Translations under genes and position numbers: made by a program
Notes under the pieces: model-generated
Database searches by the model: none
What the model was told of the DNA's origin: nothing
The model's input: the letters and a program-made list of their open reading frames with translations, nothing else
Assembly (NCBI GenBank): GCA_958296245.1
Contig: OY282458.1
Location: forward strand, 1,052,440 to 1,116,439
DNA length: 64,000 bases
Origin: an uncultured Dehalococcoidia bacterium
Lineage (GTDB): Bacteria > Chloroflexota > Dehalococcoidia > Lucifugimonadales > G958296245
Direction of reading: 5' to 3'
Shown: positions 1 to 64,000 of the stretch, in pieces
Numbering within the stretch: the stretch's first letter is position 1
Layout of the letters: each line of letters opens with the position of its first letter

Positions 1-1
1 G

Positions 2-418
2 GCGCTGTTGTTTGCCGCCTTCGGAGCGGTACTGATCCTGAGTTGCATAGGCTTTCTGGTGCATTCGTACGTCTCGTTTAGGAACCGGCGTCTCCAGTTC
101 GCGCTGCTCAGGACCGTCGGCTTCTCGATGAGACAGCTCATCATGATGGTGTGGTTGGAACAGGCGCTGGTGATCGTGGCCGGGATGGCGCTGGGCACCT
201 GGATGGGCGGGAGGCTGGGAGCGATCATAATGCCCTTCCTCGGCCATGACGATTGGGGCGCGAAGGTGGTGCCTCCGTTCGTGATGGAGACCAACTGGGG
301 GGCGCTCCTTCAGACCTACGCCGCCATGGCCTTCGTCTTCGTGGTGATAACGCTTGGTATCATCTGGTTAGTGCAGCGTATATCCCTGCACCGAATCCTC
401 CGGCTGGGTGAGATGTAG
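2..418 (+). CDS. FtsX/MacB-type ABC transporter permease, C-terminal part (cut by window edge)
   Basis: The reading frame is open from the first bases, so the gene starts upstream; about 138 residues are visible. It contains three strongly hydrophobic segments (near the edge, around residues 45-70, and near residues 105-125). Between the first two is the basic loop 'RNRRLQFALLRTVGFS', typical of FtsX-like permeases where they contact the ATPase. It ends 13 bases before a MacB/LolD-type ATPase gene, so it should be the membrane subunit of that transporter, acting in export or lipoprotein release. The substrate cannot be told. Family assignment is firm; the missing N-terminus hides any periplasmic domain. 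Confidence 0.82.
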   Translation, partial: ALLFAAFGAVLILSCIGFLVHSYVSFRNRRLQFALLRTVGFSMRQLIMMVWLEQALVIVAGMALGTWMGGRLGAIIMPFLGHDDWGAKVVPPFVMETNWGALLQTYAAMAFVFVVITLGIIWLVQRISLHRILRLGEM

Positions 419-431
419 GGAGTAGGGGAAT

Positions 432-1322
432 ATGGCAGCCAGCGCAAGAGAGCCGTACGTCGTCTGTCAGGACGTATTCAAGATCTACAAGGTCGCGGAC
501 CTGGAAGTGGTCGCACTCCGCGGCCTCGACCTCGTCGTTGACCGGGGGGAGGTGCTCGCCATCGTCGGGGCCAGCGGCAGCGGCAAGACCTCCTTGCTGA
601 ATATCCTGGCCGGCTACGACGCGCCGTCGGCCGGCAAGGTGACTGTAGGCAGGCACGATCTCCTCAGGATGTCTTCCAAGGACGTGGAGGATTACCGGAG
701 GAAGGAAGTGGGGTTCATCTGGCAGCAGACGAGCAGGAACCTGTTCCCCTACCTGACGGCGCTGGAGAACGTCGCGCTCCCCATGATGCTAACCAGCCTC
801 CCAAGCAAAGAGAGGCGGAAGAGGTCGGAGGAGCTGATCGAGCTGGTCGGATTGTCGCACCGCGCCGGCCACTCTCCCGACAAGCTATCGGGCGGGGAGC
901 AGCAGCGAGTAGCGATCGCCGTCGCCCTGGCAAACCATCCGCCCCTGCTGCTGGCCGACGAGCCGACCGGAGAATTGGACGACGCGACGGCGTCTGAAGT
1001 CTTGGACCTCTTTGGCGAGGTGAACCGAGAGCTCGACACGACGATTCTGATCGTGACCCACGACTCCGACATCGCCTACAAGGTGGGCAGGGTGGTCCTC
1101 GTCAGGGACGGCAAGACGTCGGCGGAGATTCGTAGAAGGGTCTCGATGCGGAGGGTGGCCGGACGAGCCGAGCGCGACGAGCCGTTGGAGGAGTTCACGC
1201 TGGTGGACGGAGCGGGGAGGGTCCAGATACCGGGGCAGTACTTGGACAAGCTCAAAATCAGAGAGAGGGCGAAGGTCGGACTGGACGAGGGCAGGGTGAT
1301 CATCTCCCCGGAGGACGTATAG
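432..1322 (+). CDS. ABC transporter ATP-binding protein with AbrB-like C-terminal domain
   Basis: A 296-residue LolD/MacB-type ATPase. Walker A is GASGSGKT, the signature is LSGGEQQR, Walker B is [10 protein letters not shown], and the switch histidine lies in 'VTHDSD'. Family members usually end near residue 225-240; here about 55 more residues follow. Residues about 256-293 read VDGAGRVQIPGQYLDKL...GLDEGRVIIS, which closely resembles the swapped-hairpin AbrB/SpoVT fold (VDxxGRxxIPxxxRxxLxI...GDKV...DGxIxL). The ATPase call is certain. The AbrB-like tail is pattern recognition and could serve dimerisation, DNA binding or regulation. The stop codon abuts the ATG of the next ATPase gene, so the two are co-translated. 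Confidence 0.93.
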   Translation: MAASAREPYVVCQDVFKIYKVADLEVVALRGLDLVVDRGEVLAIVGASGSGKTSLLNILAGYDAPSAGKVTVGRHDLLRMSSKDVEDYRRKEVGFIWQQTSRNLFPYLTALENVALPMMLTSLPSKERRKRSEELIELVGLSHRAGHSPDKLSGGEQQRVAIAVALANHPPLLLADEPTGELDDATASEVLDLFGEVNRELDTTILIVTHDSDIAYKVGRVVLVRDGKTSAEIRRRVSMRRVAGRAERDEPLEEFTLVDGAGRVQIPGQYLDKLKIRERAKVGLDEGRVIISPEDV

Positions 1323-2036
1323 ATGAAGGGTCCCCGCAGAATCGTAGCCACCGTGGATCTTGGGCGCACCTACCACCTGGAGGGTGAGGAGGTCTCGGCG
1401 CTGCGCGGGGTGAATCTGACGGTCCATCCCGGCAGGTTCATCGCCGTGGTGGGCAGGTCGGGATCGGGAAAGACCACTCTGTTGAATCTGATCGCGGGCT
1501 TGGACAGGCCCACGTCCGGGCAGATCCTGTTCGAGGAGCGAGACCTCGTCGATATGAGCGAAGCGGAGCTGACCGAGCTCCGCCGACACAAGATCGGCTT
1601 CGTGTTTCAGTCCTTCGGCCTGCTGCCCCTGCTCTCGGCATATGAGAACGTGGAACTACCCCTCAGGATATCTGGGGTGGCCGCAAGGGAGAGGGACGAG
1701 CGCGCCAGGGAGGCGCTTGCCATGGTGGGGTTGAGCCACAGGGCCAACCACAGGCCCTACGAGCTGTCCGGTGGAGAGCAACAGCGCGTCGCTATTTCCC
1801 GCGCGATAGTGACGCGGCCTGTGCTGCTCTTGGCGGACGAGCCCACCGGGGAGCTGGACTCGGTAAACGCTAGGGCGATCTTCGGCCTCTTCGAGGAGAT
1901 GGTACACACTCAGAGTATCAGTGTCGTTGCGGCCACACACGATTCAACCCTGCTGGAGATGGCGAACCAGGTGCTGGAGCTGCGCGACGGGACCATTGCT
2001 GAGAAGGCCGAGGTGGGCCTCCGGTACAGAAGCTAA
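1323..2036 (+). CDS. ABC transporter ATP-binding protein (MacB/LolD type)
   Basis: A 237-residue ATPase with Walker A GRSGSGKT, signature LSGGEQQR, Walker [13 protein letters not shown] and switch histidine in 'ATHDST'. It begins directly after the stop of the preceding ATPase, with no intervening base. Two different ATPases behind one permease suggest either a heterodimeric motor or two permeases, one of them upstream of the window. Unlike its neighbour, it ends at the usual length and has no C-terminal extension. The substrate is unknown; macrolide or lipoprotein-type export is the family norm. Confidence 0.93.
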
Positions 2037-2085
2037 CGTCCTGGTCTCTGAGGTCGGGGCTAGTGGTCCAACATCATTGTGTTGA

Positions 2086-3081
2086 TGAGATTCCCGCCCA
2101 CCCGCCCTATGTGAAGGTGGGGGACACCCCCACACCCCCGGCGATGGGCTGCGCCCCTCTGCACGCCCCGAGTGAGATTCCTTCTGGGCTCAGACTATGT
2201 GAAGGTGGGAGACACCTCCACACCCCCGGCGATGGGCTGCGCCCCTCTGCACGCCCCGAGTGAGATTCCTTCTGGGCTCAGACCATGTGAAGGTGGGAGA
2301 CACCCCCACACCCCCGGAGATGGGCTGCGCCCCTCTGCACGCCCCGAGGGAGATTCCTTCTGGGCTCAGACTATGTGAAGGTGGGAGACACCCCCACACC
2401 CCGGGCGATGGGCTGCGCCCCTCTGCACGCCCCGAGTGAGATTCCTTCTGGGCTCAGACTATGTGAAGGTGGGGGACACCCCCACACCCCCGGCGATGGG
2501 CTGCGCCCCTCTGCACGCCCCGAGTGAGATTCCTTCTGGGCTCAGACTATGTGAAGGTGGGAGACACCCCCACACCCCCACACCCCCGGCGATGGGCTGC
2601 GCCCCTCTGCACGCCCCGAGTGAGATTCCTTCCGGGCTCAGACTATGTGAAGGTGGGGGACACCCCCACACCCCCGGCGAAGGGCTGCGCCCCTCTGCAC
2701 GCCCGAGTGAGATTCCTTCTGGGCTCAGACTATGTGAAGGTGGGGGACACCCCCACACCCCCGGCGATGGGCTGCGCCCCTCTGCACGCCCCGAGTGAGA
2801 TTCCTTCTGGGCTCAGACTATGTGGAGGTGGGGGACACCCCCACACCCCCGGCGATGGGCTGCGCCCCTCTGCACGCCCCGAGTGAGATTCCTTCCGGGC
2901 TCAGACTATGTGAAGGTGGGGGACACCCCCACACCCCCGGCGATGGGCTGCGCCCCTCTGCACGCCCCGAGTGAGATTCCTTCCGGGCTCAGACTATGTG
3001 AAGGTGGGAGACACCCCCACACCCCCGGCGATGGGCTGCGCCTCTCTGCACGCCCCGAGTGAGATTCCTTCTGGGCTCAGA
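2086..3081. repeat. Tandem array of an 88-bp GC-rich unit, about 11 copies
   Basis: The sequence GTGAAGGTGG (one variant GTGGAGGTGG) recurs at 2111, 2199, 2287, 2375, 2463, 2551, 2647, 2734, 2822, 2910 and 2998. Spacing is 88 bp except one 96-bp step (8-bp insertion of a CCCCACAC-type run) and one 87-bp step (single-base loss). A partial unit ends the array at 3081. Copies differ at only a few positions (TTCTGGG/TTCCGGG, GGGAGAC/GGGGGAC). All three forward frames stay open through much of it, so long apparent ORFs here are artefacts of the period and composition. The last unit supplies the stop codon of the minus-strand gene ending at 3077. Fills the whole 2037-3076 intergenic space. Confidence 0.95.
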
Positions 3082-4246
3082 AGTACGTAGACTTGGGCTT
3101 CAGACCCAGGTAGAACGCCCCGGCGGTGTCGTAGTGGGTCATGCGGCCCTGCACCTGCTGCGTGATCACTTGCGCGTCCTGGAGACGGCGTTGGATCGGG
3201 TTGCTCTCGAAGATGCCGTCCGAGCCGGCCACGTCGTAGGCGGCGGCGGCCACGCGGGCCGCCTCGCGGATGGCGTGGGTGCCGGCGAGCCTCAGTCGGA
3301 CGCGCTCCTCCACTGTAAGAGCGCCGTTCTTGCCCGCGCTTTCCCACAGCGTCGACGCCGCCTCTATCAGGAAGGCCCGGGCCGACCGCCAGAGCGCCTC
3401 GGCCTTCCCTATCTGTCTCTGTGTAGCGGCGGTGTCTCCCAGTACCGAAGTCCACTTCACCGGGACTTTTTGGTTCGCAATGTCTATGGCAGCGTCCAAC
3501 GCTGAGCGCGCGACCCCGAGCGCCGCCGCCGCGAATCCTGCCGCGAACATCAAGACCTTCGGGATCAAGTACAAGGGCCCACTCTCCCGAGGGGTGTCAT
3601 TCACCCCGTATGACCGCGCTGCCGGGACGAACAGGTCCTCCGCTCGGAAGCTGAAGCTCCCCGTGCCCCTGAGCCCGTTCACCTTCCAGACGTCCAGCAC
3701 CTCGACGTGGGCCTTGGGGATCAGCAGGACGATTTCCCGACCGCGGTCCGCGGCCTTGGACCCGCCCTCACCGGGGCGGCGCATGGGGGCGAGCGCCGCG
3801 ACCCAACTGGCGTGGCGTATGCCGCTGCTGAAGCTCCAATGGCCGGTGACCCGGTAGCCGCCATGCGTTGGGACCGCGCCGGTAGCGGGCGTGGGCGGGC
3901 CGTTGCTCACCACCGCCCGCGGGTCGGCCCATATCTCCATCGCCGTCTCCACCGGCATCCGCGCGGCGTCGGTTGCGAAGACGTTATTCTGGTTGACGCA
4001 CCAAGCGGTGCTGCCGTCGGCCATGGCGAACATCTCGACGATGCCGAGGTAGCTCATGAAGTCCAGTTCCGCGCCTCCGAGCGAACGGGGGACGAGCAAC
4101 CTGAACAGACCCTCGTCGGCCATGTCGGCTGCCAGCTCCGGCGGCAGCCGACGCTCCTCGTCTATGCGGTCCGCGGCCTCGGCCGCCCGCCTCGCCATCT
4201 TCCGGGATACGTCGACGTAGTGACCGATTTGCCGTTCCGCTTTCAC
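3077..4246 (-). CDS. Acyl-CoA dehydrogenase-fold flavoprotein (group D flavin monooxygenase-like)
   Basis: A 389-residue protein of acyl-CoA dehydrogenase fold. The N-terminal helical part contains 'RRLPPELAADMADEGLFRL', the middle beta part has the flavin-contacting 'GHWSFSSGIRHASW', and the end 'SNPIQRRLQDAQVITQQVQ' matches the HsaA/HpaB-like C-terminal domain (Acyl-CoA_dh_2). These proteins often act as FMNH2-dependent monooxygenases or desulfurases rather than acyl-CoA dehydrogenases. The GTG at 4246 is chosen because it overlaps the pth stop in a GTGA and has GGAG about ten bases upstream. The final stop codon lies inside the 88-bp repeat array. Substrate unknown; no reductase partner is nearby. 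Confidence 0.85.
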   Translation of the reverse strand: MKAERQIGHYVDVSRKMARRAAEAADRIDEERRLPPELAADMADEGLFRLLVPRSLGGAELDFMSYLGIVEMFAMADGSTAWCVNQNNVFATDAARMPVETAMEIWADPRAVVSNGPPTPATGAVPTHGGYRVTGHWSFSSGIRHASWVAALAPMRRPGEGGSKAADRGREIVLLIPKAHVEVLDVWKVNGLRGTGSFSFRAEDLFVPAARSYGVNDTPRESGPLYLIPKVLMFAAGFAAAALGVARSALDAAIDIANQKVPVKWTSVLGDTAATQRQIGKAEALWRSARAFLIEAASTLWESAGKNGALTVEERVRLRLAGTHAIREAARVAAAAYDVAGSDGIFESNPIQRRLQDAQVITQQVQGRMTHYDTAGAFYLGLKPKSTYF

Positions 4247-4875
4247 TGGCGCCGGCTCCGTTCGTCGTCCGGGGTGGGCTGAGGGCCGGTGTTGTAGCGG
4301 TTCATGGCTGCGTCGTAGCCTTCTTGGAGCAGGCATCGGACGGCGTGGACCGCGGCGTAGACGCCGCGGTCCACCTCCTCGGATTCCTGAGGCCCCGGTT
4401 TTCCGAGGACGTGCTCGACGTCGCTTTCGCCTGCGCCGGGCCGCCCGACGCCTATTCTCAGCCTTCCGAAGTCCAACGTTCCGAGCGCTTGGACGATGGA
4501 CTTCATGCCGTTGTGCCCCCCGGCGCTGCCTCTCCTCCTAAGCCGAATCCTCCCCGGCGGCAGGTCCATGTCGTCGTATATGACTAGGAAATCCTCCGGG
4601 AGAAGGCGGTAGCGGTCGATGAGGTACGCGACCGCCTCGCCGCTGGCGTTTACGTAAGTCTGCGGCATGGCCAATACGACGGGCCTGCCCGCCAAGGCGC
4701 CCTCGCCGACGGTGGCCTTGGCGGACTGCCTGGACAGCCTTATCGACCCCTCTTTGGCCAGGCGGCGGATGCACTGGAAGCCGGCGTTATGGCGGGACTT
4801 GGAGTAGACGTGCCCCGGATTGCCAAGCCCAACTAGGACCGCTGGACGCCGTTCTTGGTCTGTGCCCCGTGCCAT
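4243..4875 (-). CDS. pth: Peptidyl-tRNA hydrolase
   Basis: Releases tRNA from prematurely dropped peptidyl-tRNA in the cytoplasm. The 210-residue protein has the family hallmarks in order: GLGNPG near the start, the catalytic histidine in 'SRHNAGF', NASGEAV, the aspartate in 'YDDMDLPPG', and 'GSAGGHNGMKSI'. The ATG at 4875 gives the normal length; an upstream in-frame extension is very arginine-rich and overlaps the next gene, so it was rejected. Its 3' end overlaps the flavoprotein start by four bases, and it sits 26 bases after the RNase HI-MoaC fusion, so all three probably form one operon. Confidence 0.96.
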   Translation of the reverse strand: MARGTDQERRPAVLVGLGNPGHVYSKSRHNAGFQCIRRLAKEGSIRLSRQSAKATVGEGALAGRPVVLAMPQTYVNASGEAVAYLIDRYRLLPEDFLVIYDDMDLPPGRIRLRRRGSAGGHNGMKSIVQALGTLDFGRLRIGVGRPGAGESDVEHVLGKPGPQESEEVDRGVYAAVHAVRCLLQEGYDAAMNRYNTGPQPTPDDERSRRQ

Positions 4876-4901
4876 CGCTGGACGCCTATCCGCCCCGGCG
4901 T

Positions 4902-5831
<930 letters not shown>

Positions 5832-5978
5832 AGTCCCGGCCCTGGGTGGATTGCTCAAGTCATGATAAAGCTTGGACGCCGCACCGTCGAGTGCGCCGGC
5901 AGGCGCCGGTATCGACGTAAGGGGTTCAGTCTTTAGATGAGAAACGCAGGGAATCGCCTTCCCAAGGAGTACAGGCGT

Positions 5979-6008
5979 TTGCCGTCCCACGCGCGCCCAT
6001 GCTAGAAT
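5979..6008 (+). promoter_or_regulatory. Promoter of the LLM oxidoreductase gene (extended -10)
   Basis: TTGCCG (5979-5984), 18-bp spacer, TAGAAT (6003-6008) preceded by TG at 6000-6001. A transcript from here would have a leader of roughly 75 bases before the ATG at 6092. Sequence match only. Confidence 0.5.
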
Positions 6009-6091
6009 CCCGGTGTCCGTGCGGCTATGCTTGGGCGGCGAGGCCGTCCGCCGTGATCCGAGGCCGCATATCAAGTGAGGTTCCAACTAGG

Positions 6092-7255
6092 ATGACCCTT
6101 CCAGACAGGTTGAAGTTCGGTGTGTTCCTGGCCCCCTTCCACTGGCTCGGCGAGAACCCAACACTCGGCCTCGAGCGGAACATGGAATTGTTGCAGTGGC
6201 TCGACCACCTGGGTTTCGACGAGGCCTGGATAGGAGAACACCACAGCGCCGGTTGGGAGACGATCTCCTCCCCCGAGCTATTCATCGCCGCCGCCGCCGA
6301 GCGCACCAAGCACATCAAACTCGGCACAGGGGTTATCAGTCTTCCATATCATCATCCCCTCATGGTGGCAAACCGCATGGTGCAACTCGACCATATGACG
6401 AGGGGGAGGGTGATGATGGGGGTCGGCCCCGGGGCGCTGGTCTCCGATGCCTACATGCTGGGCATCGACCCGCCCACGCAGAGGCCCCGGATGGACGAGG
6501 CGCTGGGCATCGTCATTCGCCTTCTCACGGAGACCGAGCCGATCACCTGCAAATCGGACTGGTTCACGTTGCAGGAAGCACGGATCCACCTGAGGCCATT
6601 CACCCAACCTCACTTCCCCATCGCCGTGGCGGCAGCCCAATCGCCGTCCGGGATGATGCTTGCGGGAAAGCATGGGGCCGGTGTCCTGTCGGTGAGCGCG
6701 CTCAGGGGCGGGGGTTCCGTGAATCAGCTTAGTGAATTTTGGAAGATATCCGAAGAGGTCGCCGCGGAGCACGGCAATACGATGCGCCGCGAGGAGTGGA
6801 GATTGGTTGTCCCGGCGTTCATTGCGGAGACCCGCAAAGAGGCCGTGGAACAGGCCCGCTTGGGGGCGGCCCGCTACCAGCGCGACTACTTCGAAGACAC
6901 TATGGGCTTCGATAAAGTGTACGACGGGCCGGCCGACAAGATCATCGACCACATGGTTGACGAGGGCGCTTGGTGCGTAGGCACCCCGGACGACCTCGTC
7001 GATACTATCAACCGGCTTGATGGTGAGAGCGGCGGCTTCGGAGGCATGTTAGTCCAGGTCACCGAGTGGGCCAACAGGGAACAGATGCTCCACAGCTACG
7101 AGCTCATCGCCCGCTACGTCATGCCGCAGTTCCAAGGGTCTCTCGTAAACCTGGCAGCCTCTCAGGTATGGGCCGCCGAGAAGAGGCAGGAACTGATGGC
7201 TCTGAGGAAGACCTCCCTCGACAAGGCGCAGCAGGTCTACGCCGAGAGGCGTTAG
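6092..7255 (+). CDS. LLM-class (luciferase-like) flavin-dependent oxidoreductase
   Basis: A 387-residue F420- or FMN-dependent TIM-barrel oxidoreductase. Visible landmarks are 'FGVFLAPFHWLGENPT' on the first strand, 'GFDEAWIGEHHSAGWE' (the EHH is typical of the active-site region), 'GTGVISLPYHHPLMVANRM' and the flavin-binding 'LDHMTRGRVMMGVGPG'. The ATG at 6092 is preferred over a longer frame because the luciferase fold begins right after it and an extended -10 promoter lies between the two. It stands alone in its unit; the transaldolase gene follows 40 bases later. The substrate (alkanesulfonate, terpene, nitrilotriacetate or other) cannot be read from sequence. Confidence 0.9.
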   Translation: MTLPDRLKFGVFLAPFHWLGENPTLGLERNMELLQWLDHLGFDEAWIGEHHSAGWETISSPELFIAAAAERTKHIKLGTGVISLPYHHPLMVANRMVQLDHMTRGRVMMGVGPGALVSDAYMLGIDPPTQRPRMDEALGIVIRLLTETEPITCKSDWFTLQEARIHLRPFTQPHFPIAVAAAQSPSGMMLAGKHGAGVLSVSALRGGGSVNQLSEFWKISEEVAAEHGNTMRREEWRLVVPAFIAETRKEAVEQARLGAARYQRDYFEDTMGFDKVYDGPADKIIDHMVDEGAWCVGTPDDLVDTINRLDGESGGFGGMLVQVTEWANREQMLHSYELIARYVMPQFQGSLVNLAASQVWAAEKRQELMALRKTSLDKAQQVYAERR

Positions 7256-7295
7256 GCTGCTGACGGGCTCGATTCGCTGCTGGGATAAGTTCGCC

Positions 7296-8414
7296 GTGAC
7301 GAATGCGATTCTCCAGACCAACCGGTTGGGTCAGTCCGTCTGGCTCGACAACATCCGGAGGGGGATGATCGGGTCGGGCGAGTTGCAGAGATTGATCTCC
7401 CTCGGCGTCAGCGGTATCACCTCCAACCCGACCATCTTCGAAAAGGCCATTCTGGGCAGCTCTGACTACGATGACGCCCTGCTCCGGTACGCCGGGGAGG
7501 GCATGGGGCCTGAGGAGACCTACGAGGCGCTGGCCATCGAGGACATCAGGTCGGCTGCCGATCTTCTGCGCGCGCGCTACGACCGCTCCGACGGGGCCGA
7601 CGGCTACGCCTCGCTGGAAGTGAACCCACACTTGGCCAATGACACGGAGGCGACCATTAGCGAGGCTAATCGCCTCTTCGAGGCGCTGGACCGGCCCAAC
7701 GTCATGGTGAAGGTGCCAGCGACGCCGCAGGGTACGCCCGCCGTCCACAGCCTCATAGGGAGCGGCGTCAACGTCAACGTTACGCTGCTCTTCTCGTTGG
7801 ACGCCTACCGTGACGTGCGGCACGCCTACATGGCCGGCCTCGACGACCTCGCCTGGTCGGGAGGCGGCGTGAGCGAGGCCGCGTCGGTTGCGTCGTTCTT
7901 CGTCAGCCGTGTGGACACGGTGGTTGATGGACGGATCGAGGATCGGGGCGGCGACGGCGACCGGACGTTGGCGCCGCTTCTCGGCAAGGCAGCCATAGCC
8001 AACGCCAAGCTGGCGTACCGCGACTTCAGAGACGACTTCGACGGGGAACGCTTCGCGGGGCTGCGCGAAAGAGGCGCCAGGGTGCAGCGGCCCCTATGGG
8101 CCAGCACGAGCACCAAGAACCCCGACTACGGCAGCGTGATGTACCCGGAAGCCCTGATCGGCCCAGACACCGTGAACACCATGCCCGACGCAACCCTGGC
8201 AGCCTTCCTCGAACAGGGCGCCGCGGCGCGCACGATCGACCGACAGGTCGATGAGGCTGAGAAGACCCTGACGGAGTTGGAGGCGGCCGGCATCAATATG
8301 GCCGAGGTGACGGACAGGCTGCTGGCCGACGGCCTCCGGTTGTTCGCCGAGTCCTACGATGGCCTGCTGGAAAATATCGAGGAGAAGTCCAAGCTCCTCG
8401 CCAAGAGCCGCTAG
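7296..8414 (+). CDS. tal: Transaldolase
   Basis: A 372-residue transaldolase of the long actinobacterial/chloroflexal type, moving a dihydroxyacetone unit between sugar phosphates in the pentose phosphate pathway. The Schiff-base lysine is in 'NVMVKVPATPQG'; other motifs are 'GVSGITSNPTIFEKAI' near the N-terminus and 'GVNVNVTLLFSLDAY'. GTG start at 7296. Phosphoglucose isomerase follows 57 bases downstream in the same direction. In some bacteria these two enzymes are fused in this same order; here they are separate genes, presumably in one operon. Confidence 0.96.
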   Translation: MTNAILQTNRLGQSVWLDNIRRGMIGSGELQRLISLGVSGITSNPTIFEKAILGSSDYDDALLRYAGEGMGPEETYEALAIEDIRSAADLLRARYDRSDGADGYASLEVNPHLANDTEATISEANRLFEALDRPNVMVKVPATPQGTPAVHSLIGSGVNVNVTLLFSLDAYRDVRHAYMAGLDDLAWSGGGVSEAASVASFFVSRVDTVVDGRIEDRGGDGDRTLAPLLGKAAIANAKLAYRDFRDDFDGERFAGLRERGARVQRPLWASTSTKNPDYGSVMYPEALIGPDTVNTMPDATLAAFLEQGAAARTIDRQVDEAEKTLTELEAAGINMAEVTDRLLADGLRLFAESYDGLLENIEEKSKLLAKSR

Positions 8415-8471
8415 GCTCCTCCGCCAAGCGCCCGTGAGCGAATTCAGGCGCGCCTGCCGCCGTCGGTAAAC

Positions 8472-10058
8472 GTGCTGGACACAGGGCCGACCCTAGACCG
8501 CCTTCGCCGTACCGGCGCGGTTGCCCGGACGTGGCGGAGGGATCACAGCCTGTGGCGGCCGGGTGAGAGCGGCGCCCTCGCGTGGCTCGATCTGCCGGAG
8601 TCGATGCTGCCGAACTGCGCCGGCCTCTCACGGATCGCGTCCGAGGTGGCCGCGGAAGGTGTCGGGCGCGTCGTACTGCTGGGCATGGGCGGAAGCAGCC
8701 TCGCCCCCCTGGCGCTGTCAGCCGCCTTCGGGCCGCAGCCCGGCTTCCCGGAGTTGGTCGTGTTGGACTCCACGGCGCCGGACTGGGTCGGGCGCGTCTC
8801 GAGATCCTCAGACCCCGGCAGGACGCTCTTCGTCGTATCTTCCAAGTCGGGAGAGACTACCGAGACCGACGCCCTCTACCGGTACTTCCGGCGTTCCGTG
8901 GAATCCCATGTCGGCGAGGAGAACGCGGGTGGGCGCTTCGTTGCGGTAACGGACCCCGGCTCGCCCTTGGAGCGGCTGGCTCGGAGGGACCGTTTCCGTG
9001 CAGTATTCCTCGATCCGCCCGGCGTGGTTGGCCGTTACTCGGCGCTCTCGTTCTTCGGACTCGTCCCCTCGGCGCTGTCCGGGCTCGACGTTTACAAGCT
9101 CCTTGAGCGCGGCGCCGGGATGCGCCGGCTCTGTGGGGCGGAGGCGGCGCCGGAGGAGAACCCCGGCGTCCTGCTTGGCGCCGCGATGGGCCACGCTGCT
9201 ATGGAAGGCCGGGACAAGCTGACGCTGGTAACGTCCCCGTCTATAGCGGCCTTCGGGCTGTGGGTGGAGCAGTTGGTTGCGGAGAGCACCGGGAAAGGGG
9301 GCGGGGGCATCGTTCCGGTGACCGGGGAGCCACTGATGCCGCCGGGCGCGTACGGCCGCGACAGGCTGTTCGTATACCTGCGATTGGACGGCGACCCCAA
9401 CGCTGCCGCCGACGAAGGGGTTGCGGCGCTGGAGGCGGCGGGGCGCCCGGTGGTGAGGATCCGGCTCGCCGACGCCTACGACTTGGGCTCCGAGTTCTTC
9501 CGGTGGGAGTTCGCCACGGCGCTGGCGGGGACGGCGCTCGGAATCTATCCGTTCGACCAACCGGACGTGGAGCTTACCAAGCAGAACACCAGGGAGCTTC
9601 TGGCCGGCCATGCGGCCACGGGTCTGCTGCCGCAGGCCCAGGCTCCCACGAGCCTGAACGGACTGCTGGCGCAGGCCCAGCCCGGGGACTACCTAGCGAT
9701 CATGGCCTACACGGACTCTACCCCCGCCGTCGACGCGGCCTTGGCCGCGCTCCGAGCGGCAGCGGCGGAGAGTCATGGGATTGCCGCCACGGTGGGCTAC
9801 GGGCCGCGCCTCCTGCACTCGACGGGCCAGCTTCACAAGGGCGGCCCCGGCTCCGGGCTGTTCCTCCAGCTCACCGCGGCCCACCGCCGCGATCTCCCGG
9901 TACCCGGCAAGCCATACACCTTCGGCGCCCTGACCGGCCTGCAGGCCCTGGCCGACCTCGCGGCCCTCGAGTCGAAGGGCCGTAGGGTAGCGCGGGTGGA
10001 CCTGGGCAGCGACCCCGTTTCTGCGCTATCCGGCCTGCGGAACGGGATAACGAGGTAG
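8472..10058 (+). CDS. pgi: Glucose-6-phosphate isomerase (transaldolase-linked type)
   Basis: A 528-residue member of the PGI family, interconverting glucose-6- and fructose-6-phosphate. The two SIS-fold halves show 'VVLLGMGGSSLAPLALS' and the phosphate-binding 'SSKSGETTETDALY'; later, 'QPDVELTKQNTRELL' and 'LHSTGQLHKGGPGSGLFLQ' match the C-terminal helices. It resembles the PGI half of bifunctional transaldolase/PGI proteins more than the free-standing E. coli-type enzyme. GTG at 8472 is the first start that keeps the full N-terminus. Convergent with the ribokinase gene, only 33 bases apart. Confidence 0.92.
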   Translation: MLDTGPTLDRLRRTGAVARTWRRDHSLWRPGESGALAWLDLPESMLPNCAGLSRIASEVAAEGVGRVVLLGMGGSSLAPLALSAAFGPQPGFPELVVLDSTAPDWVGRVSRSSDPGRTLFVVSSKSGETTETDALYRYFRRSVESHVGEENAGGRFVAVTDPGSPLERLARRDRFRAVFLDPPGVVGRYSALSFFGLVPSALSGLDVYKLLERGAGMRRLCGAEAAPEENPGVLLGAAMGHAAMEGRDKLTLVTSPSIAAFGLWVEQLVAESTGKGGGGIVPVTGEPLMPPGAYGRDRLFVYLRLDGDPNAAADEGVAALEAAGRPVVRIRLADAYDLGSEFFRWEFATALAGTALGIYPFDQPDVELTKQNTRELLAGHAATGLLPQAQAPTSLNGLLAQAQPGDYLAIMAYTDSTPAVDAALAALRAAAAESHGIAATVGYGPRLLHSTGQLHKGGPGSGLFLQLTAAHRRDLPVPGKPYTFGALTGLQALADLAALESKGRRVARVDLGSDPVSALSGLRNGITR

Positions 10059-10091
10059 CAGGCAGCCCTGACCACCGCCTTGAGATCCCCG

Positions 10092-11024
10092 CTAGCCAGA
10101 GGCCAAGAGCGCCTCCACCTCCGCCCTTGAGGGCATGGCCTCCTGTGCGCCCGGCTTCGTCACCGCCAGCGCGCCCGCCGCCGCGCCGTACCTGACCGCC
10201 TCTCCCATGGGCTTGCCCTCGGCAAGGGAGCACGTCATGGCGGCGCCGAAAGCATCTCCCGCCGCAACGGTGTCCGACGCCTCCACCCGGTATGCCGGCA
10301 CGTACCCGCCGTCCTCGTCAGCCAGGAAGAACGCCCCGTCTTCGCCCATCTTCACCACGACCGCTTGCACTCCGCGACCGATCAGGGCCCGCGCTGCGGC
10401 CTCCGCCGACGCTGCGTCCTTGACCTCCACGCCGGTCAGCGCTGCGGCCTCGGTCTGATTCGGCGTCAGCACGTCGACCACCGCGTACGCCTCCGGTGGG
10501 AAGCCCACTGCCGGGGAGGGGTCCCAGACGACCCGCACCCCCATCTCCTTTGCGATGCGGGCGGCCTTCAGCGAAGTGGCCGCCGGTATCTCCAATTGCA
10601 GCATCAGCGCGTCCGCCCCATCCAGCGCCGACTCGACCGCGCCGACCTGCCTGTCGTCGCACCGCATGTTTGCGCCGTATATCGCCACTATATGATTCTG
10701 CCGGGCCGCGTCCAGCAGGATCAGGGCAATGCCGGACGCGGCGCCTGCATCCTCCGCGACGCTGCTCACGTCCACGCCGCAGGCCCTCAGGTCCTCGAGG
10801 AGTCCCGGGCCGAACATGTCCTTGCCCACGCGGCCAACCATCTTTGCCGATGCATCCATCCGGGCCGCCGCCACTGCCTGGTTCCCCCCCTTGCCGCCCG
10901 GCGCCGTATAGAATTCGCCGCCCAAGATGGTCTCGCCTGGCGCCGGCAGCCTGGGAGCGGTCCCGATCAGGTCCATGTTGATGCCGCCTAGTACGACGAT
11001 AGTAGGCTTCTTGATGAAGCTCAT
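10092..11024 (-). CDS. rbsK: Ribokinase (PfkB family)
   Basis: A 310-residue PfkB-fold sugar kinase. The N-terminal strand 'VVLGGINMDLIGTAPRLP' and 'APGGKGGNQAVAAARMDA' are ribokinase signatures (GGKGxNQA). The C-terminal active site is 'SDTVAAGDAFGAAM'; family members usually have DTTGAGD, so V and A replace T and G but the catalytic aspartate remains. 'WDPSPA' and 'LTPNQTEA' complete the fold. The ATG at 11024 has GGAGG eight bases upstream. Product would be ribose-5-phosphate, feeding the transaldolase/transketolase reactions encoded nearby; other pentoses or nucleosides remain possible. Confidence 0.9.
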   Translation of the reverse strand: MSFIKKPTIVVLGGINMDLIGTAPRLPAPGETILGGEFYTAPGGKGGNQAVAAARMDASAKMVGRVGKDMFGPGLLEDLRACGVDVSSVAEDAGAASGIALILLDAARQNHIVAIYGANMRCDDRQVGAVESALDGADALMLQLEIPAATSLKAARIAKEMGVRVVWDPSPAVGFPPEAYAVVDVLTPNQTEAAALTGVEVKDAASAEAAARALIGRGVQAVVVKMGEDGAFFLADEDGGYVPAYRVEASDTVAAGDAFGAAMTCSLAEGKPMGEAVRYGAAAGALAVTKPGAQEAMPSRAEVEALLASG

Positions 11025-11068
11025 GGTCGAACCTCCGTATGCGGAGCGTCGAGAGCGGGCGTGCGCAG

Positions 11069-11077
11069 TCTATAGCA
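11069..11077 (-). promoter_or_regulatory. Extended -10 upstream of ribokinase gene
   Basis: On the minus strand TG-C-TATAGA lies about 45 bases before the rbsK ATG. No convincing -35. Sequence match only; part of a recurring TG-N-TATANT pattern in this window. Confidence 0.35.
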
Positions 11078-11127
11078 ATGACGATATGGACGCCTTGCTC
11101 GCAGAATCCAGGCAATCCCGGTAGGCG

Positions 11128-12567
11128 TCAGAGATAGCCGAACAGCGGTGGGAAGGCGGCGATGACGAACCCCGCCCACACGGCATGGACGGGCAGGTAG
11201 CCTGTCTGCCAGCGTTCCAGGGAGGAGAATGAGCCGCGGCCGAGCAGGAAGCGCGCGTAGAGCCAGACCGACCACGCCAGGTTGACGAGCAGGATGACGT
11301 TTTCCCCCAACGCCGCCGTCTTGTTGGCGCTGAACCCGAACTCGAATATGCGCCCCGCGATTGCAGCCAGCGCAAAGACGTCGACCGCGATGGCAACCAC
11401 CACCAAGAGCAACTGCATCACGTCGAAGGCGCCGCCCGGCGCCTTTGGGTCTCGCGCCGAGACGGAGAAGAGCAGCAGGCCAAGGACCAACACCAGCAGC
11501 AGGTCGAAGACGATGAGCACGTCCCGTTCCAGATCCGTCCATCTGCCCGTCCACACCATCACTCCCAGGAAGACCAGCAGCATCACGGCGAACGGCGGCG
11601 TGAAGACACGCGTGAGCATCGGCGCTATGTTCCCGGCGAGGCTCTGCCTCGTCTCCACCAGCCAGGCGCCGACTATGACCGCGCCGAGCGCGCCGCACGG
11701 CAGCAGCCACTCCGTCGCCAGCGCCGTAGCGTCCAGGTCGACGAGGGCGAACATGCCCCAGGTCAAGACCGTGAACACGCCGCCGCCGAGCGCAATGAGT
11801 ACGTAGTAGATGAACAACTCGCCGGAGAACCGCACGAAGTCCATGCGCGCCCCGGCGGAACGCCAACGGTCTCCCAAGTATGCGGCGCCGACTGCCAGCC
11901 ACAACAATATCGGCACGTGGATCACCGTGAGCATCTCGGTAGAGCCGGCCGTCTCGAACGGGAAGACGTTGGCGAAAACGGCCGCCGCGGCGAATGGCGC
12001 GGCCAGCAGGAGCGAGCGGACCACGTCGAAGCCGCGCTTCCAGACGAAGTAGCCGGCCAGCAGCGGCAACACGAAGAGGCTGACGTTCCGGGAGTAGAAC
12101 ATCATGTCATCGCCGCTTCCCCAGAGCCGGATGCCGAACAGCTCGGGAGCTTTTATGGACAGGGCGGCTACGGTTGCCAGACCAAGAACGACGACGGCCT
12201 CGGTGCGCGGGTCACTCCCGCCGGGGCCGTCGTCAGAGGAGTCGGGTACGAGCAGGGCCAATGCTCGCTTCAAGAGCGGCAACGACCTTCCGGTATCATC
12301 GCCGGCAGCGGGCTGTTCCCACAACTGCCCGGCGTGCGCTCGCCCGAACTCGCGTGTGGCGGCGTCGATGCTCCCCATGCGCTTGACGGCTATCAGGAAG
12401 GCTTCGCCGCCGGTCAGGCCGGTATCCTGGAGTGCGGCCATCTGATCCCGCAGACGGCCTTCAAGCTCCTCCAAGCTGGGGGTTTGGATCGTCCGGCGGC
12501 GGCGCAGGTACGCCCGCCACCGGGCGATCTGGTCCTCCAACGTGTCCCCGTTCGCTTCCTTATTCAC
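11128..12567 (-). CDS. Multi-pass membrane protein with N-terminal permease-prefix-like domain
   Basis: A 479-residue protein. The first ~100 residues are soluble and helical ('WRAYLRRRRTIQTPSLEELEG', 'GEAFLIAVKRMGSIDAATRE'), resembling the permease-prefix/HAAS-type regulatory domain found before membrane segments. From about residue 125 on there are roughly ten or more hydrophobic helices, with no enzymatic motif I recognise. GTG start at 12567 with no strong Shine-Dalgarno sequence, so the exact start is uncertain. It stands alone between the ribokinase gene and a divergent membrane gene. A DUF4153-like or sensory membrane role is possible; function unknown. Confidence 0.75.
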   Translation of the reverse strand: MNKEANGDTLEDQIARWRAYLRRRRTIQTPSLEELEGRLRDQMAALQDTGLTGGEAFLIAVKRMGSIDAATREFGRAHAGQLWEQPAAGDDTGRSLPLLKRALALLVPDSSDDGPGGSDPRTEAVVVLGLATVAALSIKAPELFGIRLWGSGDDMMFYSRNVSLFVLPLLAGYFVWKRGFDVVRSLLLAAPFAAAAVFANVFPFETAGSTEMLTVIHVPILLWLAVGAAYLGDRWRSAGARMDFVRFSGELFIYYVLIALGGGVFTVLTWGMFALVDLDATALATEWLLPCGALGAVIVGAWLVETRQSLAGNIAPMLTRVFTPPFAVMLLVFLGVMVWTGRWTDLERDVLIVFDLLLVLVLGLLLFSVSARDPKAPGGAFDVMQLLLVVVAIAVDVFALAAIAGRIFEFGFSANKTAALGENVILLVNLAWSVWLYARFLLGRGSFSSLERWQTGYLPVHAVWAGFVIAAFPPLFGYL

Positions 12568-12765
12568 GGTGGGCGGTTATGTCTGTCCCAGCTCGGATAC
12601 GCCCCCAACATGGGGCAACGCTTGCAAGGCAGCCCCAGTATACGACGCCGCCATTCGGTCTTCCAAACCCTCGGTCACGCCGGAGTCTGGGACAGGTCCG
12701 TCACGCTGCGCTGCGCCAAGTTCTCATGAGGCAGCGAGTTATGAGCGTCGGCGCGGGTATGCCTC

Positions 12766-12774
12766 TGCTATAAT
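12766..12774 (+). promoter_or_regulatory. Extended -10 upstream of VC0807-family gene
   Basis: TG-C-TATAAT, a perfect -10 with the TG extension, 54 bases before the ATG at 12828. No clear -35. It also lies in the divergent space shared with the minus-strand membrane gene. Confidence 0.5.
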
Positions 12775-12827
12775 CCGCCCGTCGCGCGGAAGGGCAGAAC
12801 AGATACTACGGACGACGGTAAACGGAA

Positions 12828-13568
12828 ATGGCCGCCAAGGCAAAGACGGAAAATCCCCTCCTCAGCCTGATGCTGAACGTCGTCGTTCCCGTCGTCGTGC
12901 TCACGGCGCTCAGCGGCGAGGACAGACTCGGGCCCGCGGGCGCTCTGCTGACGGCGTTGGCGTTTCCGGTCGCCTACGGCGCATACGATCTGATCCGCCG
13001 CAAGAACTTCAACCTCCTGTCCATCGTTGGGGTCGTAGGCGTCCTGCTGACGGGCGGCATCGGGCTGCTCGAACTGGACCCGCAATGGATAGCCGTCAAG
13101 GAGGCGGGCGTTCCGCTTGTCATAGGAGCGGCGGTAGTCGGGTCGCTGTGGACGCGATTCCCGCTCGTGCGGACCATTATGCGCCAAGTCATCGACTTCG
13201 AGCGCGTCACCAGTGCGTTGGAGGATAGAGACGCGCGGGACGCCTTCGAACGTCGGCTCGCCTACACAACCTATATGCTAGGGGGGTCGTTCCTCCTTTC
13301 GGCGGTGCTGAACTACGTCCTGGCGAGGCTGATCGTCGTCAGTCCCGCCGGGACGGCGGCCTTCAACCAGGAGCTCGGCAGAATGACGGCGCTCAGCCTC
13401 CCCGTGATCGCGGCGCCGCTCGCCATATTGTTGGCTCTGGCCGTGCTGTTCCTCGTTAGCGGCATTCGGAAGCAGACCGGCCTCGACGTGGTCGACATTC
13501 TCCGAGATTCTGGGCGGCGGGGTGGCGGCGCGGAGACGTCCGCAAGCCGCGGGAGGGGCTCCGAGTGA
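12828..13568 (+). CDS. VC0807-family integral membrane protein
   Basis: A 246-residue protein with about six hydrophobic helices. The segment 'LAFPVAYGAYDLIRRKNFN' followed by 'GVVGVLLTGGIGLLEL' and the helix-turn 'IAVKEAGVPLVIGAAVVGS' are typical of the VC0807 family, whose function is not established. The charged stretch 'LEDRDARDAFERRLAYTTY' in the middle should be cytoplasmic. The stop overlaps the start of the next gene in a GTGA, so both are translationally coupled, suggesting joint expression with a beta-propeller glycosidase-like protein. Confidence 0.8.
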   Translation: MAAKAKTENPLLSLMLNVVVPVVVLTALSGEDRLGPAGALLTALAFPVAYGAYDLIRRKNFNLLSIVGVVGVLLTGGIGLLELDPQWIAVKEAGVPLVIGAAVVGSLWTRFPLVRTIMRQVIDFERVTSALEDRDARDAFERRLAYTTYMLGGSFLLSAVLNYVLARLIVVSPAGTAAFNQELGRMTALSLPVIAAPLAILLALAVLFLVSGIRKQTGLDVVDILRDSGRRGGGAETSASRGRGSE

Positions 13569-15121
13569 AGCTGGGCGTCAGGGCCAGGGCGTATGGCCGC
13601 CGGGCGGGGCATCCCTGGTTGCCTTCCTCGAACCTGCGTCTCTCGGACGGCCCCCACCTGTTCTTGGACTGGCGCTTCGTACTCCCCGGCGAGATAGGGT
13701 TGATCGGCCCGCATTGGGCTGCGAGCGATGGCCGGGCCATCCCCCTCCGGGTATCGGACGCCCCCGAGTGGAAGAGTAGGGAGATCGACGCAACCTATGT
13801 GCCGGACGACGTGCCGCAGGGCATCCGGATAGCTGCTCAACCCGCCGAGAAGAGCAGTCCCTTCCCGGAGGGGGGGCCGCCGGGGGCGCGCATCATCCAC
13901 GACGAGGGTATATTCCGGACGTGGTACAAGCTGCCCGAGGACTCCGCCGAGGGCGTTCTCCACTACGCCGAGTCGTCCGACGGCTACGAGTGGGGCGGCG
14001 GGGCGGAGTGCAAAGTCGACTGGAGCGCCTGTCCCGAGGCGGCCGGCAGTGAGAGCCCGGAGGTCTTCGTGGACCCGACGGCCCCGGAGAGCGAGCGGTT
14101 CAAGATGTTCGTTCGCAGCGGCGTAGGAGCGACTTCCGAAGAGAGGGTGCGGATACTGCGAAAGTTCCAACGGACCCGCCCGGACGACGTATACCCCACC
14201 GCAGGCGATGAGCCGGAGCACCTATCGGGCATGTATGGGGCCGTGTCGGGCGACGGCGTCCGCTGGAAGGGGATCCCGGGCCCCCTGGTCATCCACTACA
14301 GCGACACCGCGAACGTCGTCCACTACGACGCGCAGTTGGAACGGTACGTCTGGTACGCGAGGTGCAACTGGTTCTACGGGCGGCGCTCGATAGGCAGGGC
14401 GGAGACGGATGACTTCCGCCGGTGGCCGGGGCCCGAGATGCTGGTCTGGCCGTCGACCGGACTCCACCCCTCCGACGATTGGTATACGAATAGCAAGACT
14501 ACCTACCCGGGCGCCGACAGCCATCACCTGATGTTTCCGGCGCTCTATCATCACGCGGACGACACCACGGAGGTCCGCATCTTCTCGAGCCCCGACGGCA
14601 TCGTCTGGTCGGAAGTCCCTGGAGGGGCCGTCCTGTCTCCCGGGCCGACCGGCGCCTGGGACGGCGGGTGCGTCTTCGGCGGCCTCGATCTGATCCCTCT
14701 GGCGGGCAACCGGGTTGCCCTGCCGTACACGGGCTACCTCTACCCGCACAAGTACCCGAGGAACAGCTTGACCATGAGGTCCAGGGTGGCTTATGCCCAG
14801 TGGACCGAGGGGCGGCTGGGCGCGCTCGAAGCGTCGGATTCCGGCAGCTTCACCACGTTGCCGCTGGTCTTCGACGGCAGGCGGCTCAGCCTGAACGTTC
14901 AGACCAAGCACGCCGGCCATGTTCTGGTAGAGGTTGCCGACAGAGAGGGCCGTCCTCTGCCGGGCCGCAGCTTCGACGAGGCCGACCCCATAGCCGGCGA
15001 CCATCTGGACCGTCCGGTAACCTGGAATGGCGAGCCGGACCTGAAGAAGCGGCCCGGCCAGCCCGTCCTCCTCCGGTTCAGACTAAGGGCCGCAAAGCTG
15101 TTCGCGTTCCGCTTTGCGTGA
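13565..15121 (+). CDS. GH43/GH32-like beta-propeller protein (putative glycoside hydrolase)
   Basis: A 518-residue protein with repeating beta-propeller phrases: 'DEGIFRTWYKLPE', 'LHYAESSDGYEW', 'FSSPDGIVWSEVP' and 'YAQWTEGRLGALEA'. Alternating short strands with 'SxDGxxW' turns are typical of five-bladed GH32/43/62/68-like enzymes. I see no signal peptide, so it is probably cytoplasmic. Catalytic acids cannot be assigned with confidence. The GTG start at 13565 overlaps the upstream membrane gene by four bases. Alternatives are a carbohydrate-binding or lyase-like propeller. The tRNA-Pro promoter begins 17 bases after its stop. Confidence 0.7.
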   Translation: MKLGVRARAYGRRAGHPWLPSSNLRLSDGPHLFLDWRFVLPGEIGLIGPHWAASDGRAIPLRVSDAPEWKSREIDATYVPDDVPQGIRIAAQPAEKSSPFPEGGPPGARIIHDEGIFRTWYKLPEDSAEGVLHYAESSDGYEWGGGAECKVDWSACPEAAGSESPEVFVDPTAPESERFKMFVRSGVGATSEERVRILRKFQRTRPDDVYPTAGDEPEHLSGMYGAVSGDGVRWKGIPGPLVIHYSDTANVVHYDAQLERYVWYARCNWFYGRRSIGRAETDDFRRWPGPEMLVWPSTGLHPSDDWYTNSKTTYPGADSHHLMFPALYHHADDTTEVRIFSSPDGIVWSEVPGGAVLSPGPTGAWDGGCVFGGLDLIPLAGNRVALPYTGYLYPHKYPRNSLTMRSRVAYAQWTEGRLGALEASDSGSFTTLPLVFDGRRLSLNVQTKHAGHVLVEVADREGRPLPGRSFDEADPIAGDHLDRPVTWNGEPDLKKRPGQPVLLRFRLRAAKLFAFRFA

Positions 15122-15137
15122 GGGCGCAGCGGCGCTG

Positions 15138-15167
15138 TTGAACCGCATCAAGGCCCTATGCTATGCT
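15138..15167 (+). promoter_or_regulatory. Promoter of tRNA-Pro
   Basis: TTGAAC (15138-15143), 18-bp spacer, TATGCT (15162-15167) with TG at 15159-15160. It lies 13 bases before the tRNA 5' end, a sensible distance for a tRNA promoter. Confidence 0.6.
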
Positions 15168-15180
15168 CGAGCTCACGTGT

Positions 15181-15257
15181 CGGGGTGTGGCGCAGCTTGG
15201 TAGCGCACCTGCATGGGGTGCAGGGGGCCACAGGTTCGAATCCTGTCACCCCGACCA
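15181..15257 (+). tRNA. tRNA-Pro (GGG)
   Basis: A complete cloverleaf of 77 bases. The acceptor stem CGGGGTG pairs with CACCCCG, the D arm is GCGC...GCGC, the anticodon arm is CCTGC-ATGGGGT-GCAGG with anticodon GGG, and the T loop is GTTCGAATC. CCA is encoded at the 3' end. A hairpin-bounded repeat element begins 25 bases downstream. Confidence 0.96.
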
Positions 15258-15282
15258 AGGTCCCGCGTAGGCACGCCTCCCT

Positions 15283-15438
15283 AACAGGCTGCGGGAAGCG
15301 ATTCCGGCTTGCCTTGCAGCCCTCCCTTCCCGTCAAGGAATAGAAAGAGACCTCTGAGGGATACCCCTTTCGGCAGGTTCTCAGACCCCCGGCAAAGGGC
15401 TATGCCCCGCTGCGCCCCCGTGTTTCCGCAGCCTGCTG
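15283..15438. repeat. Inverted-repeat-bounded element (MITE-like) after tRNA-Pro
   Basis: The core CAGGCTGCGG at 15285-15294 is matched in inverted orientation by CCGCAGCCTG at 15426-15435, bounding about 156 bp with no ORF. Its right part (15379-15437) resembles 61109-61173 after tRNA-Gly closely, and its CCCCCGGC...GGGCT...GCCCC core resembles the 88-bp array unit. Probably a small non-autonomous mobile or REP-like element. Confidence 0.65.
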
Positions 15439-15441
15439 AGG

Positions 15442-16371
15442 TCACCCGCGAGTCGGGATGCGTATCCTCAAAGTGACCCATTCCCCGTCCACCTGGCGGT
15501 CCTCCACCGCCCCCCCAGTCTCCTCGCAGGCCTGGCGGACGCCGTCTTCGTCCTTCAGCAGGAAGCCCGATACGACCACGGCGCCGCCCGGCTTGACCGC
15601 CGAGGCGAGTATCCCGGCGAGTTCGATGACAACCTTCGCCGAGATGTTTGCCAGCGCCAGATCGTAGCTCTCACGCCTGACGCGCGGGTGCGGCAGTGAG
15701 CCGTTGGCGATGCTCACTACTCCGGCGGCGCCGTTCTCCGACGCGTTCGCTTCGGCCACCGCCGCCGCGGCCTCGTCGACGTCGAGGCCGAAGGCGAGGC
15801 GCGCGCCCAGTACCGCCGCCGCGATGGAGAGTATCCCCGACCCGCACCCGACGTCCAGCACGGACATGCCGGGTTTCACGCAAGCTTCGACCTGCTCCAA
15901 GCACATGCGGGTTGTCGGGTGGTGCCCGGTACCGAAGGCCATGCCCGGATCAAGTCTGATCACCAAGTCCCGCTCATCCGGTGTGAACTCCCTCCACGTA
16001 GGGACGACCACAAGCCGTTCAGCCGCCCGCAGAGGATGAAAGTGCTCCTTCCATGCCTCTTCCCATTCGCGCTCCTCGATCACCCTCTCGGTCAACGGCG
16101 ATATGGGGGCTATCTGCGACATCAGCCGGACCCCGACGTCGATGCGTCCGCGCCGCTCCTTCGCCTCCTGGTCCAGCGGGTAGAACGTCTTGACGGTCAC
16201 CCGGTCCGGGGCGGGTGGGCGCTCCCCCTCGTCTGGGCTGTACCCTCCCGGCTCCTCGGTGACCACGCCGCCCTTCCCGTATCGGCGGAACAGGTGGCTG
16301 AGCGGCTCCACGTACTCGGCGGGAGCCTCGATGCTCAGCTCCACCCACTTCGGGCTTACGGCTTCCGCCAT
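15442..16371 (-). CDS. prmA: Ribosomal protein L11 methyltransferase
   Basis: A 309-residue SAM-dependent methyltransferase that trimethylates ribosomal protein L11. The substrate-binding N-terminal domain runs to about residue 120. Then come 'LDPGMAFGTGHHPTTRMCL' (a PrmA hallmark), SAM motif I 'VLDVGCGSGILSIAA' and 'DLALANIS', the NPxx-like motif. ATG at 16371 has AGGA about eight bases upstream; a longer frame with a proline-rich start was rejected. It follows dnaJ and hrcA in the same direction, the common order dnaJ-prmA, but with a 311-base gap. Confidence 0.94.
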   Translation of the reverse strand: MAEAVSPKWVELSIEAPAEYVEPLSHLFRRYGKGGVVTEEPGGYSPDEGERPPAPDRVTVKTFYPLDQEAKERRGRIDVGVRLMSQIAPISPLTERVIEEREWEEAWKEHFHPLRAAERLVVVPTWREFTPDERDLVIRLDPGMAFGTGHHPTTRMCLEQVEACVKPGMSVLDVGCGSGILSIAAAVLGARLAFGLDVDEAAAAVAEANASENGAAGVVSIANGSLPHPRVRRESYDLALANISAKVVIELAGILASAVKPGGAVVVSGFLLKDEDGVRQACEETGGAVEDRQVDGEWVTLRIRIPTRG

Positions 16372-16682
16372 GCTTGCCGTCCTAATCCGCCGCGCCTCGC
16401 CGGAAGGCGGGTCCCACCGGCCCTGATCATCGGGAGAGCCGGGATCCTCGGGATATGTAACATTCCGTAACGGGGCGCCGAGGAGCATAGCCCCTTTGCC
16501 GGTACTGAAGATGCCCCTCAGACATAAATCTCCTTCCCTTCCTGGCAGAGGGGAATAAGGGACGGGCGCGGAAGTGTGACGGAGGCCGCGGCGGGCCAGG
16601 CGCGCGAGGTGGCAGGTTCACTGGAGAAGCGAATAGACTATGAGTCCTAAGAACAGCAAGCTAAAAATGACTGGTCCCGGGG

Positions 16683-17822
16683 TTACTCTTCGAGGCCGCC
16701 TATGGAGTCCTTGAACTTCTCGAACCAGCTTCTATTCCGTCCGATGCCGGGGGCGCTGCTCCCGAAGGTCGTTGACAGATCCTCCAAGAGCCGCCGCTGT
16801 TCCTCCGTCAGCGACTTGGGCGTCTCCACCACGATGTAGACCAGCTGGTCGCCCTTCTCGGAGGGTCTGCGGAGGTGGGGCACGCCCTCATCCTTGAGGG
16901 TGATCACGTCCCCGGTCTGGGTGCCCGGCGGCACGGAGATCTCGGCCTCGCCTTCCAGCGTGGGTACTTCCAGAAGGCCTCCCAGGGCGGCTAGGGCGAC
17001 GTTGATCGGCTGTGTCAGGAGGATGTCGGATCCCTCCCGCCGGAATATCGCGTGCGGCGAGACCATGATCGAGACGTACAGGTCGCCTGCGGAGCCTCCG
17101 TTGGCGCCCGGCTCCCCTTCTCCGCTGAGCCTGATTTGGTTGTTGGTCTCTATCCCTGCCGGGACCGACACGACCAGCTTCCTGGTCCTGGTCTCGCGCC
17201 CTCTACCGCGGCACTGGGTGCACTGCTTGGCGATGATCTTTCCTTCCCCCCGGCACGTCCCGCAGGTCGCCACTTGGGTGAACTGCCCAAAGATGCTTTG
17301 GTGGGAGCGCCGAACCTGCCCCGACCCGGCGCAGGCCGTGCATACGGCTGGGGTGGCGCCCGGCTCGCTCCGGCCGCCCTTGCACCTGGAGCACGTCTCG
17401 TTTCGTCGGATATCCACGGGCTTCTCGGCTCCGAACACGGACTCTTCGAAGCTCACCCTCAGCCTGTAGCTCAGGTCGGCGCCCCGCGCGGCTGCGCCGC
17501 GTGAGCGGGTGGGGCTCCCGCTGAAGAATGCGTCGAAGAGGTCGCCGAATCCGCCGAACGTGTCGAAGCCGTCGAAACCGCGCGCGCCGTTGCTCTCTAC
17601 GCCGGCGTGCCCGAACCGGTCGTAGCTTGCCCGCTTGCCCGGGTCGGTCAAGACCTGGTAGGCCTCGTTGACCTCTTTGAACCTCTCGGCTGCCCCGTCC
17701 TTCTTGTTCCGGTCGGGGTGGTACTCGAGGGCGAGCTTGCGGAACGCCTTCTTAAGCTCCTCGTCGGAGGCGTCCTTGCCCACCCCTAGAATCTCGTAGT
17801 AGTCGCGTTTGCGGGTCGTCAT
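16683..17822 (-). CDS. dnaJ: Chaperone protein DnaJ
   Basis: A 379-residue type I DnaJ, the co-chaperone that stimulates DnaK and delivers substrates. The J domain (1-70) has the HPD motif in 'EYHPDRNKK'; a Gly/Phe-rich segment follows ('[19 protein letters not shown]'). Four zinc-finger motifs are visible: [23 protein letters not shown] and CTQCRGRG. The C-terminal substrate domains are complete. ATG at 17822. hrcA ends 69 bases upstream, so they probably share a transcript; grpE and dnaK, usually between hrcA and dnaJ, are absent. Confidence 0.96.
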
Positions 17823-17891
17823 TTGGGGTCCTGGCAGCGTGTCCCGGGGGCCGGGCCGGAAGCTCGGCGCCCAGGGTGGGGGCCCGGCGGG

Positions 17892-18917
17892 TTAGACACC
17901 GCGAACGTTTTCGAGGCGGCTGCTCATCATCCGGGACATCATACGGACGGCGGCCATCGTGCGCGAGTAGCGCATTCGCACAGGCCCAACCGCCCCGATG
18001 GCTCCCACGACCTCGCCGGGGACGCCGTATCCGGTTATGACGACGCTCATCGGCCGCAGGGCGTCGCCGCGGTTCTCCCGGCCTATCACCACTCTGACCA
18101 CGCCTTCCCGTGGGGCCTCGTCGAGGATGGCGCGGGCGAGGCGGCCGCTCTCGACGGCTTCTACGATCAGCTGCACGGTCTCGGCATCTAGGAACTCCGG
18201 CTGAGCGAAGAGGTTGCGCAGGCCGTCTATATAGTGGCCGCGCGTCCGATTACGGTCCTCCTCCTTCAGCATGTCGACCGTCGCCGAGAAGAACATGTAC
18301 TCCAGGGGCGGCAACGCGAGTTCCAACGCCTCGACCTCGGACCACGTCAGGCCCTCCACGGCCTGATTGATCCGGTTCGCGACCGCCCGGAGATCCTCGC
18401 TGTCCGCCGGCGCCGTCAAGGGCACGAGCTGCTTCCGAATCCGGGCCTGTTGGAACACGACTACGAGCAGGGCCAAGAAGTCCTGCAGCGGGATTAGCTG
18501 CACCGTTCTGATCCGCGTCTCGGGGGCCTTGGGGGTGGTGGCTATCGCCGCGTTGTCCACGAGCCTGGCCAACGCGGCGGCTGCGGCGTTGGTCCAGTCG
18601 TCGATGTCCGCCTCGTAGTCCGTCAACTCGGTGCGCACGCTGGCCTCGGACTCGGGGGGTATCGTGACCGGGGAGTTCGACGCAACGGTCTCGACGTAGA
18701 CCCTGTAGCCCTTGTCGAGCGGGACCGTTCCCGCCGAGGAGTGAGGGCGTGTCACGAAGCCTTCCTGTTCGAGCTCCATGACCTCGTTCCTGACCGTCGC
18801 CGGGCTGACGTCGAGGTTGTGCTCCCGGGCAAGGGTCGCCGAGCCTATAGGCGAAGCCTTGCTTATATAGTCCTCGACGATGAGGTTGAGTATCTGCTCT
18901 GCCCGCGCCGTAAGCAC
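17892..18917 (-). CDS. hrcA: Heat-inducible transcription repressor HrcA
   Basis: A 341-residue repressor of class I heat-shock genes. It begins with the winged helix 'VLTARAEQILNLIVEDYIS' and 'GSATLAREHNLDVSPATVRNEV', then 'SSAGTVPLDKGYRVYVE' (family usually has SAGRIPTDxGYRxYV, with the Arg replaced here by Thr-Val). The C-terminal GAF-like domain ends with 'GPVRMRYSRTMAAVRMM'. GTG at 18917 is chosen because HrcA proteins begin at this point and AGGTG lies upstream; the longer frame runs through the promoter. No CIRCE operator (TTAGCACTC-N9-GAGTGCTAA) is visible upstream. Confidence 0.92.
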   Translation of the reverse strand: MLTARAEQILNLIVEDYISKASPIGSATLAREHNLDVSPATVRNEVMELEQEGFVTRPHSSAGTVPLDKGYRVYVETVASNSPVTIPPESEASVRTELTDYEADIDDWTNAAAAALARLVDNAAIATTPKAPETRIRTVQLIPLQDFLALLVVVFQQARIRKQLVPLTAPADSEDLRAVANRINQAVEGLTWSEVEALELALPPLEYMFFSATVDMLKEEDRNRTRGHYIDGLRNLFAQPEFLDAETVQLIVEAVESGRLARAILDEAPREGVVRVVIGRENRGDALRPMSVVITGYGVPGEVVGAIGAVGPVRMRYSRTMAAVRMMSRMMSSRLENVRGV

Positions 18918-18964
18918 CGCTGCACCTATCCCTAGACGGTGTGGGGTTGCCCGATTCTGCCTCG

Positions 18965-18994
18965 AATGTAGCACCCGGTTTCTACCAGTGTCAA
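18965..18994 (-). promoter_or_regulatory. Sigma-70-type promoter of hrcA-dnaJ
   Basis: On the minus strand a consensus TTGACA is followed by an 18-bp spacer and TACATT. Transcription would start about 40 bases before the hrcA GTG. No CIRCE inverted repeat overlaps it, so heat-shock control through HrcA would need another operator or another locus. Confidence 0.6.
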
Positions 18995-19037
18995 GATTGT
19001 CGTTGACCTTGTAGACGTTCAATGAGAATGTTAGGCC

Positions 19038-19256
19038 ATGGAAGGACTGACGTTGACGACCAGAGAGCAGTCGAGGATACAGGTGTTGAACGGAGTGATC
19101 GAGGGCAAGGTGACAGCGGCCCGGGCCGCAGGGCTGATGGATGTGAGCGAGCGCCATGCGTGGCGACTGCTGGCAGCGTACAGATGAGGAGGGAGCATCT
19201 GCCATAGCTCACGGGAACAGGGGTAGGAAGCTGTCCATTACGCTGCTCGTTCTGAT
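19038..19256 (+). pseudogene. Remnant of a helix-turn-helix (ISNCY-like) transposase, frameshifted and truncated
   Basis: From the ATG at 19038 the frame reads a transposase-type N-terminal HTH ('RIQVLNGVIEGKVTAARAAG', then 'LMDVSERHAWRLLAAYR') and hits TGA at 19184-19186. Continuing in a shifted frame gives 'DEEGASAIAHGNRGRK', the expected continuation (YREEGxxxxAHGNRGR) of ISNCY/IS481-type transposases, ending at a TAG near 19256. So one indel destroyed the frame and everything downstream, including the DDE domain, is gone. No flanking terminal inverted repeats were found. Confidence 0.75.
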
Positions 19257-19395
19257 TTAGGTGGGGGATTTGGGGTATCTTTGGGTGCGGCTCTTGATTA
19301 CATCGGATATGCTCCCAATCACGCAGGCGACATAGTTACAATATATTCGTACCGCCAGTGACGTACCCGTATCCATTGCCTCAAGAGGATTGCCG

Positions 19396-21633
19396 GTGAA
19401 ACCGGACGCGAGAGCGTGGGTCTTGATCTTGGCCGCCAGCATCGCGCTGGCGGCTTTTGTCGGGTGTGGCGGCGAACCGCCTGATATAGAGGCGACGGTC
19501 GAGGCAAGGATCGCGTCCATAGACGCGACGGCCACGGCGCAGGCCGCCGAGGGAGCCGCTAGACAGGCCGCCATAGCCGCAGCCGTTCAGGCGACCATGG
19601 AAGCCCTTCCCACGGCCACACCTACACTGACACCGACGCGGACGCCGAGCCCAACGCCAATTCCGACGCCGACGCCCACAGCCACAGCTACGCCCACACC
19701 CACTAATACAGCCACGCCGACGGCTACACCGACGCCAACGCCCACCAACACGCCCACGGCCACGGCGACGCCGCTCCCCACACCCACACCCACGGCGACG
19801 CCTACAGCCACGCCTACGCCCACACCGACGCCGACCAGCACGCCCACGCCGACGCCGACCAGCACACCCACGCCGACGCCGACCAATACGCCCACACCCA
19901 CGCCGACCAATACGCCCACGCCGACGCCGACCAGCACGCCCACGCCGACGCCGACCAGCACGCCCACACCCACGCCTACGCCCATTCCCGTCGTCAGCCT
20001 CGTCTTGGACGCGAATACGACGCTGGTAGGCTACTGGTCTGACGGCTCCGCTGACGTCGACGTAGCCGTATCGCTGCGCAACGAGGGAGGCCTCCGGCTC
20101 GATAGCGCACAGCGGGTGGCCGTCACGTGCATTCGGGACGGTGATGCGTTGGACGGCTGTCGTGAGGAGACGAGCTTGTCCCTGGAAGATGGGTTCGGGC
20201 CGGCGTCCACCCATTTCATACTGCGGCTTCCAATGGGTGGGGCGGCGTTGGAATTCGATTACGGCGGGGATGAGCCGCTGACATTGGACGTGGACGTACC
20301 CGAGCGCATTCTGGGACTCGAGCGCGGCGTCTGGGAGTGCTACAGCGACAGGCCGGCCGAGCCCGTGGCGAACGCTTTCCAAGACGACAACGACGGATGC
20401 GGAGGCTGGGGACCGGAGACCGTGGAGAAGTGGCTCAATGACGTGCCCGTGAAGGTCTGGGCCACCGGCGACGACCGATACGTCAAGGTGCTCGAAGAGG
20501 TCATCGACGAGCTATCTCCGATCTTGGACCTGGAGTTTCAGTGGGTGGGCGTGGAGAGAGAGGCCGACCTCAAGGCGTTCGTCGGGATACCCCGCTCCGC
20601 GCGAGCCGAGTATGGGTTCGACGTGGGGTACGTCGACTATGCGGGATTCGGCGGCGCGAGAACCAGGAATGGAGAGGCCCTGTCCGGTCGCGTGGTGGTG
20701 TGGCTCCGTGCCTCCGACGAGTGGGAAGTCAGGGACCAGAACAAGATCAAGCACGTAACCATGCACGAGGTGCTGCACGCAATGGCCCCGATCGGCCACA
20801 GCACGAGGTTGGGAAGCATCATGTCCTACAGCTCTGATCTCAAGAAATTGAGTCCGATGGACGAATCGCTGATCCGGCTCAACTCGCATCGCCTCGTGAA
20901 GCCGGGCATGACGATGGCTGAGGTCGAGGACCTCATAGTCTTCAGAGAGGACCTCCTGGATGCGCCTCCGCCGCCTGAGCCGGACACGCATCAGATGGTC
21001 TGGCGCGCCACGATTGGGCTGTGGGAAGCGGGGTCGGCGAGGTTCAAGATACGGGGAGGATGGACGGAGAAGAGATGTGCCTCCACGTTCGGAGTCAGGA
21101 GGGGACTGGCGACCCTTGAAATAGGTAACTTCGGCTGGCTCCCCTACTATGGGGCTACCTTGGCGCGCTTCGATGACCGCGTCAATACTTTTTGGGTTCA
21201 CTGGTCTAGAGAGGACAGAAAGTGGTTCTACTGGAGTGAAGATACGGGTGAATTGACGGCAGTTGGAGGCAATCACGTGAGCGACTCTACCGGATGGTGG
21301 GTATCGCCCACCCGGCTGATCCGGGTGCTTGGCGCTCTCCTCAATGACGCCGATGCGGACGACATTACCGTTGCGGCGCGTTCGAACGGCACGATCACTC
21401 TGGCAGCCACCCTGGACGAGTCCCATCCGACATGGCGCTTGGATAGCGGCGAGGCAGTGGACTTCATTCTGGTCCTCGACGAGGAGACCTACCAGATCAG
21501 GGGATACACCTACAACTACCACCGGGAACCCGTTCCCGGCCAGTGCAACGTCTACGAAGAGGTCGCCGAGGAGGTCGAGCTGGGCATCGAGATCGACGTC
21601 CCCCGCGCCATCAAGCTGAACACCTTCAAATGA
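19396..21633 (+). CDS. Predicted lipoprotein with Thr-Pro repeat stalk and metzincin-type protease domain
   Basis: A large surface protein of about 745 residues. A signal sequence '[19 protein letters not shown]' with a lipobox-like FVGC opens it. A low-complexity stalk of TPTPTP(TS/TN) repeats follows to about residue 200. Beyond it lie beta-rich regions and the zinc motif '[15 protein letters not shown]' with a downstream 'SIMSY' Met-turn, as in matrixin-like metzincins (HExxH plus a third His seven residues further). GTG at 19396 is preferred over TTG at 19390 because AAGAGGA lies six bases before it. Probably anchored outside the membrane and cleaving an extracellular protein; the substrate is unknown. 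Confidence 0.78.
19614..19985. repeat. Low-complexity coding repeat (Thr-Pro stalk), 24-bp periodic part
   Basis: ACG/ACC CCx codons repeat throughout. In the last part the Ser/Asn codons AGC or AAT recur every 24 bp (19837, 19861, 19885, 19909, 19933, 19957), giving an eight-residue TPTPTPT(S/N) unit. Such stretches change length readily, so copy number may differ between strains. The complement also stays open, which is an artefact. Confidence 0.9.
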
Positions 21634-21795
21634 GACGTCCTACCCTCATCCCGCGCTCGCCCCCGCACTCCGACGCGGCCGGCCCCGGCCCCTGATTCAG
21701 ACAGCGCCCTCCCTCCGGGAATATCTGCGCCGACATGCCGCGGTGGGATACAATGACGCCGCGAGCATCTTGTCCCCGCGCGGGAGGCATCCGCC

Positions 21796-22890
21796 ATGAG
21801 CACACGTTTTGTGGGTACGAGCAAGTACGATCTGGATACGCCCGTGCTGCTGGTCGACCTCGATAGGATGGAGAGCAACATCCGCCGGATGACCGACACG
21901 TTCCGGCAGGCGGGGGTCAACTGGCGCCCTCACACCAAGGGGCAGAAGGTCCCCGCAATCGCCCACAAGGAGATCGCCGCCGGCGCTATCGGCGTCACCT
22001 GCGCCAAGCTGGAGGAGGCCGAGGTCATGGCCGCCTCGGGCATTACGGACATCCTCATCGCCAACCAGATCGTCGGCCCGATCAAAGTCGCGCGCCTCGT
22101 CAATCTCTGCCGCCATGCCGACGTCATCGCAACGGTCGATAGCCTGCAGAACGTCCGGGAGCTCGACGCGGCCGCCGGCGAGATAGGCGTTCAACTCCGC
22201 GTCGTGGTGGAGGTGGACGTGGGCACCAACCGCTGCGGCGTCGAACCGGGGGAGGCGGCAGTGGCCCTCTCCGAGGAGGTGGACGGGTCCGCCAACCTGA
22301 AGTACGCCGGTCTGATGGGCTGGGAAGGACACACGGCGGGCAAGCCGGACGGACCCGAGAAGCGGGAGGCCGTGGAAAAGGCCGTGGGCCTGTTGACCAT
22401 GAGCGCCCGGATGTGCGGCGAGGCGGGGATGTCCGTCGAGGTCGTGAGCTGCGGAGGCAGCGGCACGTACTGGATCACGTCCTGGATGCCCGGCGTCACC
22501 GAGATACAGGCGGGAGGCGGCATCTTCAGCGACATGTTCTACGCCGGCGCGGGCCTCAAGCACGAGTTCGCCATGACCGTGCTGACTACGGTCGTGAGCC
22601 GGCCCACCCCCGACCGGATCGTGGTGGACGGCGGGCGCAAGACCATGATGGTCGATGTGGCCCAGCCCAGGCCGATGGACATTCTGGGGGTGGCGTCCCT
22701 GGGTTTCTCCGCAGAGCACACCTCCATCACCTTGGACGAGCCTTCCGAGAGCCCGCGCATCGGCGGCAAGGTCGAGTTCATCATCGGGTACGGCGACACG
22801 ACCGTCTGCCTGCACGACGAGATGTACGGGATACGAAACGGCCGGGTCGAGGCGGTCTGGCCCATCCTGGGCCGGGGCAAGCTCAGGTAA
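21796..22890 (+). CDS. DSD1-family PLP enzyme (D-threonine aldolase / D-serine dehydratase-like)
   Basis: A 364-residue fold-type III PLP enzyme. The alanine-racemase-like barrel opens with 'YDLDTPVLLVDLDRMESNI', and the PLP lysine sits in 'WRPHTKGQKVP'. 'VVVEVDVGTNRCGVEPG' and 'SCGGSGTYW' are typical of the D-threonine aldolase/D-serine dehydratase group, as is the C-terminal metal-binding region near 'VCLHDEMYG'. ATG at 21796, with TACAAT (21749-21754) as a possible -10. It heads a run with an M24 hydrolase and an Asp/Glu racemase, suggesting catabolism of an unusual or D-amino acid. The exact substrate is not readable. Confidence 0.88.
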   Translation: MSTRFVGTSKYDLDTPVLLVDLDRMESNIRRMTDTFRQAGVNWRPHTKGQKVPAIAHKEIAAGAIGVTCAKLEEAEVMAASGITDILIANQIVGPIKVARLVNLCRHADVIATVDSLQNVRELDAAAGEIGVQLRVVVEVDVGTNRCGVEPGEAAVALSEEVDGSANLKYAGLMGWEGHTAGKPDGPEKREAVEKAVGLLTMSARMCGEAGMSVEVVSCGGSGTYWITSWMPGVTEIQAGGGIFSDMFYAGAGLKHEFAMTVLTTVVSRPTPDRIVVDGGRKTMMVDVAQPRPMDILGVASLGFSAEHTSITLDEPSESPRIGGKVEFIIGYGDTTVCLHDEMYGIRNGRVEAVWPILGRGKLR

Positions 22891-22928
22891 CACGCGGATC
22901 GGAGAAGCCCGGTCCAGCCGGAGGCGGC

Positions 22929-22961
22929 GTTAACCGTCGCCCCCCGCAAGAAGCGGTTAAC
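22929..22961. repeat. Inverted repeat GTTAACCG...CGGTTAAC
   Basis: Perfect 8-bp arms (22929-22936 and 22954-22961) separated by 17 bases, in the gap between the DSD1 and M24 genes. No T-run follows. It could be an operator half-site pair or a weak hairpin. Confidence 0.5.
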
Positions 22962-22983
22962 CCAAGGGCAATTCCTGAGGTGG

Positions 22984-23003
22984 ATTCCCGGGGAAGCGGG
23001 AAT
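22984..23003. repeat. REP-like hairpin ATTCCCG-N6-CGGGAAT
   Basis: Perfect 7-bp arms around a 6-base loop. The same hairpin (TTCCCG-TGAAAG-CGGGAA) occurs at 25164-25181, flanking the three-gene run. This matches the common dispersed 'TTCCCGCGAAAGCGGGAA' intergenic repeat type. Confidence 0.6.
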
Positions 23004-23028
23004 GACGGAAGTGATGATGTGATGAAGA

Positions 23029-24240
23029 ATGGCTGTCGACGTCCATAGCAGTCTTGCCGGCGGCCCCGTGGGCCGCGGCAGCTTGTCCGGGCTGGCTCAG
23101 GAGCTGTCGTTCCCGGTCGAGGAGTACGAGTGCCGGATAGAGGGCGTCAGGAGGGCCATGTCCGAGGCGCAAGTCGATGTTCTCGTAGTGCGGCATCCGC
23201 CCAACGTCTACTACCTCTCCGGCCACCAGAGCTTCGCGATGTTCAACGGCGAGTGCCTCATCCTGCCGCTGGAAGGCGACCCGACCCTGATGGTGCATCC
23301 TCCTGAGCTGGGTACGGCCTTGCTGCACACCTGGTTAGAGCAGGTGCACGGCTACACCAGCCGCGGCGCGCATGAGGAATACCAGGCTAAGCTGCTGACC
23401 GAGCAGGGGTTTGGCAACTCGCGGGTGGGTGTGGAGAAGTCGCTCGCCGGCATGACCCCCGACGCCTTTGAGACGTTCCGCCAAGCTCTGCCCCGCGCGG
23501 ATCTGGTCGACGGATCGGATCTGGTCTCGACGGTCAAGATCACCAAGTCGCAGCGGGAGATCGAGTACCTGCGCCAGGCTGCCCGGATCACCGACGCCGG
23601 AATCTTGGCGGCGATCGATGCGGCCGGGGAGGGAAGGACCGATAACGACGTGGCGGCTGCGGCCAACCAGGCGCTGATGGATGCGGGCAGCGAGTACATG
23701 TGCCTGTCGCCCATCGTGACCAGCGGCCGGCGCTCCGGCATACTTCACTCCACCCACAAGCGCGTGCCGTTGAGTAAAGGCGATAGCCTTTGCATGGAGT
23801 TCGGGGCATGCGTCCAGCGTTATACGGCGCCGATGATGCGGACGGTATCCATCGGGGAGCCGGATCCCGGGGTTGCCCGGCTGGCGAATGCCTGTATTAC
23901 GGCGCTCAACAACGTCATCTCCACCATGCGCCCCGGAATAACCGCCGACGAAGTGGCGCGGGCCGGCTGGGAAGGCATCGACTTGGCGGGGCCGGGCCTG
24001 GTCTTCCACGGCGCTTTCGCCTACGCGGTGGGCGCAGGCTTCCCGCCGGGTTGGGGCGACGCCACCGCCGGCATCTCGCTCGGTAACGAAACCCGCCTCC
24101 GGGCGGGCATGGTTTTCCATCACCCCGTCGCTCTCCGCCGGCTTGGGGAGTATGGTACGATGTTCAGCGAAACGACGTTGATCACGGACGATGGTTGTGA
24201 GGTGCTCACGAGCGTCGACCGCGAACTGTTCATCCGGTGA
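23029..24240 (+). CDS. M24-fold hydrolase lacking metal ligands (creatinase / ectoine-hydrolase-like)
   Basis: A 403-residue 'pita-bread' protein. The N-terminal creatinase domain contains 'HPPNVYYLSGHQSFAMFNGE'; the C-terminal catalytic domain starts near residue 170 ('KSQREIEYLRQAARITDAGI'). True aminopeptidases P carry D.G...D.TRT; here the region reads 'MEFGACVQRYTAPMMRT', so the first Asp is Glu and the second is Pro. Metal-independent members of this fold include creatinase and ectoine hydrolase (DoeA/EutD), so a C-N hydrolase acting on a small molecule is more likely than a peptidase. The ATG at 23029 has only a weak ribosome-binding site. Confidence 0.82.
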   Translation: MAVDVHSSLAGGPVGRGSLSGLAQELSFPVEEYECRIEGVRRAMSEAQVDVLVVRHPPNVYYLSGHQSFAMFNGECLILPLEGDPTLMVHPPELGTALLHTWLEQVHGYTSRGAHEEYQAKLLTEQGFGNSRVGVEKSLAGMTPDAFETFRQALPRADLVDGSDLVSTVKITKSQREIEYLRQAARITDAGILAAIDAAGEGRTDNDVAAAANQALMDAGSEYMCLSPIVTSGRRSGILHSTHKRVPLSKGDSLCMEFGACVQRYTAPMMRTVSIGEPDPGVARLANACITALNNVISTMRPGITADEVARAGWEGIDLAGPGLVFHGAFAYAVGAGFPPGWGDATAGISLGNETRLRAGMVFHHPVALRRLGEYGTMFSETTLITDDGCEVLTSVDRELFIR

Positions 24241-24286
24241 CCCGTAACGACTCCACCCGCCCCCGAAGCCACAGAAGGAGAGGCCC

Positions 24287-25033
24287 ATGAACAGCGCACA
24301 GTCCATCGGAATAGTCTGGCCGGGACCGGCCGGCCGAGAGGATATCGAGGAGACGCGGCGATTCGTGCCCGACGGCGTGGCGTTTCACATGACGGGGCCG
24401 CCGCCCCGGCGCCATACTGATTTGCTGGACGGGATCACGCTGGAGCGGCTGCTGCGTATGCCGGGCGACTCCAACATCGAGGCGGCGGCGAGGGAGCTGG
24501 TCCCCCTCGGCGTGGCCGCAATTGGTTACGGATGCACCTCGGCCAGCTTCGTCAGAGGAGTCGGCGGCGACCGCGACATCTCAGACCGGATCACCGCGGC
24601 CACCGGCCTTCCCGCGACCACCACGTCGGCCGCTGCCGTCGAAGCGCTGCGCAGCCTCGACGTACGGCGTGTATCGGTACTGGCGCCCTACGTGGACGAA
24701 CTGAACGCGCAGCTGCGGCGGTTCCTGGAGGACAGCGGCTTCGAAGTGGTGCACCTGAGAGGACTCAACAAGCTCGGCGGGATCGAGCAAATACCGCAAG
24801 AGGACATCCGGCAGCTGGTCCTCCAACTGGTGGACCGCCCGGACGCCGACGGCGTGTTCATAAGCTGCACCGGCATGAGGACATCCGCCATCCTCGATTC
24901 CATGGAGGAGTCAATAGATAAGCCGGTCGTATCGGCGCTGCAGGCAACGGTTTGGGATACCCTGCGCCAGGCGGGGACGGCTCCGAATATGCCGGGCGTG
25001 GGCAGACTCTACCTCCAGCCCGTAGCGGTCTAA
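24287..25033 (+). CDS. Asp/Glu racemase-superfamily protein (maleate isomerase / EutA-like)
   Basis: A 248-residue protein of the aspartate/glutamate racemase fold. Two catalytic cysteines are visible: 'IGYGCTSASFVRG' and 'VFISCTGMRTSAI', as in maleate cis-trans isomerase, arylmalonate decarboxylase and EutA. 'TSAAAVEALRSLDVRRVSVL' is the conserved helix-strand between the halves. ATG at 24287 is preceded by AGAAGGAGAGG. It follows the M24-fold hydrolase by 46 bases, and the EutD plus EutA pairing is known from ectoine-utilisation operons, which makes a related role plausible but unproven. Confidence 0.84.
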   Translation: MNSAQSIGIVWPGPAGREDIEETRRFVPDGVAFHMTGPPPRRHTDLLDGITLERLLRMPGDSNIEAAARELVPLGVAAIGYGCTSASFVRGVGGDRDISDRITAATGLPATTTSAAAVEALRSLDVRRVSVLAPYVDELNAQLRRFLEDSGFEVVHLRGLNKLGGIEQIPQEDIRQLVLQLVDRPDADGVFISCTGMRTSAILDSMEESIDKPVVSALQATVWDTLRQAGTAPNMPGVGRLYLQPVAV

Positions 25034-25163
25034 CGCCAATCCGCTTGGCTACGCCTCCAAACCGGATCGTTGGGGCGGGTCCAGACCCGCTCCGGCCGCG
25101 AATGGCGTATTGCCGCGGCCATCTACCGACCATTTCCGACATTCTCGCCGCCTCACCCCGTCG

Positions 25164-25181
25164 TTCCCGTGAAAGCGGGAA
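25164..25181. repeat. REP-like hairpin TTCCCG-N6-CGGGAA
   Basis: Second copy of the hairpin at 22984-23003, in the gap before ffh. Six-base arms and a six-base loop TGAAAG. Confidence 0.6.
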
Positions 25182-25245
25182 TCCGGTCAGGGGCGGCGCT
25201 GAGACTGCCAAGGCCGTCTGAAGGCGCTGCCAGGAGCATTTCATC

Positions 25246-26589
25246 TTGTTCGAAGCCCTTTCTGCCAAGCTGAATGGGGTCTTCAACCGGCTGGGCAACA
25301 AGGGCAGGTTGACTGAGAAGGACGTCGACGCCGCGCTCCGAGAGGTGCGGATGGCGCTTCTGGAAGCCGACGTCAACTTCAAGGTCGCCCGCGAGCTCGT
25401 CGGACGGATCCGCGGCCGAGTGGTAGACGCGGAACTGCTCAAGAGCCTCACCCCCGGCCAGCAGGTCGTGAAGGTCACCAACGAGGAGATGACCCGGCTG
25501 CTCGGCGGCGGCGCGCATGGGCTTGACCCTTCCCCGCAACCCCCCTCGGTCATGTTGATGGTCGGCCTGAACGGTTCCGGCAAGACCACGACGGCCGCAA
25601 AGATGGCGCGCCATCTCAAGCAGGCGGGCAGGCCGCCGTTGCTGATCGCCGCCGACCTCCAACGGCCTGCCGCAATCCAGCAATTGCAGACCCTAGGATC
25701 TCAGATCGGCGTCGAGGTCTACCGGGAAAGCACGCAGGCCAAAACCGTCGCGGTCGCCGAGAACGGCGTCGCGCAGGCGAGGGAACTGAACGCCGCCTGG
25801 GCGATTGTCGACACCGCCGGCAGGTTCCAGATCGACGACGATCTGATGGCCGAGCTGGAGGCGGTCAAGAAGGCGGTCTCGCCGGCGGAAACCCTGCTGG
25901 TCGTAGACGCGATGACGGGGCAGGACGCCGTGCGGGCAGCGGAGGAGTTCCACGCCCGCATCGGGCTGACCGGGTTGGTGCTCACCAAGATAGACGGCGA
26001 CGCCAGGGGCGGGGCCGCTCTCTCCGTAGTGTCCGTGACCGGCGTCCCGATCAAGTTCATAGGCACGGGGGAACGGGTGGATGCTCTCGAAAGCTTCCAC
26101 CCCGACCGGCTCGCGTCCCGCATCCTCGGCATGGGCGACGTGCTCACCCTCATAGAGAAGACGCAGGCCGCCTTCGACGAGGACGAGGCCGCCCAGATAG
26201 AGAAGAAGATGCGGCAGGCCACGTTCGACCTCCAGGACTACCTGACGCAGCTTCAAGAGATAAGGAAGATGGGGCCGCTGGGGCAGATACTGGACATGGT
26301 CCCCGGGCTCTCCGGGATCAGATCGAGAATGCCCCAAGGCGAAGTGGGGGAGGAGCAACTCAAGAAGGTCGAGGCCATCATCTACTCCATGACGCCTGAG
26401 GAGCGCAGGCGGCCCCAGATCATCGGAGGCAGCCGCAGGCGCCGGATCGCCAGAGGCTCCGGCACTACGCCGCAGGCCGTCAACCAACTCCTGAACCAGT
26501 TCCGCCAAATGCGTAAGGTCATGCGCCGGATGGCGTCCGGCAAAGGGATCAAAGGATCCCAGGACCTGTCGCAGATGATCCGGTGGTAG
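25246..26589 (+). CDS. ffh: Signal recognition particle protein Ffh
   Basis: A 447-residue SRP54-type GTPase that binds signal peptides and 4.5S RNA and docks at FtsY. The N domain is followed by the G domain with G1 'GLNGSGKTTTAAKMA', G3 'DTAGRFQ' and 'TKIDGDARGGAALS'. The methionine-rich M domain has 'SRRRRIARGSGTTPQAVNQL', the RNA-binding helix-turn-helix, and ends 'MRKVMRRMASGKGIKG'. TTG start at 25246 with CCAGGAG about ten bases upstream. It is followed by a tRNA-Ser gene. Confidence 0.96.
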   Translation: MFEALSAKLNGVFNRLGNKGRLTEKDVDAALREVRMALLEADVNFKVARELVGRIRGRVVDAELLKSLTPGQQVVKVTNEEMTRLLGGGAHGLDPSPQPPSVMLMVGLNGSGKTTTAAKMARHLKQAGRPPLLIAADLQRPAAIQQLQTLGSQIGVEVYRESTQAKTVAVAENGVAQARELNAAWAIVDTAGRFQIDDDLMAELEAVKKAVSPAETLLVVDAMTGQDAVRAAEEFHARIGLTGLVLTKIDGDARGGAALSVVSVTGVPIKFIGTGERVDALESFHPDRLASRILGMGDVLTLIEKTQAAFDEDEAAQIEKKMRQATFDLQDYLTQLQEIRKMGPLGQILDMVPGLSGIRSRMPQGEVGEEQLKKVEAIIYSMTPEERRRPQIIGGSRRRRIARGSGTTPQAVNQLLNQFRQMRKVMRRMASGKGIKGSQDLSQMIRW

Positions 26590-26656
26590 CGTTGGTCCGC
26601 CCTGCGCGCGGCCGCCCGCGTGGGGTAGAATATCCCCGTTGCCGTGAGCAACGCTT

Positions 26657-26744
26657 GGAGGGGTGGCCGAGTGGTTTAAGGCGCCTGTCTTGAAAACAGG
26701 AATCCTGAAAGGGAACGTGGGTTCGAATCCCACCCCCTCCGCCA
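26657..26744 (+). tRNA. tRNA-Ser (TGA)
   Basis: An 88-base class II tRNA. Acceptor GGAGGGG pairs with CCCCTCC, the anticodon arm is CCTGT-CTTGAAA-ACAGG with anticodon TGA, a long variable arm (ATCCTGAAAGGGAAC) is present, the T loop is GTTCGAATC, and GCCA ends it with an encoded CCA. A -10-like TAGAAT lies at 26626-26631. Confidence 0.96.
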
Positions 26745-26801
26745 GCTTTCCACCTTGCCGGAGTGGGGCTTCGCGAGCCTGCCGAAGGGTGTCCCCTCAG
26801 A

Positions 26802-26807
26802 TATAAT
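26802..26807 (+). promoter_or_regulatory. -10 box upstream of sucC
   Basis: Perfect TATAAT 26 bases before the sucC TTG start, with no good -35 at 16-18 bp. A transcript would begin only about 14 bases before the start codon. Confidence 0.35.
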
Positions 26808-26832
26808 TTATTCTCCTTCATGGGAGGTTGGA

Positions 26833-28014
26833 TTGCGTCTGCACGAATACCAAGCTAAAGAGATTCTCGCCAAGGCGGGGTGCGCCGTGCCGGCGGGTAG
26901 GGTGGCTCGGACGCCCGCCGAAGCGGCTGAGGCCGCCGAGGCGCTCGCCGGGCGCGTCGTGGTGAAAGCCCAGGTCCACGCCGGCGGACGCGGCAAGGCT
27001 GGAGGCGTAAAGCTCGCCGCCTCCGCCGCGGAGGCCCGCGACGCCGCCGCTTCCATGCTTGGCTCGACCCTGGTGACGCCGCAGACAGGCTTGGCGGGTG
27101 TGCCAGTAGACGCCGTGCTAGTGGAAGAGGCGCTGGAAGTAGACGAGGAGCTATACGCTGCCATAGCCATCGACGGCGCCGAAGGCGGCGCCGTGGTAAT
27201 GGTCAGCGCGGCCGGCGGCATGGAGATCGAGGAGGTGGCGGAGCGCACCCCGGAGAAGATAATCCGCGCTCCCGTCGACCCGGTTCTGGGACTCATGCCC
27301 TACCAGATCAGGAAGCTCGCCAACGGCCTTGGCGTAGACTCGAGGCTGATGAGGCCGGTATCCGGCATGTTGGAACGGCTCTACTCCGTGTTCTCCGGCA
27401 ACGACTGCTCGCTGGTCGAGGTGAACCCGCTTGTCATAACCACGGATGGGGCCGTGCTGGCCGCCGACGCCAAACTGGACGTCGACGACGACGCCCTGTT
27501 CAGGCGGCCCGACCTCCTTCAGATGAGAGACCCAGGCCAGGAAGACCCCTTGGAGGCGCAGGCTCGCAGCTATGGAATCAGCTATGTGAAACTGGACGGA
27601 GCCGTGGGGTGTCTGGTAAACGGCGCCGGCCTTGCGATGGCCACAATGGACGTGACGGACGCCGCCGGCGCCTCGCCGGCGAACTTCCTCGACGTGGGGG
27701 GCAGCGCCGACGTGAATAAGGTCGCCCAGGCGATGGGAATCATCCTGTCCGATCCCAACGTCGAGACGGTGCTTATAAACATCTTCGGCGGCATCCTGCG
27801 GTGCGACCTCGTGTCGGAAGGGGTGCTGGAGGCGGCGAGGGCCGCACCGGGCGCCATGCGGCCTATGGTGGTCCGAATGCAGGGCACCAACGCGGAAGAG
27901 GGGCGGGCCCTCCTGGCGGAGTCGGGCCTCGCCGTGACACTCGTTGACGACATGGCCCAAGCCGCTGACGCCGTCAGGGCACAGCCCAAGGGCTCCGGGC
28001 TGGGAGGGGAATAA
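26833..28014 (+). CDS. sucC: Succinyl-CoA synthetase beta subunit
   Basis: A 393-residue ADP/GDP-forming succinate-CoA ligase beta subunit, a TCA-cycle enzyme. The ATP-grasp domain opens 'RLHEYQAKEILAKAG' and contains 'VVKAQVHAGGRGKAGGVKL'. The C-terminal CoA-ligase domain has 'ANFLDVGGSADVNKVAQAM' and 'INIFGGILRCDLVSEG'. The TTG at 26833, with GGAGG about five bases upstream, gives the canonical N-terminus; a longer frame overlaps the tRNA-proximal region. The stop is directly followed by sucD's GTG. Confidence 0.96.
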   Translation: MRLHEYQAKEILAKAGCAVPAGRVARTPAEAAEAAEALAGRVVVKAQVHAGGRGKAGGVKLAASAAEARDAAASMLGSTLVTPQTGLAGVPVDAVLVEEALEVDEELYAAIAIDGAEGGAVVMVSAAGGMEIEEVAERTPEKIIRAPVDPVLGLMPYQIRKLANGLGVDSRLMRPVSGMLERLYSVFSGNDCSLVEVNPLVITTDGAVLAADAKLDVDDDALFRRPDLLQMRDPGQEDPLEAQARSYGISYVKLDGAVGCLVNGAGLAMATMDVTDAAGASPANFLDVGGSADVNKVAQAMGIILSDPNVETVLINIFGGILRCDLVSEGVLEAARAAPGAMRPMVVRMQGTNAEEGRALLAESGLAVTLVDDMAQAADAVRAQPKGSGLGGE

Positions 28015-28911
28015 GTGAGCATCCTCGTAGACCAACGGACCCGGCTTCTCGTCCAGGGGATTACCGGCAAGGAGGGCAGCTTCCATGCCCAGCGCTGCCG
28101 GGATTACGGCGCCAACGTGGTCGCCGGCGTAACGCCGGGGCGCGGCGGCATGGTGGTCGGCGGCGACGTCCCCGTCTACGATACCGTCAGCCAGGCAGTG
28201 ACGGAGACAGGCGCCAACGCCGCGCTCGTGTTCGTGCCGCCCCCCTTTGCCGCCGACGCCATCGTCGAGTCGGCAGAGGCGGGCTTGTCCCCTATTGTAA
28301 GCATCACCGAGGGCATCCCCGTGGCCGATACGGTTAAAGTCGTGCATTATCTTGGCGGCAAGGACGTCACACTGCTGGGGCCCAACTGCCCCGGCGTCAT
28401 ATCGCCCGCCGCTCGGTGCAAGGTGGGCATCATGCCGGGCGCGATCCACCGACCCGGCAGGGTGGGCGTAGTCTCCCGCAGCGGCACGCTGACGTATGAA
28501 GCCGTGGGGCAGCTTTCGGCCCTGGGCATCGGGCAGTCCACCTGTGTAGGGATAGGCGGCGACCCGGTAAGCGGCATGTCCTACGTTGAAGTGCTGCGTC
28601 TGTTCCAGGAGGACCCGGAAACGGACGCGGTCGTTCTCATAGGGGAGATAGGGGGCACCCGCGAGCAGGAAGCCGCCGAGTTCATCACGGGCAGCTTTAC
28701 CAAGCCCATCGCGGCGTTGATCGTGGGCCGGAGCGCCCCCCCCGGGCGGCGGATGGGGCACGCGGGCGCGATAATCACGGGCCGGGCAGGCCGCGCCGAG
28801 GAGAAGGTTAAGGCCTTGGAGACGGCGGGCGCCGCGACGGTACCGGGGCCCGCGCTGATTGGCGCAACGATGAGGGACCTCCTTGCGGATACCCACGCGA
28901 AGCCGGCATGA
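28015..28911 (+). CDS. sucD: Succinyl-CoA synthetase alpha subunit
   Basis: A 298-residue alpha subunit. The CoA-binding Rossmann domain has '[20 protein letters not shown]' and '[12 protein letters not shown]'; the phospho-histidine lies in '[13 protein letters not shown]' near residue 245. GTG start at 28015 immediately follows the sucC stop, so both subunits are translated from one message in equal amounts. Length and motifs are normal. Confidence 0.96.
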
Positions 28912-28940
28912 CCGGCGCCGCACTCGGCAGAGGGGGTTGG

Positions 28941-28949
28941 TGATATACT
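28941..28949 (+). promoter_or_regulatory. Extended -10 upstream of pyrG
   Basis: TG-A-TATACT lies about 97 bases before the pyrG start, after the sucD stop. No good -35. It may give pyrG a promoter separate from sucCD. Confidence 0.4.
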
Positions 28950-29045
28950 CCCCTCCGGTGGCATGACTGAGATGAAGTCTGACATCGCCCTCTCCGGTGA
29001 CGACCCTGCCCCTCCTTCCTTCTCATCGGCCCTGGCGGCGTCCGG

Positions 29046-30710
29046 GTGACCAAGTTCGTATTCGTCACCGGAGGGGTCGTCAGCTCGGTGGGCAAAGGCA
29101 TCGCCGTAGCCTCCCTGGGGCGTATCCTCCACAGCCGCGGGGTAGCCCTGTCCGTGCTGAAACTCGACCCCTACCTGAACGTCGATCCGGGCACGATGTC
29201 TCCGTATCAGCACGGCGAGGTATTCGTCACGGCGGACGGGTCCGAGACCGACTTGGACCTCGGGCACTACGAGAGATTCATCGACATCGGATTGACCAAG
29301 GCGTCGAACGTCACCGCCGGGCAGATATTCTCTGACGTCATAGCCAGGGAACGGAAGGGCGAGTTCCTTGGCGGCACGATCCAATCGGTCCCGCACGTTA
29401 CGGACGCCATCAAGGAGCGGATGTACGGGCTCGTAGAGGAGAGCGGCGCGCAGGTCATCGTCGTCGAGGTCGGGGGCACTGTCGGGGACATAGAGGGGCA
29501 GCCGTTCCTCGAAGCGATCAGGCAGATGCGCAACGAGGTCGGCCGCGACGAGGTTTTCTATATCCACGTCACCTTTCTGCCATATATATCTGCGACCGGC
29601 GAGCTGAAGACCAAGCCGACGCAGCACAGCGTCAGGGAGCTCAGGAGCATAGGCATTCAGCCCGACGCCATAGTATGCAGGAGCGACCACCCGGTAGAAG
29701 ACGACATAAAGGACAAGATAGCCATCCACTGCGACGTCCCCCGTGAGGGCGTTATCGGACTCCCCACCGTCGATACGGTGTACGAGGTGCCCCTACTCTT
29801 GGAGGAGGAGGGGTTGGGCGACCTGGTAACACGTTTCCTTGGGCTGCCCACTGCCGGCAGCGGCATGGGCGAGTGGCGGAAGATGGTCGACGCAATCAGA
29901 GAGTCCGAAGAGACTCTGCCCATCGCCGTGGTGGGCAAGTACGTCGATCTTCAGGACGCCTACATCTCCGTCAAGGAGGCGCTGCTCCATGCCGGATTGC
30001 GCCACGGGCTCAGCATCGACGTGCAATGGGTCTCGGCGGAGGAGATCGAAGAGCACGGCCCGGACGGCCTCCTCTCCCTGGTTCGCGGCATCGTGGTACC
30101 GGGCGGGTTCGGCCCGCGCGGCGTCGAGGGCATGATAGACACCGCCCGGTACGCGCGGACGCAGGGAGTGCCCTACTTGGGCCTGTGCCTCGGACTGCAG
30201 GTCATGGTCATCGAGGCCGCCCGGCACGTCATCGGACTGCCCGGCGCCAACTCCACGGAGTTCGACCCCAAGACCGGGGCTCCGGTGATCGATCTCATGC
30301 CCGACCAGAGGGGAGTCACCCAGATGGGCGGGACCATGAGACTCGGCATATACCCATGCAGAGTTGAGGAGGGAAGCTGGGCGGCTCGGGCCTACGGGGC
30401 GAAGGTCGTCCAAGAGAGACACAGGCACCGTTTCGAGCTAAATAACGCCTACAGGGAGGCGCTCGAGACTGCGGGGCTTCACGCCACGGGCCTGTCGCCC
30501 GACGGAAGCCTCGTCGAGATCATGGAGATGTCGGACCAAGAGTTCATGGTGGGCGTCCAGTTCCACCCGGAGTTCCTGTCCAGACCCAACCGGCCCCATC
30601 CGCTGTTCGGCGAGTTCGTCGGCGTCGCCAAGCGGACCCTGAGGGAGGGCGGACAGCACGAGATGCCGCTGGATGCGGCAAAGAACGCACGGCAGCGCGA
30701 CCGCCTCTAG
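29046..30710 (+). CDS. pyrG: CTP synthase
   Basis: A 554-residue glutamine-hydrolysing CTP synthase, converting UTP to CTP. The synthetase domain begins 'KFVFVTGGVVSSVGKGIAVA' and includes 'KLDPYLNVDPGTMSPYQHGE'. The C-terminal class I glutamine amidotransferase has the nucleophile cysteine in 'YLGLCLGLQVM' and the His/Glu pair in 'VQFHPEFLSRP'. GTG start at 29046 gives the standard N-terminus. The C-terminal tail after 'RPHPLFGEFVG' is about 25 residues and slightly basic. Confidence 0.96.
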   Translation: MTKFVFVTGGVVSSVGKGIAVASLGRILHSRGVALSVLKLDPYLNVDPGTMSPYQHGEVFVTADGSETDLDLGHYERFIDIGLTKASNVTAGQIFSDVIARERKGEFLGGTIQSVPHVTDAIKERMYGLVEESGAQVIVVEVGGTVGDIEGQPFLEAIRQMRNEVGRDEVFYIHVTFLPYISATGELKTKPTQHSVRELRSIGIQPDAIVCRSDHPVEDDIKDKIAIHCDVPREGVIGLPTVDTVYEVPLLLEEEGLGDLVTRFLGLPTAGSGMGEWRKMVDAIRESEETLPIAVVGKYVDLQDAYISVKEALLHAGLRHGLSIDVQWVSAEEIEEHGPDGLLSLVRGIVVPGGFGPRGVEGMIDTARYARTQGVPYLGLCLGLQVMVIEAARHVIGLPGANSTEFDPKTGAPVIDLMPDQRGVTQMGGTMRLGIYPCRVEEGSWAARAYGAKVVQERHRHRFELNNAYREALETAGLHATGLSPDGSLVEIMEMSDQEFMVGVQFHPEFLSRPNRPHPLFGEFVGVAKRTLREGGQHEMPLDAAKNARQRDRL

Positions 30711-30753
30711 CCAGGCTTCGTATTTCACGCGCTCCGCGGGCATTCGTCTCGGC

Positions 30754-30887
30754 AAGTCTGAACAGTAACCCCTTGGTTGGAAACTGCTCAGACTCCGTGA
30801 GACCCGAAGGGGGAAATCCAGAGAGGTTCTCCCCTCCGGCAGGGGGTCTGGGGCTGTGCCCCAGTTACCCAGGGGTGGGCGGGTGCT
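30754..30887. repeat. Dispersed inverted-repeat element (CTGTTCAGA family), copy 1
   Basis: Outward-facing ends AAGTCTGAACAGTAAC (30754-30769) and AAACTGCTCAGACTCCGTGAG (30781-30801) are separated by 11 bases. The following ~90 bases (TCTCCCCTCCGGCAGGGGGTCTGGGG...) match the reverse complement of 60645-60751 almost base for base. The inner part forms GGGGT...CCCCA-type hairpins and could double as a terminator for pyrG. It encodes the last residues of the convergent CAP-LRR protein, whose stop lies at 30865-30867. Confidence 0.75.
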
Positions 30888-33192
30888 CTCCGGACGGAAT
30901 GAAGGCGCCGTCTGCGGCACTTGTACAGAACGGCAGGTTAAGCGTGCTTAGGTCACCTCCCTGTACGCCTCGCAACCCTTCGGGTACGCAACCGGTTAGC
31001 TGATTGGTACCGCCAAGCCACAGCCACTCCAAGTTGGTTAGGCCCTCCAACTCGGACGGTATGTTTCCTCTAAGCTGGTTTCCCCGAAGCTCCAACACCC
31101 TCAAGTTGGAGAGGCTACCCAGCCCGGGCGAAATTTCCCCGCTCAACTGGTTATTCCCGATCCACAGGCTTTGCAGGTTGGTGAGACTGCCCAGTTCGGT
31201 CGGTATCTTTCCACTAAGACGGTTACCCCAGAGCTCCAGTGCCCTCAGTTTGGAGAGGTCGCCAATCTCGGACGGTATCGCGCCAGTCAGTTGGTTCCCT
31301 CCCAAGTTCAGGTTTTCCAGGTCGGATAGGCTGCTCAGCTCGGACGGTATCCTTCCGCTCAGTTGGTTGTTCTTTAAGTCCAGCTCAATGACTCGTCCGC
31401 TGTGGTCGGTAGTGACGCCGTGCCATTCACGTATTGGCGCGTCGCTAAGCCAGTTCGTGTTGTTCTTCCAGCCCGCGCCGGCCGTCGCATTGTAGAGCGC
31501 GACCAGCACGGCCCTATCAGAGGTGTATGTGCCAGTGGGTGTCTCGGTCGGATTTCCGGCCCGGAGCTCAGTCAACTTGGGTGCAGGCGTGACAGGTGAG
31601 CCTGTAGGTGCAGGACTGGGGTGGGCCGTCCAGTCCTCCGCGATACGGGCTACGGTATCGAGTTCGCTGGGCGAGTCAGTAGGATCGGGGCGATCCGTCG
31701 AGTCCTTCGTTACCGACAGCTCGACCAGAACCTCCGTTGCCCGCCAGACGACGACTGTATACACGCCAGAGGGTGCGGCCAGACCTCCCAAGGAAGCCGA
31801 GAAGCTGAATCCGCCCGGTGTTTCGATCCATTCGTCCGCAACGACCTCATTATCCTGAAGAGAGTCATAATAGAAGTCAGCCCCCGGTGGCTCCAAGACT
31901 ACAGCAACCGGTTCCACGCAGGTTTCTGTGAACCCTCCACCAACGCAATAGCTGTCTAACCGGTCGAGTTGCCCCCGCGTCTTCGGGGTGGGCGGCGGGT
32001 CGAAGAATATGGACACAATTGGCGCGACGTCGACCCCCGCTGCAATCTTGGAGACCGAGAACGACAGTTGGCCATTGGGCGAGAGGATTGGCGGTGCGTT
32101 TGCTACTACGTCGCCTCCCTCGAAATGCTGCACGAACGCCACCCTTCTGCCATTGGCTGCTATGCCGATGTTTACGGCCCGGTGGGTCTCGCCCAAGATA
32201 TTGTCCCGATGCCCCCAATCCGCATGCGCGTCGTCGTACATCATGCCCCACTGGAGTTCCCGGATTGCGCCGCGGACCGTTGGCACTTCACACGCGACAA
32301 GGGATGAATCGCAGTTCTTCGCGGTCCACTGACGGCTGAACCAGCCGTGAGTAGCAGCATTCTCGTGGGCGTAACTGGTTCCCCCCGTCTCCGTGTACAC
32401 CATGTAGGGTTTCCGCCCGTCCGCCCACCAATGGCCCATGTAGTCGTTCGCGAGCATGTCCTCCGCGTGCAGCTGCGCCGCCGGGTTCGATCCCAATACG
32501 ACGTGAGGGAGTCCATGAGCCTCCCGGTCCTCATTGATCAGGGCGAGTGCAAAGGCCCGGAACTCAATCAACTCGGCTGCAGTCATCTCGGTTGCTGTCA
32601 TCTCAGTTGCAGAACCGGGGGCCGTCCCGTCCCTCGTATTAAGAGATCCGAGGAGGATGAATGCCCCAGTGATGCCCACTGAGATGATGAACCAGATTAG
32701 CCAGGGGCTTCCGCCACGGCGCGGCGCACCGCTGCCGCCTTGATGCCCGCCCGCCCCCGACTTTAGTGGAGCGGGTCGGCTTTCCCCGCCCTTCCTCTCC
32801 TCGGACGGTTGCTTCGCCTGTGAAGCGAGACGGCTGAGCAGAGCATCAAGGAACTCCTTGTCCTCGTAGTTGAGGCTGTCGGTACTCTTTTCATTCTCAT
32901 TGGACGGTTGCCTCGCCTGAGATGGTCTTTCATTCTCCGTGGCCTGTCCTTGCTTGAGTGGCGCATCAAGGCGACGTTGAGCCCAGCCATTCCTAAAGCA
33001 GCTAGGGCACCTTATCGGTTTTCCGTCCGCAAGGCGGACGATTTCGCCCGTGCGGTTACACATTGAACACGCCACCCATTCATAGCCAGGACGTGGCTCC
33101 CTCGTTGGGCGGCTCTTCCGTTTGCTCCTGTATTCTTTACAATCGAAACAAGTGCAAGTAGGGGAGTGGTCGTTGATCCAAGAACTAGGCAT
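30865..33192 (-). CDS. Zinc-ribbon / TM / CAP-domain / leucine-rich-repeat surface protein
   Basis: A 775-residue protein with an unusual domain order. Cysteine pairs C13/C15/C18, C42/C45 and C62/C65 form zinc-ribbon-like knuckles. A charged disordered part and one transmembrane helix (about 164-182, 'WLIWFIISVGITGAFILLG') follow. The CAP/SCP domain (about 205-345) has 'LALINEDREAHGLPHVVL' and 'DDAHADWGHRDNIL'. A beta-rich region and a Pro/Thr linker lead to about six plant-type 24-residue LRRs ('LxxLxLxxNQLxGxIPSEL', ~600-755). Topology should be zinc ribbons inside, CAP and LRR outside. The last residues are encoded by the dispersed repeat. Confidence 0.82.
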   Translation of the reverse strand: MPSSWINDHSPTCTCFDCKEYRSKRKSRPTREPRPGYEWVACSMCNRTGEIVRLADGKPIRCPSCFRNGWAQRRLDAPLKQGQATENERPSQARQPSNENEKSTDSLNYEDKEFLDALLSRLASQAKQPSEERKGGESRPAPLKSGAGGHQGGSGAPRRGGSPWLIWFIISVGITGAFILLGSLNTRDGTAPGSATEMTATEMTAAELIEFRAFALALINEDREAHGLPHVVLGSNPAAQLHAEDMLANDYMGHWWADGRKPYMVYTETGGTSYAHENAATHGWFSRQWTAKNCDSSLVACEVPTVRGAIRELQWGMMYDDAHADWGHRDNILGETHRAVNIGIAANGRRVAFVQHFEGGDVVANAPPILSPNGQLSFSVSKIAAGVDVAPIVSIFFDPPPTPKTRGQLDRLDSYCVGGGFTETCVEPVAVVLEPPGADFYYDSLQDNEVVADEWIETPGGFSFSASLGGLAAPSGVYTVVVWRATEVLVELSVTKDSTDRPDPTDSPSELDTVARIAEDWTAHPSPAPTGSPVTPAPKLTELRAGNPTETPTGTYTSDRAVLVALYNATAGAGWKNNTNWLSDAPIREWHGVTTDHSGRVIELDLKNNQLSGRIPSELSSLSDLENLNLGGNQLTGAIPSEIGDLSKLRALELWGNRLSGKIPTELGSLTNLQSLWIGNNQLSGEISPGLGSLSNLRVLELRGNQLRGNIPSELEGLTNLEWLWLGGTNQLTGCVPEGLRGVQGGDLSTLNLPFCTSAADGAFIPSGEHPPTPG

Positions 33193-33351
33193 TAAGCCTG
33201 CTCCTTACCATTGCTCAGCGTCATGGCAAGCCCCGGGTGTACGACGAGACGACCGAGGACGTTGCCCGAGGAGATGCCGATGGCGTGGCGCATCCGGCGT
33301 TATCCTCGGCTGGCCGCGTCTTCTTGGCCGTTCGCCGCTCATGAGCAGGCG

Positions 33352-33762
33352 CTAGGCGATGTCCAGGCGGTGCTCGGTGATGGCGCCGGCCTCGTCTATT
33401 TTGAACGCGCGGATCACCGGCTCATCCTCGTTTGCTATAGACACCAGCACGTAGTGCTCGTCCAGGTAGCCGCTCTGGAGGGCCATCCGGACGTCGGTCT
33501 GCGACGGGTAGGCGGCCGAATGGGTGTGGGAGTGGTAGAAGGCTATCAGCTCCCAGCCCCTGCGCTCGCATTCCAGCATGGCGTGGAGCTGTTCTTGCGG
33601 GTCCATGACGTAGCGGTACGGGCTGTGCGCCGTGTTGGTGATCCTGTAGAGCTTGCTCACTTCTCCGTCGGCGCCTGCCAGGATCCCGCAGCACTCGTCC
33701 GGGGCGCTCTCGCGGGCATGGGCGACCATCTCGTCTGCGAATCTCTTCTCCAGGGTGCGCAT
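33352..33762 (-). CDS. M67-family JAMM-domain metallopeptidase
   Basis: A 136-residue stand-alone JAMM/MPN domain. The zinc site is 'AFYHSHTHSAAYPSQTD' (HxHxxxxxxxxxD) with an upstream glutamate in 'ECCGILAG'. Bacterial relatives cleave isopeptide or C-terminal amides of ubiquitin-like sulfur carriers (as with MoaD/ThiS-type partners) or process cysteine-related precursors. ATG at 33762 lies 30 bases after the stop of the large GAF kinase, suggesting co-transcription. No ubiquitin-like protein is encoded next to it, so the target is unknown. Confidence 0.88.
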   Translation of the reverse strand: MRTLEKRFADEMVAHARESAPDECCGILAGADGEVSKLYRITNTAHSPYRYVMDPQEQLHAMLECERRGWELIAFYHSHTHSAAYPSQTDVRMALQSGYLDEHYVLVSIANEDEPVIRAFKIDEAGAITEHRLDIA

Positions 33763-33792
33763 GGGTACTGTCTCCCGCCTCGGGCCGCGCCG

Positions 33793-36700
33793 CTACAGCG
33801 AGAAGTGGACTGCCGCGCCCTCGCCCTCGCGCCCCTCGGCCCAAACCTTGCCCCCGTGGCGGCGCACGACGTGCCTGACGATAGCCAAGCCCACCCCGGC
33901 GCCGTCGAACTCTTCGACGGGGTGCAATCGATGGAATAGATCGAAGATATTGCCGGCTTCGGCGGGGTCGAACCCGGCTCCGTTGTCCCGCACGTAGAAT
34001 GACCTGGAGCCGGACTCCTCCGAGGAGCCGACCTCGATCCGCGCTCCCTCGGTTGCGGACGTGAACTTCCAGGCGTTGGCGATGAGCTCCTCCAGGGCCG
34101 CCTCGAGCAACTGCGGGTCGCCCTCGGCGGACAGGCCGCCGGCAACGGAGATGGCGACTTCGCGGTCCGGCTCGTCCCGGCGCATCCTCCTGGTCAGGGA
34201 CCGCGCCAGCGCGCTGAGGTCGACGGACGCGCGCCGAAGGGGGGCGTCCATGGCCAACGAGAGCGTGCGCAGGTCGTCCAGGATGGCCGCCAGCCTGCGT
34301 CCGTGCAGGGCAGCCCTGGCGGCGATTGCCGTGCCGTCCTGCCCGGACTCGCTCAGGCTGCCTTCGAGCAGGGTTTGCTTGAAGTTCTCTATAGTGCGTA
34401 GGGGAAGGTGGAGGTTCACGGAACTGGGGTAGCCGTGGGCGCCCCCGTCCTTCGATTCCGTCACGTCTCGTATAGAGCCGGACATCCTGACCGGGATGCC
34501 CGACTCGCCCCAGATCGCGCGGCCCCGGTCCCAGAACCAGCGGGTCTCCCCCGCTCCTGTCTCGATCCGGTACGTGACGTCGAAGGGGACACGGCGCTCG
34601 ACGTGCTCGCTGAGGCACTGGAGTACCCGCTCGCGGTCTCCCGGGTGGACCCTCGTTTCCAGACCCCTGACGCCCCCGGCGCCGGCCGGCCCGTCGACTC
34701 CGATCATCTCCACCAGGCGGGGCGACCACCAGACCTCGCCCGCCGATATGTTCCAGTCCCAGAGCCCGTCCCCGGACCCGGCCACTGCTCGTTCGAGTCG
34801 TTGCACGGCCTCCCTGACTGACTCCTCCACCTGCTTGTACTCCACGTGCATCTGAGCGTTTGCTATGGGTCCAGCCAACTGCGAGGCGATCATCTCGGCC
34901 AGCGCGGCATCGTGGGGGGTGTAGGTGTTGGGTCTCGCCGTGCTCAGGCTCAGCAGCCCCACCGTCTCTTCGCCTGCAATCAGCGGCGCCAGAAGCACCG
35001 CCGGCAGGGCGGTGGAGGAGTGGTTGAGCGGGCCGAAGATCTTCTGGGACAGCTCCTCTGCGCGGTTCCCGGTAGCGGCCTCTCCGGACGTGAGCACGCC
35101 CAGCAGTTCGCGGCTGGACATGCGGACCTGTCCGGCCCCTTCGGCGCTCGTCTCGCCGCCTCCCGCGGTGAAGGCTATGGCGAGGCTCTCCCGCCGCAGG
35201 TCCGCCGTCCAGATCGATAGGCGGTCGTAGAGCAGCAGCGCGCCTATGAGGTCGGCCAATTTGCCATAGACCTCTCTGACGTCCAGCGTGGACGCGGCGA
35301 CGCGGCCTATCTCTGCGATGACCTCGATCTCCTTCCTGGCCGTCTCATGCTCGGCGCGCGCAGTCATCCCGTGGAGCGGCCCTGCCAGCATGTTGGCCGC
35401 CAGCCTGCCGGTCTCGAGGTGCGCGTCGTGGTAGGCCCTTTGCGTCGTGGATCCCAGGGCCACACCGCCGGTCAGCCCGCCGCCGCCTGTGATCGGTAGA
35501 GCGAGCACCGAGTGTATCCCGGCGTTCGTGTAGGCTGCCACGGCGCCGGCGCTCATCAGCAGGGGAGCCTCTGCCTGCGCCAGTGCCTCGGCTGCCGCGT
35601 CGGCTGCTGCGCCTGCATCCCGGGCATCCAGAGGAATCCCGGTCGAGTGGAGCATCACGGTCGAGGCGTCCCCCGCGATGGCGAAAGCGTCCAGCCTGTC
35701 GTACGGGACCAGCTTTTGGAGCGGCGGGGCAGCGGCTTTCAGGAGCGAGGCCGAGTCGGCCGCCGCGGCAATGGCGCTGCTCAGTTCGGCCAGCGCCCGT
35801 TCGCGCCCTTCCGCCTCGACCAGCCGGGCGGCGGCTGTTCGGGCTGAGATGGCGCCCGCGACGTGCGCGGCGGCTCTGAGCACGACCTCCCGCTTGCGTC
35901 CGGCGAAAGCGTCCGGCGCGTTGGCGCCCAAGCCCAGCGACCCGACGGCCTCCCCGCCGTATGCCAGAGGGACTCCCATGAAGGAGCGCTGCCCCGCCTG
36001 CACGTAGGGCCTCAGCGCGGGGAATCGTTCCAGGGCCTCGGGTGTAGCGACCGTGACCGTATCGCCCGCGTCGAGAGTAAGCGAGGCGAGGGACGGCGCC
36101 CCTATATACGGCTCCTCACCGGAGGCGTACAGGAGCCGGCCTCCGTCTGTGGATGCAATCTCGATCCGGTCCACCGGGACGAGCCTCTTGAGGATGGCGG
36201 CGGCAGACGCCAGCGCGGCGTCCAGGCCGTCGGCCTGCGACACCGCCCGGCCCATCTCCGCAAGGCCGTCCTCTTCGCGGTCCCGGGCGGCCCTCTGCCG
36301 CAGAAGGCCTTCCCTCTCGACGCATCCTGACAGCATGGCGGCAGCCTGCCTGATGGGCGCCAGACGTGATTGAGTCAGGGATCCCGAGGTGGTGGAGGCC
36401 AGCACGAGCGCCCCGGTATGGCCCCGGGTGGAGGGCAGCGGCGCTGCGGCCACGGCTCGGATGCTCTTCCCCGCCAGAGGCGGCCACTGCCTGACGACGG
36501 CGGACAGCAATTCCGGGGACTCGTCCGTGATCAGCCTGCCCTCTCTGCCTACCAGGTTCTCCAGAGCTTCGGCCTCCACCCGGTAGGTCTCGGAGGGGCT
36601 CCACGTTTCCTCTTCGAGGCCAACGGCGAACGCGGTTCTTGCGGACGCCTGCTCCGGACCGGTTAACACCACCGCGAGCAGGTCGAACGCGGCCACCTTC

Positions 36701-37377
36701 CTCAGTCCGTCAGCCAGGGCGGCGTAGGCTTCGTCTAACTTGGAGGAGAGCAGTAGCCGGCCAAGGCCGGCTAAGGCGTCTTCCTCCAGAGCCCCTGCAT
36801 GCTCCAAATTCGAGAGCCACGCGCCGGCGCCCGCCGCGCCGGATACCGCCTCCCCAACCAGTTCGCCGAGGCGGACGTGATCGTCGGTGTAGGCCCTGAG
36901 CGTTCTCGACGCCAGGGTCAGGGCTCCAATGGGGCGCCCATAGCGCCTCAGCGGTATCGAAAGCCACGATCTAAGGCCGGCGTCCAACTCCGGCTTCAGG
37001 GCCGGGTAGCGAGACTCCAACGCCTCCACTGAATCCCCATCAACCCGGAGGGCGGCGCCTCCGCTCACCGATGCTTCAACCAGCGACCCGTCCAGAACGG
37101 CGCGCGCCCCTGCCTCTCGGCCAGGGACGTCAATCCCTATGGCGGCCAGGTCCGTGAACTGCCCTTCCTCCGAGTGCGCCACGGCTATGCTGATCTGGTC
37201 GATGGGCATTCGAGGACTCATCTCGGCGAGCGCCGCTTCCAGGGTCTCGGCGGCCGGGGCCGAGCCGTCGGCAGCCGCGCGGAGGCGCTCCATCAGGTCG
37301 GCGTCCCTCCTCGGCCGCCCCAGGACAACGTCGGCGATCAGTTCCTGCATCCTGTTGGTGATTCTGTAGAGGCTCAA
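33793..37377 (-). CDS. Multi-GAF, PAS histidine-kinase-like signalling protein lacking the H-box histidine
   Basis: About 1194 residues of cytoplasmic sensor. Several GAF-like repeats precede a PAS/PAC domain ('GLWDWNISAGEVWWSPRLVE', 'TRWFWDRGRAIWGESGIPVR'). The DHp helix reads 'SSVNLHLPLRTIENFKQTLL'; kinases of this type have SHDLxxPLR, so Val (codon 34417-34419) replaces the phospho-histidine. The ATPase domain is intact: N box 'ELIANAWKFTSA', G1 'DNGAGFDP' and G2 'GAGVGLAIV'. The start is ambiguous: TTG at 37377 has GGGAG just before it, while TTG at 37416 sits inside a TATAAT. No transmembrane helix or receiver domain was seen. No response regulator is nearby. Confidence 0.85.
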   Translation of the reverse strand: MSLYRITNRMQELIADVVLGRPRRDADLMERLRAAADGSAPAAETLEAALAEMSPRMPIDQISIAVAHSEEGQFTDLAAIGIDVPGREAGARAVLDGSLVEASVSGGAALRVDGDSVEALESRYPALKPELDAGLRSWLSIPLRRYGRPIGALTLASRTLRAYTDDHVRLGELVGEAVSGAAGAGAWLSNLEHAGALEEDALAGLGRLLLSSKLDEAYAALADGLRKVAAFDLLAVVLTGPEQASARTAFAVGLEEETWSPSETYRVEAEALENLVGREGRLITDESPELLSAVVRQWPPLAGKSIRAVAAAPLPSTRGHTGALVLASTTSGSLTQSRLAPIRQAAAMLSGCVEREGLLRQRAARDREEDGLAEMGRAVSQADGLDAALASAAAILKRLVPVDRIEIASTDGGRLLYASGEEPYIGAPSLASLTLDAGDTVTVATPEALERFPALRPYVQAGQRSFMGVPLAYGGEAVGSLGLGANAPDAFAGRKREVVLRAAAHVAGAISARTAAARLVEAEGRERALAELSSAIAAAADSASLLKAAAPPLQKLVPYDRLDAFAIAGDASTVMLHSTGIPLDARDAGAAADAAAEALAQAEAPLLMSAGAVAAYTNAGIHSVLALPITGGGGLTGGVALGSTTQRAYHDAHLETGRLAANMLAGPLHGMTARAEHETARKEIEVIAEIGRVAASTLDVREVYGKLADLIGALLLYDRLSIWTADLRRESLAIAFTAGGGETSAEGAGQVRMSSRELLGVLTSGEAATGNRAEELSQKIFGPLNHSSTALPAVLLAPLIAGEETVGLLSLSTARPNTYTPHDAALAEMIASQLAGPIANAQMHVEYKQVEESVREAVQRLERAVAGSGDGLWDWNISAGEVWWSPRLVEMIGVDGPAGAGGVRGLETRVHPGDRERVLQCLSEHVERRVPFDVTYRIETGAGETRWFWDRGRAIWGESGIPVRMSGSIRDVTESKDGGAHGYPSSVNLHLPLRTIENFKQTLLEGSLSESGQDGTAIAARAALHGRRLAAILDDLRTLSLAMDAPLRRASVDLSALARSLTRRMRRDEPDREVAISVAGGLSAEGDPQLLEAALEELIANAWKFTSATEGARIEVGSSEESGSRSFYVRDNGAGFDPAEAGNIFDLFHRLHPVEEFDGAGVGLAIVRHVVRRHGGKVWAEGREGEGAAVHFSL

Positions 37378-37570
37378 CGTGCTCCCCGGTGCGCGCGGAC
37401 TCTTCCTCCCCGCCAATTATACGCTACCGCCCCCGTAGCGGCGTCACCTTTGGGGAATCGGGGCTGTTCGGTCTCTATGAGTTGAATCGTGAGAGCCTCC
37501 CCAAATCCCCCGCCGCGCCAGACATCTTCGGCGTCTCGTGCCGGGAGCTCCCCGCCGCGCCGGCCATCCC

Positions 37571-37735
37571 CCATTGTCATTCCGAACGCAGCGCCAGCGG
37601 AGTGAGGAATCTAACAGACTGCGCAGATACGGGTGTGCAGAGGAGCGGATCCCCATTCGCCCGGAGTCTGTGGGATGCCCCCCTCGGAATAGAGGGAGGT
37701 ACGCAAGAACTCTTCCGCAGCTTCTAAGGCCTGTT
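37571..37735. repeat. Dispersed intergenic repeat region upstream of transketolase
   Basis: The 447-base gap 37417/37378-37863 has no gene. It contains GTCATTCCGAACGCAGC...GTGAGGAATC (37576-37611), a form of the widespread ATTCTGAGCGCAGCGAAGAATC repeat; another copy is GATTCTGAGGAGCGCAGCGA near 44843. It also has ends resembling the CCGCAGCCTG element: TAACAGACTGCGCAG (37612-37626) and TCCGCAG...CCTGTTA (37714-37736). The remainder shows nothing recognisable. Confidence 0.5.
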
Positions 37736-37863
37736 ATCGGGGCTACGCCCAGTCGAAAAGGACCTCACGAAGTCTGGACAGACTCCGAATGTTGAGCATA
37801 GTTGATACTCGACGCGGCATCCAACTAGAATGAGCCGATGCTGGGAGTTGAGGTAGAGAGGCC

Positions 37864-39708
37864 ATGAACGACGTTGAGCTATGGCGCGAGCTGGGGCAGC
37901 AGCTTCGTGTCGACTCGGTGCGGGCGAGCGCGGCAGCCGGGTCGGGACATCCGACGTCGGCAATGTCGGCGGCTGACCTGATGGCTGTCCTGCTGTCCAA
38001 GTACCTCCGGTACGACTTCAAGAACTACGACCACCCCAATAACGACCACCTGATTTTCTCCAAGGGCCACGCCTCCCCCTTGCTCTACTCTCTGTATAAG
38101 GCTGCCGGCGCCATCTCGGACGAGGAGTTGCTCACGTTTCGCAAGTTCGGGAGCAGGCTCCAAGGCCACCCTACGCCGGCGATCGATTGGGTGAACGTGG
38201 CGACAGGGTCGCTGGGCCAGGGGCTTCCCCTCGGCGTGGGGATAGCTCTGGCAGGTAAGCGCCTAGACAGGCTCCCGTACCGCGTCTGGGTCTTGTGCGG
38301 CGACAGCGAGATGGCCGAAGGCTCCATGTGGGAGGCGTTCCAGTACGCCGGGTACGTGGGTCTGGACAACCTCACGGCGATCGTGGACGTAAATCGCCTG
38401 GGGCAGCGCGGGGAGACGATGGCGGGCCGGGATACGGGCCGCTATGCCGCCCGGGTCCGGTCGTTCGGTTGGAAGGCGATAGAGATCGACGGCCACGACG
38501 TGCGCCAAATCGACGGCGCCTACGCTGAGGCGTTAGCCACGGAGGGGGCGCCGACCGTCATCGTGGCGCGCACGCTGAAGGGGAAGGGCGTGGCGTCGGT
38601 GGAAGACGTGGACGGCGCGCACGGCAAGGCGTTGCCCAACCCCGATCAGGCGATAACCGAGCTCGGCGGCCCCCGGTCGATCATCGTCGAGGTGGGGGCG
38701 CCCCGAAACGAGACCGCGCCGAACGTCTTTCCCGTGGGCCGCGCCGCGCGGCAGCCTGCCTACGCGCCAGGCGACGAGGTAGCTACCAGGCGCGCTTATG
38801 GCGACGCGCTGGCGGCCTTGGGGCGTGAGCGTAACGACGTGGTCGCGGTGGACAGTGAAGTGAACAACTCGACCTACACCGACGCCTTCGCCGAGGCGCA
38901 CCCGGACCGCTATATGGAGATGTACATAGCCGAACAGCAGATGGTCGCGGCGGCTGTTGGCCTTCAGGTGCGGGGATGGACGCCATTCGCCTCGACCTTC
39001 GCGGCGTTCTTCGCGCGGGCGAGCGATTTCATCAGGATGGCGGCCATCAGCCGCGCAAACCTGCGGCTCGTAGGGTCTCACGCCGGAGTCTCGATAGGCG
39101 AGGACGGGCCGTCGCAGATGGGGTTGGAGGACATCGCGGCGATGCGCGCGGTTCACGGCAGCACCGTCCTATATCCGTCCGACGCCAACCAGGCGGCAAA
39201 GCTGGTGCCCCAGATGGCGGACTGTACGGGTATCGTCTACCTACGGACGACGCGAGAGCCCTTGCCAGTCATCTACGGCGCGGACGTCGAGTTCACCATT
39301 GGCGGCAGCCGTGTCGTCCGCTCGTCGGACGGCGACGCGGTGACCATCGTGGCAGCGGGGGTCACGGTACACGAAGCGATGAAGGCCGCCGACGCGCTGG
39401 AGGAGGAGGGCATCAGCGCACGGATCATAGATCTGTACTCGATAAAGCCGATCGACGCGGCCACCCTCAGATCGGCCGCCGCCGACACGGGAAGGCTGGT
39501 CACTGCTGAAGACCACTGGCGCGAGGGAGGGCTCGGGGAAGCCGTGCTCAGTGTCTTCGCAGAGTCCGACGAGAGGCCGCGCGTCAGGGTGCTCGCGGTG
39601 CGGGACATGCCGACGTCCGGCACGCCCGCCGATCTCCTGAACGCCGCCGGCATCGACGCGGTCCACATAGCCGATGCGGCCCGGGACCTGGCGTCCGGGC
39701 CCGCGTGA
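37864..39708 (+). CDS. tkt: Transketolase (single-chain)
   Basis: A 614-residue thiamine-diphosphate enzyme transferring two-carbon units in the pentose phosphate/Calvin reactions. The N-terminal domain has 'GSGHPTSAMSAADLMAVLLS', 'FSKGHASPLLYSLYKAAGAI' and the TPP motif 'GDSEMAEGSMWEA'. The pyrimidine-binding domain has 'YIAEQQMVAAAVGLQVRGW' (catalytic Glu) and the C-terminal domain follows. Slightly shorter than E. coli TktA (~663), as in many Chloroflexota and archaea-like forms. ATG at 37864. It complements tal, pgi and ribokinase elsewhere in the window. Confidence 0.94.
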   Translation: MNDVELWRELGQQLRVDSVRASAAAGSGHPTSAMSAADLMAVLLSKYLRYDFKNYDHPNNDHLIFSKGHASPLLYSLYKAAGAISDEELLTFRKFGSRLQGHPTPAIDWVNVATGSLGQGLPLGVGIALAGKRLDRLPYRVWVLCGDSEMAEGSMWEAFQYAGYVGLDNLTAIVDVNRLGQRGETMAGRDTGRYAARVRSFGWKAIEIDGHDVRQIDGAYAEALATEGAPTVIVARTLKGKGVASVEDVDGAHGKALPNPDQAITELGGPRSIIVEVGAPRNETAPNVFPVGRAARQPAYAPGDEVATRRAYGDALAALGRERNDVVAVDSEVNNSTYTDAFAEAHPDRYMEMYIAEQQMVAAAVGLQVRGWTPFASTFAAFFARASDFIRMAAISRANLRLVGSHAGVSIGEDGPSQMGLEDIAAMRAVHGSTVLYPSDANQAAKLVPQMADCTGIVYLRTTREPLPVIYGADVEFTIGGSRVVRSSDGDAVTIVAAGVTVHEAMKAADALEEEGISARIIDLYSIKPIDAATLRSAAADTGRLVTAEDHWREGGLGEAVLSVFAESDERPRVRVLAVRDMPTSGTPADLLNAAGIDAVHIADAARDLASGPA

Positions 39709-39741
39709 CGCGGACTGCTCGGCTCCACTCTTGCTTCGAGG

Positions 39742-39750
39742 TGGTATAGT
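39742..39750 (+). promoter_or_regulatory. Extended -10 upstream of PspA module
   Basis: TG-G-TATAGT, 48 bases before the small membrane protein ATG and after the tkt stop. No clear -35. A likely start for the 39798-41029 unit. Confidence 0.45.
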
Positions 39751-39797
39751 AAGCGACAGACGTCAAACTCGGTCAAGGGCTATGAGGAGTTACCGAA

Positions 39798-39995
39798 ATG
39801 GATAAGGCCGGCGGCTTTGGCATGATAGTGGCTGGAGTTTTCCTGATCGTCTTGGGATTGTTTGTACAGTCCGGGATAGTCGAGTTTCTACTCGACATCA
39901 TCGGCATCGTGATCATAATCGGCGGGGCTATTATCGGGATAATCGGTATAGTAAAGCTGTTCAGCGGCGGCGGCAGCAGGTCATCCGACTACTAG
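39798..39995 (+). CDS. Small two-helix membrane protein (PspA-linked)
   Basis: A 65-residue protein with two hydrophobic helices (about 8-25 and 28-54) joined by a short loop, the second rich in Ile and Gly. The tail 'LFSGGGSRSSDY' is polar. AGGAG lies upstream of the ATG. It begins its own unit with a promoter and is followed 33 bases later by pspA, so it is a plausible membrane anchor or sensor for the PspA response. I do not recognise a named family. Confidence 0.75.
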   Translation: MDKAGGFGMIVAGVFLIVLGLFVQSGIVEFLLDIIGIVIIIGGAIIGIIGIVKLFSGGGSRSSDY

Positions 39996-40028
39996 GCCGT
40001 CGAATACGCATAGTCTGGGAGGCGCGCC

Positions 40029-40754
40029 ATGGGCATGATGTCCAGAATGTCCACCATCGTCAAATCGAAGATGAACCGGGTCCTCGACAAGTCCGAAGAC
40101 CCGAGGGAGACCTTGGACTACTCCTACGAGAAGCAGCTCGAAATGCTGCGGAACGTGAAGCGCGGGGTAGTCGAGATGGTCACGGCCAAGAGGCGTCTGG
40201 AGATGCAGGCGTCCAAGGTCCAGGATAACCTCGCCAAGCTCGATTCGCAGGCCCGCAAGGCCTTGGAGGCGGGACGCGAAGACCTGGCCCGGCTGGCCCT
40301 GGAGAGGAAGCAGATGGCGGTCATGGAGCTGCAGGGGCTCGACCAGCAGATCGCAGACATGGAACTCGAGCAGGAGAAGCTCACCAACGCCGAGCAGCGC
40401 CTGCAGGCCAAGGTGCAAGCCTTCCGCACCAAGAAAGAGGTGATAAAGGCGCAATACAACGCGGCCCAAGCCCAGGTCCGCATCGGCTCGGCGCTCTCGG
40501 GCGTGTCCGAGGAGATGGGAGACATATCCCTTGCCATCGAGCGGGCTGAAACCAAGACGGAGAACATGCGGGCCAGGGCTGGGGCCATAGACGAGCTGGC
40601 CGCGGCCGGCGTGCTGGACGACCCGGTGGGCGGCAGCAACGACGACATCAGCCGGGAGCTCGACAAGATTTCCGCATCCACCAACGTCGAGGTCGAGCTT
40701 GCGGCCCTCAAAGCAAGCACGGCCAAGAAGTCCCTTCCCGGAGGTCGATCATGA
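40029..40754 (+). CDS. pspA: PspA/IM30-family membrane stress protein
   Basis: A 241-residue, nearly all-helical coiled-coil protein of the PspA/Vipp1/ESCRT-III group. 'NRVLDKSEDPRETLDYSYEK' is the conserved N-terminal amphipathic part, followed by long charged helices ('AKVQAFRTKKEVIKAQYNAA'). It would polymerise on the inner membrane face and preserve membrane integrity under envelope stress. ATG at 40029; the first six residues are Met-rich, and ATG codons four and six could serve instead. It overlaps pspAA by four bases (ATGA). Confidence 0.92.
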   Translation: MGMMSRMSTIVKSKMNRVLDKSEDPRETLDYSYEKQLEMLRNVKRGVVEMVTAKRRLEMQASKVQDNLAKLDSQARKALEAGREDLARLALERKQMAVMELQGLDQQIADMELEQEKLTNAEQRLQAKVQAFRTKKEVIKAQYNAAQAQVRIGSALSGVSEEMGDISLAIERAETKTENMRARAGAIDELAAAGVLDDPVGGSNDDISRELDKISASTNVEVELAALKASTAKKSLPGGRS

Positions 40755-41029
40755 TCGTGCGGATTCTGACCGAGGGTCAGTTCAACCTCCCGGGCGCCTA
40801 CGTCGACGAGCTCAACGAGATCGACAACAGGCTCGTGGAGGTCGTCGAGAATGATGACTCCGAGCAGTTTCCGAAGGTGCTCAAGGCAATGCTCGACTTG
40901 GTGAGGGAGAACGCCGTCCCCGTGCCTGTGGACGAGCTTGTGGAGTCCGACCTCGTCCTGCCCGAGCCGGACATCACGCTCCGGGAGGCCGAGGAGATCT
41001 TCACGGGCGAGGGCCTGCTGCCCGACTAG
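40751..41029 (+). CDS. PspA-associated protein PspAA
   Basis: A 92-residue acidic protein beginning 'MIVRILTEGQFNLPGAYVDE', a signature of the PspAA domain that occurs beside PspA in actinobacteria, Chloroflexota and archaea. 'ELNEIDNRLVEVVENDDSEQF' forms the helical part. Its ATG overlaps the pspA stop, so the two are coupled. It probably tunes PspA polymer formation; this is family knowledge. Confidence 0.88.
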   Translation: MIVRILTEGQFNLPGAYVDELNEIDNRLVEVVENDDSEQFPKVLKAMLDLVRENAVPVPVDELVESDLVLPEPDITLREAEEIFTGEGLLPD

Positions 41030-41134
41030 GGCCACGGGGCCGCGTCTACAAGCTCTGCGGCGTAACCGCCGGTACGCGGGCGAGGGGCGCCGCCGCGACC
41101 TAGTTACGCTGCTGCTCCGAATCGAGTTTCGCAC

Positions 41135-42310
41135 ATGGGCTCGTTTGACAACGTGAGCGTCTACGAGAGGCTTGGGGTTCGCCCGTCGATCAACGCTGTC
41201 GGCGCCGGGACGGTGGTAGGCGGCTCCGGCCCCCCGAGGATCGTGCGGGAGAAGATGGAAGAGGTCAGCCGGAGCTTCGCCGACATGGGGGAGCTGCTGA
41301 CCAAGGCCGGGGCGTTCGTGGCCGATCTGATGAACGTCGAGGCGGCCTTCATCACGTCGGGCGGGGCGACTGGTCTGGCTCTGAGCGCCGCGGCGTGTAT
41401 CGCGGGAAGCGACCCCGACAGGCTGAGCCGGCTTCCCGACACCACGGGGATGAAGGGCGAAATCCTGGTCCAGAAGAAGCACTTCGCCTACTATGACCGG
41501 GTGCTGGCGTCGGCGGGCGCCAGGCTGGTCGAGGCGGGGGGCGGCGCGTCCTGCACCAACGAGCAGTTGGAGGACGCCATCGGCCCCAACACAGCCGCCG
41601 TCTACTACTCGTGGCCTCCCTACGGGGCGCTTCCTCTGGGCATGTACGACCTTGCCCCGCCCCCGGGCGACCCGGACCTCGTTTCGCTCGACGACGCCAG
41701 GAAGATAGCTAACCGCCGCGGCGTGCCGCTGATCGTGGACGGCGCCAGCGAGGTATACCCCCTCGACCACTTCAGGAGAGTGGCGCAGGCCGGCGACCTC
41801 GTCTCCTTCGGGGGCAAGTACTACGGCGGGCCGAACGCCAGCGGCTTCGTCTGCGGCCGCAAGGACCTGGTGGACGCGGTCGCGGCGTCAAGCTGGATAC
41901 CCACGACCGCCGGGCTGGGTATCGGCAGAACCATGAAGTCGGACCGCCAGCAGATAGCCGCGCTCGTCGTGGGTCTGGACGACTGGTTCACGATGAACCA
42001 CGAGGACCGCATCGCCGAGTACGACCGCCGTATCACCGTCATCGAGAGGGCGGCGCAGGGCCTTGCCGGGGTATCGGCGAGCGTCTACTGGAGCGCCGAT
42101 TCGTTCTACGGCTCCTTCCTGACCATCCAGGTGGACGCGGACACGCTGGGCAAGGACGCCCAACAGGTCAGGGCGGAGATGTTCGAAGGCTCGCCGTCGG
42201 TCATGGTACAGGCGCCGGACGCGGAGACGCTCAGGGTGTTCGTCTACACCCTGGACGAGGGCGACGACGAGAAGATAGCGCGCAGGCTGAGAGAGGTGCT
42301 TTCGTCCTGA
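41135..42310 (+). CDS. SelA-like fold-type I PLP enzyme
   Basis: A 391-residue PLP enzyme of the selenocysteine synthase/DgaE group. The internal-aldimine lysine is in 'VSFGGKYYGGPNASGFVCG'; 'AAFITSGGATGLALSAAACI' is the PLP-phosphate loop, and 'VPLIVDGASEVYPLDHF' the Asp that holds the pyridine ring. The opening 'YERLGVRPSINAVGAGTVVG' is typical of this family. No selenocysteine genes (selB, selD, selC) are nearby, so an amino-sugar or hydroxy-amino-acid ammonia-lyase is more likely than Sec-tRNA synthesis. Lies 105 bases after pspAA, probably separate. Confidence 0.88.
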   Translation: MGSFDNVSVYERLGVRPSINAVGAGTVVGGSGPPRIVREKMEEVSRSFADMGELLTKAGAFVADLMNVEAAFITSGGATGLALSAAACIAGSDPDRLSRLPDTTGMKGEILVQKKHFAYYDRVLASAGARLVEAGGGASCTNEQLEDAIGPNTAAVYYSWPPYGALPLGMYDLAPPPGDPDLVSLDDARKIANRRGVPLIVDGASEVYPLDHFRRVAQAGDLVSFGGKYYGGPNASGFVCGRKDLVDAVAASSWIPTTAGLGIGRTMKSDRQQIAALVVGLDDWFTMNHEDRIAEYDRRITVIERAAQGLAGVSASVYWSADSFYGSFLTIQVDADTLGKDAQQVRAEMFEGSPSVMVQAPDAETLRVFVYTLDEGDDEKIARRLREVLSS

Positions 42311-42362
42311 GGCGTTGCGTCGGGCAGTTCGCCGATGCAGCGAGAGTGGAGGTAGAGAGAGT

Positions 42363-42992
42363 ATGGAACCCTTCGTTAGACATAGCGGTGTTGTCGCGCC
42401 CCTCGATAGGGTGAACGTGGACACGGACCAGATAATCCCCAAGCAGTTCCTCAAGAGGATCGAGAGGACCGGGTTCGGGCAGTACCTGTTCTTCGATTGG
42501 CGGTTTGCGGGTGACGGCAGCCTCAACCCCGACTTCGAGCTCAACCGGCCGGAGTACCGGGGCGCCTCGATACTCGCCGCCGGTCGAAACTTCGGGTCTG
42601 GCTCGTCTCGGGAGCATGCGCCGTGGGCGCTGCTCGACTACGGCTTCAGGTGCATTCTCGCGGCGTCTTTCGCGGACATCTTCCACAGGAACTGTCTCGA
42701 GAACGGCATCGTCCCCGCCTTGGTACCCGATGAGCAGATGCAGCGGATCATCGGAAGGGCCGCGGAGACACCCGGGTGGACGCTGACGGTGGACCTGGAG
42801 GAGTGCCGCATCCGGGACGATCAGGGCCTCGACGTCCCGTTCGTGGTCCACGAGGACCCGGCCACGCACGAGTTCCGCCGCCACTGCCTGCTGAACGGCC
42901 TCGACGACATTGCGCTAACACTTCAGCACGAGGACAAGATCGCCGCCTTCGAGTCGCGGCGCAGCAAGCACGGCGGCATACTGACTATCTAG
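42363..42992 (+). CDS. leuD: 3-isopropylmalate dehydratase small subunit
   Basis: A 209-residue swivel-domain subunit for isopropylmalate isomerisation in leucine synthesis. Motifs: 'APLDRVNVDTDQIIPKQFL', 'ILAAGRNFGSGSSREHAPWA' (substrate-binding GSGSSREHA) and 'IFHRNCLENGIVP'. The ATG at 42363 has GGAGG ten bases upstream; a longer frame with a basic N-terminus was rejected. The large subunit leuC and leuB are not adjacent, which is unusual since leuC and leuD usually sit together. Confidence 0.93.
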   Translation: MEPFVRHSGVVAPLDRVNVDTDQIIPKQFLKRIERTGFGQYLFFDWRFAGDGSLNPDFELNRPEYRGASILAAGRNFGSGSSREHAPWALLDYGFRCILAASFADIFHRNCLENGIVPALVPDEQMQRIIGRAAETPGWTLTVDLEECRIRDDQGLDVPFVVHEDPATHEFRRHCLLNGLDDIALTLQHEDKIAAFESRRSKHGGILTI

Positions 42993-42993
42993 C

Positions 42994-43011
42994 GCGGGTG
43001 AATTCACCCGC
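42994..43011. promoter_or_regulatory. Perfect 18-bp palindrome between convergent leuD and cupin genes
   Basis: GCGGGTGAATTCACCCGC lies one base after the leuD stop and 53 bases before the end of the convergent cupin gene. It can form a hairpin on either strand but has no T-run, so it may act as a bidirectional, Rho-assisted end or a protein site. Confidence 0.5.
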
Positions 43012-43064
43012 ACAGGGCATCCGCTTGGACCACGCCTCATCGCCGTCAGACAGGCCAGGGGCGT

Positions 43065-43436
43065 TCAGCTTCGGTTGACCCTTGCTGAGATGATCAGGTG
43101 CTCGATCCACTCCTCGCCGTCGTTGATGAGTTGGTGGCGTGACATGGGAGGGACGTGGACCGCGTCGCCTTTGGCGACCTCGTAAATGGCGTCGTCTATC
43201 TTCATCTTGCCTCGGCCGGCCGTGATGTAGTAGACCTGCTCCATGTCCTCGTGCAGGTGGTAGTCCCCGCTCTTGCGCCCCTGCATGGCGTGGTGGGTGA
43301 GGCTGAAGAAGCCTTCAAGGGGGGCTTCGTCGGCGGACAGCCCTTCGGCGCCCTTTTCCCTGAAGATGCTCCAAATGATGGCGCTCTCGTGCCCGACGTA
43401 GGGCGTAACGTCCTTCCAGCTTCGTACTACGGTCAT
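43065..43436 (-). CDS. Cupin-domain protein
   Basis: A 123-residue single-domain cupin. The two metal-binding motifs are 'GDYHLHEDMEQVYYITAGRG' (GxHxHxxxxE, one step altered) and 'GDAVHVPPMSRHQLIND' (GDxxxxPxxxxH). The ATG at 43436 is preceded by GGAGGA; longer frames run through serS and were rejected. A small-molecule-binding or isomerase/dioxygenase role is typical for this fold. It is 29 bases after serS and may be co-transcribed with it. The substrate cannot be told. Confidence 0.88.
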   Translation of the reverse strand: MTVVRSWKDVTPYVGHESAIIWSIFREKGAEGLSADEAPLEGFFSLTHHAMQGRKSGDYHLHEDMEQVYYITAGRGKMKIDDAIYEVAKGDAVHVPPMSRHQLINDGEEWIEHLIISARVNRS

Positions 43437-43465
43437 TGGCCTTCCTCCGGGGTTGAGTAGTCGGG

Positions 43466-44752
43466 TCAGTCGATGCGATCGAAGCCGGTGTAGGGGCGGA
43501 GAACGGGCGGCACGACGATCCCGCCGTCCGCCTGCTGGTAGGTCTCCATGATGGAGATCATGACCCTGGGTATTCCCAGCCCCGACCCGTTCAGGGTGTG
43601 GACGAACCTCGGCTGGGCCCCGCGTTCCGGCCTGTACCGGACGCGGGCCCGCCGCGCCTGGTAGTCGGTGCAGTTGGAGCAGGAGCTGACCTCCAGCCAC
43701 TCTCCGAGCCCCGGGGCCCACGTCTCGACGTCGTAGGTCTTGGCTGCGGCCCCACCCATGGAGCCGGAGGACAGCAGTTGTACCCTATGCCGGATGCCCA
43801 GCCTCTCGCAGACGCGCTCGGCGTCGGCCACGAGCTGTTCTAGGGCAGCGCCGGAGGCCTCCGGTTCGACGAACTTGAACAGCTCCACCTTCTCGAACTG
43901 GTGGACGCGCTTGATGCCACGGGTATCCCTGCCCGCCGCCGCCTTCTCGCGCCGGAAGCATGGCGTATGGGCAACGAAGCTAATCGGGACTTGAAAGGGG
44001 CCTGACTGTGCGCTGCATTCGGACAGGTCGAGGATCTCGTCTCGGAACAGATTGGCGATCGGCACCTCGGCGGTGGGAATCATCCACAGATCGTCCTCGT
44101 CGTCGCGGTACATGGTATCGGCGAACTTGGGCAGTTGGCCGCTCGCGGTGGCGGTGTCCCGGCTGACGAGGTCGGGCAGGTACAGTTCGACGTAACCATG
44201 CTCCTCCGCGTGCAGGTCAAGCATCCAGCTGATCAGCGCGCGTTGGAGCCTGGCTCCCTTGCCATTGAGTACGTAGAAGCGGGACCCGGAGAGCTTCACG
44301 CCCCTGCTGAAGTCGATGATGCCCAGACGCTCCCCAAGCTCCCAGTGCGGCAGCGGCTCGAAATCGAACTCGGGCGGCGCTCCGACTGTCCTAAGGAGCA
44401 GGTTCGCGTCGTCGTCCGGTCCCACGGGTACGCTATCGTCGGGGATGTTGGGTATCCCTAGCATCATCTCGTGCAGTTCGTCTTCCAGCTCCTTGATGCC
44501 TGTCGCAAGAGCCTTGATCCGCGAACCCACGGCGCGCATCTCGGCGATGAGCTCAGGGGGGCGCTCCTTGGTGCGTCCGAGCTGCCTGCTTACCTCGTTG
44601 CGCCGAGCGCGCAGCCGGTCAGCCTCGGCAATGGACGCGCGGCGCCGCGCGTCCACCTCCAGAAGCTGGTCTATGGGGGCTTCTCCCCCCCTCTTCCGGA
44701 TGGCGCTTCTCACCGCGTCGGGTTGGCTTCTAATGAGCTCAATGCTGATCAA
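43466..44752 (-). CDS. serS: Seryl-tRNA synthetase
   Basis: A 428-residue class II synthetase charging tRNA-Ser. The N-terminal long coiled coil (about 30-110, 'DRLRARRNEVSRQLGRTKE') grips the tRNA variable arm. Catalytic motif 2 is 'FRREKAAAGRDTRGIKRVHQ' and motif 3 is 'GSGLGIPRVMISIMETYQQA'. TTG start at 44752 gives the canonical 'ISIELIRSQPDAVRSAI' N-terminus. No T-box or other leader is visible upstream on the minus strand. It charges, among others, the tRNA-Ser encoded at 26657. Confidence 0.95.
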   Translation of the reverse strand: MISIELIRSQPDAVRSAIRKRGGEAPIDQLLEVDARRRASIAEADRLRARRNEVSRQLGRTKERPPELIAEMRAVGSRIKALATGIKELEDELHEMMLGIPNIPDDSVPVGPDDDANLLLRTVGAPPEFDFEPLPHWELGERLGIIDFSRGVKLSGSRFYVLNGKGARLQRALISWMLDLHAEEHGYVELYLPDLVSRDTATASGQLPKFADTMYRDDEDDLWMIPTAEVPIANLFRDEILDLSECSAQSGPFQVPISFVAHTPCFRREKAAAGRDTRGIKRVHQFEKVELFKFVEPEASGAALEQLVADAERVCERLGIRHRVQLLSSGSMGGAAAKTYDVETWAPGLGEWLEVSSCSNCTDYQARRARVRYRPERGAQPRFVHTLNGSGLGIPRVMISIMETYQQADGGIVVPPVLRPYTGFDRID

Positions 44753-44935
44753 CGGGCACCTCGATGCAGGGTCGGTAGGTATGAAGTATAACAGTCGAGA
44801 GCGGCTGTTCAGTGGTGAGAAGTGCAGGGAACCCCTTCTCGTCGTGATTCTGAGGAGCGCAGCGACGAAGAGTCAAAAGTCCGTGCGTACACGTCGGGCC
44901 GTCGGGGAATGGGCCGGCTCCTGCCCAGGGCGCGT

Positions 44936-44965
44936 TTGCGCCTGGGGCGCGAGGCGTGCTATATT
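44936..44965 (+). promoter_or_regulatory. Promoter of the small-peptide unit
   Basis: TTGCGC (44936-44941), 18-bp spacer, TATATT (44960-44965) with TG at 44957-44958. Transcription would start near 44972, about 24 bases before the peptide ATG. Confidence 0.5.
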
Positions 44966-44995
44966 ACGGCCTTCATAGGCAGGGGTGGGAATCCA

Positions 44996-45076
44996 ATGAC
45001 TATGCGGCCAATCGACGCGACCGGCGGTGACTCTAGGGTGTTCGGCCCTGGGAATAATGCGTTGGGGAGGAAGTAG
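44996..45076 (+). CDS. Candidate 26-residue peptide gene in its own promoter-terminator unit
   Basis: A short frame starting ATG at 44996 with GGGGTGGGAA 5-6 bases upstream, ending TAG. The C-terminal part reads 'GGDSRVFGPGNNALGRK', and the N-terminal part is Met/Arg/Pro-rich. Its promoter lies at 44936-44965 and a strong intrinsic terminator follows 24 bases after the stop, so the transcript would be about 165 bases. Downstream are a SAM methyltransferase and a heterodimeric ABC exporter. It could be a leader peptide, a small secreted or modified peptide, or a misread non-coding RNA. I know no matching family. Confidence 0.45.
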   Translation: MTMRPIDATGGDSRVFGPGNNALGRK

Positions 45077-45100
45077 GACTCCACGTCCAGACTGCTCTTG

Positions 45101-45138
45101 AAACAGCCTCCCTGCATCCGGGGAGGCTGTTTTTGTTT
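45101..45138 (+). terminator. Intrinsic terminator after the small-peptide frame
   Basis: A perfect 12-bp stem, AAACAGCCTCCC (45101-45112) with GGGAGGCTGTTT (45121-45132), 8-base loop, then TTTTTGTTT. It is by far the best intrinsic terminator in the window. It sits between the peptide frame and the methyltransferase, so it either ends a discrete small RNA or acts as an attenuator. Confidence 0.88.
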
Positions 45139-45225
45139 CCCCAAATTTCCGCGGACGGTAGGAGCCGTACACCGGCCGACCGACGCGCCCGCGCATGGTC
45201 GGACGGGATGGAAGGAGACGGACAG

Positions 45226-45969
45226 ATGAAGGGCTTCGAAGAGTCGACCTACGGGGATCGGATCGCGGAGGTGTACGACGAGATTCACGGCAGTTTGGGA
45301 AGCCCGGAGCGCGTCGATCCCGTGGTGGACGTGTTGGCGAGCTTGGCAGGCGGCGGGAGAGCCTTGGAGCTAGGGATAGGCACCGGCCGGGTCGCGTTGC
45401 CTCTGGCGGCCCGGGGTGTCGAGGTTCACGGCATCGACGCCTCTGCGGCCATGGTCGAGAAGCTGCTGCAGAAGCCGGGCGGCGATCGGATACCCGTCAC
45501 TCTGGGAGACTTCGCGGACGTAGACGTCGCTGGGCATCACTCGCTGGTATACGTGGTCTTCAACACGTTCTTTGCCCTACTCAACCAGGAAGCCCAGGTC
45601 CGCTGTTTCGGCAACGTTGCGCGCCGTCTGTCGGATGGCGGGGTCTTCCTGATAGAGGCATTTTCACCTGACCTGACGCGGTTCGTACGGGGTCAGAACA
45701 TCCAGGCGGGCTTGGTAGAGACCGACCGGGTTTCGATCGACCTGTCCCGTCACGATCCGGTCGAGCAGACCGTGGCGTCGTCCCACGTGTACATCACGGA
45801 GAGAGAGGTGCGGCTGTACCCGGTCAAGTTGCGCTACGCGTGGCCTTCCGAACTGGACTTGATGGCGAGGCTGGCGGGGATGAGGCTGCGGAGCCGGTGG
45901 AGCGACTGGCAGGGGAACCCGTTCACCGCGTCGAGCGCCAACCACGTCTCGACGTACGAGTTGCGCTGA
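45226..45969 (+). CDS. Class I SAM-dependent methyltransferase
   Basis: A 247-residue Rossmann-fold methyltransferase. SAM motif I is 'ALELGIGTGRVALPLAARG', with the acidic residue at the end of strand 2 in 'VEVHGIDASAAM'; post-I motifs 'GDFADVDV' and 'LVYVVFNTFFALL' follow. It has a beta-rich C-terminal half ('RLYPVKLRYAWPSELDLMAR'). ATG at 45226 with AAGGAG ten bases upstream; ATG at 45208 is an alternative. It lies 31 bases before the ABC exporter genes, probably one operon. The methyl acceptor is unknown. Confidence 0.88.
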   Translation: MKGFEESTYGDRIAEVYDEIHGSLGSPERVDPVVDVLASLAGGGRALELGIGTGRVALPLAARGVEVHGIDASAAMVEKLLQKPGGDRIPVTLGDFADVDVAGHHSLVYVVFNTFFALLNQEAQVRCFGNVARRLSDGGVFLIEAFSPDLTRFVRGQNIQAGLVETDRVSIDLSRHDPVEQTVASSHVYITEREVRLYPVKLRYAWPSELDLMARLAGMRLRSRWSDWQGNPFTASSANHVSTYELR

Positions 45970-46000
45970 AGCCCCGGACGGCCTGACGGCAGGCGAAGCT

Positions 46001-47776
46001 ATGGCAAGCGACATCGCGGCGGCATCGCGGCCCCGGTTGCCCCTGAGACGTTACGCCAACCTCCTGGTGACGTACCTGCGCCCCCAGAAGGCGCTCGTCG
46101 CTCTGGCGGCCGTCCTGCTCCTGGGTAACATCGGGCTGCAGCTCGTCAGCCCCCAGATACTGCGCTACTTCATCGACGCGGCGTTGGAGGGCAGCGCGGT
46201 CAGCCGCCTGGCCGTGATTGCGGTGGTGTTCACGGTCGCCGCCTTAGTGCAGCAGGCTGTCAACGTCGCCACGATCTACACGAGTGGACGTGTGGGCTGG
46301 GTCGCGACCAACGCGCTGCGCGGGGACTTGGCCCGCCATTGCATGAAGCTCGACATGTCCTTCCACAATCAGCACACCCCCGGGGAGATGATCGAGCGGA
46401 TAGACGGCGACGCCGAGCAACTTGGCAGCTTCTTCTCCACGTTCGTCATACACATACTGGGCAGCGCCATCCTCCTCACGGGCATCCTGGTTCTGCTCTT
46501 CCGCGAGGAGTGGAGGGCCGGCCTAGCGCTGACCGCCTTCGCGCTCGTCTTCCTGTTCGCGCTCTATCACATGCGCAACCTCACGGTGGACCGGTTCCGG
46601 GCGGTGAGGGAGGCGAGCGCCCAGACCTTCGGTTTCATCGAGGAGAGGCTTGGGGGGAAGGAGGACGTCCGCACCAGCGCCGCGCGTCCGCACGTGATGT
46701 TGGGGTTCCACAGCAGGATCCGGGACTGGTTCCGGAAGCAACTGATAGCGTCGCTGATGATCAGCTTGGTGCTAAACACGACCTGGTTTTCGTTCTCGGT
46801 CGGGACCGCCGTTTCACTGGGTCTCGGCTCGTGGCTGTTCCTGAACGGCCACGTTACAATCGGCGCGGTGTACCTGATCTTCCACTACACGCGGATGCTC
46901 GAGGAGCCTATCGAACGGTTTACTCAGCAGATCAACAACCTTCAGCGAGCGACGGCCAGTGTGATCCGCATACTGGACCTGCTGGACACCAGGCGGCAGG
47001 TGCTGGACGGGCCCGGGGTCCGCTTCCCGGAGGGGGCGCTGCCGGTGCGGTTCGAGGGCGTGACCTTCTGCTACACCCCCGGCGAGCCCGTGCTGCACGA
47101 CGTCTCCTTCGAGCTTGGGCCGGGCCGCGCTCTCGGGCTGGTGGGGCGCACCGGCAGCGGCAAGACGACGATGACGAGACTGCTGTTCCGGCTCTACGAC
47201 CCTGACCGGGGCCGCGTGCTCCTGGGCGGTCACGACGTACGTGACGCGCGGGTCGGAGAGCTGCGGGAGCAGGTCGGGGTCGTCACCCAGGACGTGCGGC
47301 TGTTCGAGGGCACCGTGCGCGACAACCTGACCCTGCTCGACCATCGCATCCCCGACGACCGTTTGGCCGCGGTCGTCGGGGAGCTCGGCTTGGGCGACTG
47401 GTATAGGGACCTGCCGGACGGCCTCGACACCATGCTGCACTCCGAGGGAGCGGGCATGTCGGCGGGCGAGGCCCAGTTGCTGGCATTCGCCCGCGTCTTC
47501 CTTCGGGACCCGCGCGTCGTCGTGCTGGACGAGGCGTCGTCGCGCATTGACCCCGGCACCGAGCGGCTGATCGAGCGCGCCGTGGACAGGCTGGTAGAGG
47601 GGCGGACGGTGATCGTGATAGCACACCGACTGTCGACCCTCGACCGCTGCGATGAGGTGATGGTCTTGGAGAGGGGGCGAGTCGTCGAGCACGGGGAGCG
47701 CGCGCGGCTGGCCGCGGATCCCGGGTCCAGGTTCCAACGGATGTTGGCCACCGACGCGCGGGAGACGTTGATATGA
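46001..47776 (+). CDS. ABC exporter half-transporter A (TMD-NBD)
   Basis: A 591-residue type IV ABC exporter with six transmembrane helices (about 30-320) followed by the nucleotide-binding domain. Walker A is 'GRTGSGKTT' and Walker B '[12 protein letters not shown]' with the catalytic Glu. The signature is degenerate: 'GMSAGEAQ' instead of LSGGQ. The partner gene overlaps its stop (ATGA). Together they should form a heterodimer exporting a hydrophobic or amphipathic compound or peptide from the cytoplasm. Confidence 0.93.
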
Positions 47777-49578
47777 GTGGGTGGCGTTCTCTGCTGCGGA
47801 TATCCTGGGCCCTGAAGTGGCCGCTGCTAACCGAGTTGCTTCTGCTCGTCTTCTGGCTGGTCGTCTTGGAGAACGGCGTTGCCCTGATCCAGCGGGAGAT
47901 ATTCGACCAGCTCACCGGCGAGGCGAGCGTCACGTTCGGCATATGGGAGCTATGCGCCATCCTGGTTGCCATCGGGGTGGTGACGTTCACCATATGGGTG
48001 GGGGGCGTGGTGCTTCACGACTACTCCTCCTTCAACATTGCCGCAATGCTGCAACGCAACGCCTTCTCTCACCTTATGGCGCTGCCGGGGCACCGCTCCC
48101 TGCCCGGATCTCCGGGCGAGGCGGTCAGCCGCTTCCGGGACGACGCACTGGTCGTCGCCACCTATATATCACAGTTCAAGTTCTTCGCGGCCCACATGGT
48201 GTTCCTGCCGACGGCGCTCTTCATCATGGCGCGCACCGACGCGGTGATGACGTTCGGCGTCTTCATCCCCATATTCATCATAGTGATCGTCGTCAACATG
48301 GTGCGGGGGCGTATTCAGCTATACCGGAAGGAGAGCCGGGAGGCCACGGGCGGCGTGACTGGTTTCATCGGCGAGATGTTCGGCGCAGTCGAGGCCGTCA
48401 AGGTTGCGAACGCCGAGGGTCGGGTGCTGGGGCGTTTCGACGCGCTCAACGCCGAGCGCAAGAGAACGACCCTCAAGGACACGCTGTTGAGCGAGACGCT
48501 CGGGGCGGTCTTTTCCAACATCCAGAACATCGGCACCGGGTTCGTGATAATCGCGGCGGCCCGGTCCTTGGGCTCGGGGAGCTTCTCAGTCGGCGACCTG
48601 TCGCTGTTCGTGTACTACCTGGGTTGGACCCAATGGATGGCCTCCGAGGTGGGCAAGACCCTGATTCAGTACCGGCAGGTCGGCGTGTCGCTGGACCGGC
48701 TGCGCGAGATGATGCCCGGCGCTGAGCCGGCGGAGCTTGTGCGAAGGCGCCCCAGCCACCTCTTCGGGCGGATGCCGGAAGTGCCCTTCACGCCCAAGGC
48801 GGACGCGGACCGGTTCGAGTCCCTGGAGGTCTCGGGGCTAACGTACCTGCACCCCGGATCGGGGCGCGGCGTTCGCGGGGTGGACCTGCGGCTGCGGCGC
48901 GGCAGCTTCACCGTGGTCACAGGGCAAATTGGCTCCGGCAAGACGACGTTGCTGCGGACGCTCATGGGCTCGCTGCCGAGTCAGTCGGGCGAGATCAGAT
49001 GGAACGGCGCCGCCGTAGACAAGCCGGACGAGCTTCTCGTTCCGCCCCGCTGTGCCTACGTGCCGCAGGCGCCCCGGCTGTTCAGTGAGGAACTGCGCGC
49101 CAACATCCTGCTGGGGCTGCCTGAATCGAAGGTCGATCTGGCCGGCGCGATCCGGACGGCAGTCATGGAGCGCGACGTGGAGGGGTTGGAGAATGGACTC
49201 GACACCGTCGTGGGGCCCCGCGGCGTCCGGCTGTCCGGCGGCCAGGCGCAGCGAGCGGCGGCGGCCCGCATGTTCGTCAGGGCGCCCGAGCTGCTGGTGT
49301 TCGACGACGTGTCGAGCGCGTTGGACGTTGAGACGGAGCGGGAGTTGTGGCGGCGGGTACTGGGGCTGGAGGGGACTACGAGCCTCGTCGTCTCCCATCG
49401 CCGCGCGGCCTACCGCGCCGCCGACCACATAATCGTGCTGGAGGACGGCAGGGTGGAGGCGGAGGGCGAGCTCGACGACCTGCTGCGCACCTCCGAGGAG
49501 ATGCGGCGGCTGTGGGCGGGCGACGTAGGCGTTACGGACGCGCCGGCGCCCGATGCAGGCGAGAGCGCCAGACCATAG
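47773..49578 (+). CDS. ABC exporter half-transporter B (TMD-NBD)
   Basis: A 601-residue partner of the upstream half-transporter. Six transmembrane helices precede the NBD, with Walker A 'GQIGSGKTT' and a canonical signature '[15 protein letters not shown]'. Walker B reads '[12 protein letters not shown]', with Asp in place of the catalytic Glu. So the half-site built from this Walker B and the partner's altered signature is degenerate, while the other is consensus, the pattern of TM287/288-type heterodimers. It is followed by a Kelch lipoprotein with its own promoter. Confidence 0.93.
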
Positions 49579-49657
49579 CGCCACGGTGAGGAAGGGAGGC
49601 GTAACGCCCTCGGTCCTTGGGCGGGTCTCCACAGCCTCCCCAGAACGTCAAGGCTCA

Positions 49658-49666
49658 TGGTATGAT
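49658..49666 (+). promoter_or_regulatory. Extended -10 upstream of Kelch lipoprotein gene
   Basis: TG-G-TATGAT, 37 bases before the ATG at 49703. No clear -35. Confidence 0.4.
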
Positions 49667-49702
49667 TGCCCAGAGCATCTACACGGCCCACGGAACGCGG
49701 CG

Positions 49703-50932
49703 ATGCGTTGTGCCCCAGCGATCGTGACGCTCCTGACTCTACTGCTCACCGCAGGGTGCGCGTCCCCTGAGACTGCCATCCAACCCCCGGATGGCGCCGC
49801 CACGGCAGCCCCGGCTACCCCCACTCCGACCCCTTCGGCAGCGGAAAGCCCCGAACCCATCGACAACATGTCGAAAGCCCGTACGGTCCCAGCCGCGGCC
49901 ATGCTGGATGACGGCAGGCTGCTGATCGCCGGAGGCGCCAACGGGTACGTAATCTACGCCTCAGCCGAGGTGTACGATCCTGCTACCGGCAACTGGTCTT
50001 CCGCCGGCCAGATGGCGGAGCCGAGGGCGTACTACCATACGGCCACTCGCCTAGCCGACGGCGGCGTGCTGGTTACCGGGGGGGTCAGAGACCAGACCTT
50101 CACCGTGCTGGACACGGCGGAGATATACGATCCCGCTGCCGGGACGTGGACGCCAACGGGCAGCATGGCTCACCCCAGGCAGTTCCACACGGCAACGCTG
50201 CTACCCGACGGCAGGGTGCTGGTGGCCGGAGGCCGGTCAGGCCCGCAGACGCTCCTCGCGTCGGCTGAGATCTACGACCCCGCCACCGGCGCTTGGACTC
50301 CCACGGGAGGGATGCTGATCCGCAGGGACTCGCATACTGCGACCCTGCTACCCGACGGCAGGGTGCTGGTGGTGGGAGGCCGGAGTGACCTCCGGCTCCT
50401 CTCGTCGGCGGAGATGTACGATCCCTCCACCGGCGCTTGGATGCCCGCAGGCGGCCTGCGCTTCGGGAAGGACTTCCACACGGCAACGCTGCTACCCGAC
50501 GGCAGGGTGCTGTCGGCAGGCGGGAGAGGGGACAACGCCGCCGATAAGACCGACACGATCCACGACCACGCCGTCGATACCGCCGACGTGTACGACCCGT
50601 CGACGGATGAGTGGTCCCCCACCGGCAGCATGAACAGCACGCGCTCCACGCATACGGCGGTGCTGCTCGCCGATGGGACCGTGCTCGCCGTTGGAGGGGG
50701 TAACGATAAGCAGAGTACCCTCGCGTCCGCTGAGATCTACGACCCGGCAATCGGCGCCTGGTCCCCCGTGAGCGACATGGATAATGGGCGCCAGTTCCAC
50801 GCTATGGCGCTGCTGGAGAACGGACACGTAATCGTGGTGGGCGGCGCGGACGGAGCGCACGTAACCATCTCCTCCGCAACCGCGTACGACCCGATCGCGG
50901 ATAGTTGGTCCCCCTCCGGTCCCACCTATTGA
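49703..50932 (+). CDS. Kelch-repeat beta-propeller lipoprotein
   Basis: A 409-residue exported lipoprotein. The signal peptide 'IVTLLTLLLTAGCAS' ends in a clean LTAGC lipobox. After a short Pro/Thr linker come seven Kelch repeats of about 45 residues (motif HTATLLPDGRVLVxGG...SAEIYDPATGxWxPxG), enough for a closed seven-bladed propeller. Two of the longest DNA repeats share identical stretches such as GCTACCCGACGGCAGGGTGC. The ATG at 49703 is chosen because the signal peptide starts there; the longer frame overlaps the ABC gene. Probably a surface binding protein of unknown ligand. Confidence 0.92.
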   Translation: MRCAPAIVTLLTLLLTAGCASPETAIQPPDGAATAAPATPTPTPSAAESPEPIDNMSKARTVPAAAMLDDGRLLIAGGANGYVIYASAEVYDPATGNWSSAGQMAEPRAYYHTATRLADGGVLVTGGVRDQTFTVLDTAEIYDPAAGTWTPTGSMAHPRQFHTATLLPDGRVLVAGGRSGPQTLLASAEIYDPATGAWTPTGGMLIRRDSHTATLLPDGRVLVVGGRSDLRLLSSAEMYDPSTGAWMPAGGLRFGKDFHTATLLPDGRVLSAGGRGDNAADKTDTIHDHAVDTADVYDPSTDEWSPTGSMNSTRSTHTAVLLADGTVLAVGGGNDKQSTLASAEIYDPAIGAWSPVSDMDNGRQFHAMALLENGHVIVVGGADGAHVTISSATAYDPIADSWSPSGPTY

Positions 50933-50935
50933 GAC

Positions 50936-51943
50936 CTACCCGCCGATGTGGTACATCTCGACCTTCTCGCGGGGAGGCTCGGTCATGGAGGCGCGCTCCT
51001 CGGAGTAGCGGTCCTTCCTAGACCCCCAGCGCCGGGAGGCCATGTCCGCCAGTTCCGCGTCGGACGCTCCGGCCCTCAACGGCCCTCGCAGGTCCATCCC
51101 AAGGGACGCAAACAGACACGTGTAGATGCTGCCATCCGGCGAAAGCCTCAGGCGGGTGCAGTCTCCGCAGAACGGCTTCGTCACCGACGCGATGACGCCG
51201 ATCTCGCCGTCGCCGTCCCTATAGCGGTACCGCTCGGCCACCTCCCCCCGGTAGCTGCTCTCGACCGGCTCCAAGGGCATCTCGGCGTCTATCATCGACA
51301 CCATTTCGTCCGCGGAGACCACGTGGTCCAGCCTCCAGCCGTTCAGGGTCCCGACGTCCATGTATTCGATGAACCGGACGACGTGGCCGCGCTCTTTGAA
51401 GTATCGGGCGAGGCTCACGATGGTGTGGTCGTTGACGCCTCTCTGCACGACCGCGTTGATCTTGATGGGATCTAGGCCAACCTTCTCGGCTGCCTCGATA
51501 CCCTCCAGCACCCGTCGAGGGCCGAAGCCGCGCCCGTTCATCCGGGCGAAGACCTCCTCGTCCAGGGAATCGAGGCTGACGGTCAACCGCCGTAGACCGG
51601 CGTCCTTGAGCGCCTGTGCCTTCTGCGCCAGCAGGTATCCGTTGGTGGTCATCGCCAGGTCCCGGATGCCTTGGACGCCTGCAAGCCGTCGGATCAGGCG
51701 CTCTACCTGGTTCCTGACGAGGGGCTCGCCGCCCGTGACACGCACCTTCACCGCCCCAAGTCCGGCCATGATACCTGCCAGTCTCGTTATCTCTTCGAAT
51801 GTCAGCAGGTCGGCCTTTGGCAAGAACTGATAGCGGTCGCCGTATATCTCCTCGGGCATGCAGTATGGGCAGCGGAAGTTGCACCGGTCGGTGATCGAGA
51901 TCCGTAGGTCTCGGAAGGGCCTGCCAAGCTTGTCGGTAGTCAT
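50936..51943 (-). CDS. moaA: GTP 3',8-cyclase MoaA
   Basis: A 335-residue radical-SAM enzyme making the first intermediate of molybdopterin synthesis; MoaC, encoded in the fusion at 4902-5831, acts next. The SAM cluster is 'DRCNFRCPYCMP' (CxxxCxxC), followed by 'VRVTGGEPLVR'. The second cluster uses 'KPFCGDCTRLRLSPDGSIYT' plus a later Cys. The C-terminus ends in the catalytic GG ('YHIGG'). ATG at 51943 overlaps the rdgB stop (ATGA), so both are co-translated. Convergent with the Kelch gene, three bases apart. Confidence 0.95.
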   Translation of the reverse strand: MTTDKLGRPFRDLRISITDRCNFRCPYCMPEEIYGDRYQFLPKADLLTFEEITRLAGIMAGLGAVKVRVTGGEPLVRNQVERLIRRLAGVQGIRDLAMTTNGYLLAQKAQALKDAGLRRLTVSLDSLDEEVFARMNGRGFGPRRVLEGIEAAEKVGLDPIKINAVVQRGVNDHTIVSLARYFKERGHVVRFIEYMDVGTLNGWRLDHVVSADEMVSMIDAEMPLEPVESSYRGEVAERYRYRDGDGEIGVIASVTKPFCGDCTRLRLSPDGSIYTCLFASLGMDLRGPLRAGASDAELADMASRRWGSRKDRYSEERASMTEPPREKVEMYHIGG

Positions 51944-52641
51944 AGTCCACCTCGACAGGGCCGCGCGGCGAGAGCCGGGCCGGATAGGAAGCCAGGGATA
52001 TTCAGCGCGGCCGCCGCCCGCCGGGCGGCGATGCCTCGGTGGCTCACCGAGCCCTTTTCGGCTGCCGACAGCTCCGCCATGGTCCTGCCCATCCCGGGCA
52101 GGATGAATACCGGGTCGTAGCCGAAGCCGTTCCGGCCCCGGGGCGCGTCGGCGATGAGTCCCTCGCATACTCCCATGAACGTCCGCGCGCCGCCGTGCGG
52201 CTGGGCCAGTGCGATGACGCACCGGAACCGGGCCTGACGTCCGCCGGCCGGAACTTTCTGGAGCTTGTGGAGCAGGCGCCTCATCCGGGCCGCGTCGTCC
52301 GCGCCTGGACCGGCGTACCGAGCTGACCGAACCCCGGGATCGCCCCCAAGGGCGTCCACCTCCAGCCCGGAGTCGTCGGCGAGCGTCGTCAACCCGCTCG
52401 CCCTAGCGTACACGGTGGCCTTCAGTACCGCGTTCTCCTCGAATGTGGCGCCCGTCTCGTCCACCGTGGCGTCCACGCCAGCTTCGTCGAGCGAAACGAG
52501 CCGCGCAGGGACGTCCCACAGCAGTGAAGCAAGCTCCCTCAGCTTGCCAGGGTTCCGAGTAGCCACCAAGAGCGGCTGCGTCGATTGGCCGCCGGCGGCG
52601 TGCGTGGGGCCGGTTGGGATGCGCTCGGTATGGGACTGCAT
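51940..52641 (-). CDS. rdgB: dITP/XTP pyrophosphatase (RdgB/HAM1 family)
   Basis: A 233-residue nucleotide-pool sanitising enzyme that hydrolyses ITP/XTP to monophosphates. It shows 'LLVATRNPGKLRELASLL', 'FEENAVLKATVYA', 'LADDSGLEVDALGGDPGVRS' and 'RGRNGFGYDPVFILPG', all diagnostic. ATG at 52641 is used; a longer frame has an atypical N-terminus. The N-terminal ~22 residues before the fold are an unusual extra. It overlaps moaA by four bases, an uncommon partner. Confidence 0.94.
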   Translation of the reverse strand: MQSHTERIPTGPTHAAGGQSTQPLLVATRNPGKLRELASLLWDVPARLVSLDEAGVDATVDETGATFEENAVLKATVYARASGLTTLADDSGLEVDALGGDPGVRSARYAGPGADDAARMRRLLHKLQKVPAGGRQARFRCVIALAQPHGGARTFMGVCEGLIADAPRGRNGFGYDPVFILPGMGRTMAELSAAEKGSVSHRGIAARRAAAALNIPGFLSGPALAARPCRGGL

Positions 52642-52823
52642 AGCCCATATGTTAACCGACCCTGGAGCGGGAAGGTAGCCGCTACGGGCGAGCCGGGGAC
52701 TGTTTCTAGACAGCGTGGGAGCAGCGGATGATCGAGAAGGGAGGGACACCCTCAGAAGCGGGGCGCGTATGGAGGACGGCCCGGGGGCAGGGGCGTGTCC
52801 GCGCTTGGTCAGAGGCTGTGTAC

Positions 52824-53114
52824 TCAGCCCGCAGCTTTGTTGAGCTCCGCGCCGGCCGTGAAGCCTACCCTCCTATGCTCCGGGACCGTAATGAGCTGGC
52901 CGGCTTGACCGCCCCTGATGGGCTTGACCCTCCGGGCCTTGACCTGCCGAACCTCGAAGGAGCCGAATCCCGTCAGGACGACACGGTCCCCTTTGGCCAG
53001 GGCCTCTTGGATGCTGACCAGCACCGCGTTGAGCGCTGCCTCACCCTGGGCCCGGGACCCGCCGAGTCTGGTCGCGACTCGAGCAGTTAGGTCGTTCTTC
53101 CTGAGGGTAGCCAT
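52824..53114 (-). CDS. hup: HU-family DNA-binding protein
   Basis: A 96-residue histone-like protein that bends DNA. The dimerisation helices 'NDLTARVATRLGGSRAQGEA' are followed by 'VVLTGFGSFEVRQVKARRVK', the hallmark GFGSFxV, and the DNA-binding arm region with 'GQLITVPEHRRVGFTAGAEL'. ATG at 53114 with GGAGGA upstream. Stand-alone between rdgB and rho. Confidence 0.94.
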   Translation of the reverse strand: MATLRKNDLTARVATRLGGSRAQGEAALNAVLVSIQEALAKGDRVVLTGFGSFEVRQVKARRVKPIRGGQAGQLITVPEHRRVGFTAGAELNKAAG

Positions 53115-53342
53115 AACCTTATCTTCCTCCTCTGGGGCGGCAACTTGGCGTAATTGGATCGGTCGAACTGCGACGTCAACGCGCCTTCATTCCATATTGC
53201 GCGCCTGAGTTTGTTCCCGGGGATGCTATGTAGTTGCCGGGATGCTGTCAAGCTGTGCTCGTGGGCGATAGGTCTGCCGCGGGGGCGCTGTGCCGTCCTT
53301 CCTCCGATTACCCTGCGCCGCCGGCATGTTTGGCCGCGCCGA

Positions 53343-54608
53343 TCAGACCTCTTTGCCGAGGGTTGCTAGAAACTCCTTGTTGCTCTTCGTCTTCCGCATG
53401 CGCTCTAGGACCTTCTCCGTGGCATCGTTGGAGTCCATGCCGTTAGAGGTGATCATTGCTACCATGCGCCTCAGGAGCCAGACTTGGCGCAGCGTATCTT
53501 CGTCCATGAGCAACTCCTCGCGGCGGGTGCCGCTTCTGGAGATGTCTATGGCGGGGAAGACGCGCCGCTCCGCGAGCCTGCGGTCTAGGTGCACCTCCAT
53601 GTTGCCGGTACCCTTGAACTCCTCGTAGATCACGTCATCCATGCGGCTGCCGGTGTCGACGAGGCAGGCGGCCAAGATGGTGAGGCTGCCGCCGTCCTCG
53701 GCGTTTCTGGCGGCGCCGAAGAAACGCTTGGGCGGGTAGAGGGCAACGGGGTCGATGCCGCCCGAGAGGGTTCTGCCGCTGGTGGGCACCGCGAGGTTGT
53801 AGGCGCGGGTGAGGCGCGTGATGCTGTCCAAGAGGATGGCGACGTCGCGTCCGGCCTCTACCAGCCTCTTGGCGCGGGCCAGCGCAAGCTCGGCCACCCG
53901 CGTGTGGTCTTCGACCGGCTCGTCGAACGTCGAACTGAACACCTCGCCCTCCACCGACCGGGTCATGTCGGTGACCTCCTCGGGCCGCTCTCCGATGAGC
54001 GCGACCATGAGGTGGATGTCGGGCGCGTTGCTCGTGATGCCTTGGGCGATGTTCTTGAGTAGGGTGGTCTTGCCTGCCTTGGGCGGGGAGACGATCAGGC
54101 CTCGTTGGCCTCTACCCACCGGCGCGGCCAAGTCTATCAGGCGGGTCGCGGCCATATTCCGTACGGTCTCGAGCTTGATGTGCTCGTTGGGGAATATGGG
54201 TGTGAGGCGCTCGAAGTGCGGCCGGCTCCGGGAGGCCTCAGGCTCCAGCCCGTTGACGGCCTCTACGCGTATCAGCCCGAAGTAACGCTCGCCGTCCTTG
54301 GGCGGCCTGACCTGGCCGGTCACGTGGTCCCCCGTCCTGAGGCCGAACCGCCTGATCTGGGACTGGGAAACGTAGACGTCCCCGGATCCCGAATGCCGGC
54401 CGTTGGACTTGAGGAAGCCGTAGCCGTCGCCGGTGATGGACAGCACCCCGCTGGCGAGGACGTGGCCGTTCCGCTCCGCCAGACCCTGGAGCACCTTCAT
54501 CATCAGCGCGTGCCGCCTCGGGGACGCGCCGTCGTCTATTACTCCCATCTCCCGGGCTATGTCCAGCAACTCTTCGTTGGTCTTGTCTTGCAGCTCAGCT
54601 ATGTTCAT
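53343..54608 (-). CDS. rho: Transcription termination factor Rho
   Basis: A 421-residue hexameric RNA helicase terminating transcription. The N-terminal Rho helix bundle and the OSB RNA-binding domain ('[18 protein letters not shown]') precede the ATPase core. Its P-loop is '[17 protein letters not shown]', with '[12 protein letters not shown]' and the secondary RNA site '[12 protein letters not shown]'. There is no large insertion. Length is normal. The 229-base gap to HU shows nothing recognisable. Intrinsic terminators are rare in the window, consistent with heavy use of Rho. Confidence 0.95.
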
Positions 54609-55025
54609 TTCCTACTCCGGGAGGGTTAAGGGTCGCTTCGTCACGGATTGAGTGGGGATTCGTTCTACTCTCATGTGTAATCGGCGCGACGCGGGGTGAT
54701 GCGTGTAGGTAGAGGTACTAGAGTACGCAAGGGTCCCTAGAGGTTGGAAGGCGCCGGCAGCCCTAATGCGCCGGCAACGTGGTCTCTGATGAGGTATGTC
54801 TCCCCGATTTGAAGCCGACTCGCGGGCGGCCCCCCTACAGCGTAGCTAAGGCGATGGCCTCGGTTAAAGAAGAATCGTCCCAGCGCTGCGTATCTACTGC
54901 GTTCCGAAGAGGGAGAAGCATATTGATGCTAGCACACCGGCCCCAGTGAGTCCAGCGGGTTGACGGTCAGTAACTGTTCAGAGTTCGTGAGGTCCCGGGA
55001 GTTCCGATTCTGGGAGGGGCGTTCG
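54609..55025. other. 417-base non-coding gap upstream of rho
   Basis: No ORF with a recognisable product. It holds the rho 5' region and, at 54970-54993, one end of the dispersed element (GTAACTGTTCAGAGTTCGTGAGGT), close to the Ldh-family gene end. I see no riboswitch or structured RNA. Confidence 0.5.
54970..54993 (+). repeat. Solo end of the CTGTTCAGA element
   Basis: GTAACTGTTCAGAGTTCGTGAGGT matches the ends at 60580-60601 and (reverse) 60730-60751, and 30781-30801. Only this end is present; the rest of the element is not recognisable here. Confidence 0.6.
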
Positions 55026-56117
55026 TTACACGCGTTCAAGGTCGGGGATGGACAGCTCGCTCGTGATGCCGTCGAACCACTCTATGACCTCGGTATGGAG
55101 GGGGATGCCTTTGGCGCGCCGCTCCTGCTCCTCCTCGAACTCCGGGAGCCCCGGATACATGACGCGCTCGTGGCCGGGCGCGGGCTTGGTGGCCTTCAAC
55201 GCGCCGAGCACCCCGTCCATGGAGTCCTTGAAGGCTGATAGGTCCGTGAACGCCTCTATGTTGTAGGCGGCGAAGAAGTGACTCCCGCCGTACGCCGCGC
55301 CCCCGAGCATGGCAGGCAGGTTCCCTGACAAGAGCGTCGCCATAATCTCGGCCATCATGCTGAAGCCGTACCCCTTGTGGGAGCCGTTCTCGCGGGTGCT
55401 GCCCATGAGCAGGAGGTTGAATTCCTCGGGGGGCGGCACGGGTGTCGGCGTGACGTTGGGGTTGCCGTCGGCGTCCGTGATCCAGCCGGGCAGCAGCGTT
55501 GCTCCGACGCGGGAGGCGAGGCGCAGCTTGTTGCCTGCTATGATGCTGGTGGCGGCGTCGAAGAGGAACGGGGCTTCGTTTCTAGCGGGCGCCGCGATGG
55601 CGATGGGGTTGGTGCCGAGTTGGGGCTCGGCCCCGAAGGTTGGCACTACCGTCCTGCCGCCGGCGGTCATGCAGACGCCGATCATGCCGCTCCGGGCAGC
55701 GACCATCGCATGGTGGCCGATCGGGCCCGAGTGCCCGGCGTTCAGCATCGTCACGACGCCGACCCCCACCTTGCGGGCCTTGTCCACGGCGAGCCGCATG
55801 GCCTTGGGCCCCAGGATCACCGCCAGCCCCCTGTCGGCGTCGATTGCCGCGGTGCCGGGGGTCTCGCGCGTGATCTTCCAATCAGGCCGGGGGTTCAGCC
55901 CGCCGGCGCCGTACTGCGCGACGTAGGCCCGCAGCATGTTGGATACCCCGTGCGTCTCGACCCCCCTCAGATCGGCGGTGACGAGTACGTCGGCGCCTAC
56001 AGCCGCGTCTTCAGGCTCCACGCCCATCTTCTCGAACACGGCGGTGACCGTCCGTCGCAGAGACCTCTCGGGTACACGCACCTCGTCCTTTGGCGAAACA
56101 GCAAACCTCTCGAGCAT
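55026..56117 (-). CDS. Ldh/MDH-family NAD(P)-dependent oxidoreductase
   Basis: A 363-residue member of the malate/L-lactate dehydrogenase family (YlbC/AllD/DpkA type), a non-Rossmann dehydrogenase fold. 'VETHGVSNMLRAYVAQYGAG' is the conserved substrate region with the catalytic His; 'NAGHSGPIGHHAMVAARSGM' and 'FGAEPQLGTNPIAIAAPA' are hallmarks. Substrates in the family include malate, ureidoglycolate, sulfolactate and cyclic imino acids. ATG at 56117 lies about 30 bases after an extended -10. Stand-alone, so the substrate is undecided. Confidence 0.91.
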   Translation of the reverse strand: MLERFAVSPKDEVRVPERSLRRTVTAVFEKMGVEPEDAAVGADVLVTADLRGVETHGVSNMLRAYVAQYGAGGLNPRPDWKITRETPGTAAIDADRGLAVILGPKAMRLAVDKARKVGVGVVTMLNAGHSGPIGHHAMVAARSGMIGVCMTAGGRTVVPTFGAEPQLGTNPIAIAAPARNEAPFLFDAATSIIAGNKLRLASRVGATLLPGWITDADGNPNVTPTPVPPPEEFNLLLMGSTRENGSHKGYGFSMMAEIMATLLSGNLPAMLGGAAYGGSHFFAAYNIEAFTDLSAFKDSMDGVLGALKATKPAPGHERVMYPGLPEFEEEQERRAKGIPLHTEVIEWFDGITSELSIPDLERV

Positions 56118-56152
56118 CTCCTCACATTCCTGTAGCGGCGCAGGCGGCGGGC

Positions 56153-56161
56153 ATTGTATCA
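56153..56161 (-). promoter_or_regulatory. Extended -10 of the Ldh-family gene
   Basis: On the minus strand TG-A-TACAAT, 36 bases before the ATG at 56117. It argues against the longer N-terminus that would start inside it. Confidence 0.45.
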
Positions 56162-56282
56162 TTAGCCGGGAGCGCGTGGGGGGCAAGTGGGGAGTGATTG
56201 GGCCAAAGCCTCCGCGCTCTTCCGCAGCCTGCGGGACCGTTCGTGGTGAGCTGCCGAATCATGGATATGGCTCGGCAGGCGC

Positions 56283-56299
56283 CTTATCTCTCAGATAAG
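56283..56299. promoter_or_regulatory. Operator-like palindrome upstream of pntA
   Basis: CTTATCT-CTC-AGATAAG, perfect 7-bp arms around 3 bases, in the divergent space between the Ldh-family gene and the transhydrogenase operon. Size and symmetry suit a dimeric regulator. Confidence 0.4.
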
Positions 56300-56373
56300 A
56301 TGAGGGCGTCGGCGCGGGTGGCGAACGCGGCGGCCTGTTAAGATACATTGTCGGGGGTGATTGTAACGCGAAC

Positions 56374-57510
56374 ATGCGGATAGCCGTTCCGAAGGAGACG
56401 ATGGAGGGGGAGCGCCGGGTCGCGCTGACGCCCGACGCCGTGTCCGGACTGGTCGGGTCCGGCTTTGAGGTCGTGGTGCAGGCGGGCGCCGGGGAGGATG
56501 CCCTCTTCTTCGACGACCACTACCGGGCCGAAGGCGCCGAAGTGAGAGAGGCGCCCGATGACGTCTACGGCGGGGCCAACGTCGTCCTGAAGGTACAGCG
56601 TCCCTTGGAGCTCGCCGCCGGCGGGCACGAGGCCGATATGTTGGAACGGGGCGCCATCCTGATAGGCCTCCTTCAGCCCATGACCGAGCCCGCCTTGGCC
56701 GAGCGCCTCGCGTCCCAAAACGTGACGTCGTTCAGTCTAGACGCGGTGCCCCGTATCGCAAGGGCGCAGAGCATGGACGCGCTGAGTTCGATGGCCTCGA
56801 TTGCCGGATACAAGGCCGCGCTAATCGCGGCCAGTTCCATGAGCAAGTATCTACCCATGATGATAACGGCGGCGGGGTCTATACCTCCGGCCAAAGGGCT
56901 GGTGCTGGGGGCCGGGGTTGCCGGGCTGCAGGCCATTGCCACGGCGAGACGCATGGGAGCGGTGATGTCGGCGTTCGACGTGCGCCCCTCCGTGGAGGAG
57001 CAGGTCAAGAGCTTGGGCGCGGCGTTCATTCACGCGGACGGCGTCATGGCCGAATCGGAGGCTGAGAGCGGGTACGCCGAGGAATCCACGGAGGAGGCGC
57101 AGCGCCGAGAGCGGGCACTCCTCCACGAGAGCACGAGCGGAATGGACTTCATCATCGCGTCCGCCGCGGTGCCGGGCAAGCCCGCGCCCGTGCTCATCTC
57201 CGAGGAGATGGTGCATGACATGAAGCCGGGTTCGGTTATCGTCGACATAGCGGCAGAGACGGGGGGCAACTGCGCGCTGACCAGCCCTGGCGAGCGGGTG
57301 ACGGTTGGGGGCGTTCTGATCGACGGCCCGCTTAACCTGCCCAGCGCCATGCCCACACATGCGAGCCAGATGTACTCCAGGAACATCTCCAACCTCTTGC
57401 TCCACTTGGTCCAAGACGTCGGGATCGCCATCGACATAGACGACGTGATTACCAAGGGCTGCTGCGTCACCTACGACGGGACCGTCGTATTCCAGTCCGG
57501 CGCCGGGTGA
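56374..57510 (+). CDS. pntA: NAD(P) transhydrogenase alpha-1 subunit (NAD-binding domain I)
   Basis: A 378-residue domain I of proton-translocating transhydrogenase, which uses the proton gradient to reduce NADP with NADH. It begins 'MRIAVPKETMEGERRVALTP', like alanine dehydrogenase, and has 'GLVLGAGVAGLQAIATARRM' (NAD-binding) and 'GSVIVDIAAETGGNCALTSP'. It lacks the membrane helices present at the end of single-chain PntA; those are in the next gene. So the enzyme is the three-subunit (alpha1, alpha2, beta) form. Confidence 0.94.
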   Translation: MRIAVPKETMEGERRVALTPDAVSGLVGSGFEVVVQAGAGEDALFFDDHYRAEGAEVREAPDDVYGGANVVLKVQRPLELAAGGHEADMLERGAILIGLLQPMTEPALAERLASQNVTSFSLDAVPRIARAQSMDALSSMASIAGYKAALIAASSMSKYLPMMITAAGSIPPAKGLVLGAGVAGLQAIATARRMGAVMSAFDVRPSVEEQVKSLGAAFIHADGVMAESEAESGYAEESTEEAQRRERALLHESTSGMDFIIASAAVPGKPAPVLISEEMVHDMKPGSVIVDIAAETGGNCALTSPGERVTVGGVLIDGPLNLPSAMPTHASQMYSRNISNLLLHLVQDVGIAIDIDDVITKGCCVTYDGTVVFQSGAG

Positions 57511-57534
57511 CCCCTTCAGGAAGGACGAAACGGA

Positions 57535-57825
57535 ATGCTCGAGAACTCGCTACTGATAGAGCTGTATGTCTTCGTGCTAGCCGTGTTCGTGGGATTCGAG
57601 GTCATCACCAAGGTGCCGCCCACGCTGCACACGCCGTTGATGTCTGGGGCCAACGCGATTTCGGGCATCACACTTCTAGGGGCGATAGTCGTAGCGCTCC
57701 AAGCGGACGGATCTGTTGGGACAGTGCTCGGCCTTGCCGCCGTCGTGCTCTCGACGGTCAACGTCGTGGGGGGGTTCGTAGTGACCGACCGCATGCTCCG
57801 CATGTTCAGACGGACGCCGCGGTGA
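57535..57825 (+). CDS. pntAB: NAD(P) transhydrogenase alpha-2 subunit (membrane)
   Basis: A 96-residue subunit with three to four transmembrane helices. 'LAVFVGFEVITKVPPTLHTP', then 'LMSGANAISGITLLGAIVVA', is the conserved first half and forms part of the proton channel. ATG at 57535 is preceded by AGGAAGG. It is 24 bases after pntA and 26 before pntB, all in one operon. Confidence 0.93.
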   Translation: MLENSLLIELYVFVLAVFVGFEVITKVPPTLHTPLMSGANAISGITLLGAIVVALQADGSVGTVLGLAAVVLSTVNVVGGFVVTDRMLRMFRRTPR

Positions 57826-57851
57826 TGAGCGCCGAGGTGTAACGCTACCGC

Positions 57852-59252
<1,401 letters not shown>

Positions 59253-59288
59253 GACCTACGGGAGCCGATTCGGAAGGAGATGCCCGAC

Positions 59289-60494
59289 ATGGGAGAAGGC
59301 CGGAATCTGCGCTATGCGGATCTCTTCGCCAGCCGCACCCCCGGACCGAGCCCGGCGGCGCCGGTGAGGCGTCAGAAGTACGATTTCGCGGTCGCCTATC
59401 CTGACCCGGGGTCGCTGCCGTTGGACGAACTGACCGAGTCCCTGAAGCAGGCCCTAGACGAGGAGGGCCGGGACTTGGCGGTATACCCTCACACCCAGGG
59501 CTACCCTCCCCTCCGGGAGTACGTCGCTCAGAAGCTTGAGGACGACCGGGGCATCCAAGTGTCGCCTGACGAGATCGTCTTGGGCGACGGCTCCAGTCAG
59601 CCTATACACATGCTGGTCGAGGCGCTGATCGATCCCGGGGACGTCGTGCTCACTGAGCACTTCGTCTACAGCGGCACGTTGAACATACTGCGCCGCTTTC
59701 AAGCGGACGTGCGGGGCGTGCCGTGCGATGACGACGGCATCATCCCCGACGCCTTGGAGTCTGCGCTCCGGCAGGCCGCCGCCGAGGGCAGGCGGCCCAA
59801 GATGATATACACCATCCCGACGTTTCAGAATCCCATGGGCTGGACGATGACGCTGGAACGCCGCGCCGCGCTCATGGAGGCATCCAAACGCCACCGCGTG
59901 CCCATAATGGAAGACGATTGCTACGTAGATCTGCGCTACGACGGCGCCCCCGTCACCTCGATCCGTTCTCTGGACGACGCCTGCCACGTCATGTACGTGG
60001 GGTCCTTCTCGAAGGTCATTGCCCCCGGCATGCGCTTGGGATACTTGACAGCGCCCCCGGAGGTGCTGGACCGCGTCCGAGCCCTCAAGAGCGGGGGCGG
60101 CGTGAACCAGTTCGCCGCCCTAGCGGTCCATCGTTACGCCACCACCAAGCTACGGGACCATATCGACGACATAAACGAGGTACAGCGCGCCAAACGCGAC
60201 GCGATGCTGGCCGCGCTGGGCGAGAGCTTCGGTTCGTCTGCGGCGTGGAGCCGGCCGGAGGGCGGCTTGTACATATGGCTACAGATGCCCGAAGGGGCGG
60301 ACATGGTATCCGTGCACGAAGCCGCCTTGGCCGCCGGCGTCGGTTACCATCCCGGCCCCAACTTCGCGCCGGACGGCGTCTCTGGCCGGAACTATGCTCG
60401 CCTATGCTTCGGCTACAACACCCCGGAGGAGATCCACGACGGCGTCGCCCTGCTGGCCGAGGTGCTCTCCAAGGCCGGCGCGTTGGACGGCTAG
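59289..60494 (+). CDS. PLP-dependent aminotransferase, fold type I (2-aminoadipate/LysN-like)
   Basis: A 401-residue class I/II aminotransferase. The PLP lysine is in 'YVGSFSKVIAPGMRLGYL'; 'IYTIPTFQNPMGWTMTLERR' and 'PIMEDDCYVDLRYDG' contain the Asn and Asp that hold the cofactor. 'YPHTQGYPPLREYVAQKL' is typical of the MocR/2-aminoadipate group, but no DNA-binding domain is present. ATG at 59289 is preferred to ATG at 59280, as GGAAGGAG ends at 59279. It follows pntB by 36 bases and may be co-transcribed. The amino donor and acceptor are unknown. Confidence 0.91.
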   Translation: MGEGRNLRYADLFASRTPGPSPAAPVRRQKYDFAVAYPDPGSLPLDELTESLKQALDEEGRDLAVYPHTQGYPPLREYVAQKLEDDRGIQVSPDEIVLGDGSSQPIHMLVEALIDPGDVVLTEHFVYSGTLNILRRFQADVRGVPCDDDGIIPDALESALRQAAAEGRRPKMIYTIPTFQNPMGWTMTLERRAALMEASKRHRVPIMEDDCYVDLRYDGAPVTSIRSLDDACHVMYVGSFSKVIAPGMRLGYLTAPPEVLDRVRALKSGGGVNQFAALAVHRYATTKLRDHIDDINEVQRAKRDAMLAALGESFGSSAAWSRPEGGLYIWLQMPEGADMVSVHEAALAAGVGYHPGPNFAPDGVSGRNYARLCFGYNTPEEIHDGVALLAEVLSKAGALDG

Positions 60495-60579
60495 CGGCAG
60501 CTATCCCGAGACCAACGGCGTCCTTGGACGGTGGGCAAAGGGGGCCAGCCGCCCCCGGCCCGTTAGCACGGGGGGTCCT

Positions 60580-60751
60580 GTAGCTGTTCAGCGTTCATGA
60601 GATCTTTTCGACTGGCGTAGCCCTGATAGAGCAGACGTCTTTGATCCCCACCCGCCCTTGGTAACTGGGGGCACAGCCCCCAGACCCCCTGCCGGAGGGG
60701 AGAACCCCTCTGGACTCCTCCTTCGTACCTCACAGAGTCTGAACAGTTTAC
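60580..60751. repeat. Dispersed inverted-repeat element (CTGTTCAGA family), copy 2
   Basis: Terminal inverted repeats: GTAGCTGTTCAGCGTTCATGAG (60580-60601) and, on the other strand, GTAAACTGTTCAGACTCTGTGA (60751-60730). The 172-bp element has no ORF. Its right two thirds match 30781-30887 in inverse orientation, including the TCTCCCCTCCGGCAGGGGGT core. It lies just before the tRNA-Phe promoter, consistent with a MITE. Confidence 0.75.
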
Positions 60752-60758
60752 GGTTTCC

Positions 60759-60788
60759 TTGACAGGTTCCACGCCCCGGCAATAACAT
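60759..60788 (+). promoter_or_regulatory. Promoter of tRNA-Phe
   Basis: Consensus TTGACA (60759-60764), 18-bp spacer, TAACAT (60783-60788), nine bases before the tRNA 5' end. The -35 begins eight bases after the repeat element. Confidence 0.6.
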
Positions 60789-60797
60789 AGTCCTTGC

Positions 60798-60870
60798 GCC
60801 GAGGTAGCTCAGTCGGTAGAGCACAGCGCTGAAAACGCTGGTGTCGCCAGTTCGATTCTGGCCCTCGGCA
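60798..60870 (+). tRNA. tRNA-Phe (GAA)
   Basis: A 73-base cloverleaf. Acceptor GCCGAGG pairs with CCTCGGC, the D arm is GCTC...GAGC, the anticodon arm is CAGCG-CTGAAAA-CGCTG with anticodon GAA, and the T arm is GCCAG-TTCGATT-CTGGC. CCA is not encoded (CGC follows the discriminator A). Confidence 0.95.
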
Positions 60871-60914
60871 CGCTCAGGCGCCGCCGTTCCCGGCGCTCAA
60901 GGTATCTGTTGCGG

Positions 60915-60990
60915 GCGGAAGTGGCTCAGTTGGTAGAGCGTCTCCTTGCCAAGGAGAAGGTCGCCGGTTCGAATCCGGTCTTCCGCTCCA
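60915..60990 (+). tRNA. tRNA-Gly (GCC)
   Basis: A 76-base cloverleaf. Acceptor GCGGAAG pairs with CTTCCGC, the anticodon arm is TCTCC-TTGCCAA-GGAGA with anticodon GCC, and the T arm is GCCGG-TTCGAAT-CCGGT. CCA is encoded, unlike in the tRNA-Phe gene just upstream. Confidence 0.96.
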
Positions 60991-61108
60991 CCCCTCAAGG
61001 ACCGGGTCCGACAGCCTGATAACGCCTCGCGCAAACCCATAGGCGGACGCCGTGCTGTCGTGCGAATCTCTTGTTCATGGAAGGCGGGTCTTGTATCTGC
61101 GGGACATC

Positions 61109-61173
61109 CCTCAGACACCCGGCATAAGGGGGCTGGGGCCCTCTGCGCGCACCCCGTCCCTCCGCAGCCTGTT
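61109..61173. repeat. CCGCAGCCTG-type element fragment after tRNA-Gly
   Basis: CTCAGACACCCGGC...GGGGCT...GCGCGCACCCCGT ending TCCGCAGCCTGTT (61161-61173) parallels 15379-15437 after tRNA-Pro. The left inverted end is not clear here. The same 10-mer CCGCAGCCTG also occurs at 56222-56231. Confidence 0.55.
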
Positions 61174-61207
61174 GGACTCCCGCTAACGCAGAACAGCCTC
61201 AGACGGC

Positions 61208-61471
61208 TCAGGGCAGGAGTATCCGGCGGAGCAGCGGCCAGATGATGAGGTTCAGCAGTAGGAGGGCCACCATGGGGGTGAGGTCGAGCATGCCGAACTG
61301 GGGCATGAAGCGCCTGATGGGCGCAAGTATGGGTTCTGTGATCTGATGCAGGATGGGTGTTACGGGGTCGTTGCCCGACGGCGATATCCAGGACATGATG
61401 ACCCTGCCGAGTATCGCTATGTTCAACGCTTGGATCAGGAAGAAGACGAAGTTGTTGAGCAACGGGTTCAA
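61208..61471 (-). CDS. YggT-family membrane protein
   Basis: An 87-residue protein with two transmembrane segments. 'GRVIMSWISPSGNDPVTPIL' and 'ITEPILAPIRRFMPQFGMLD' match the YggT signature (ILxxRxxxSWxxP...TxPxLxPxRRxxP). Related proteins sit beside cell-division genes or proC, as here. TTG at 61471 overlaps the proC stop (TTGA), so it is coupled to proC. Confidence 0.93.
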   Translation of the reverse strand: MNPLLNNFVFFLIQALNIAILGRVIMSWISPSGNDPVTPILHQITEPILAPIRRFMPQFGMLDLTPMVALLLLNLIIWPLLRRILLP

Positions 61472-62271
61472 CCGGAGTCTCCCAGGCTCATGGACTTCTG
61501 ATAGGCGGCGTTGACGGCGTCGATGACGGTTCCCCTGAAGCCGGCGCGCTCGAACGTCAGCAGCGCCTCCGCGGTGGTGCCGCCTGGGGAGGTGACCATG
61601 TCTTTAAGCTCCGCCGGATGTCGGCCGGACTCCATCAGCAGGGTGGCGCTGCCCACCACGGTTTGCAGCACGAGCCTGCGGGCGGTGTCGCGGGGCATAC
61701 CGAGGTATACTCCGGCGTCGATGAGGGAATCCACGAATAGGAATACGTACGCCGGACCGCTGGCGCTCACGGCCGTGGCGGCGTCGATTAGCTTCTCGTC
61801 CTCTACGTAGAGCTCGTCCCCGAGGGTGCTCAGGATCCTCTTGGCATAGGCTACGGCCTCGGCGGGCGCCTCGGGGGCTGCGGTCCAAACCGTCATGCCC
61901 TTGCCGATTTGCGCCGGCGTGTTGGGCATGACTCGGATGACCGCCGGATGGCCTAGGCCTCCGGCCAAGGAGTCTATCCGCACCCCTGCGGCGATGGACA
62001 TTACCGCGCTGCCTCCGATGCTTGGGCGTATGTCGGCGAGCACCTCATGGATGCTTTGGGGCTTCACTGCGAGGACCGCCAAGCCCGCGCCGTCCAGCGC
62101 TTCGGAGTTGTCGGCGCTGGCGGCCACGCCGTACTCGCCGGCCAAGTGTCGCCGGCGTGACTCCAGGGGTTCGCCGACCCTTACGTCCTCGGGCCGGGCC
62201 AAGTCTGCGTCGAGGATGCCTCTGATCATGACCTCGGCCATGACGCCCCCGCCTACGAAACCTATCCGCAT
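61468..62271 (-). CDS. proC: Pyrroline-5-carboxylate reductase
   Basis: A 267-residue enzyme for the last step of proline synthesis. The NADP-binding start is 'MRIGFVGGGVMAEVMIRGI', followed by 'LAVLAVKPQSIHEVLADI', 'VIRVMPNTPAQIGKGMTVW' and 'TSPGGTTAEALLTFERAGF' (C-terminal signature). ATG at 62271. pdxA ends 15 bases upstream and yggT overlaps downstream; the operon is pdxA-proC-yggT. Confidence 0.95.
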   Translation of the reverse strand: MRIGFVGGGVMAEVMIRGILDADLARPEDVRVGEPLESRRRHLAGEYGVAASADNSEALDGAGLAVLAVKPQSIHEVLADIRPSIGGSAVMSIAAGVRIDSLAGGLGHPAVIRVMPNTPAQIGKGMTVWTAAPEAPAEAVAYAKRILSTLGDELYVEDEKLIDAATAVSASGPAYVFLFVDSLIDAGVYLGMPRDTARRLVLQTVVGSATLLMESGRHPAELKDMVTSPGGTTAEALLTFERAGFRGTVIDAVNAAYQKSMSLGDSG

Positions 62272-62286
62272 ACCCTAAACCTCGCG

Positions 62287-63300
62287 CTATGCCAGCTTCG
62301 ACTCGCGCGCCAGTCCTACCGCCACCCTGATGGCCTCTCGCATACCCTCGTGGTCGGCGACGCCCTTGCCCGCAATGTCGAAGGCCGTGCCGTGGTCTAC
62401 CGAAGTGCGTACGAAAGGCAGCCCCAGGTTCACGCTGACGCTCTGGGCCCAGTTGTGTACCTTGATGGGGATGTGGCCCTGGTCGTGGTACATCGCTAGG
62501 ACCACGTCGAACTTGCCGTTGATCGCCTGGTTGAAGACGGTGTCCGGCGGCACTGGGCCCGCGGCGCTTACTCCCCGGTCCCGCGCGTCCCTGACGGCGG
62601 GCGCGATGTGTTCCTGCTCCTCGCTCCCGATCAGTCCGCCGTCGCTGGCGTGGGGATTCAGGGCGGCGACGCCGATCCGGGGCGACGCGAAGCCCCATTT
62701 TCTGAAGTGTTCGTCGGTGAGCATGATCTTGGCGAGCACGTTTTCCCTGGTGGCGTAGTCGCATGCGACTCGCAGGGACTTGTGGGTGGTGAGGTGGACG
62801 ACGCGGAGCACGTCGGCCACCAGCATGGTGGCGACCTCCTTTGCGCCGGTCTGGCTCTGGAATATCTCCATGTGGCCGATGTCCTTGTGACCGGCCAGGC
62901 CGCAAGCCTCCTTGTTTATCGGCGCGGTGACGAGTGCGCCTACCAGCCCCGACGACGCCATCTCGCCGGCTTGGCGGACCCACTCCACCGAGGCCCTGCC
63001 GGCCACCGCCGATACGCGCCCAACGGACACGCTGCCGTAATCCAGATTTCCAACGTCAAGCACGTCCACGGCGCCAGGCTCGCCGACTATACCGCTCAGA
63101 TCCGCAGCTTTCCTAACCGCTGCCCGGTTGTCGAAGAGAGCAAAGGCGGCCTTCATGGCGTCGGCGTTTCCGACGACGAAGGGGCGGCAACGTTCGTACA
63201 TCCGCGGGTCCGCAAGGGCCTTGGCGGTTACTTCGGGGCCTATGCCCGCCGGGTCGCCCATAGTGATAGCTACGTATGGCCGGTTGCCGTTCGATCTCAT
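62287..63300 (-). CDS. pdxA: 4-hydroxythreonine-4-phosphate dehydrogenase
   Basis: A 337-residue dehydrogenase of the DXP-dependent pyridoxal phosphate pathway (or its PdxA2-like relatives). It shows 'VAITMGDPAGIGPEVTAKAL', 'VTAPINKEACGLAGHKDIGH' (metal-binding His) and 'MYHDQGHIPIKVHNWAQSVS'. ATG at 63300 was chosen; the longer frame adds a low-quality N-terminus. Other pdx genes are not in the window. A PfkB kinase lies divergently or upstream at the edge. If this is a PdxA2-type enzyme it may instead act in erythronate catabolism. Confidence 0.93.
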   Translation of the reverse strand: MRSNGNRPYVAITMGDPAGIGPEVTAKALADPRMYERCRPFVVGNADAMKAAFALFDNRAAVRKAADLSGIVGEPGAVDVLDVGNLDYGSVSVGRVSAVAGRASVEWVRQAGEMASSGLVGALVTAPINKEACGLAGHKDIGHMEIFQSQTGAKEVATMLVADVLRVVHLTTHKSLRVACDYATRENVLAKIMLTDEHFRKWGFASPRIGVAALNPHASDGGLIGSEEQEHIAPAVRDARDRGVSAAGPVPPDTVFNQAINGKFDVVLAMYHDQGHIPIKVHNWAQSVSVNLGLPFVRTSVDHGTAFDIAGKGVADHEGMREAIRVAVGLARESKLA

Positions 63301-63489
63301 ATCCTGCCGGTTCCCTGCCTCAGGAAACGCTTTGCATCCCGTGGGCGTCGTTCGGGAGCTGTTTCCGAAGTTTGGAGTATGCCGCCCTGATTCCCGATGC
63401 CGCGTTGCCGTAGCCATCCCAACCTTCACGCCGCCCAGCGACCCCCATTATACGGGATTGCTGCGACGCTGTGACGGCTGCGCCCGGGG

Positions 63490-64000
63490 TTATGCGGGGA
63501 GTGTATGCACGGTAGGCATCAGGTCCTCCACCTCCGCGCGCGCGGGCTGGCTCAATATGGCGCCGCGCCCGCCGACTTTGATGCCGGCGGCGGCCACACC
63601 CCATCTCGCGGCCTCGAAGAAGTCCGCGCCCTGCGCCAGCCTGTGCAGCAGGCCGCCGGCGAAGGCGTCGCCGGCGCCGGTCGTGTCCACCACTCCCCGG
63701 GGCGCCACGGCGGGAATGGCTCGCCTCCCGTTCGGCGTCGCGGCGAGCACCCCCAAGGGGCCTCTCTTCAGCGCAACGTTCTTCGCTCCAAGGTCTTGGA
63801 AGTATGCCACGGCGTCCCTTTCGTCGCCGATGCCGGTCAGCTCCAGTGTCTCTTCGGGGAAGCTGGGAAGCACGACGTCCGCGAACGGCATGACCTCCAT
63901 CATGGCGTCCCGGGCCCGCGCCGGGGACGTTAGGCTGAGCCTCAGGTTCGTGTCGTAGGAGACCAACACCCCCCGCGCCGAGGCTATGCGGACAGCTTCG
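63490..64000 (-). CDS. PfkB-family sugar kinase, C-terminal part (2-keto-3-deoxygluconate kinase-like), cut by window edge
   Basis: The frame is open to the last base, so its start lies beyond the window; about 169 residues are visible. 'VLVSYDTNLRLSLTSPARAR' is the KDG-kinase-type strand, 'VLPSFPEETLELTGIGDERD' follows, and the active site is 'VVDTTGAGDAFAGGLLH' with the catalytic Asp. A 189-base gap separates it from pdxA and shows no further gene. The kinase call is firm; the sugar (2-keto-3-deoxygluconate, fructose or other) is inferred. Confidence 0.88.
   Translation of the reverse strand, partial: EAVRIASARGVLVSYDTNLRLSLTSPARARDAMMEVMPFADVVLPSFPEETLELTGIGDERDAVAYFQDLGAKNVALKRGPLGVLAATPNGRRAIPAVAPRGVVDTTGAGDAFAGGLLHRLAQGADFFEAARWGVAAAGIKVGGRGAILSQPARAEVEDLMPTVHTLPA

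Follow-up and report, generated by a model that had tools for sequence, protein, structure and literature searches.

In the bmrB-bmrC/bmrD system of Bacillus subtilis, a translated leader ORF, an intrinsic terminator, an antiterminator and a predicted anti-antiterminator precede the genes of a heterodimeric ABC exporter; lincomycin triggers readthrough, for which translation of the leader is required (PMC4191407). In tlrB (yxjB) of the same species, a 9-residue leader peptide with an RYR stall motif at its end and an intrinsic terminator lie 5' of the gene for a 23S rRNA methyltransferase (PMC6851288). In Escherichia coli, the toiL uORF is a short upstream ORF that reports ribosome stalling (PMC12121999). 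CcbJ and LmbJ are N-methyltransferases of lincosamide biosynthesis, and we found no description of the leader presented here in the open-access literature.

We analyzed a window of 64,000 nucleotides from an uncultured Dehalococcoidia bacterium, whose genome is a single 2.69-Mb contig. The window holds a short unit that resembles bmrB-bmrC/bmrD in combining a leader ORF, presumably translated, with an intrinsic terminator, a possible antiterminator and, in some relatives of the unit, a predicted anti-antiterminator, and in having a heterodimeric ABC exporter downstream. It differs in that the terminator follows the ORF, of 26 codons, whereas that of bmrB lies inside the ORF, and in that the conserved first gene encodes a CcbJ-type methyltransferase, the exporter being linked in one genome only. 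With tlrB the unit shares a leader peptide and an intrinsic terminator 5' of a methyltransferase gene, but its enzyme is one of the CcbJ small-molecule family, and the leader has no conserved R/K-X-R/K motif. The likeness to toiL would lie in a short upstream ORF that reports ribosome stalling, but the targets of toiL are a ribosome-binding site and Rho-dependent termination rather than an intrinsic terminator. In our reading of the sequences, the best explanation of the unit is a leader-peptide, ribosome-dependent transcription attenuator in front of the methyltransferase, which we consider probable.

The unit and the genes downstream

All features of the unit and the genes that it precedes lie on the forward strand, downstream of serS on the opposite strand. 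The promoter, ribosome-binding site and 26-codon frame described in the first-pass annotation were all present in the sequence. The sigma-70-like promoter with extended -10 (44936-44965) consists of TTGCGC (44936-44941) and TATATT (44960-44965), separated by an 18-nt spacer with TGC at its end. It is weak compared to consensus and was missed by a simple promoter scanner; relatives carry a -10-like TAGGAT at the matching position. The Shine-Dalgarno-like GGTGGG (44984-44989), 6 nt 5' of the leader start, is weak or absent in two of the related leaders (G077 and G089). The leader ORF runs from an ATG at 44996 to a TAG ending at 45076 and encodes MTMRPIDATGGDSRVFGPGNNALGRK.

The ORF is followed by the terminator CAGCCTCCC...GGGAGGCTG-TTTTTGTTT (45104-45138), which had been called the strongest intrinsic terminator of the window. 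A scan of the whole 64 kb bore this out, with -25.9 kcal/mol compared to -12.2 kcal/mol for the runner-up. A generic terminator scanner missed it, probably because the stem extends into the U-tract.

As annotated, a methyltransferase gene and two coupled ABC genes come next. The methyltransferase (45226-45969), the presumed target of attenuation, is a SAM-dependent enzyme (Pfam Methyltransf_25) of the CcbJ/LmbJ N-methyltransferase family; the profile of its family aligns with CcbJ (4hgy) at positions 1-243 of 245 (E=1.2e-66). We did not see a lincosamide biosynthesis gene beside it. The first exporter subunit (46001-47776) has the Walker B motif VVVLDE and the non-canonical signature SAGEAQ. 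Its degenerate partner (47773-49578), whose gene overlaps by 4 nt, has the signature LSGGQ and the Walker B motif LLVFDD, with D in place of the catalytic E, so that the pair has one degenerate site. Directly 3' of the exporter, and likewise on the forward strand, lies a gene for a Kelch-repeat protein (49673-50929).

The first-pass annotation offered two options for this arrangement, attenuation of the exporter operon or a modified or exported peptide system of the RiPP type. In the latter, the frame would encode a precursor that the adjacent enzyme methylates and the ABC pair secretes. Peptide, methyltransferase and exporter do lie side by side, the next-best solved relatives of the methyltransferase are YunM (5e-24) and CypM (1e-23), and a daptide methyltransferase profile matches the enzyme weakly (67 bits vs a cut-off of 175). 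Against the RiPP option, CcbJ, which is the best solved relative, is an N-methyltransferase of small molecules, and the flanking genes that we scanned encode no protease or recognition domain, in agreement with the annotation, which had seen neither a leader-peptide recognition domain nor a peptidase.

Association of the unit with the methyltransferase

The unit is beyond chance. Eight other genomes of uncultured Chloroflexota, two from the order of the window and six from one family of another order, hold intact copies in the same place, 5' of orthologous methyltransferases. Among the order relatives there were about 24 close methyltransferase orthologs (45-66% identity), and those of G077 (= L154) and G089 (= L063) had a 26-codon frame and a terminator in front. 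A scan of named genomes with the methyltransferase alignment identified L119, L121, L126 and L131, and a search of the family holding these four added L223 and L224. The nine loci represent about three lineages.

Searches with the unit itself were less productive. At the DNA level, 97 order relatives returned chance matches only, for example within a peptidase gene, and the leader peptide returned noise (E 0.14-1). A covariance model trained on the window and six relatives scored 96 bits on the window and 135-163 bits on the other loci, including L223 (157 bits) and L224 (148 bits), which were outside the training set, with one strong match per genome. When the model was run class-wide, all matches apart from the window were weak (23-36 bits) and resembled generic terminators. 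We ruled out a dispersed repeat, as the 18-mer at the ORF end was no commoner elsewhere than its reversed control. Methyltransferase relatives of 51-63% identity also occur in Pseudonocardia, Parafrankia, Hyphomonas and Streptomyces (L136, L147, L171, L175-L178), with no leader match at these loci where the covariance model was run.

The genes further upstream differ between loci (serS in the window, panC/surE in G077 and G089, a cupin-type gene in L119, L121 and L126), suggesting that leader and methyltransferase travel together. The leader has a patchy distribution in the methyltransferase tree, requiring at least three changes, and the nearest relatives of the window enzyme (L111-L115) lack the leader. 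L134 carries a degenerate leader (2875-2969), in which regions 2-4 (defined below) are kept, the ORF start is deleted and most of the ORF is lost; it is fused to the end of a cupin-type gene.

Attenuation of the exporter, as proposed in the first-pass annotation, would predict the unit before homologous exporters. It was absent before those examined and goes with the methyltransferase instead. The exporter adjoins the methyltransferase in the window only and not in the other eight of the nine loci, although contig ends limit some of these. An exporter pair in another family of the order (G010; 82 and 81% identical) came with no leader and no methyltransferase within the stretches that we inspected, and the same was true of exporter pairs of about 50-60% identity in G062, G077, G089 and G031. 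In G077 there are four paralogous exporter pairs (L247, L248, L250, L253), with first subunits 56-59% identical to that of the window, and none of the four has a leader. The unit is thus tied to the methyltransferase, and the exporter is not its conserved target but merely lies downstream in the window. There, the leader could serve the exporter by co-transcription across a gap of 31 nt and then the 4-nt overlap. The RiPP option is at odds with the same comparison, since the exporter is not beside the methyltransferase at the other loci and the exporter orthologs come without peptide and methyltransferase.

The spacing to the methyltransferase bears on another explanation, that of a self-contained small gene or sRNA with its own terminator, next to a methyltransferase with its own promoter. 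The unit is bounded by promoter and terminator, and the window has a gap of 87 nt from the end of the U-tract to the methyltransferase start, which may hold a second promoter. In the relatives, however, the U-tract starts only 38-42 nt before the methyltransferase, which leaves no room for another promoter, so that their methyltransferase must rely on leader readthrough. Each copy found, moreover, sits 5' of this particular methyltransferase. We therefore regard a free-standing small gene or sRNA as very unlikely.

Conservation of the frame and of the RNA arms

The frames of the nine loci read VASFFPTTTNGSAPAGAPWRGAEGRS (L119), VACSFPTMTTSPAPAGAPRRGAEGRS (L121), VACFFSSTTTTSGPVPTDTPRRGAEGRS (L126), VASFFPTMTTSPAPAGAPRRGAEGRS (L131), VACLFSTVTNSPAPAGAPRRGAEGRS (L223), VANSFSTVTKGPAPAGAPRRGAEGRS (L224), MTRYFPTNDNNPSPAPAPRNFALGRT (G077), MTRYFPTNDSNPSAAPAPRHFTLGRT (G089) and that given above for the window, an initial V denoting a GTG start. 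All share the same stop and an inferred common start, with starts further upstream possible in some relatives; three loci begin with ATG and six with GTG. L126 has a frame of 28 codons and the other eight loci have 26, and the sole indel is 6 nt, a multiple of three; a 1-nt deletion in L131 falls upstream of the leader start codon. No other frame is open throughout the nine loci, with stops in the +1 frame in seven of them and in the +2 frame in five. Conservation of the frame, which had been proposed as a check, was thus found, and the peptide itself appears nearly free to change. The pN/pS ratio was 0.74 for the whole frame and 0.92 for codons 8-20, both from few sites, suggesting that the frame is kept while the peptide sequence is hardly constrained. 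An open frame of 26 codons is not rare in GC-rich DNA, which counts against reading it as a leader.

Four regions of the RNA were distinguished. Region 1 (UCGACGC, 45012-45018), a candidate from the predicted fold, could pair with 45059-45065. Region 2 (GGGGAGG, 45064-45070) covers the last codons (L-G-R) before the stop; its GGGGAG is invariant in nine of nine loci and complementary to region 3, making it a putative antiterminator arm. Region 3, the terminator 5' arm CAGCCTCCC (45104-45112), has a CCTCCC core that is likewise invariant in all nine, and region 4 (45121-45138) comprises the terminator 3' arm and the U-tract. The terminator helix 3:4 is conserved and includes two pairs with changes on both sides.

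The antiterminator helix 2:3, which shares the terminator 5' arm, is possible in all nine loci. GGGGAG and region 3 (CUCCCC in the relatives, CUCCCU in the window) pair in 54 of 54 cells, and every slid register pairs fewer, the invariance of the arms meaning that they cannot show covariation. When 2:3 was forced in a transcript that stops short of arm 4, the penalty relative to the minimum-energy fold was only 0.6-3.6 kcal/mol for G089, L119, the window and G077; for L121, L126 and L131 it was 7-13 kcal/mol. The 1:2 helix is 83% paired, with a C/U exchange in region 1 opposite G. The predicted folds of L119, L126 and G077 have a long helix between region 2 and the early codons, in a stretch that compared favorably with shuffles (z -3.62, -3.06 and -3.48, respectively). 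The fold is weak in L223 (z -1.17) and L224 (z -0.26), and in the window the pairing is no better than in shuffled sequence (z +0.69). The predicted folds thus support a 1:2 protector arm for part of the family only.

A hardly constrained peptide next to invariant RNA arms argues against the RiPP option. On the few sites available, the leader peptide changes almost freely, with no sign of purifying selection, and together with the exporter comparison this makes a RiPP precursor, or any functional product of the frame, very unlikely. The same contrast between peptide and arms would suit an RNA-only attenuator that senses a ligand or a protein, in which the open frame is incidental. Such a device leaves unexplained why a single frame is kept open from a shared start to a shared stop, at equal length but for one indel of two codons, and why ATG and GTG replace each other at its start. 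In addition, the stretch between the arms is not conserved across lineages, unlike an aptamer, and Rfam models gave no match up to E 5 across 43000-51000. We consider an RNA-only attenuator unlikely.

The first-pass option of attenuation is thus supported, for the methyltransferase rather than the exporter, by the conserved frame, by the antiterminator/terminator geometry and, in the relatives, by the position of the terminator just 5' of the start of the next gene.

Proposed attenuation and its possible signal

We infer that the mini-ORF is translated while it is being transcribed. In normal reading, the ribosome would end at the stop codon over region 2, so that the antiterminator could not form, the terminator 3:4 would fold, and transcription would stop before the methyltransferase. 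A ribosome stalled early in the ORF would leave GGGGAG of region 2 free to pair with CUCCCC of region 3 and thereby pre-empt the terminator. The methyltransferase, and in the window genome also the exporter, would then be expressed. In several relatives, the 1:2 helix would hold off readthrough from untranslated RNA.

As for the signal, we considered a sensor of a specific amino acid, with Phe or Pro control codons. F-P is common in the leaders of the relatives, but the window has no FP, and region 1 swaps amino acids yet keeps pyrimidines; such a sensor is therefore not favored. The inducers are probably ribosome-targeting compounds. Three points make a drug our favored guess: the family of the enzyme, the exporter downstream and the changing amino acids of region 1.

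A fuller scenario, tentative and in our view doubtful, is a resistance operon in uncultured Chloroflexota of marine and sponge-associated origin, in which the attenuator would sense a ribosome-targeting natural product, the N-methyltransferase would modify the compound, and in the window genome the pump would expel it.

If the attenuator reading is true, the unit represents an undescribed attenuator family, without an Rfam model, in a large uncultured lineage. The attenuator reading would further suggest that ribosome disturbance induces CcbJ-type methyltransferases outside antibiotic producers, in keeping with a role in resistance. The locus is also a caution against inferring a peptide natural-product locus simply from a row of small peptide, modifying enzyme and exporter.
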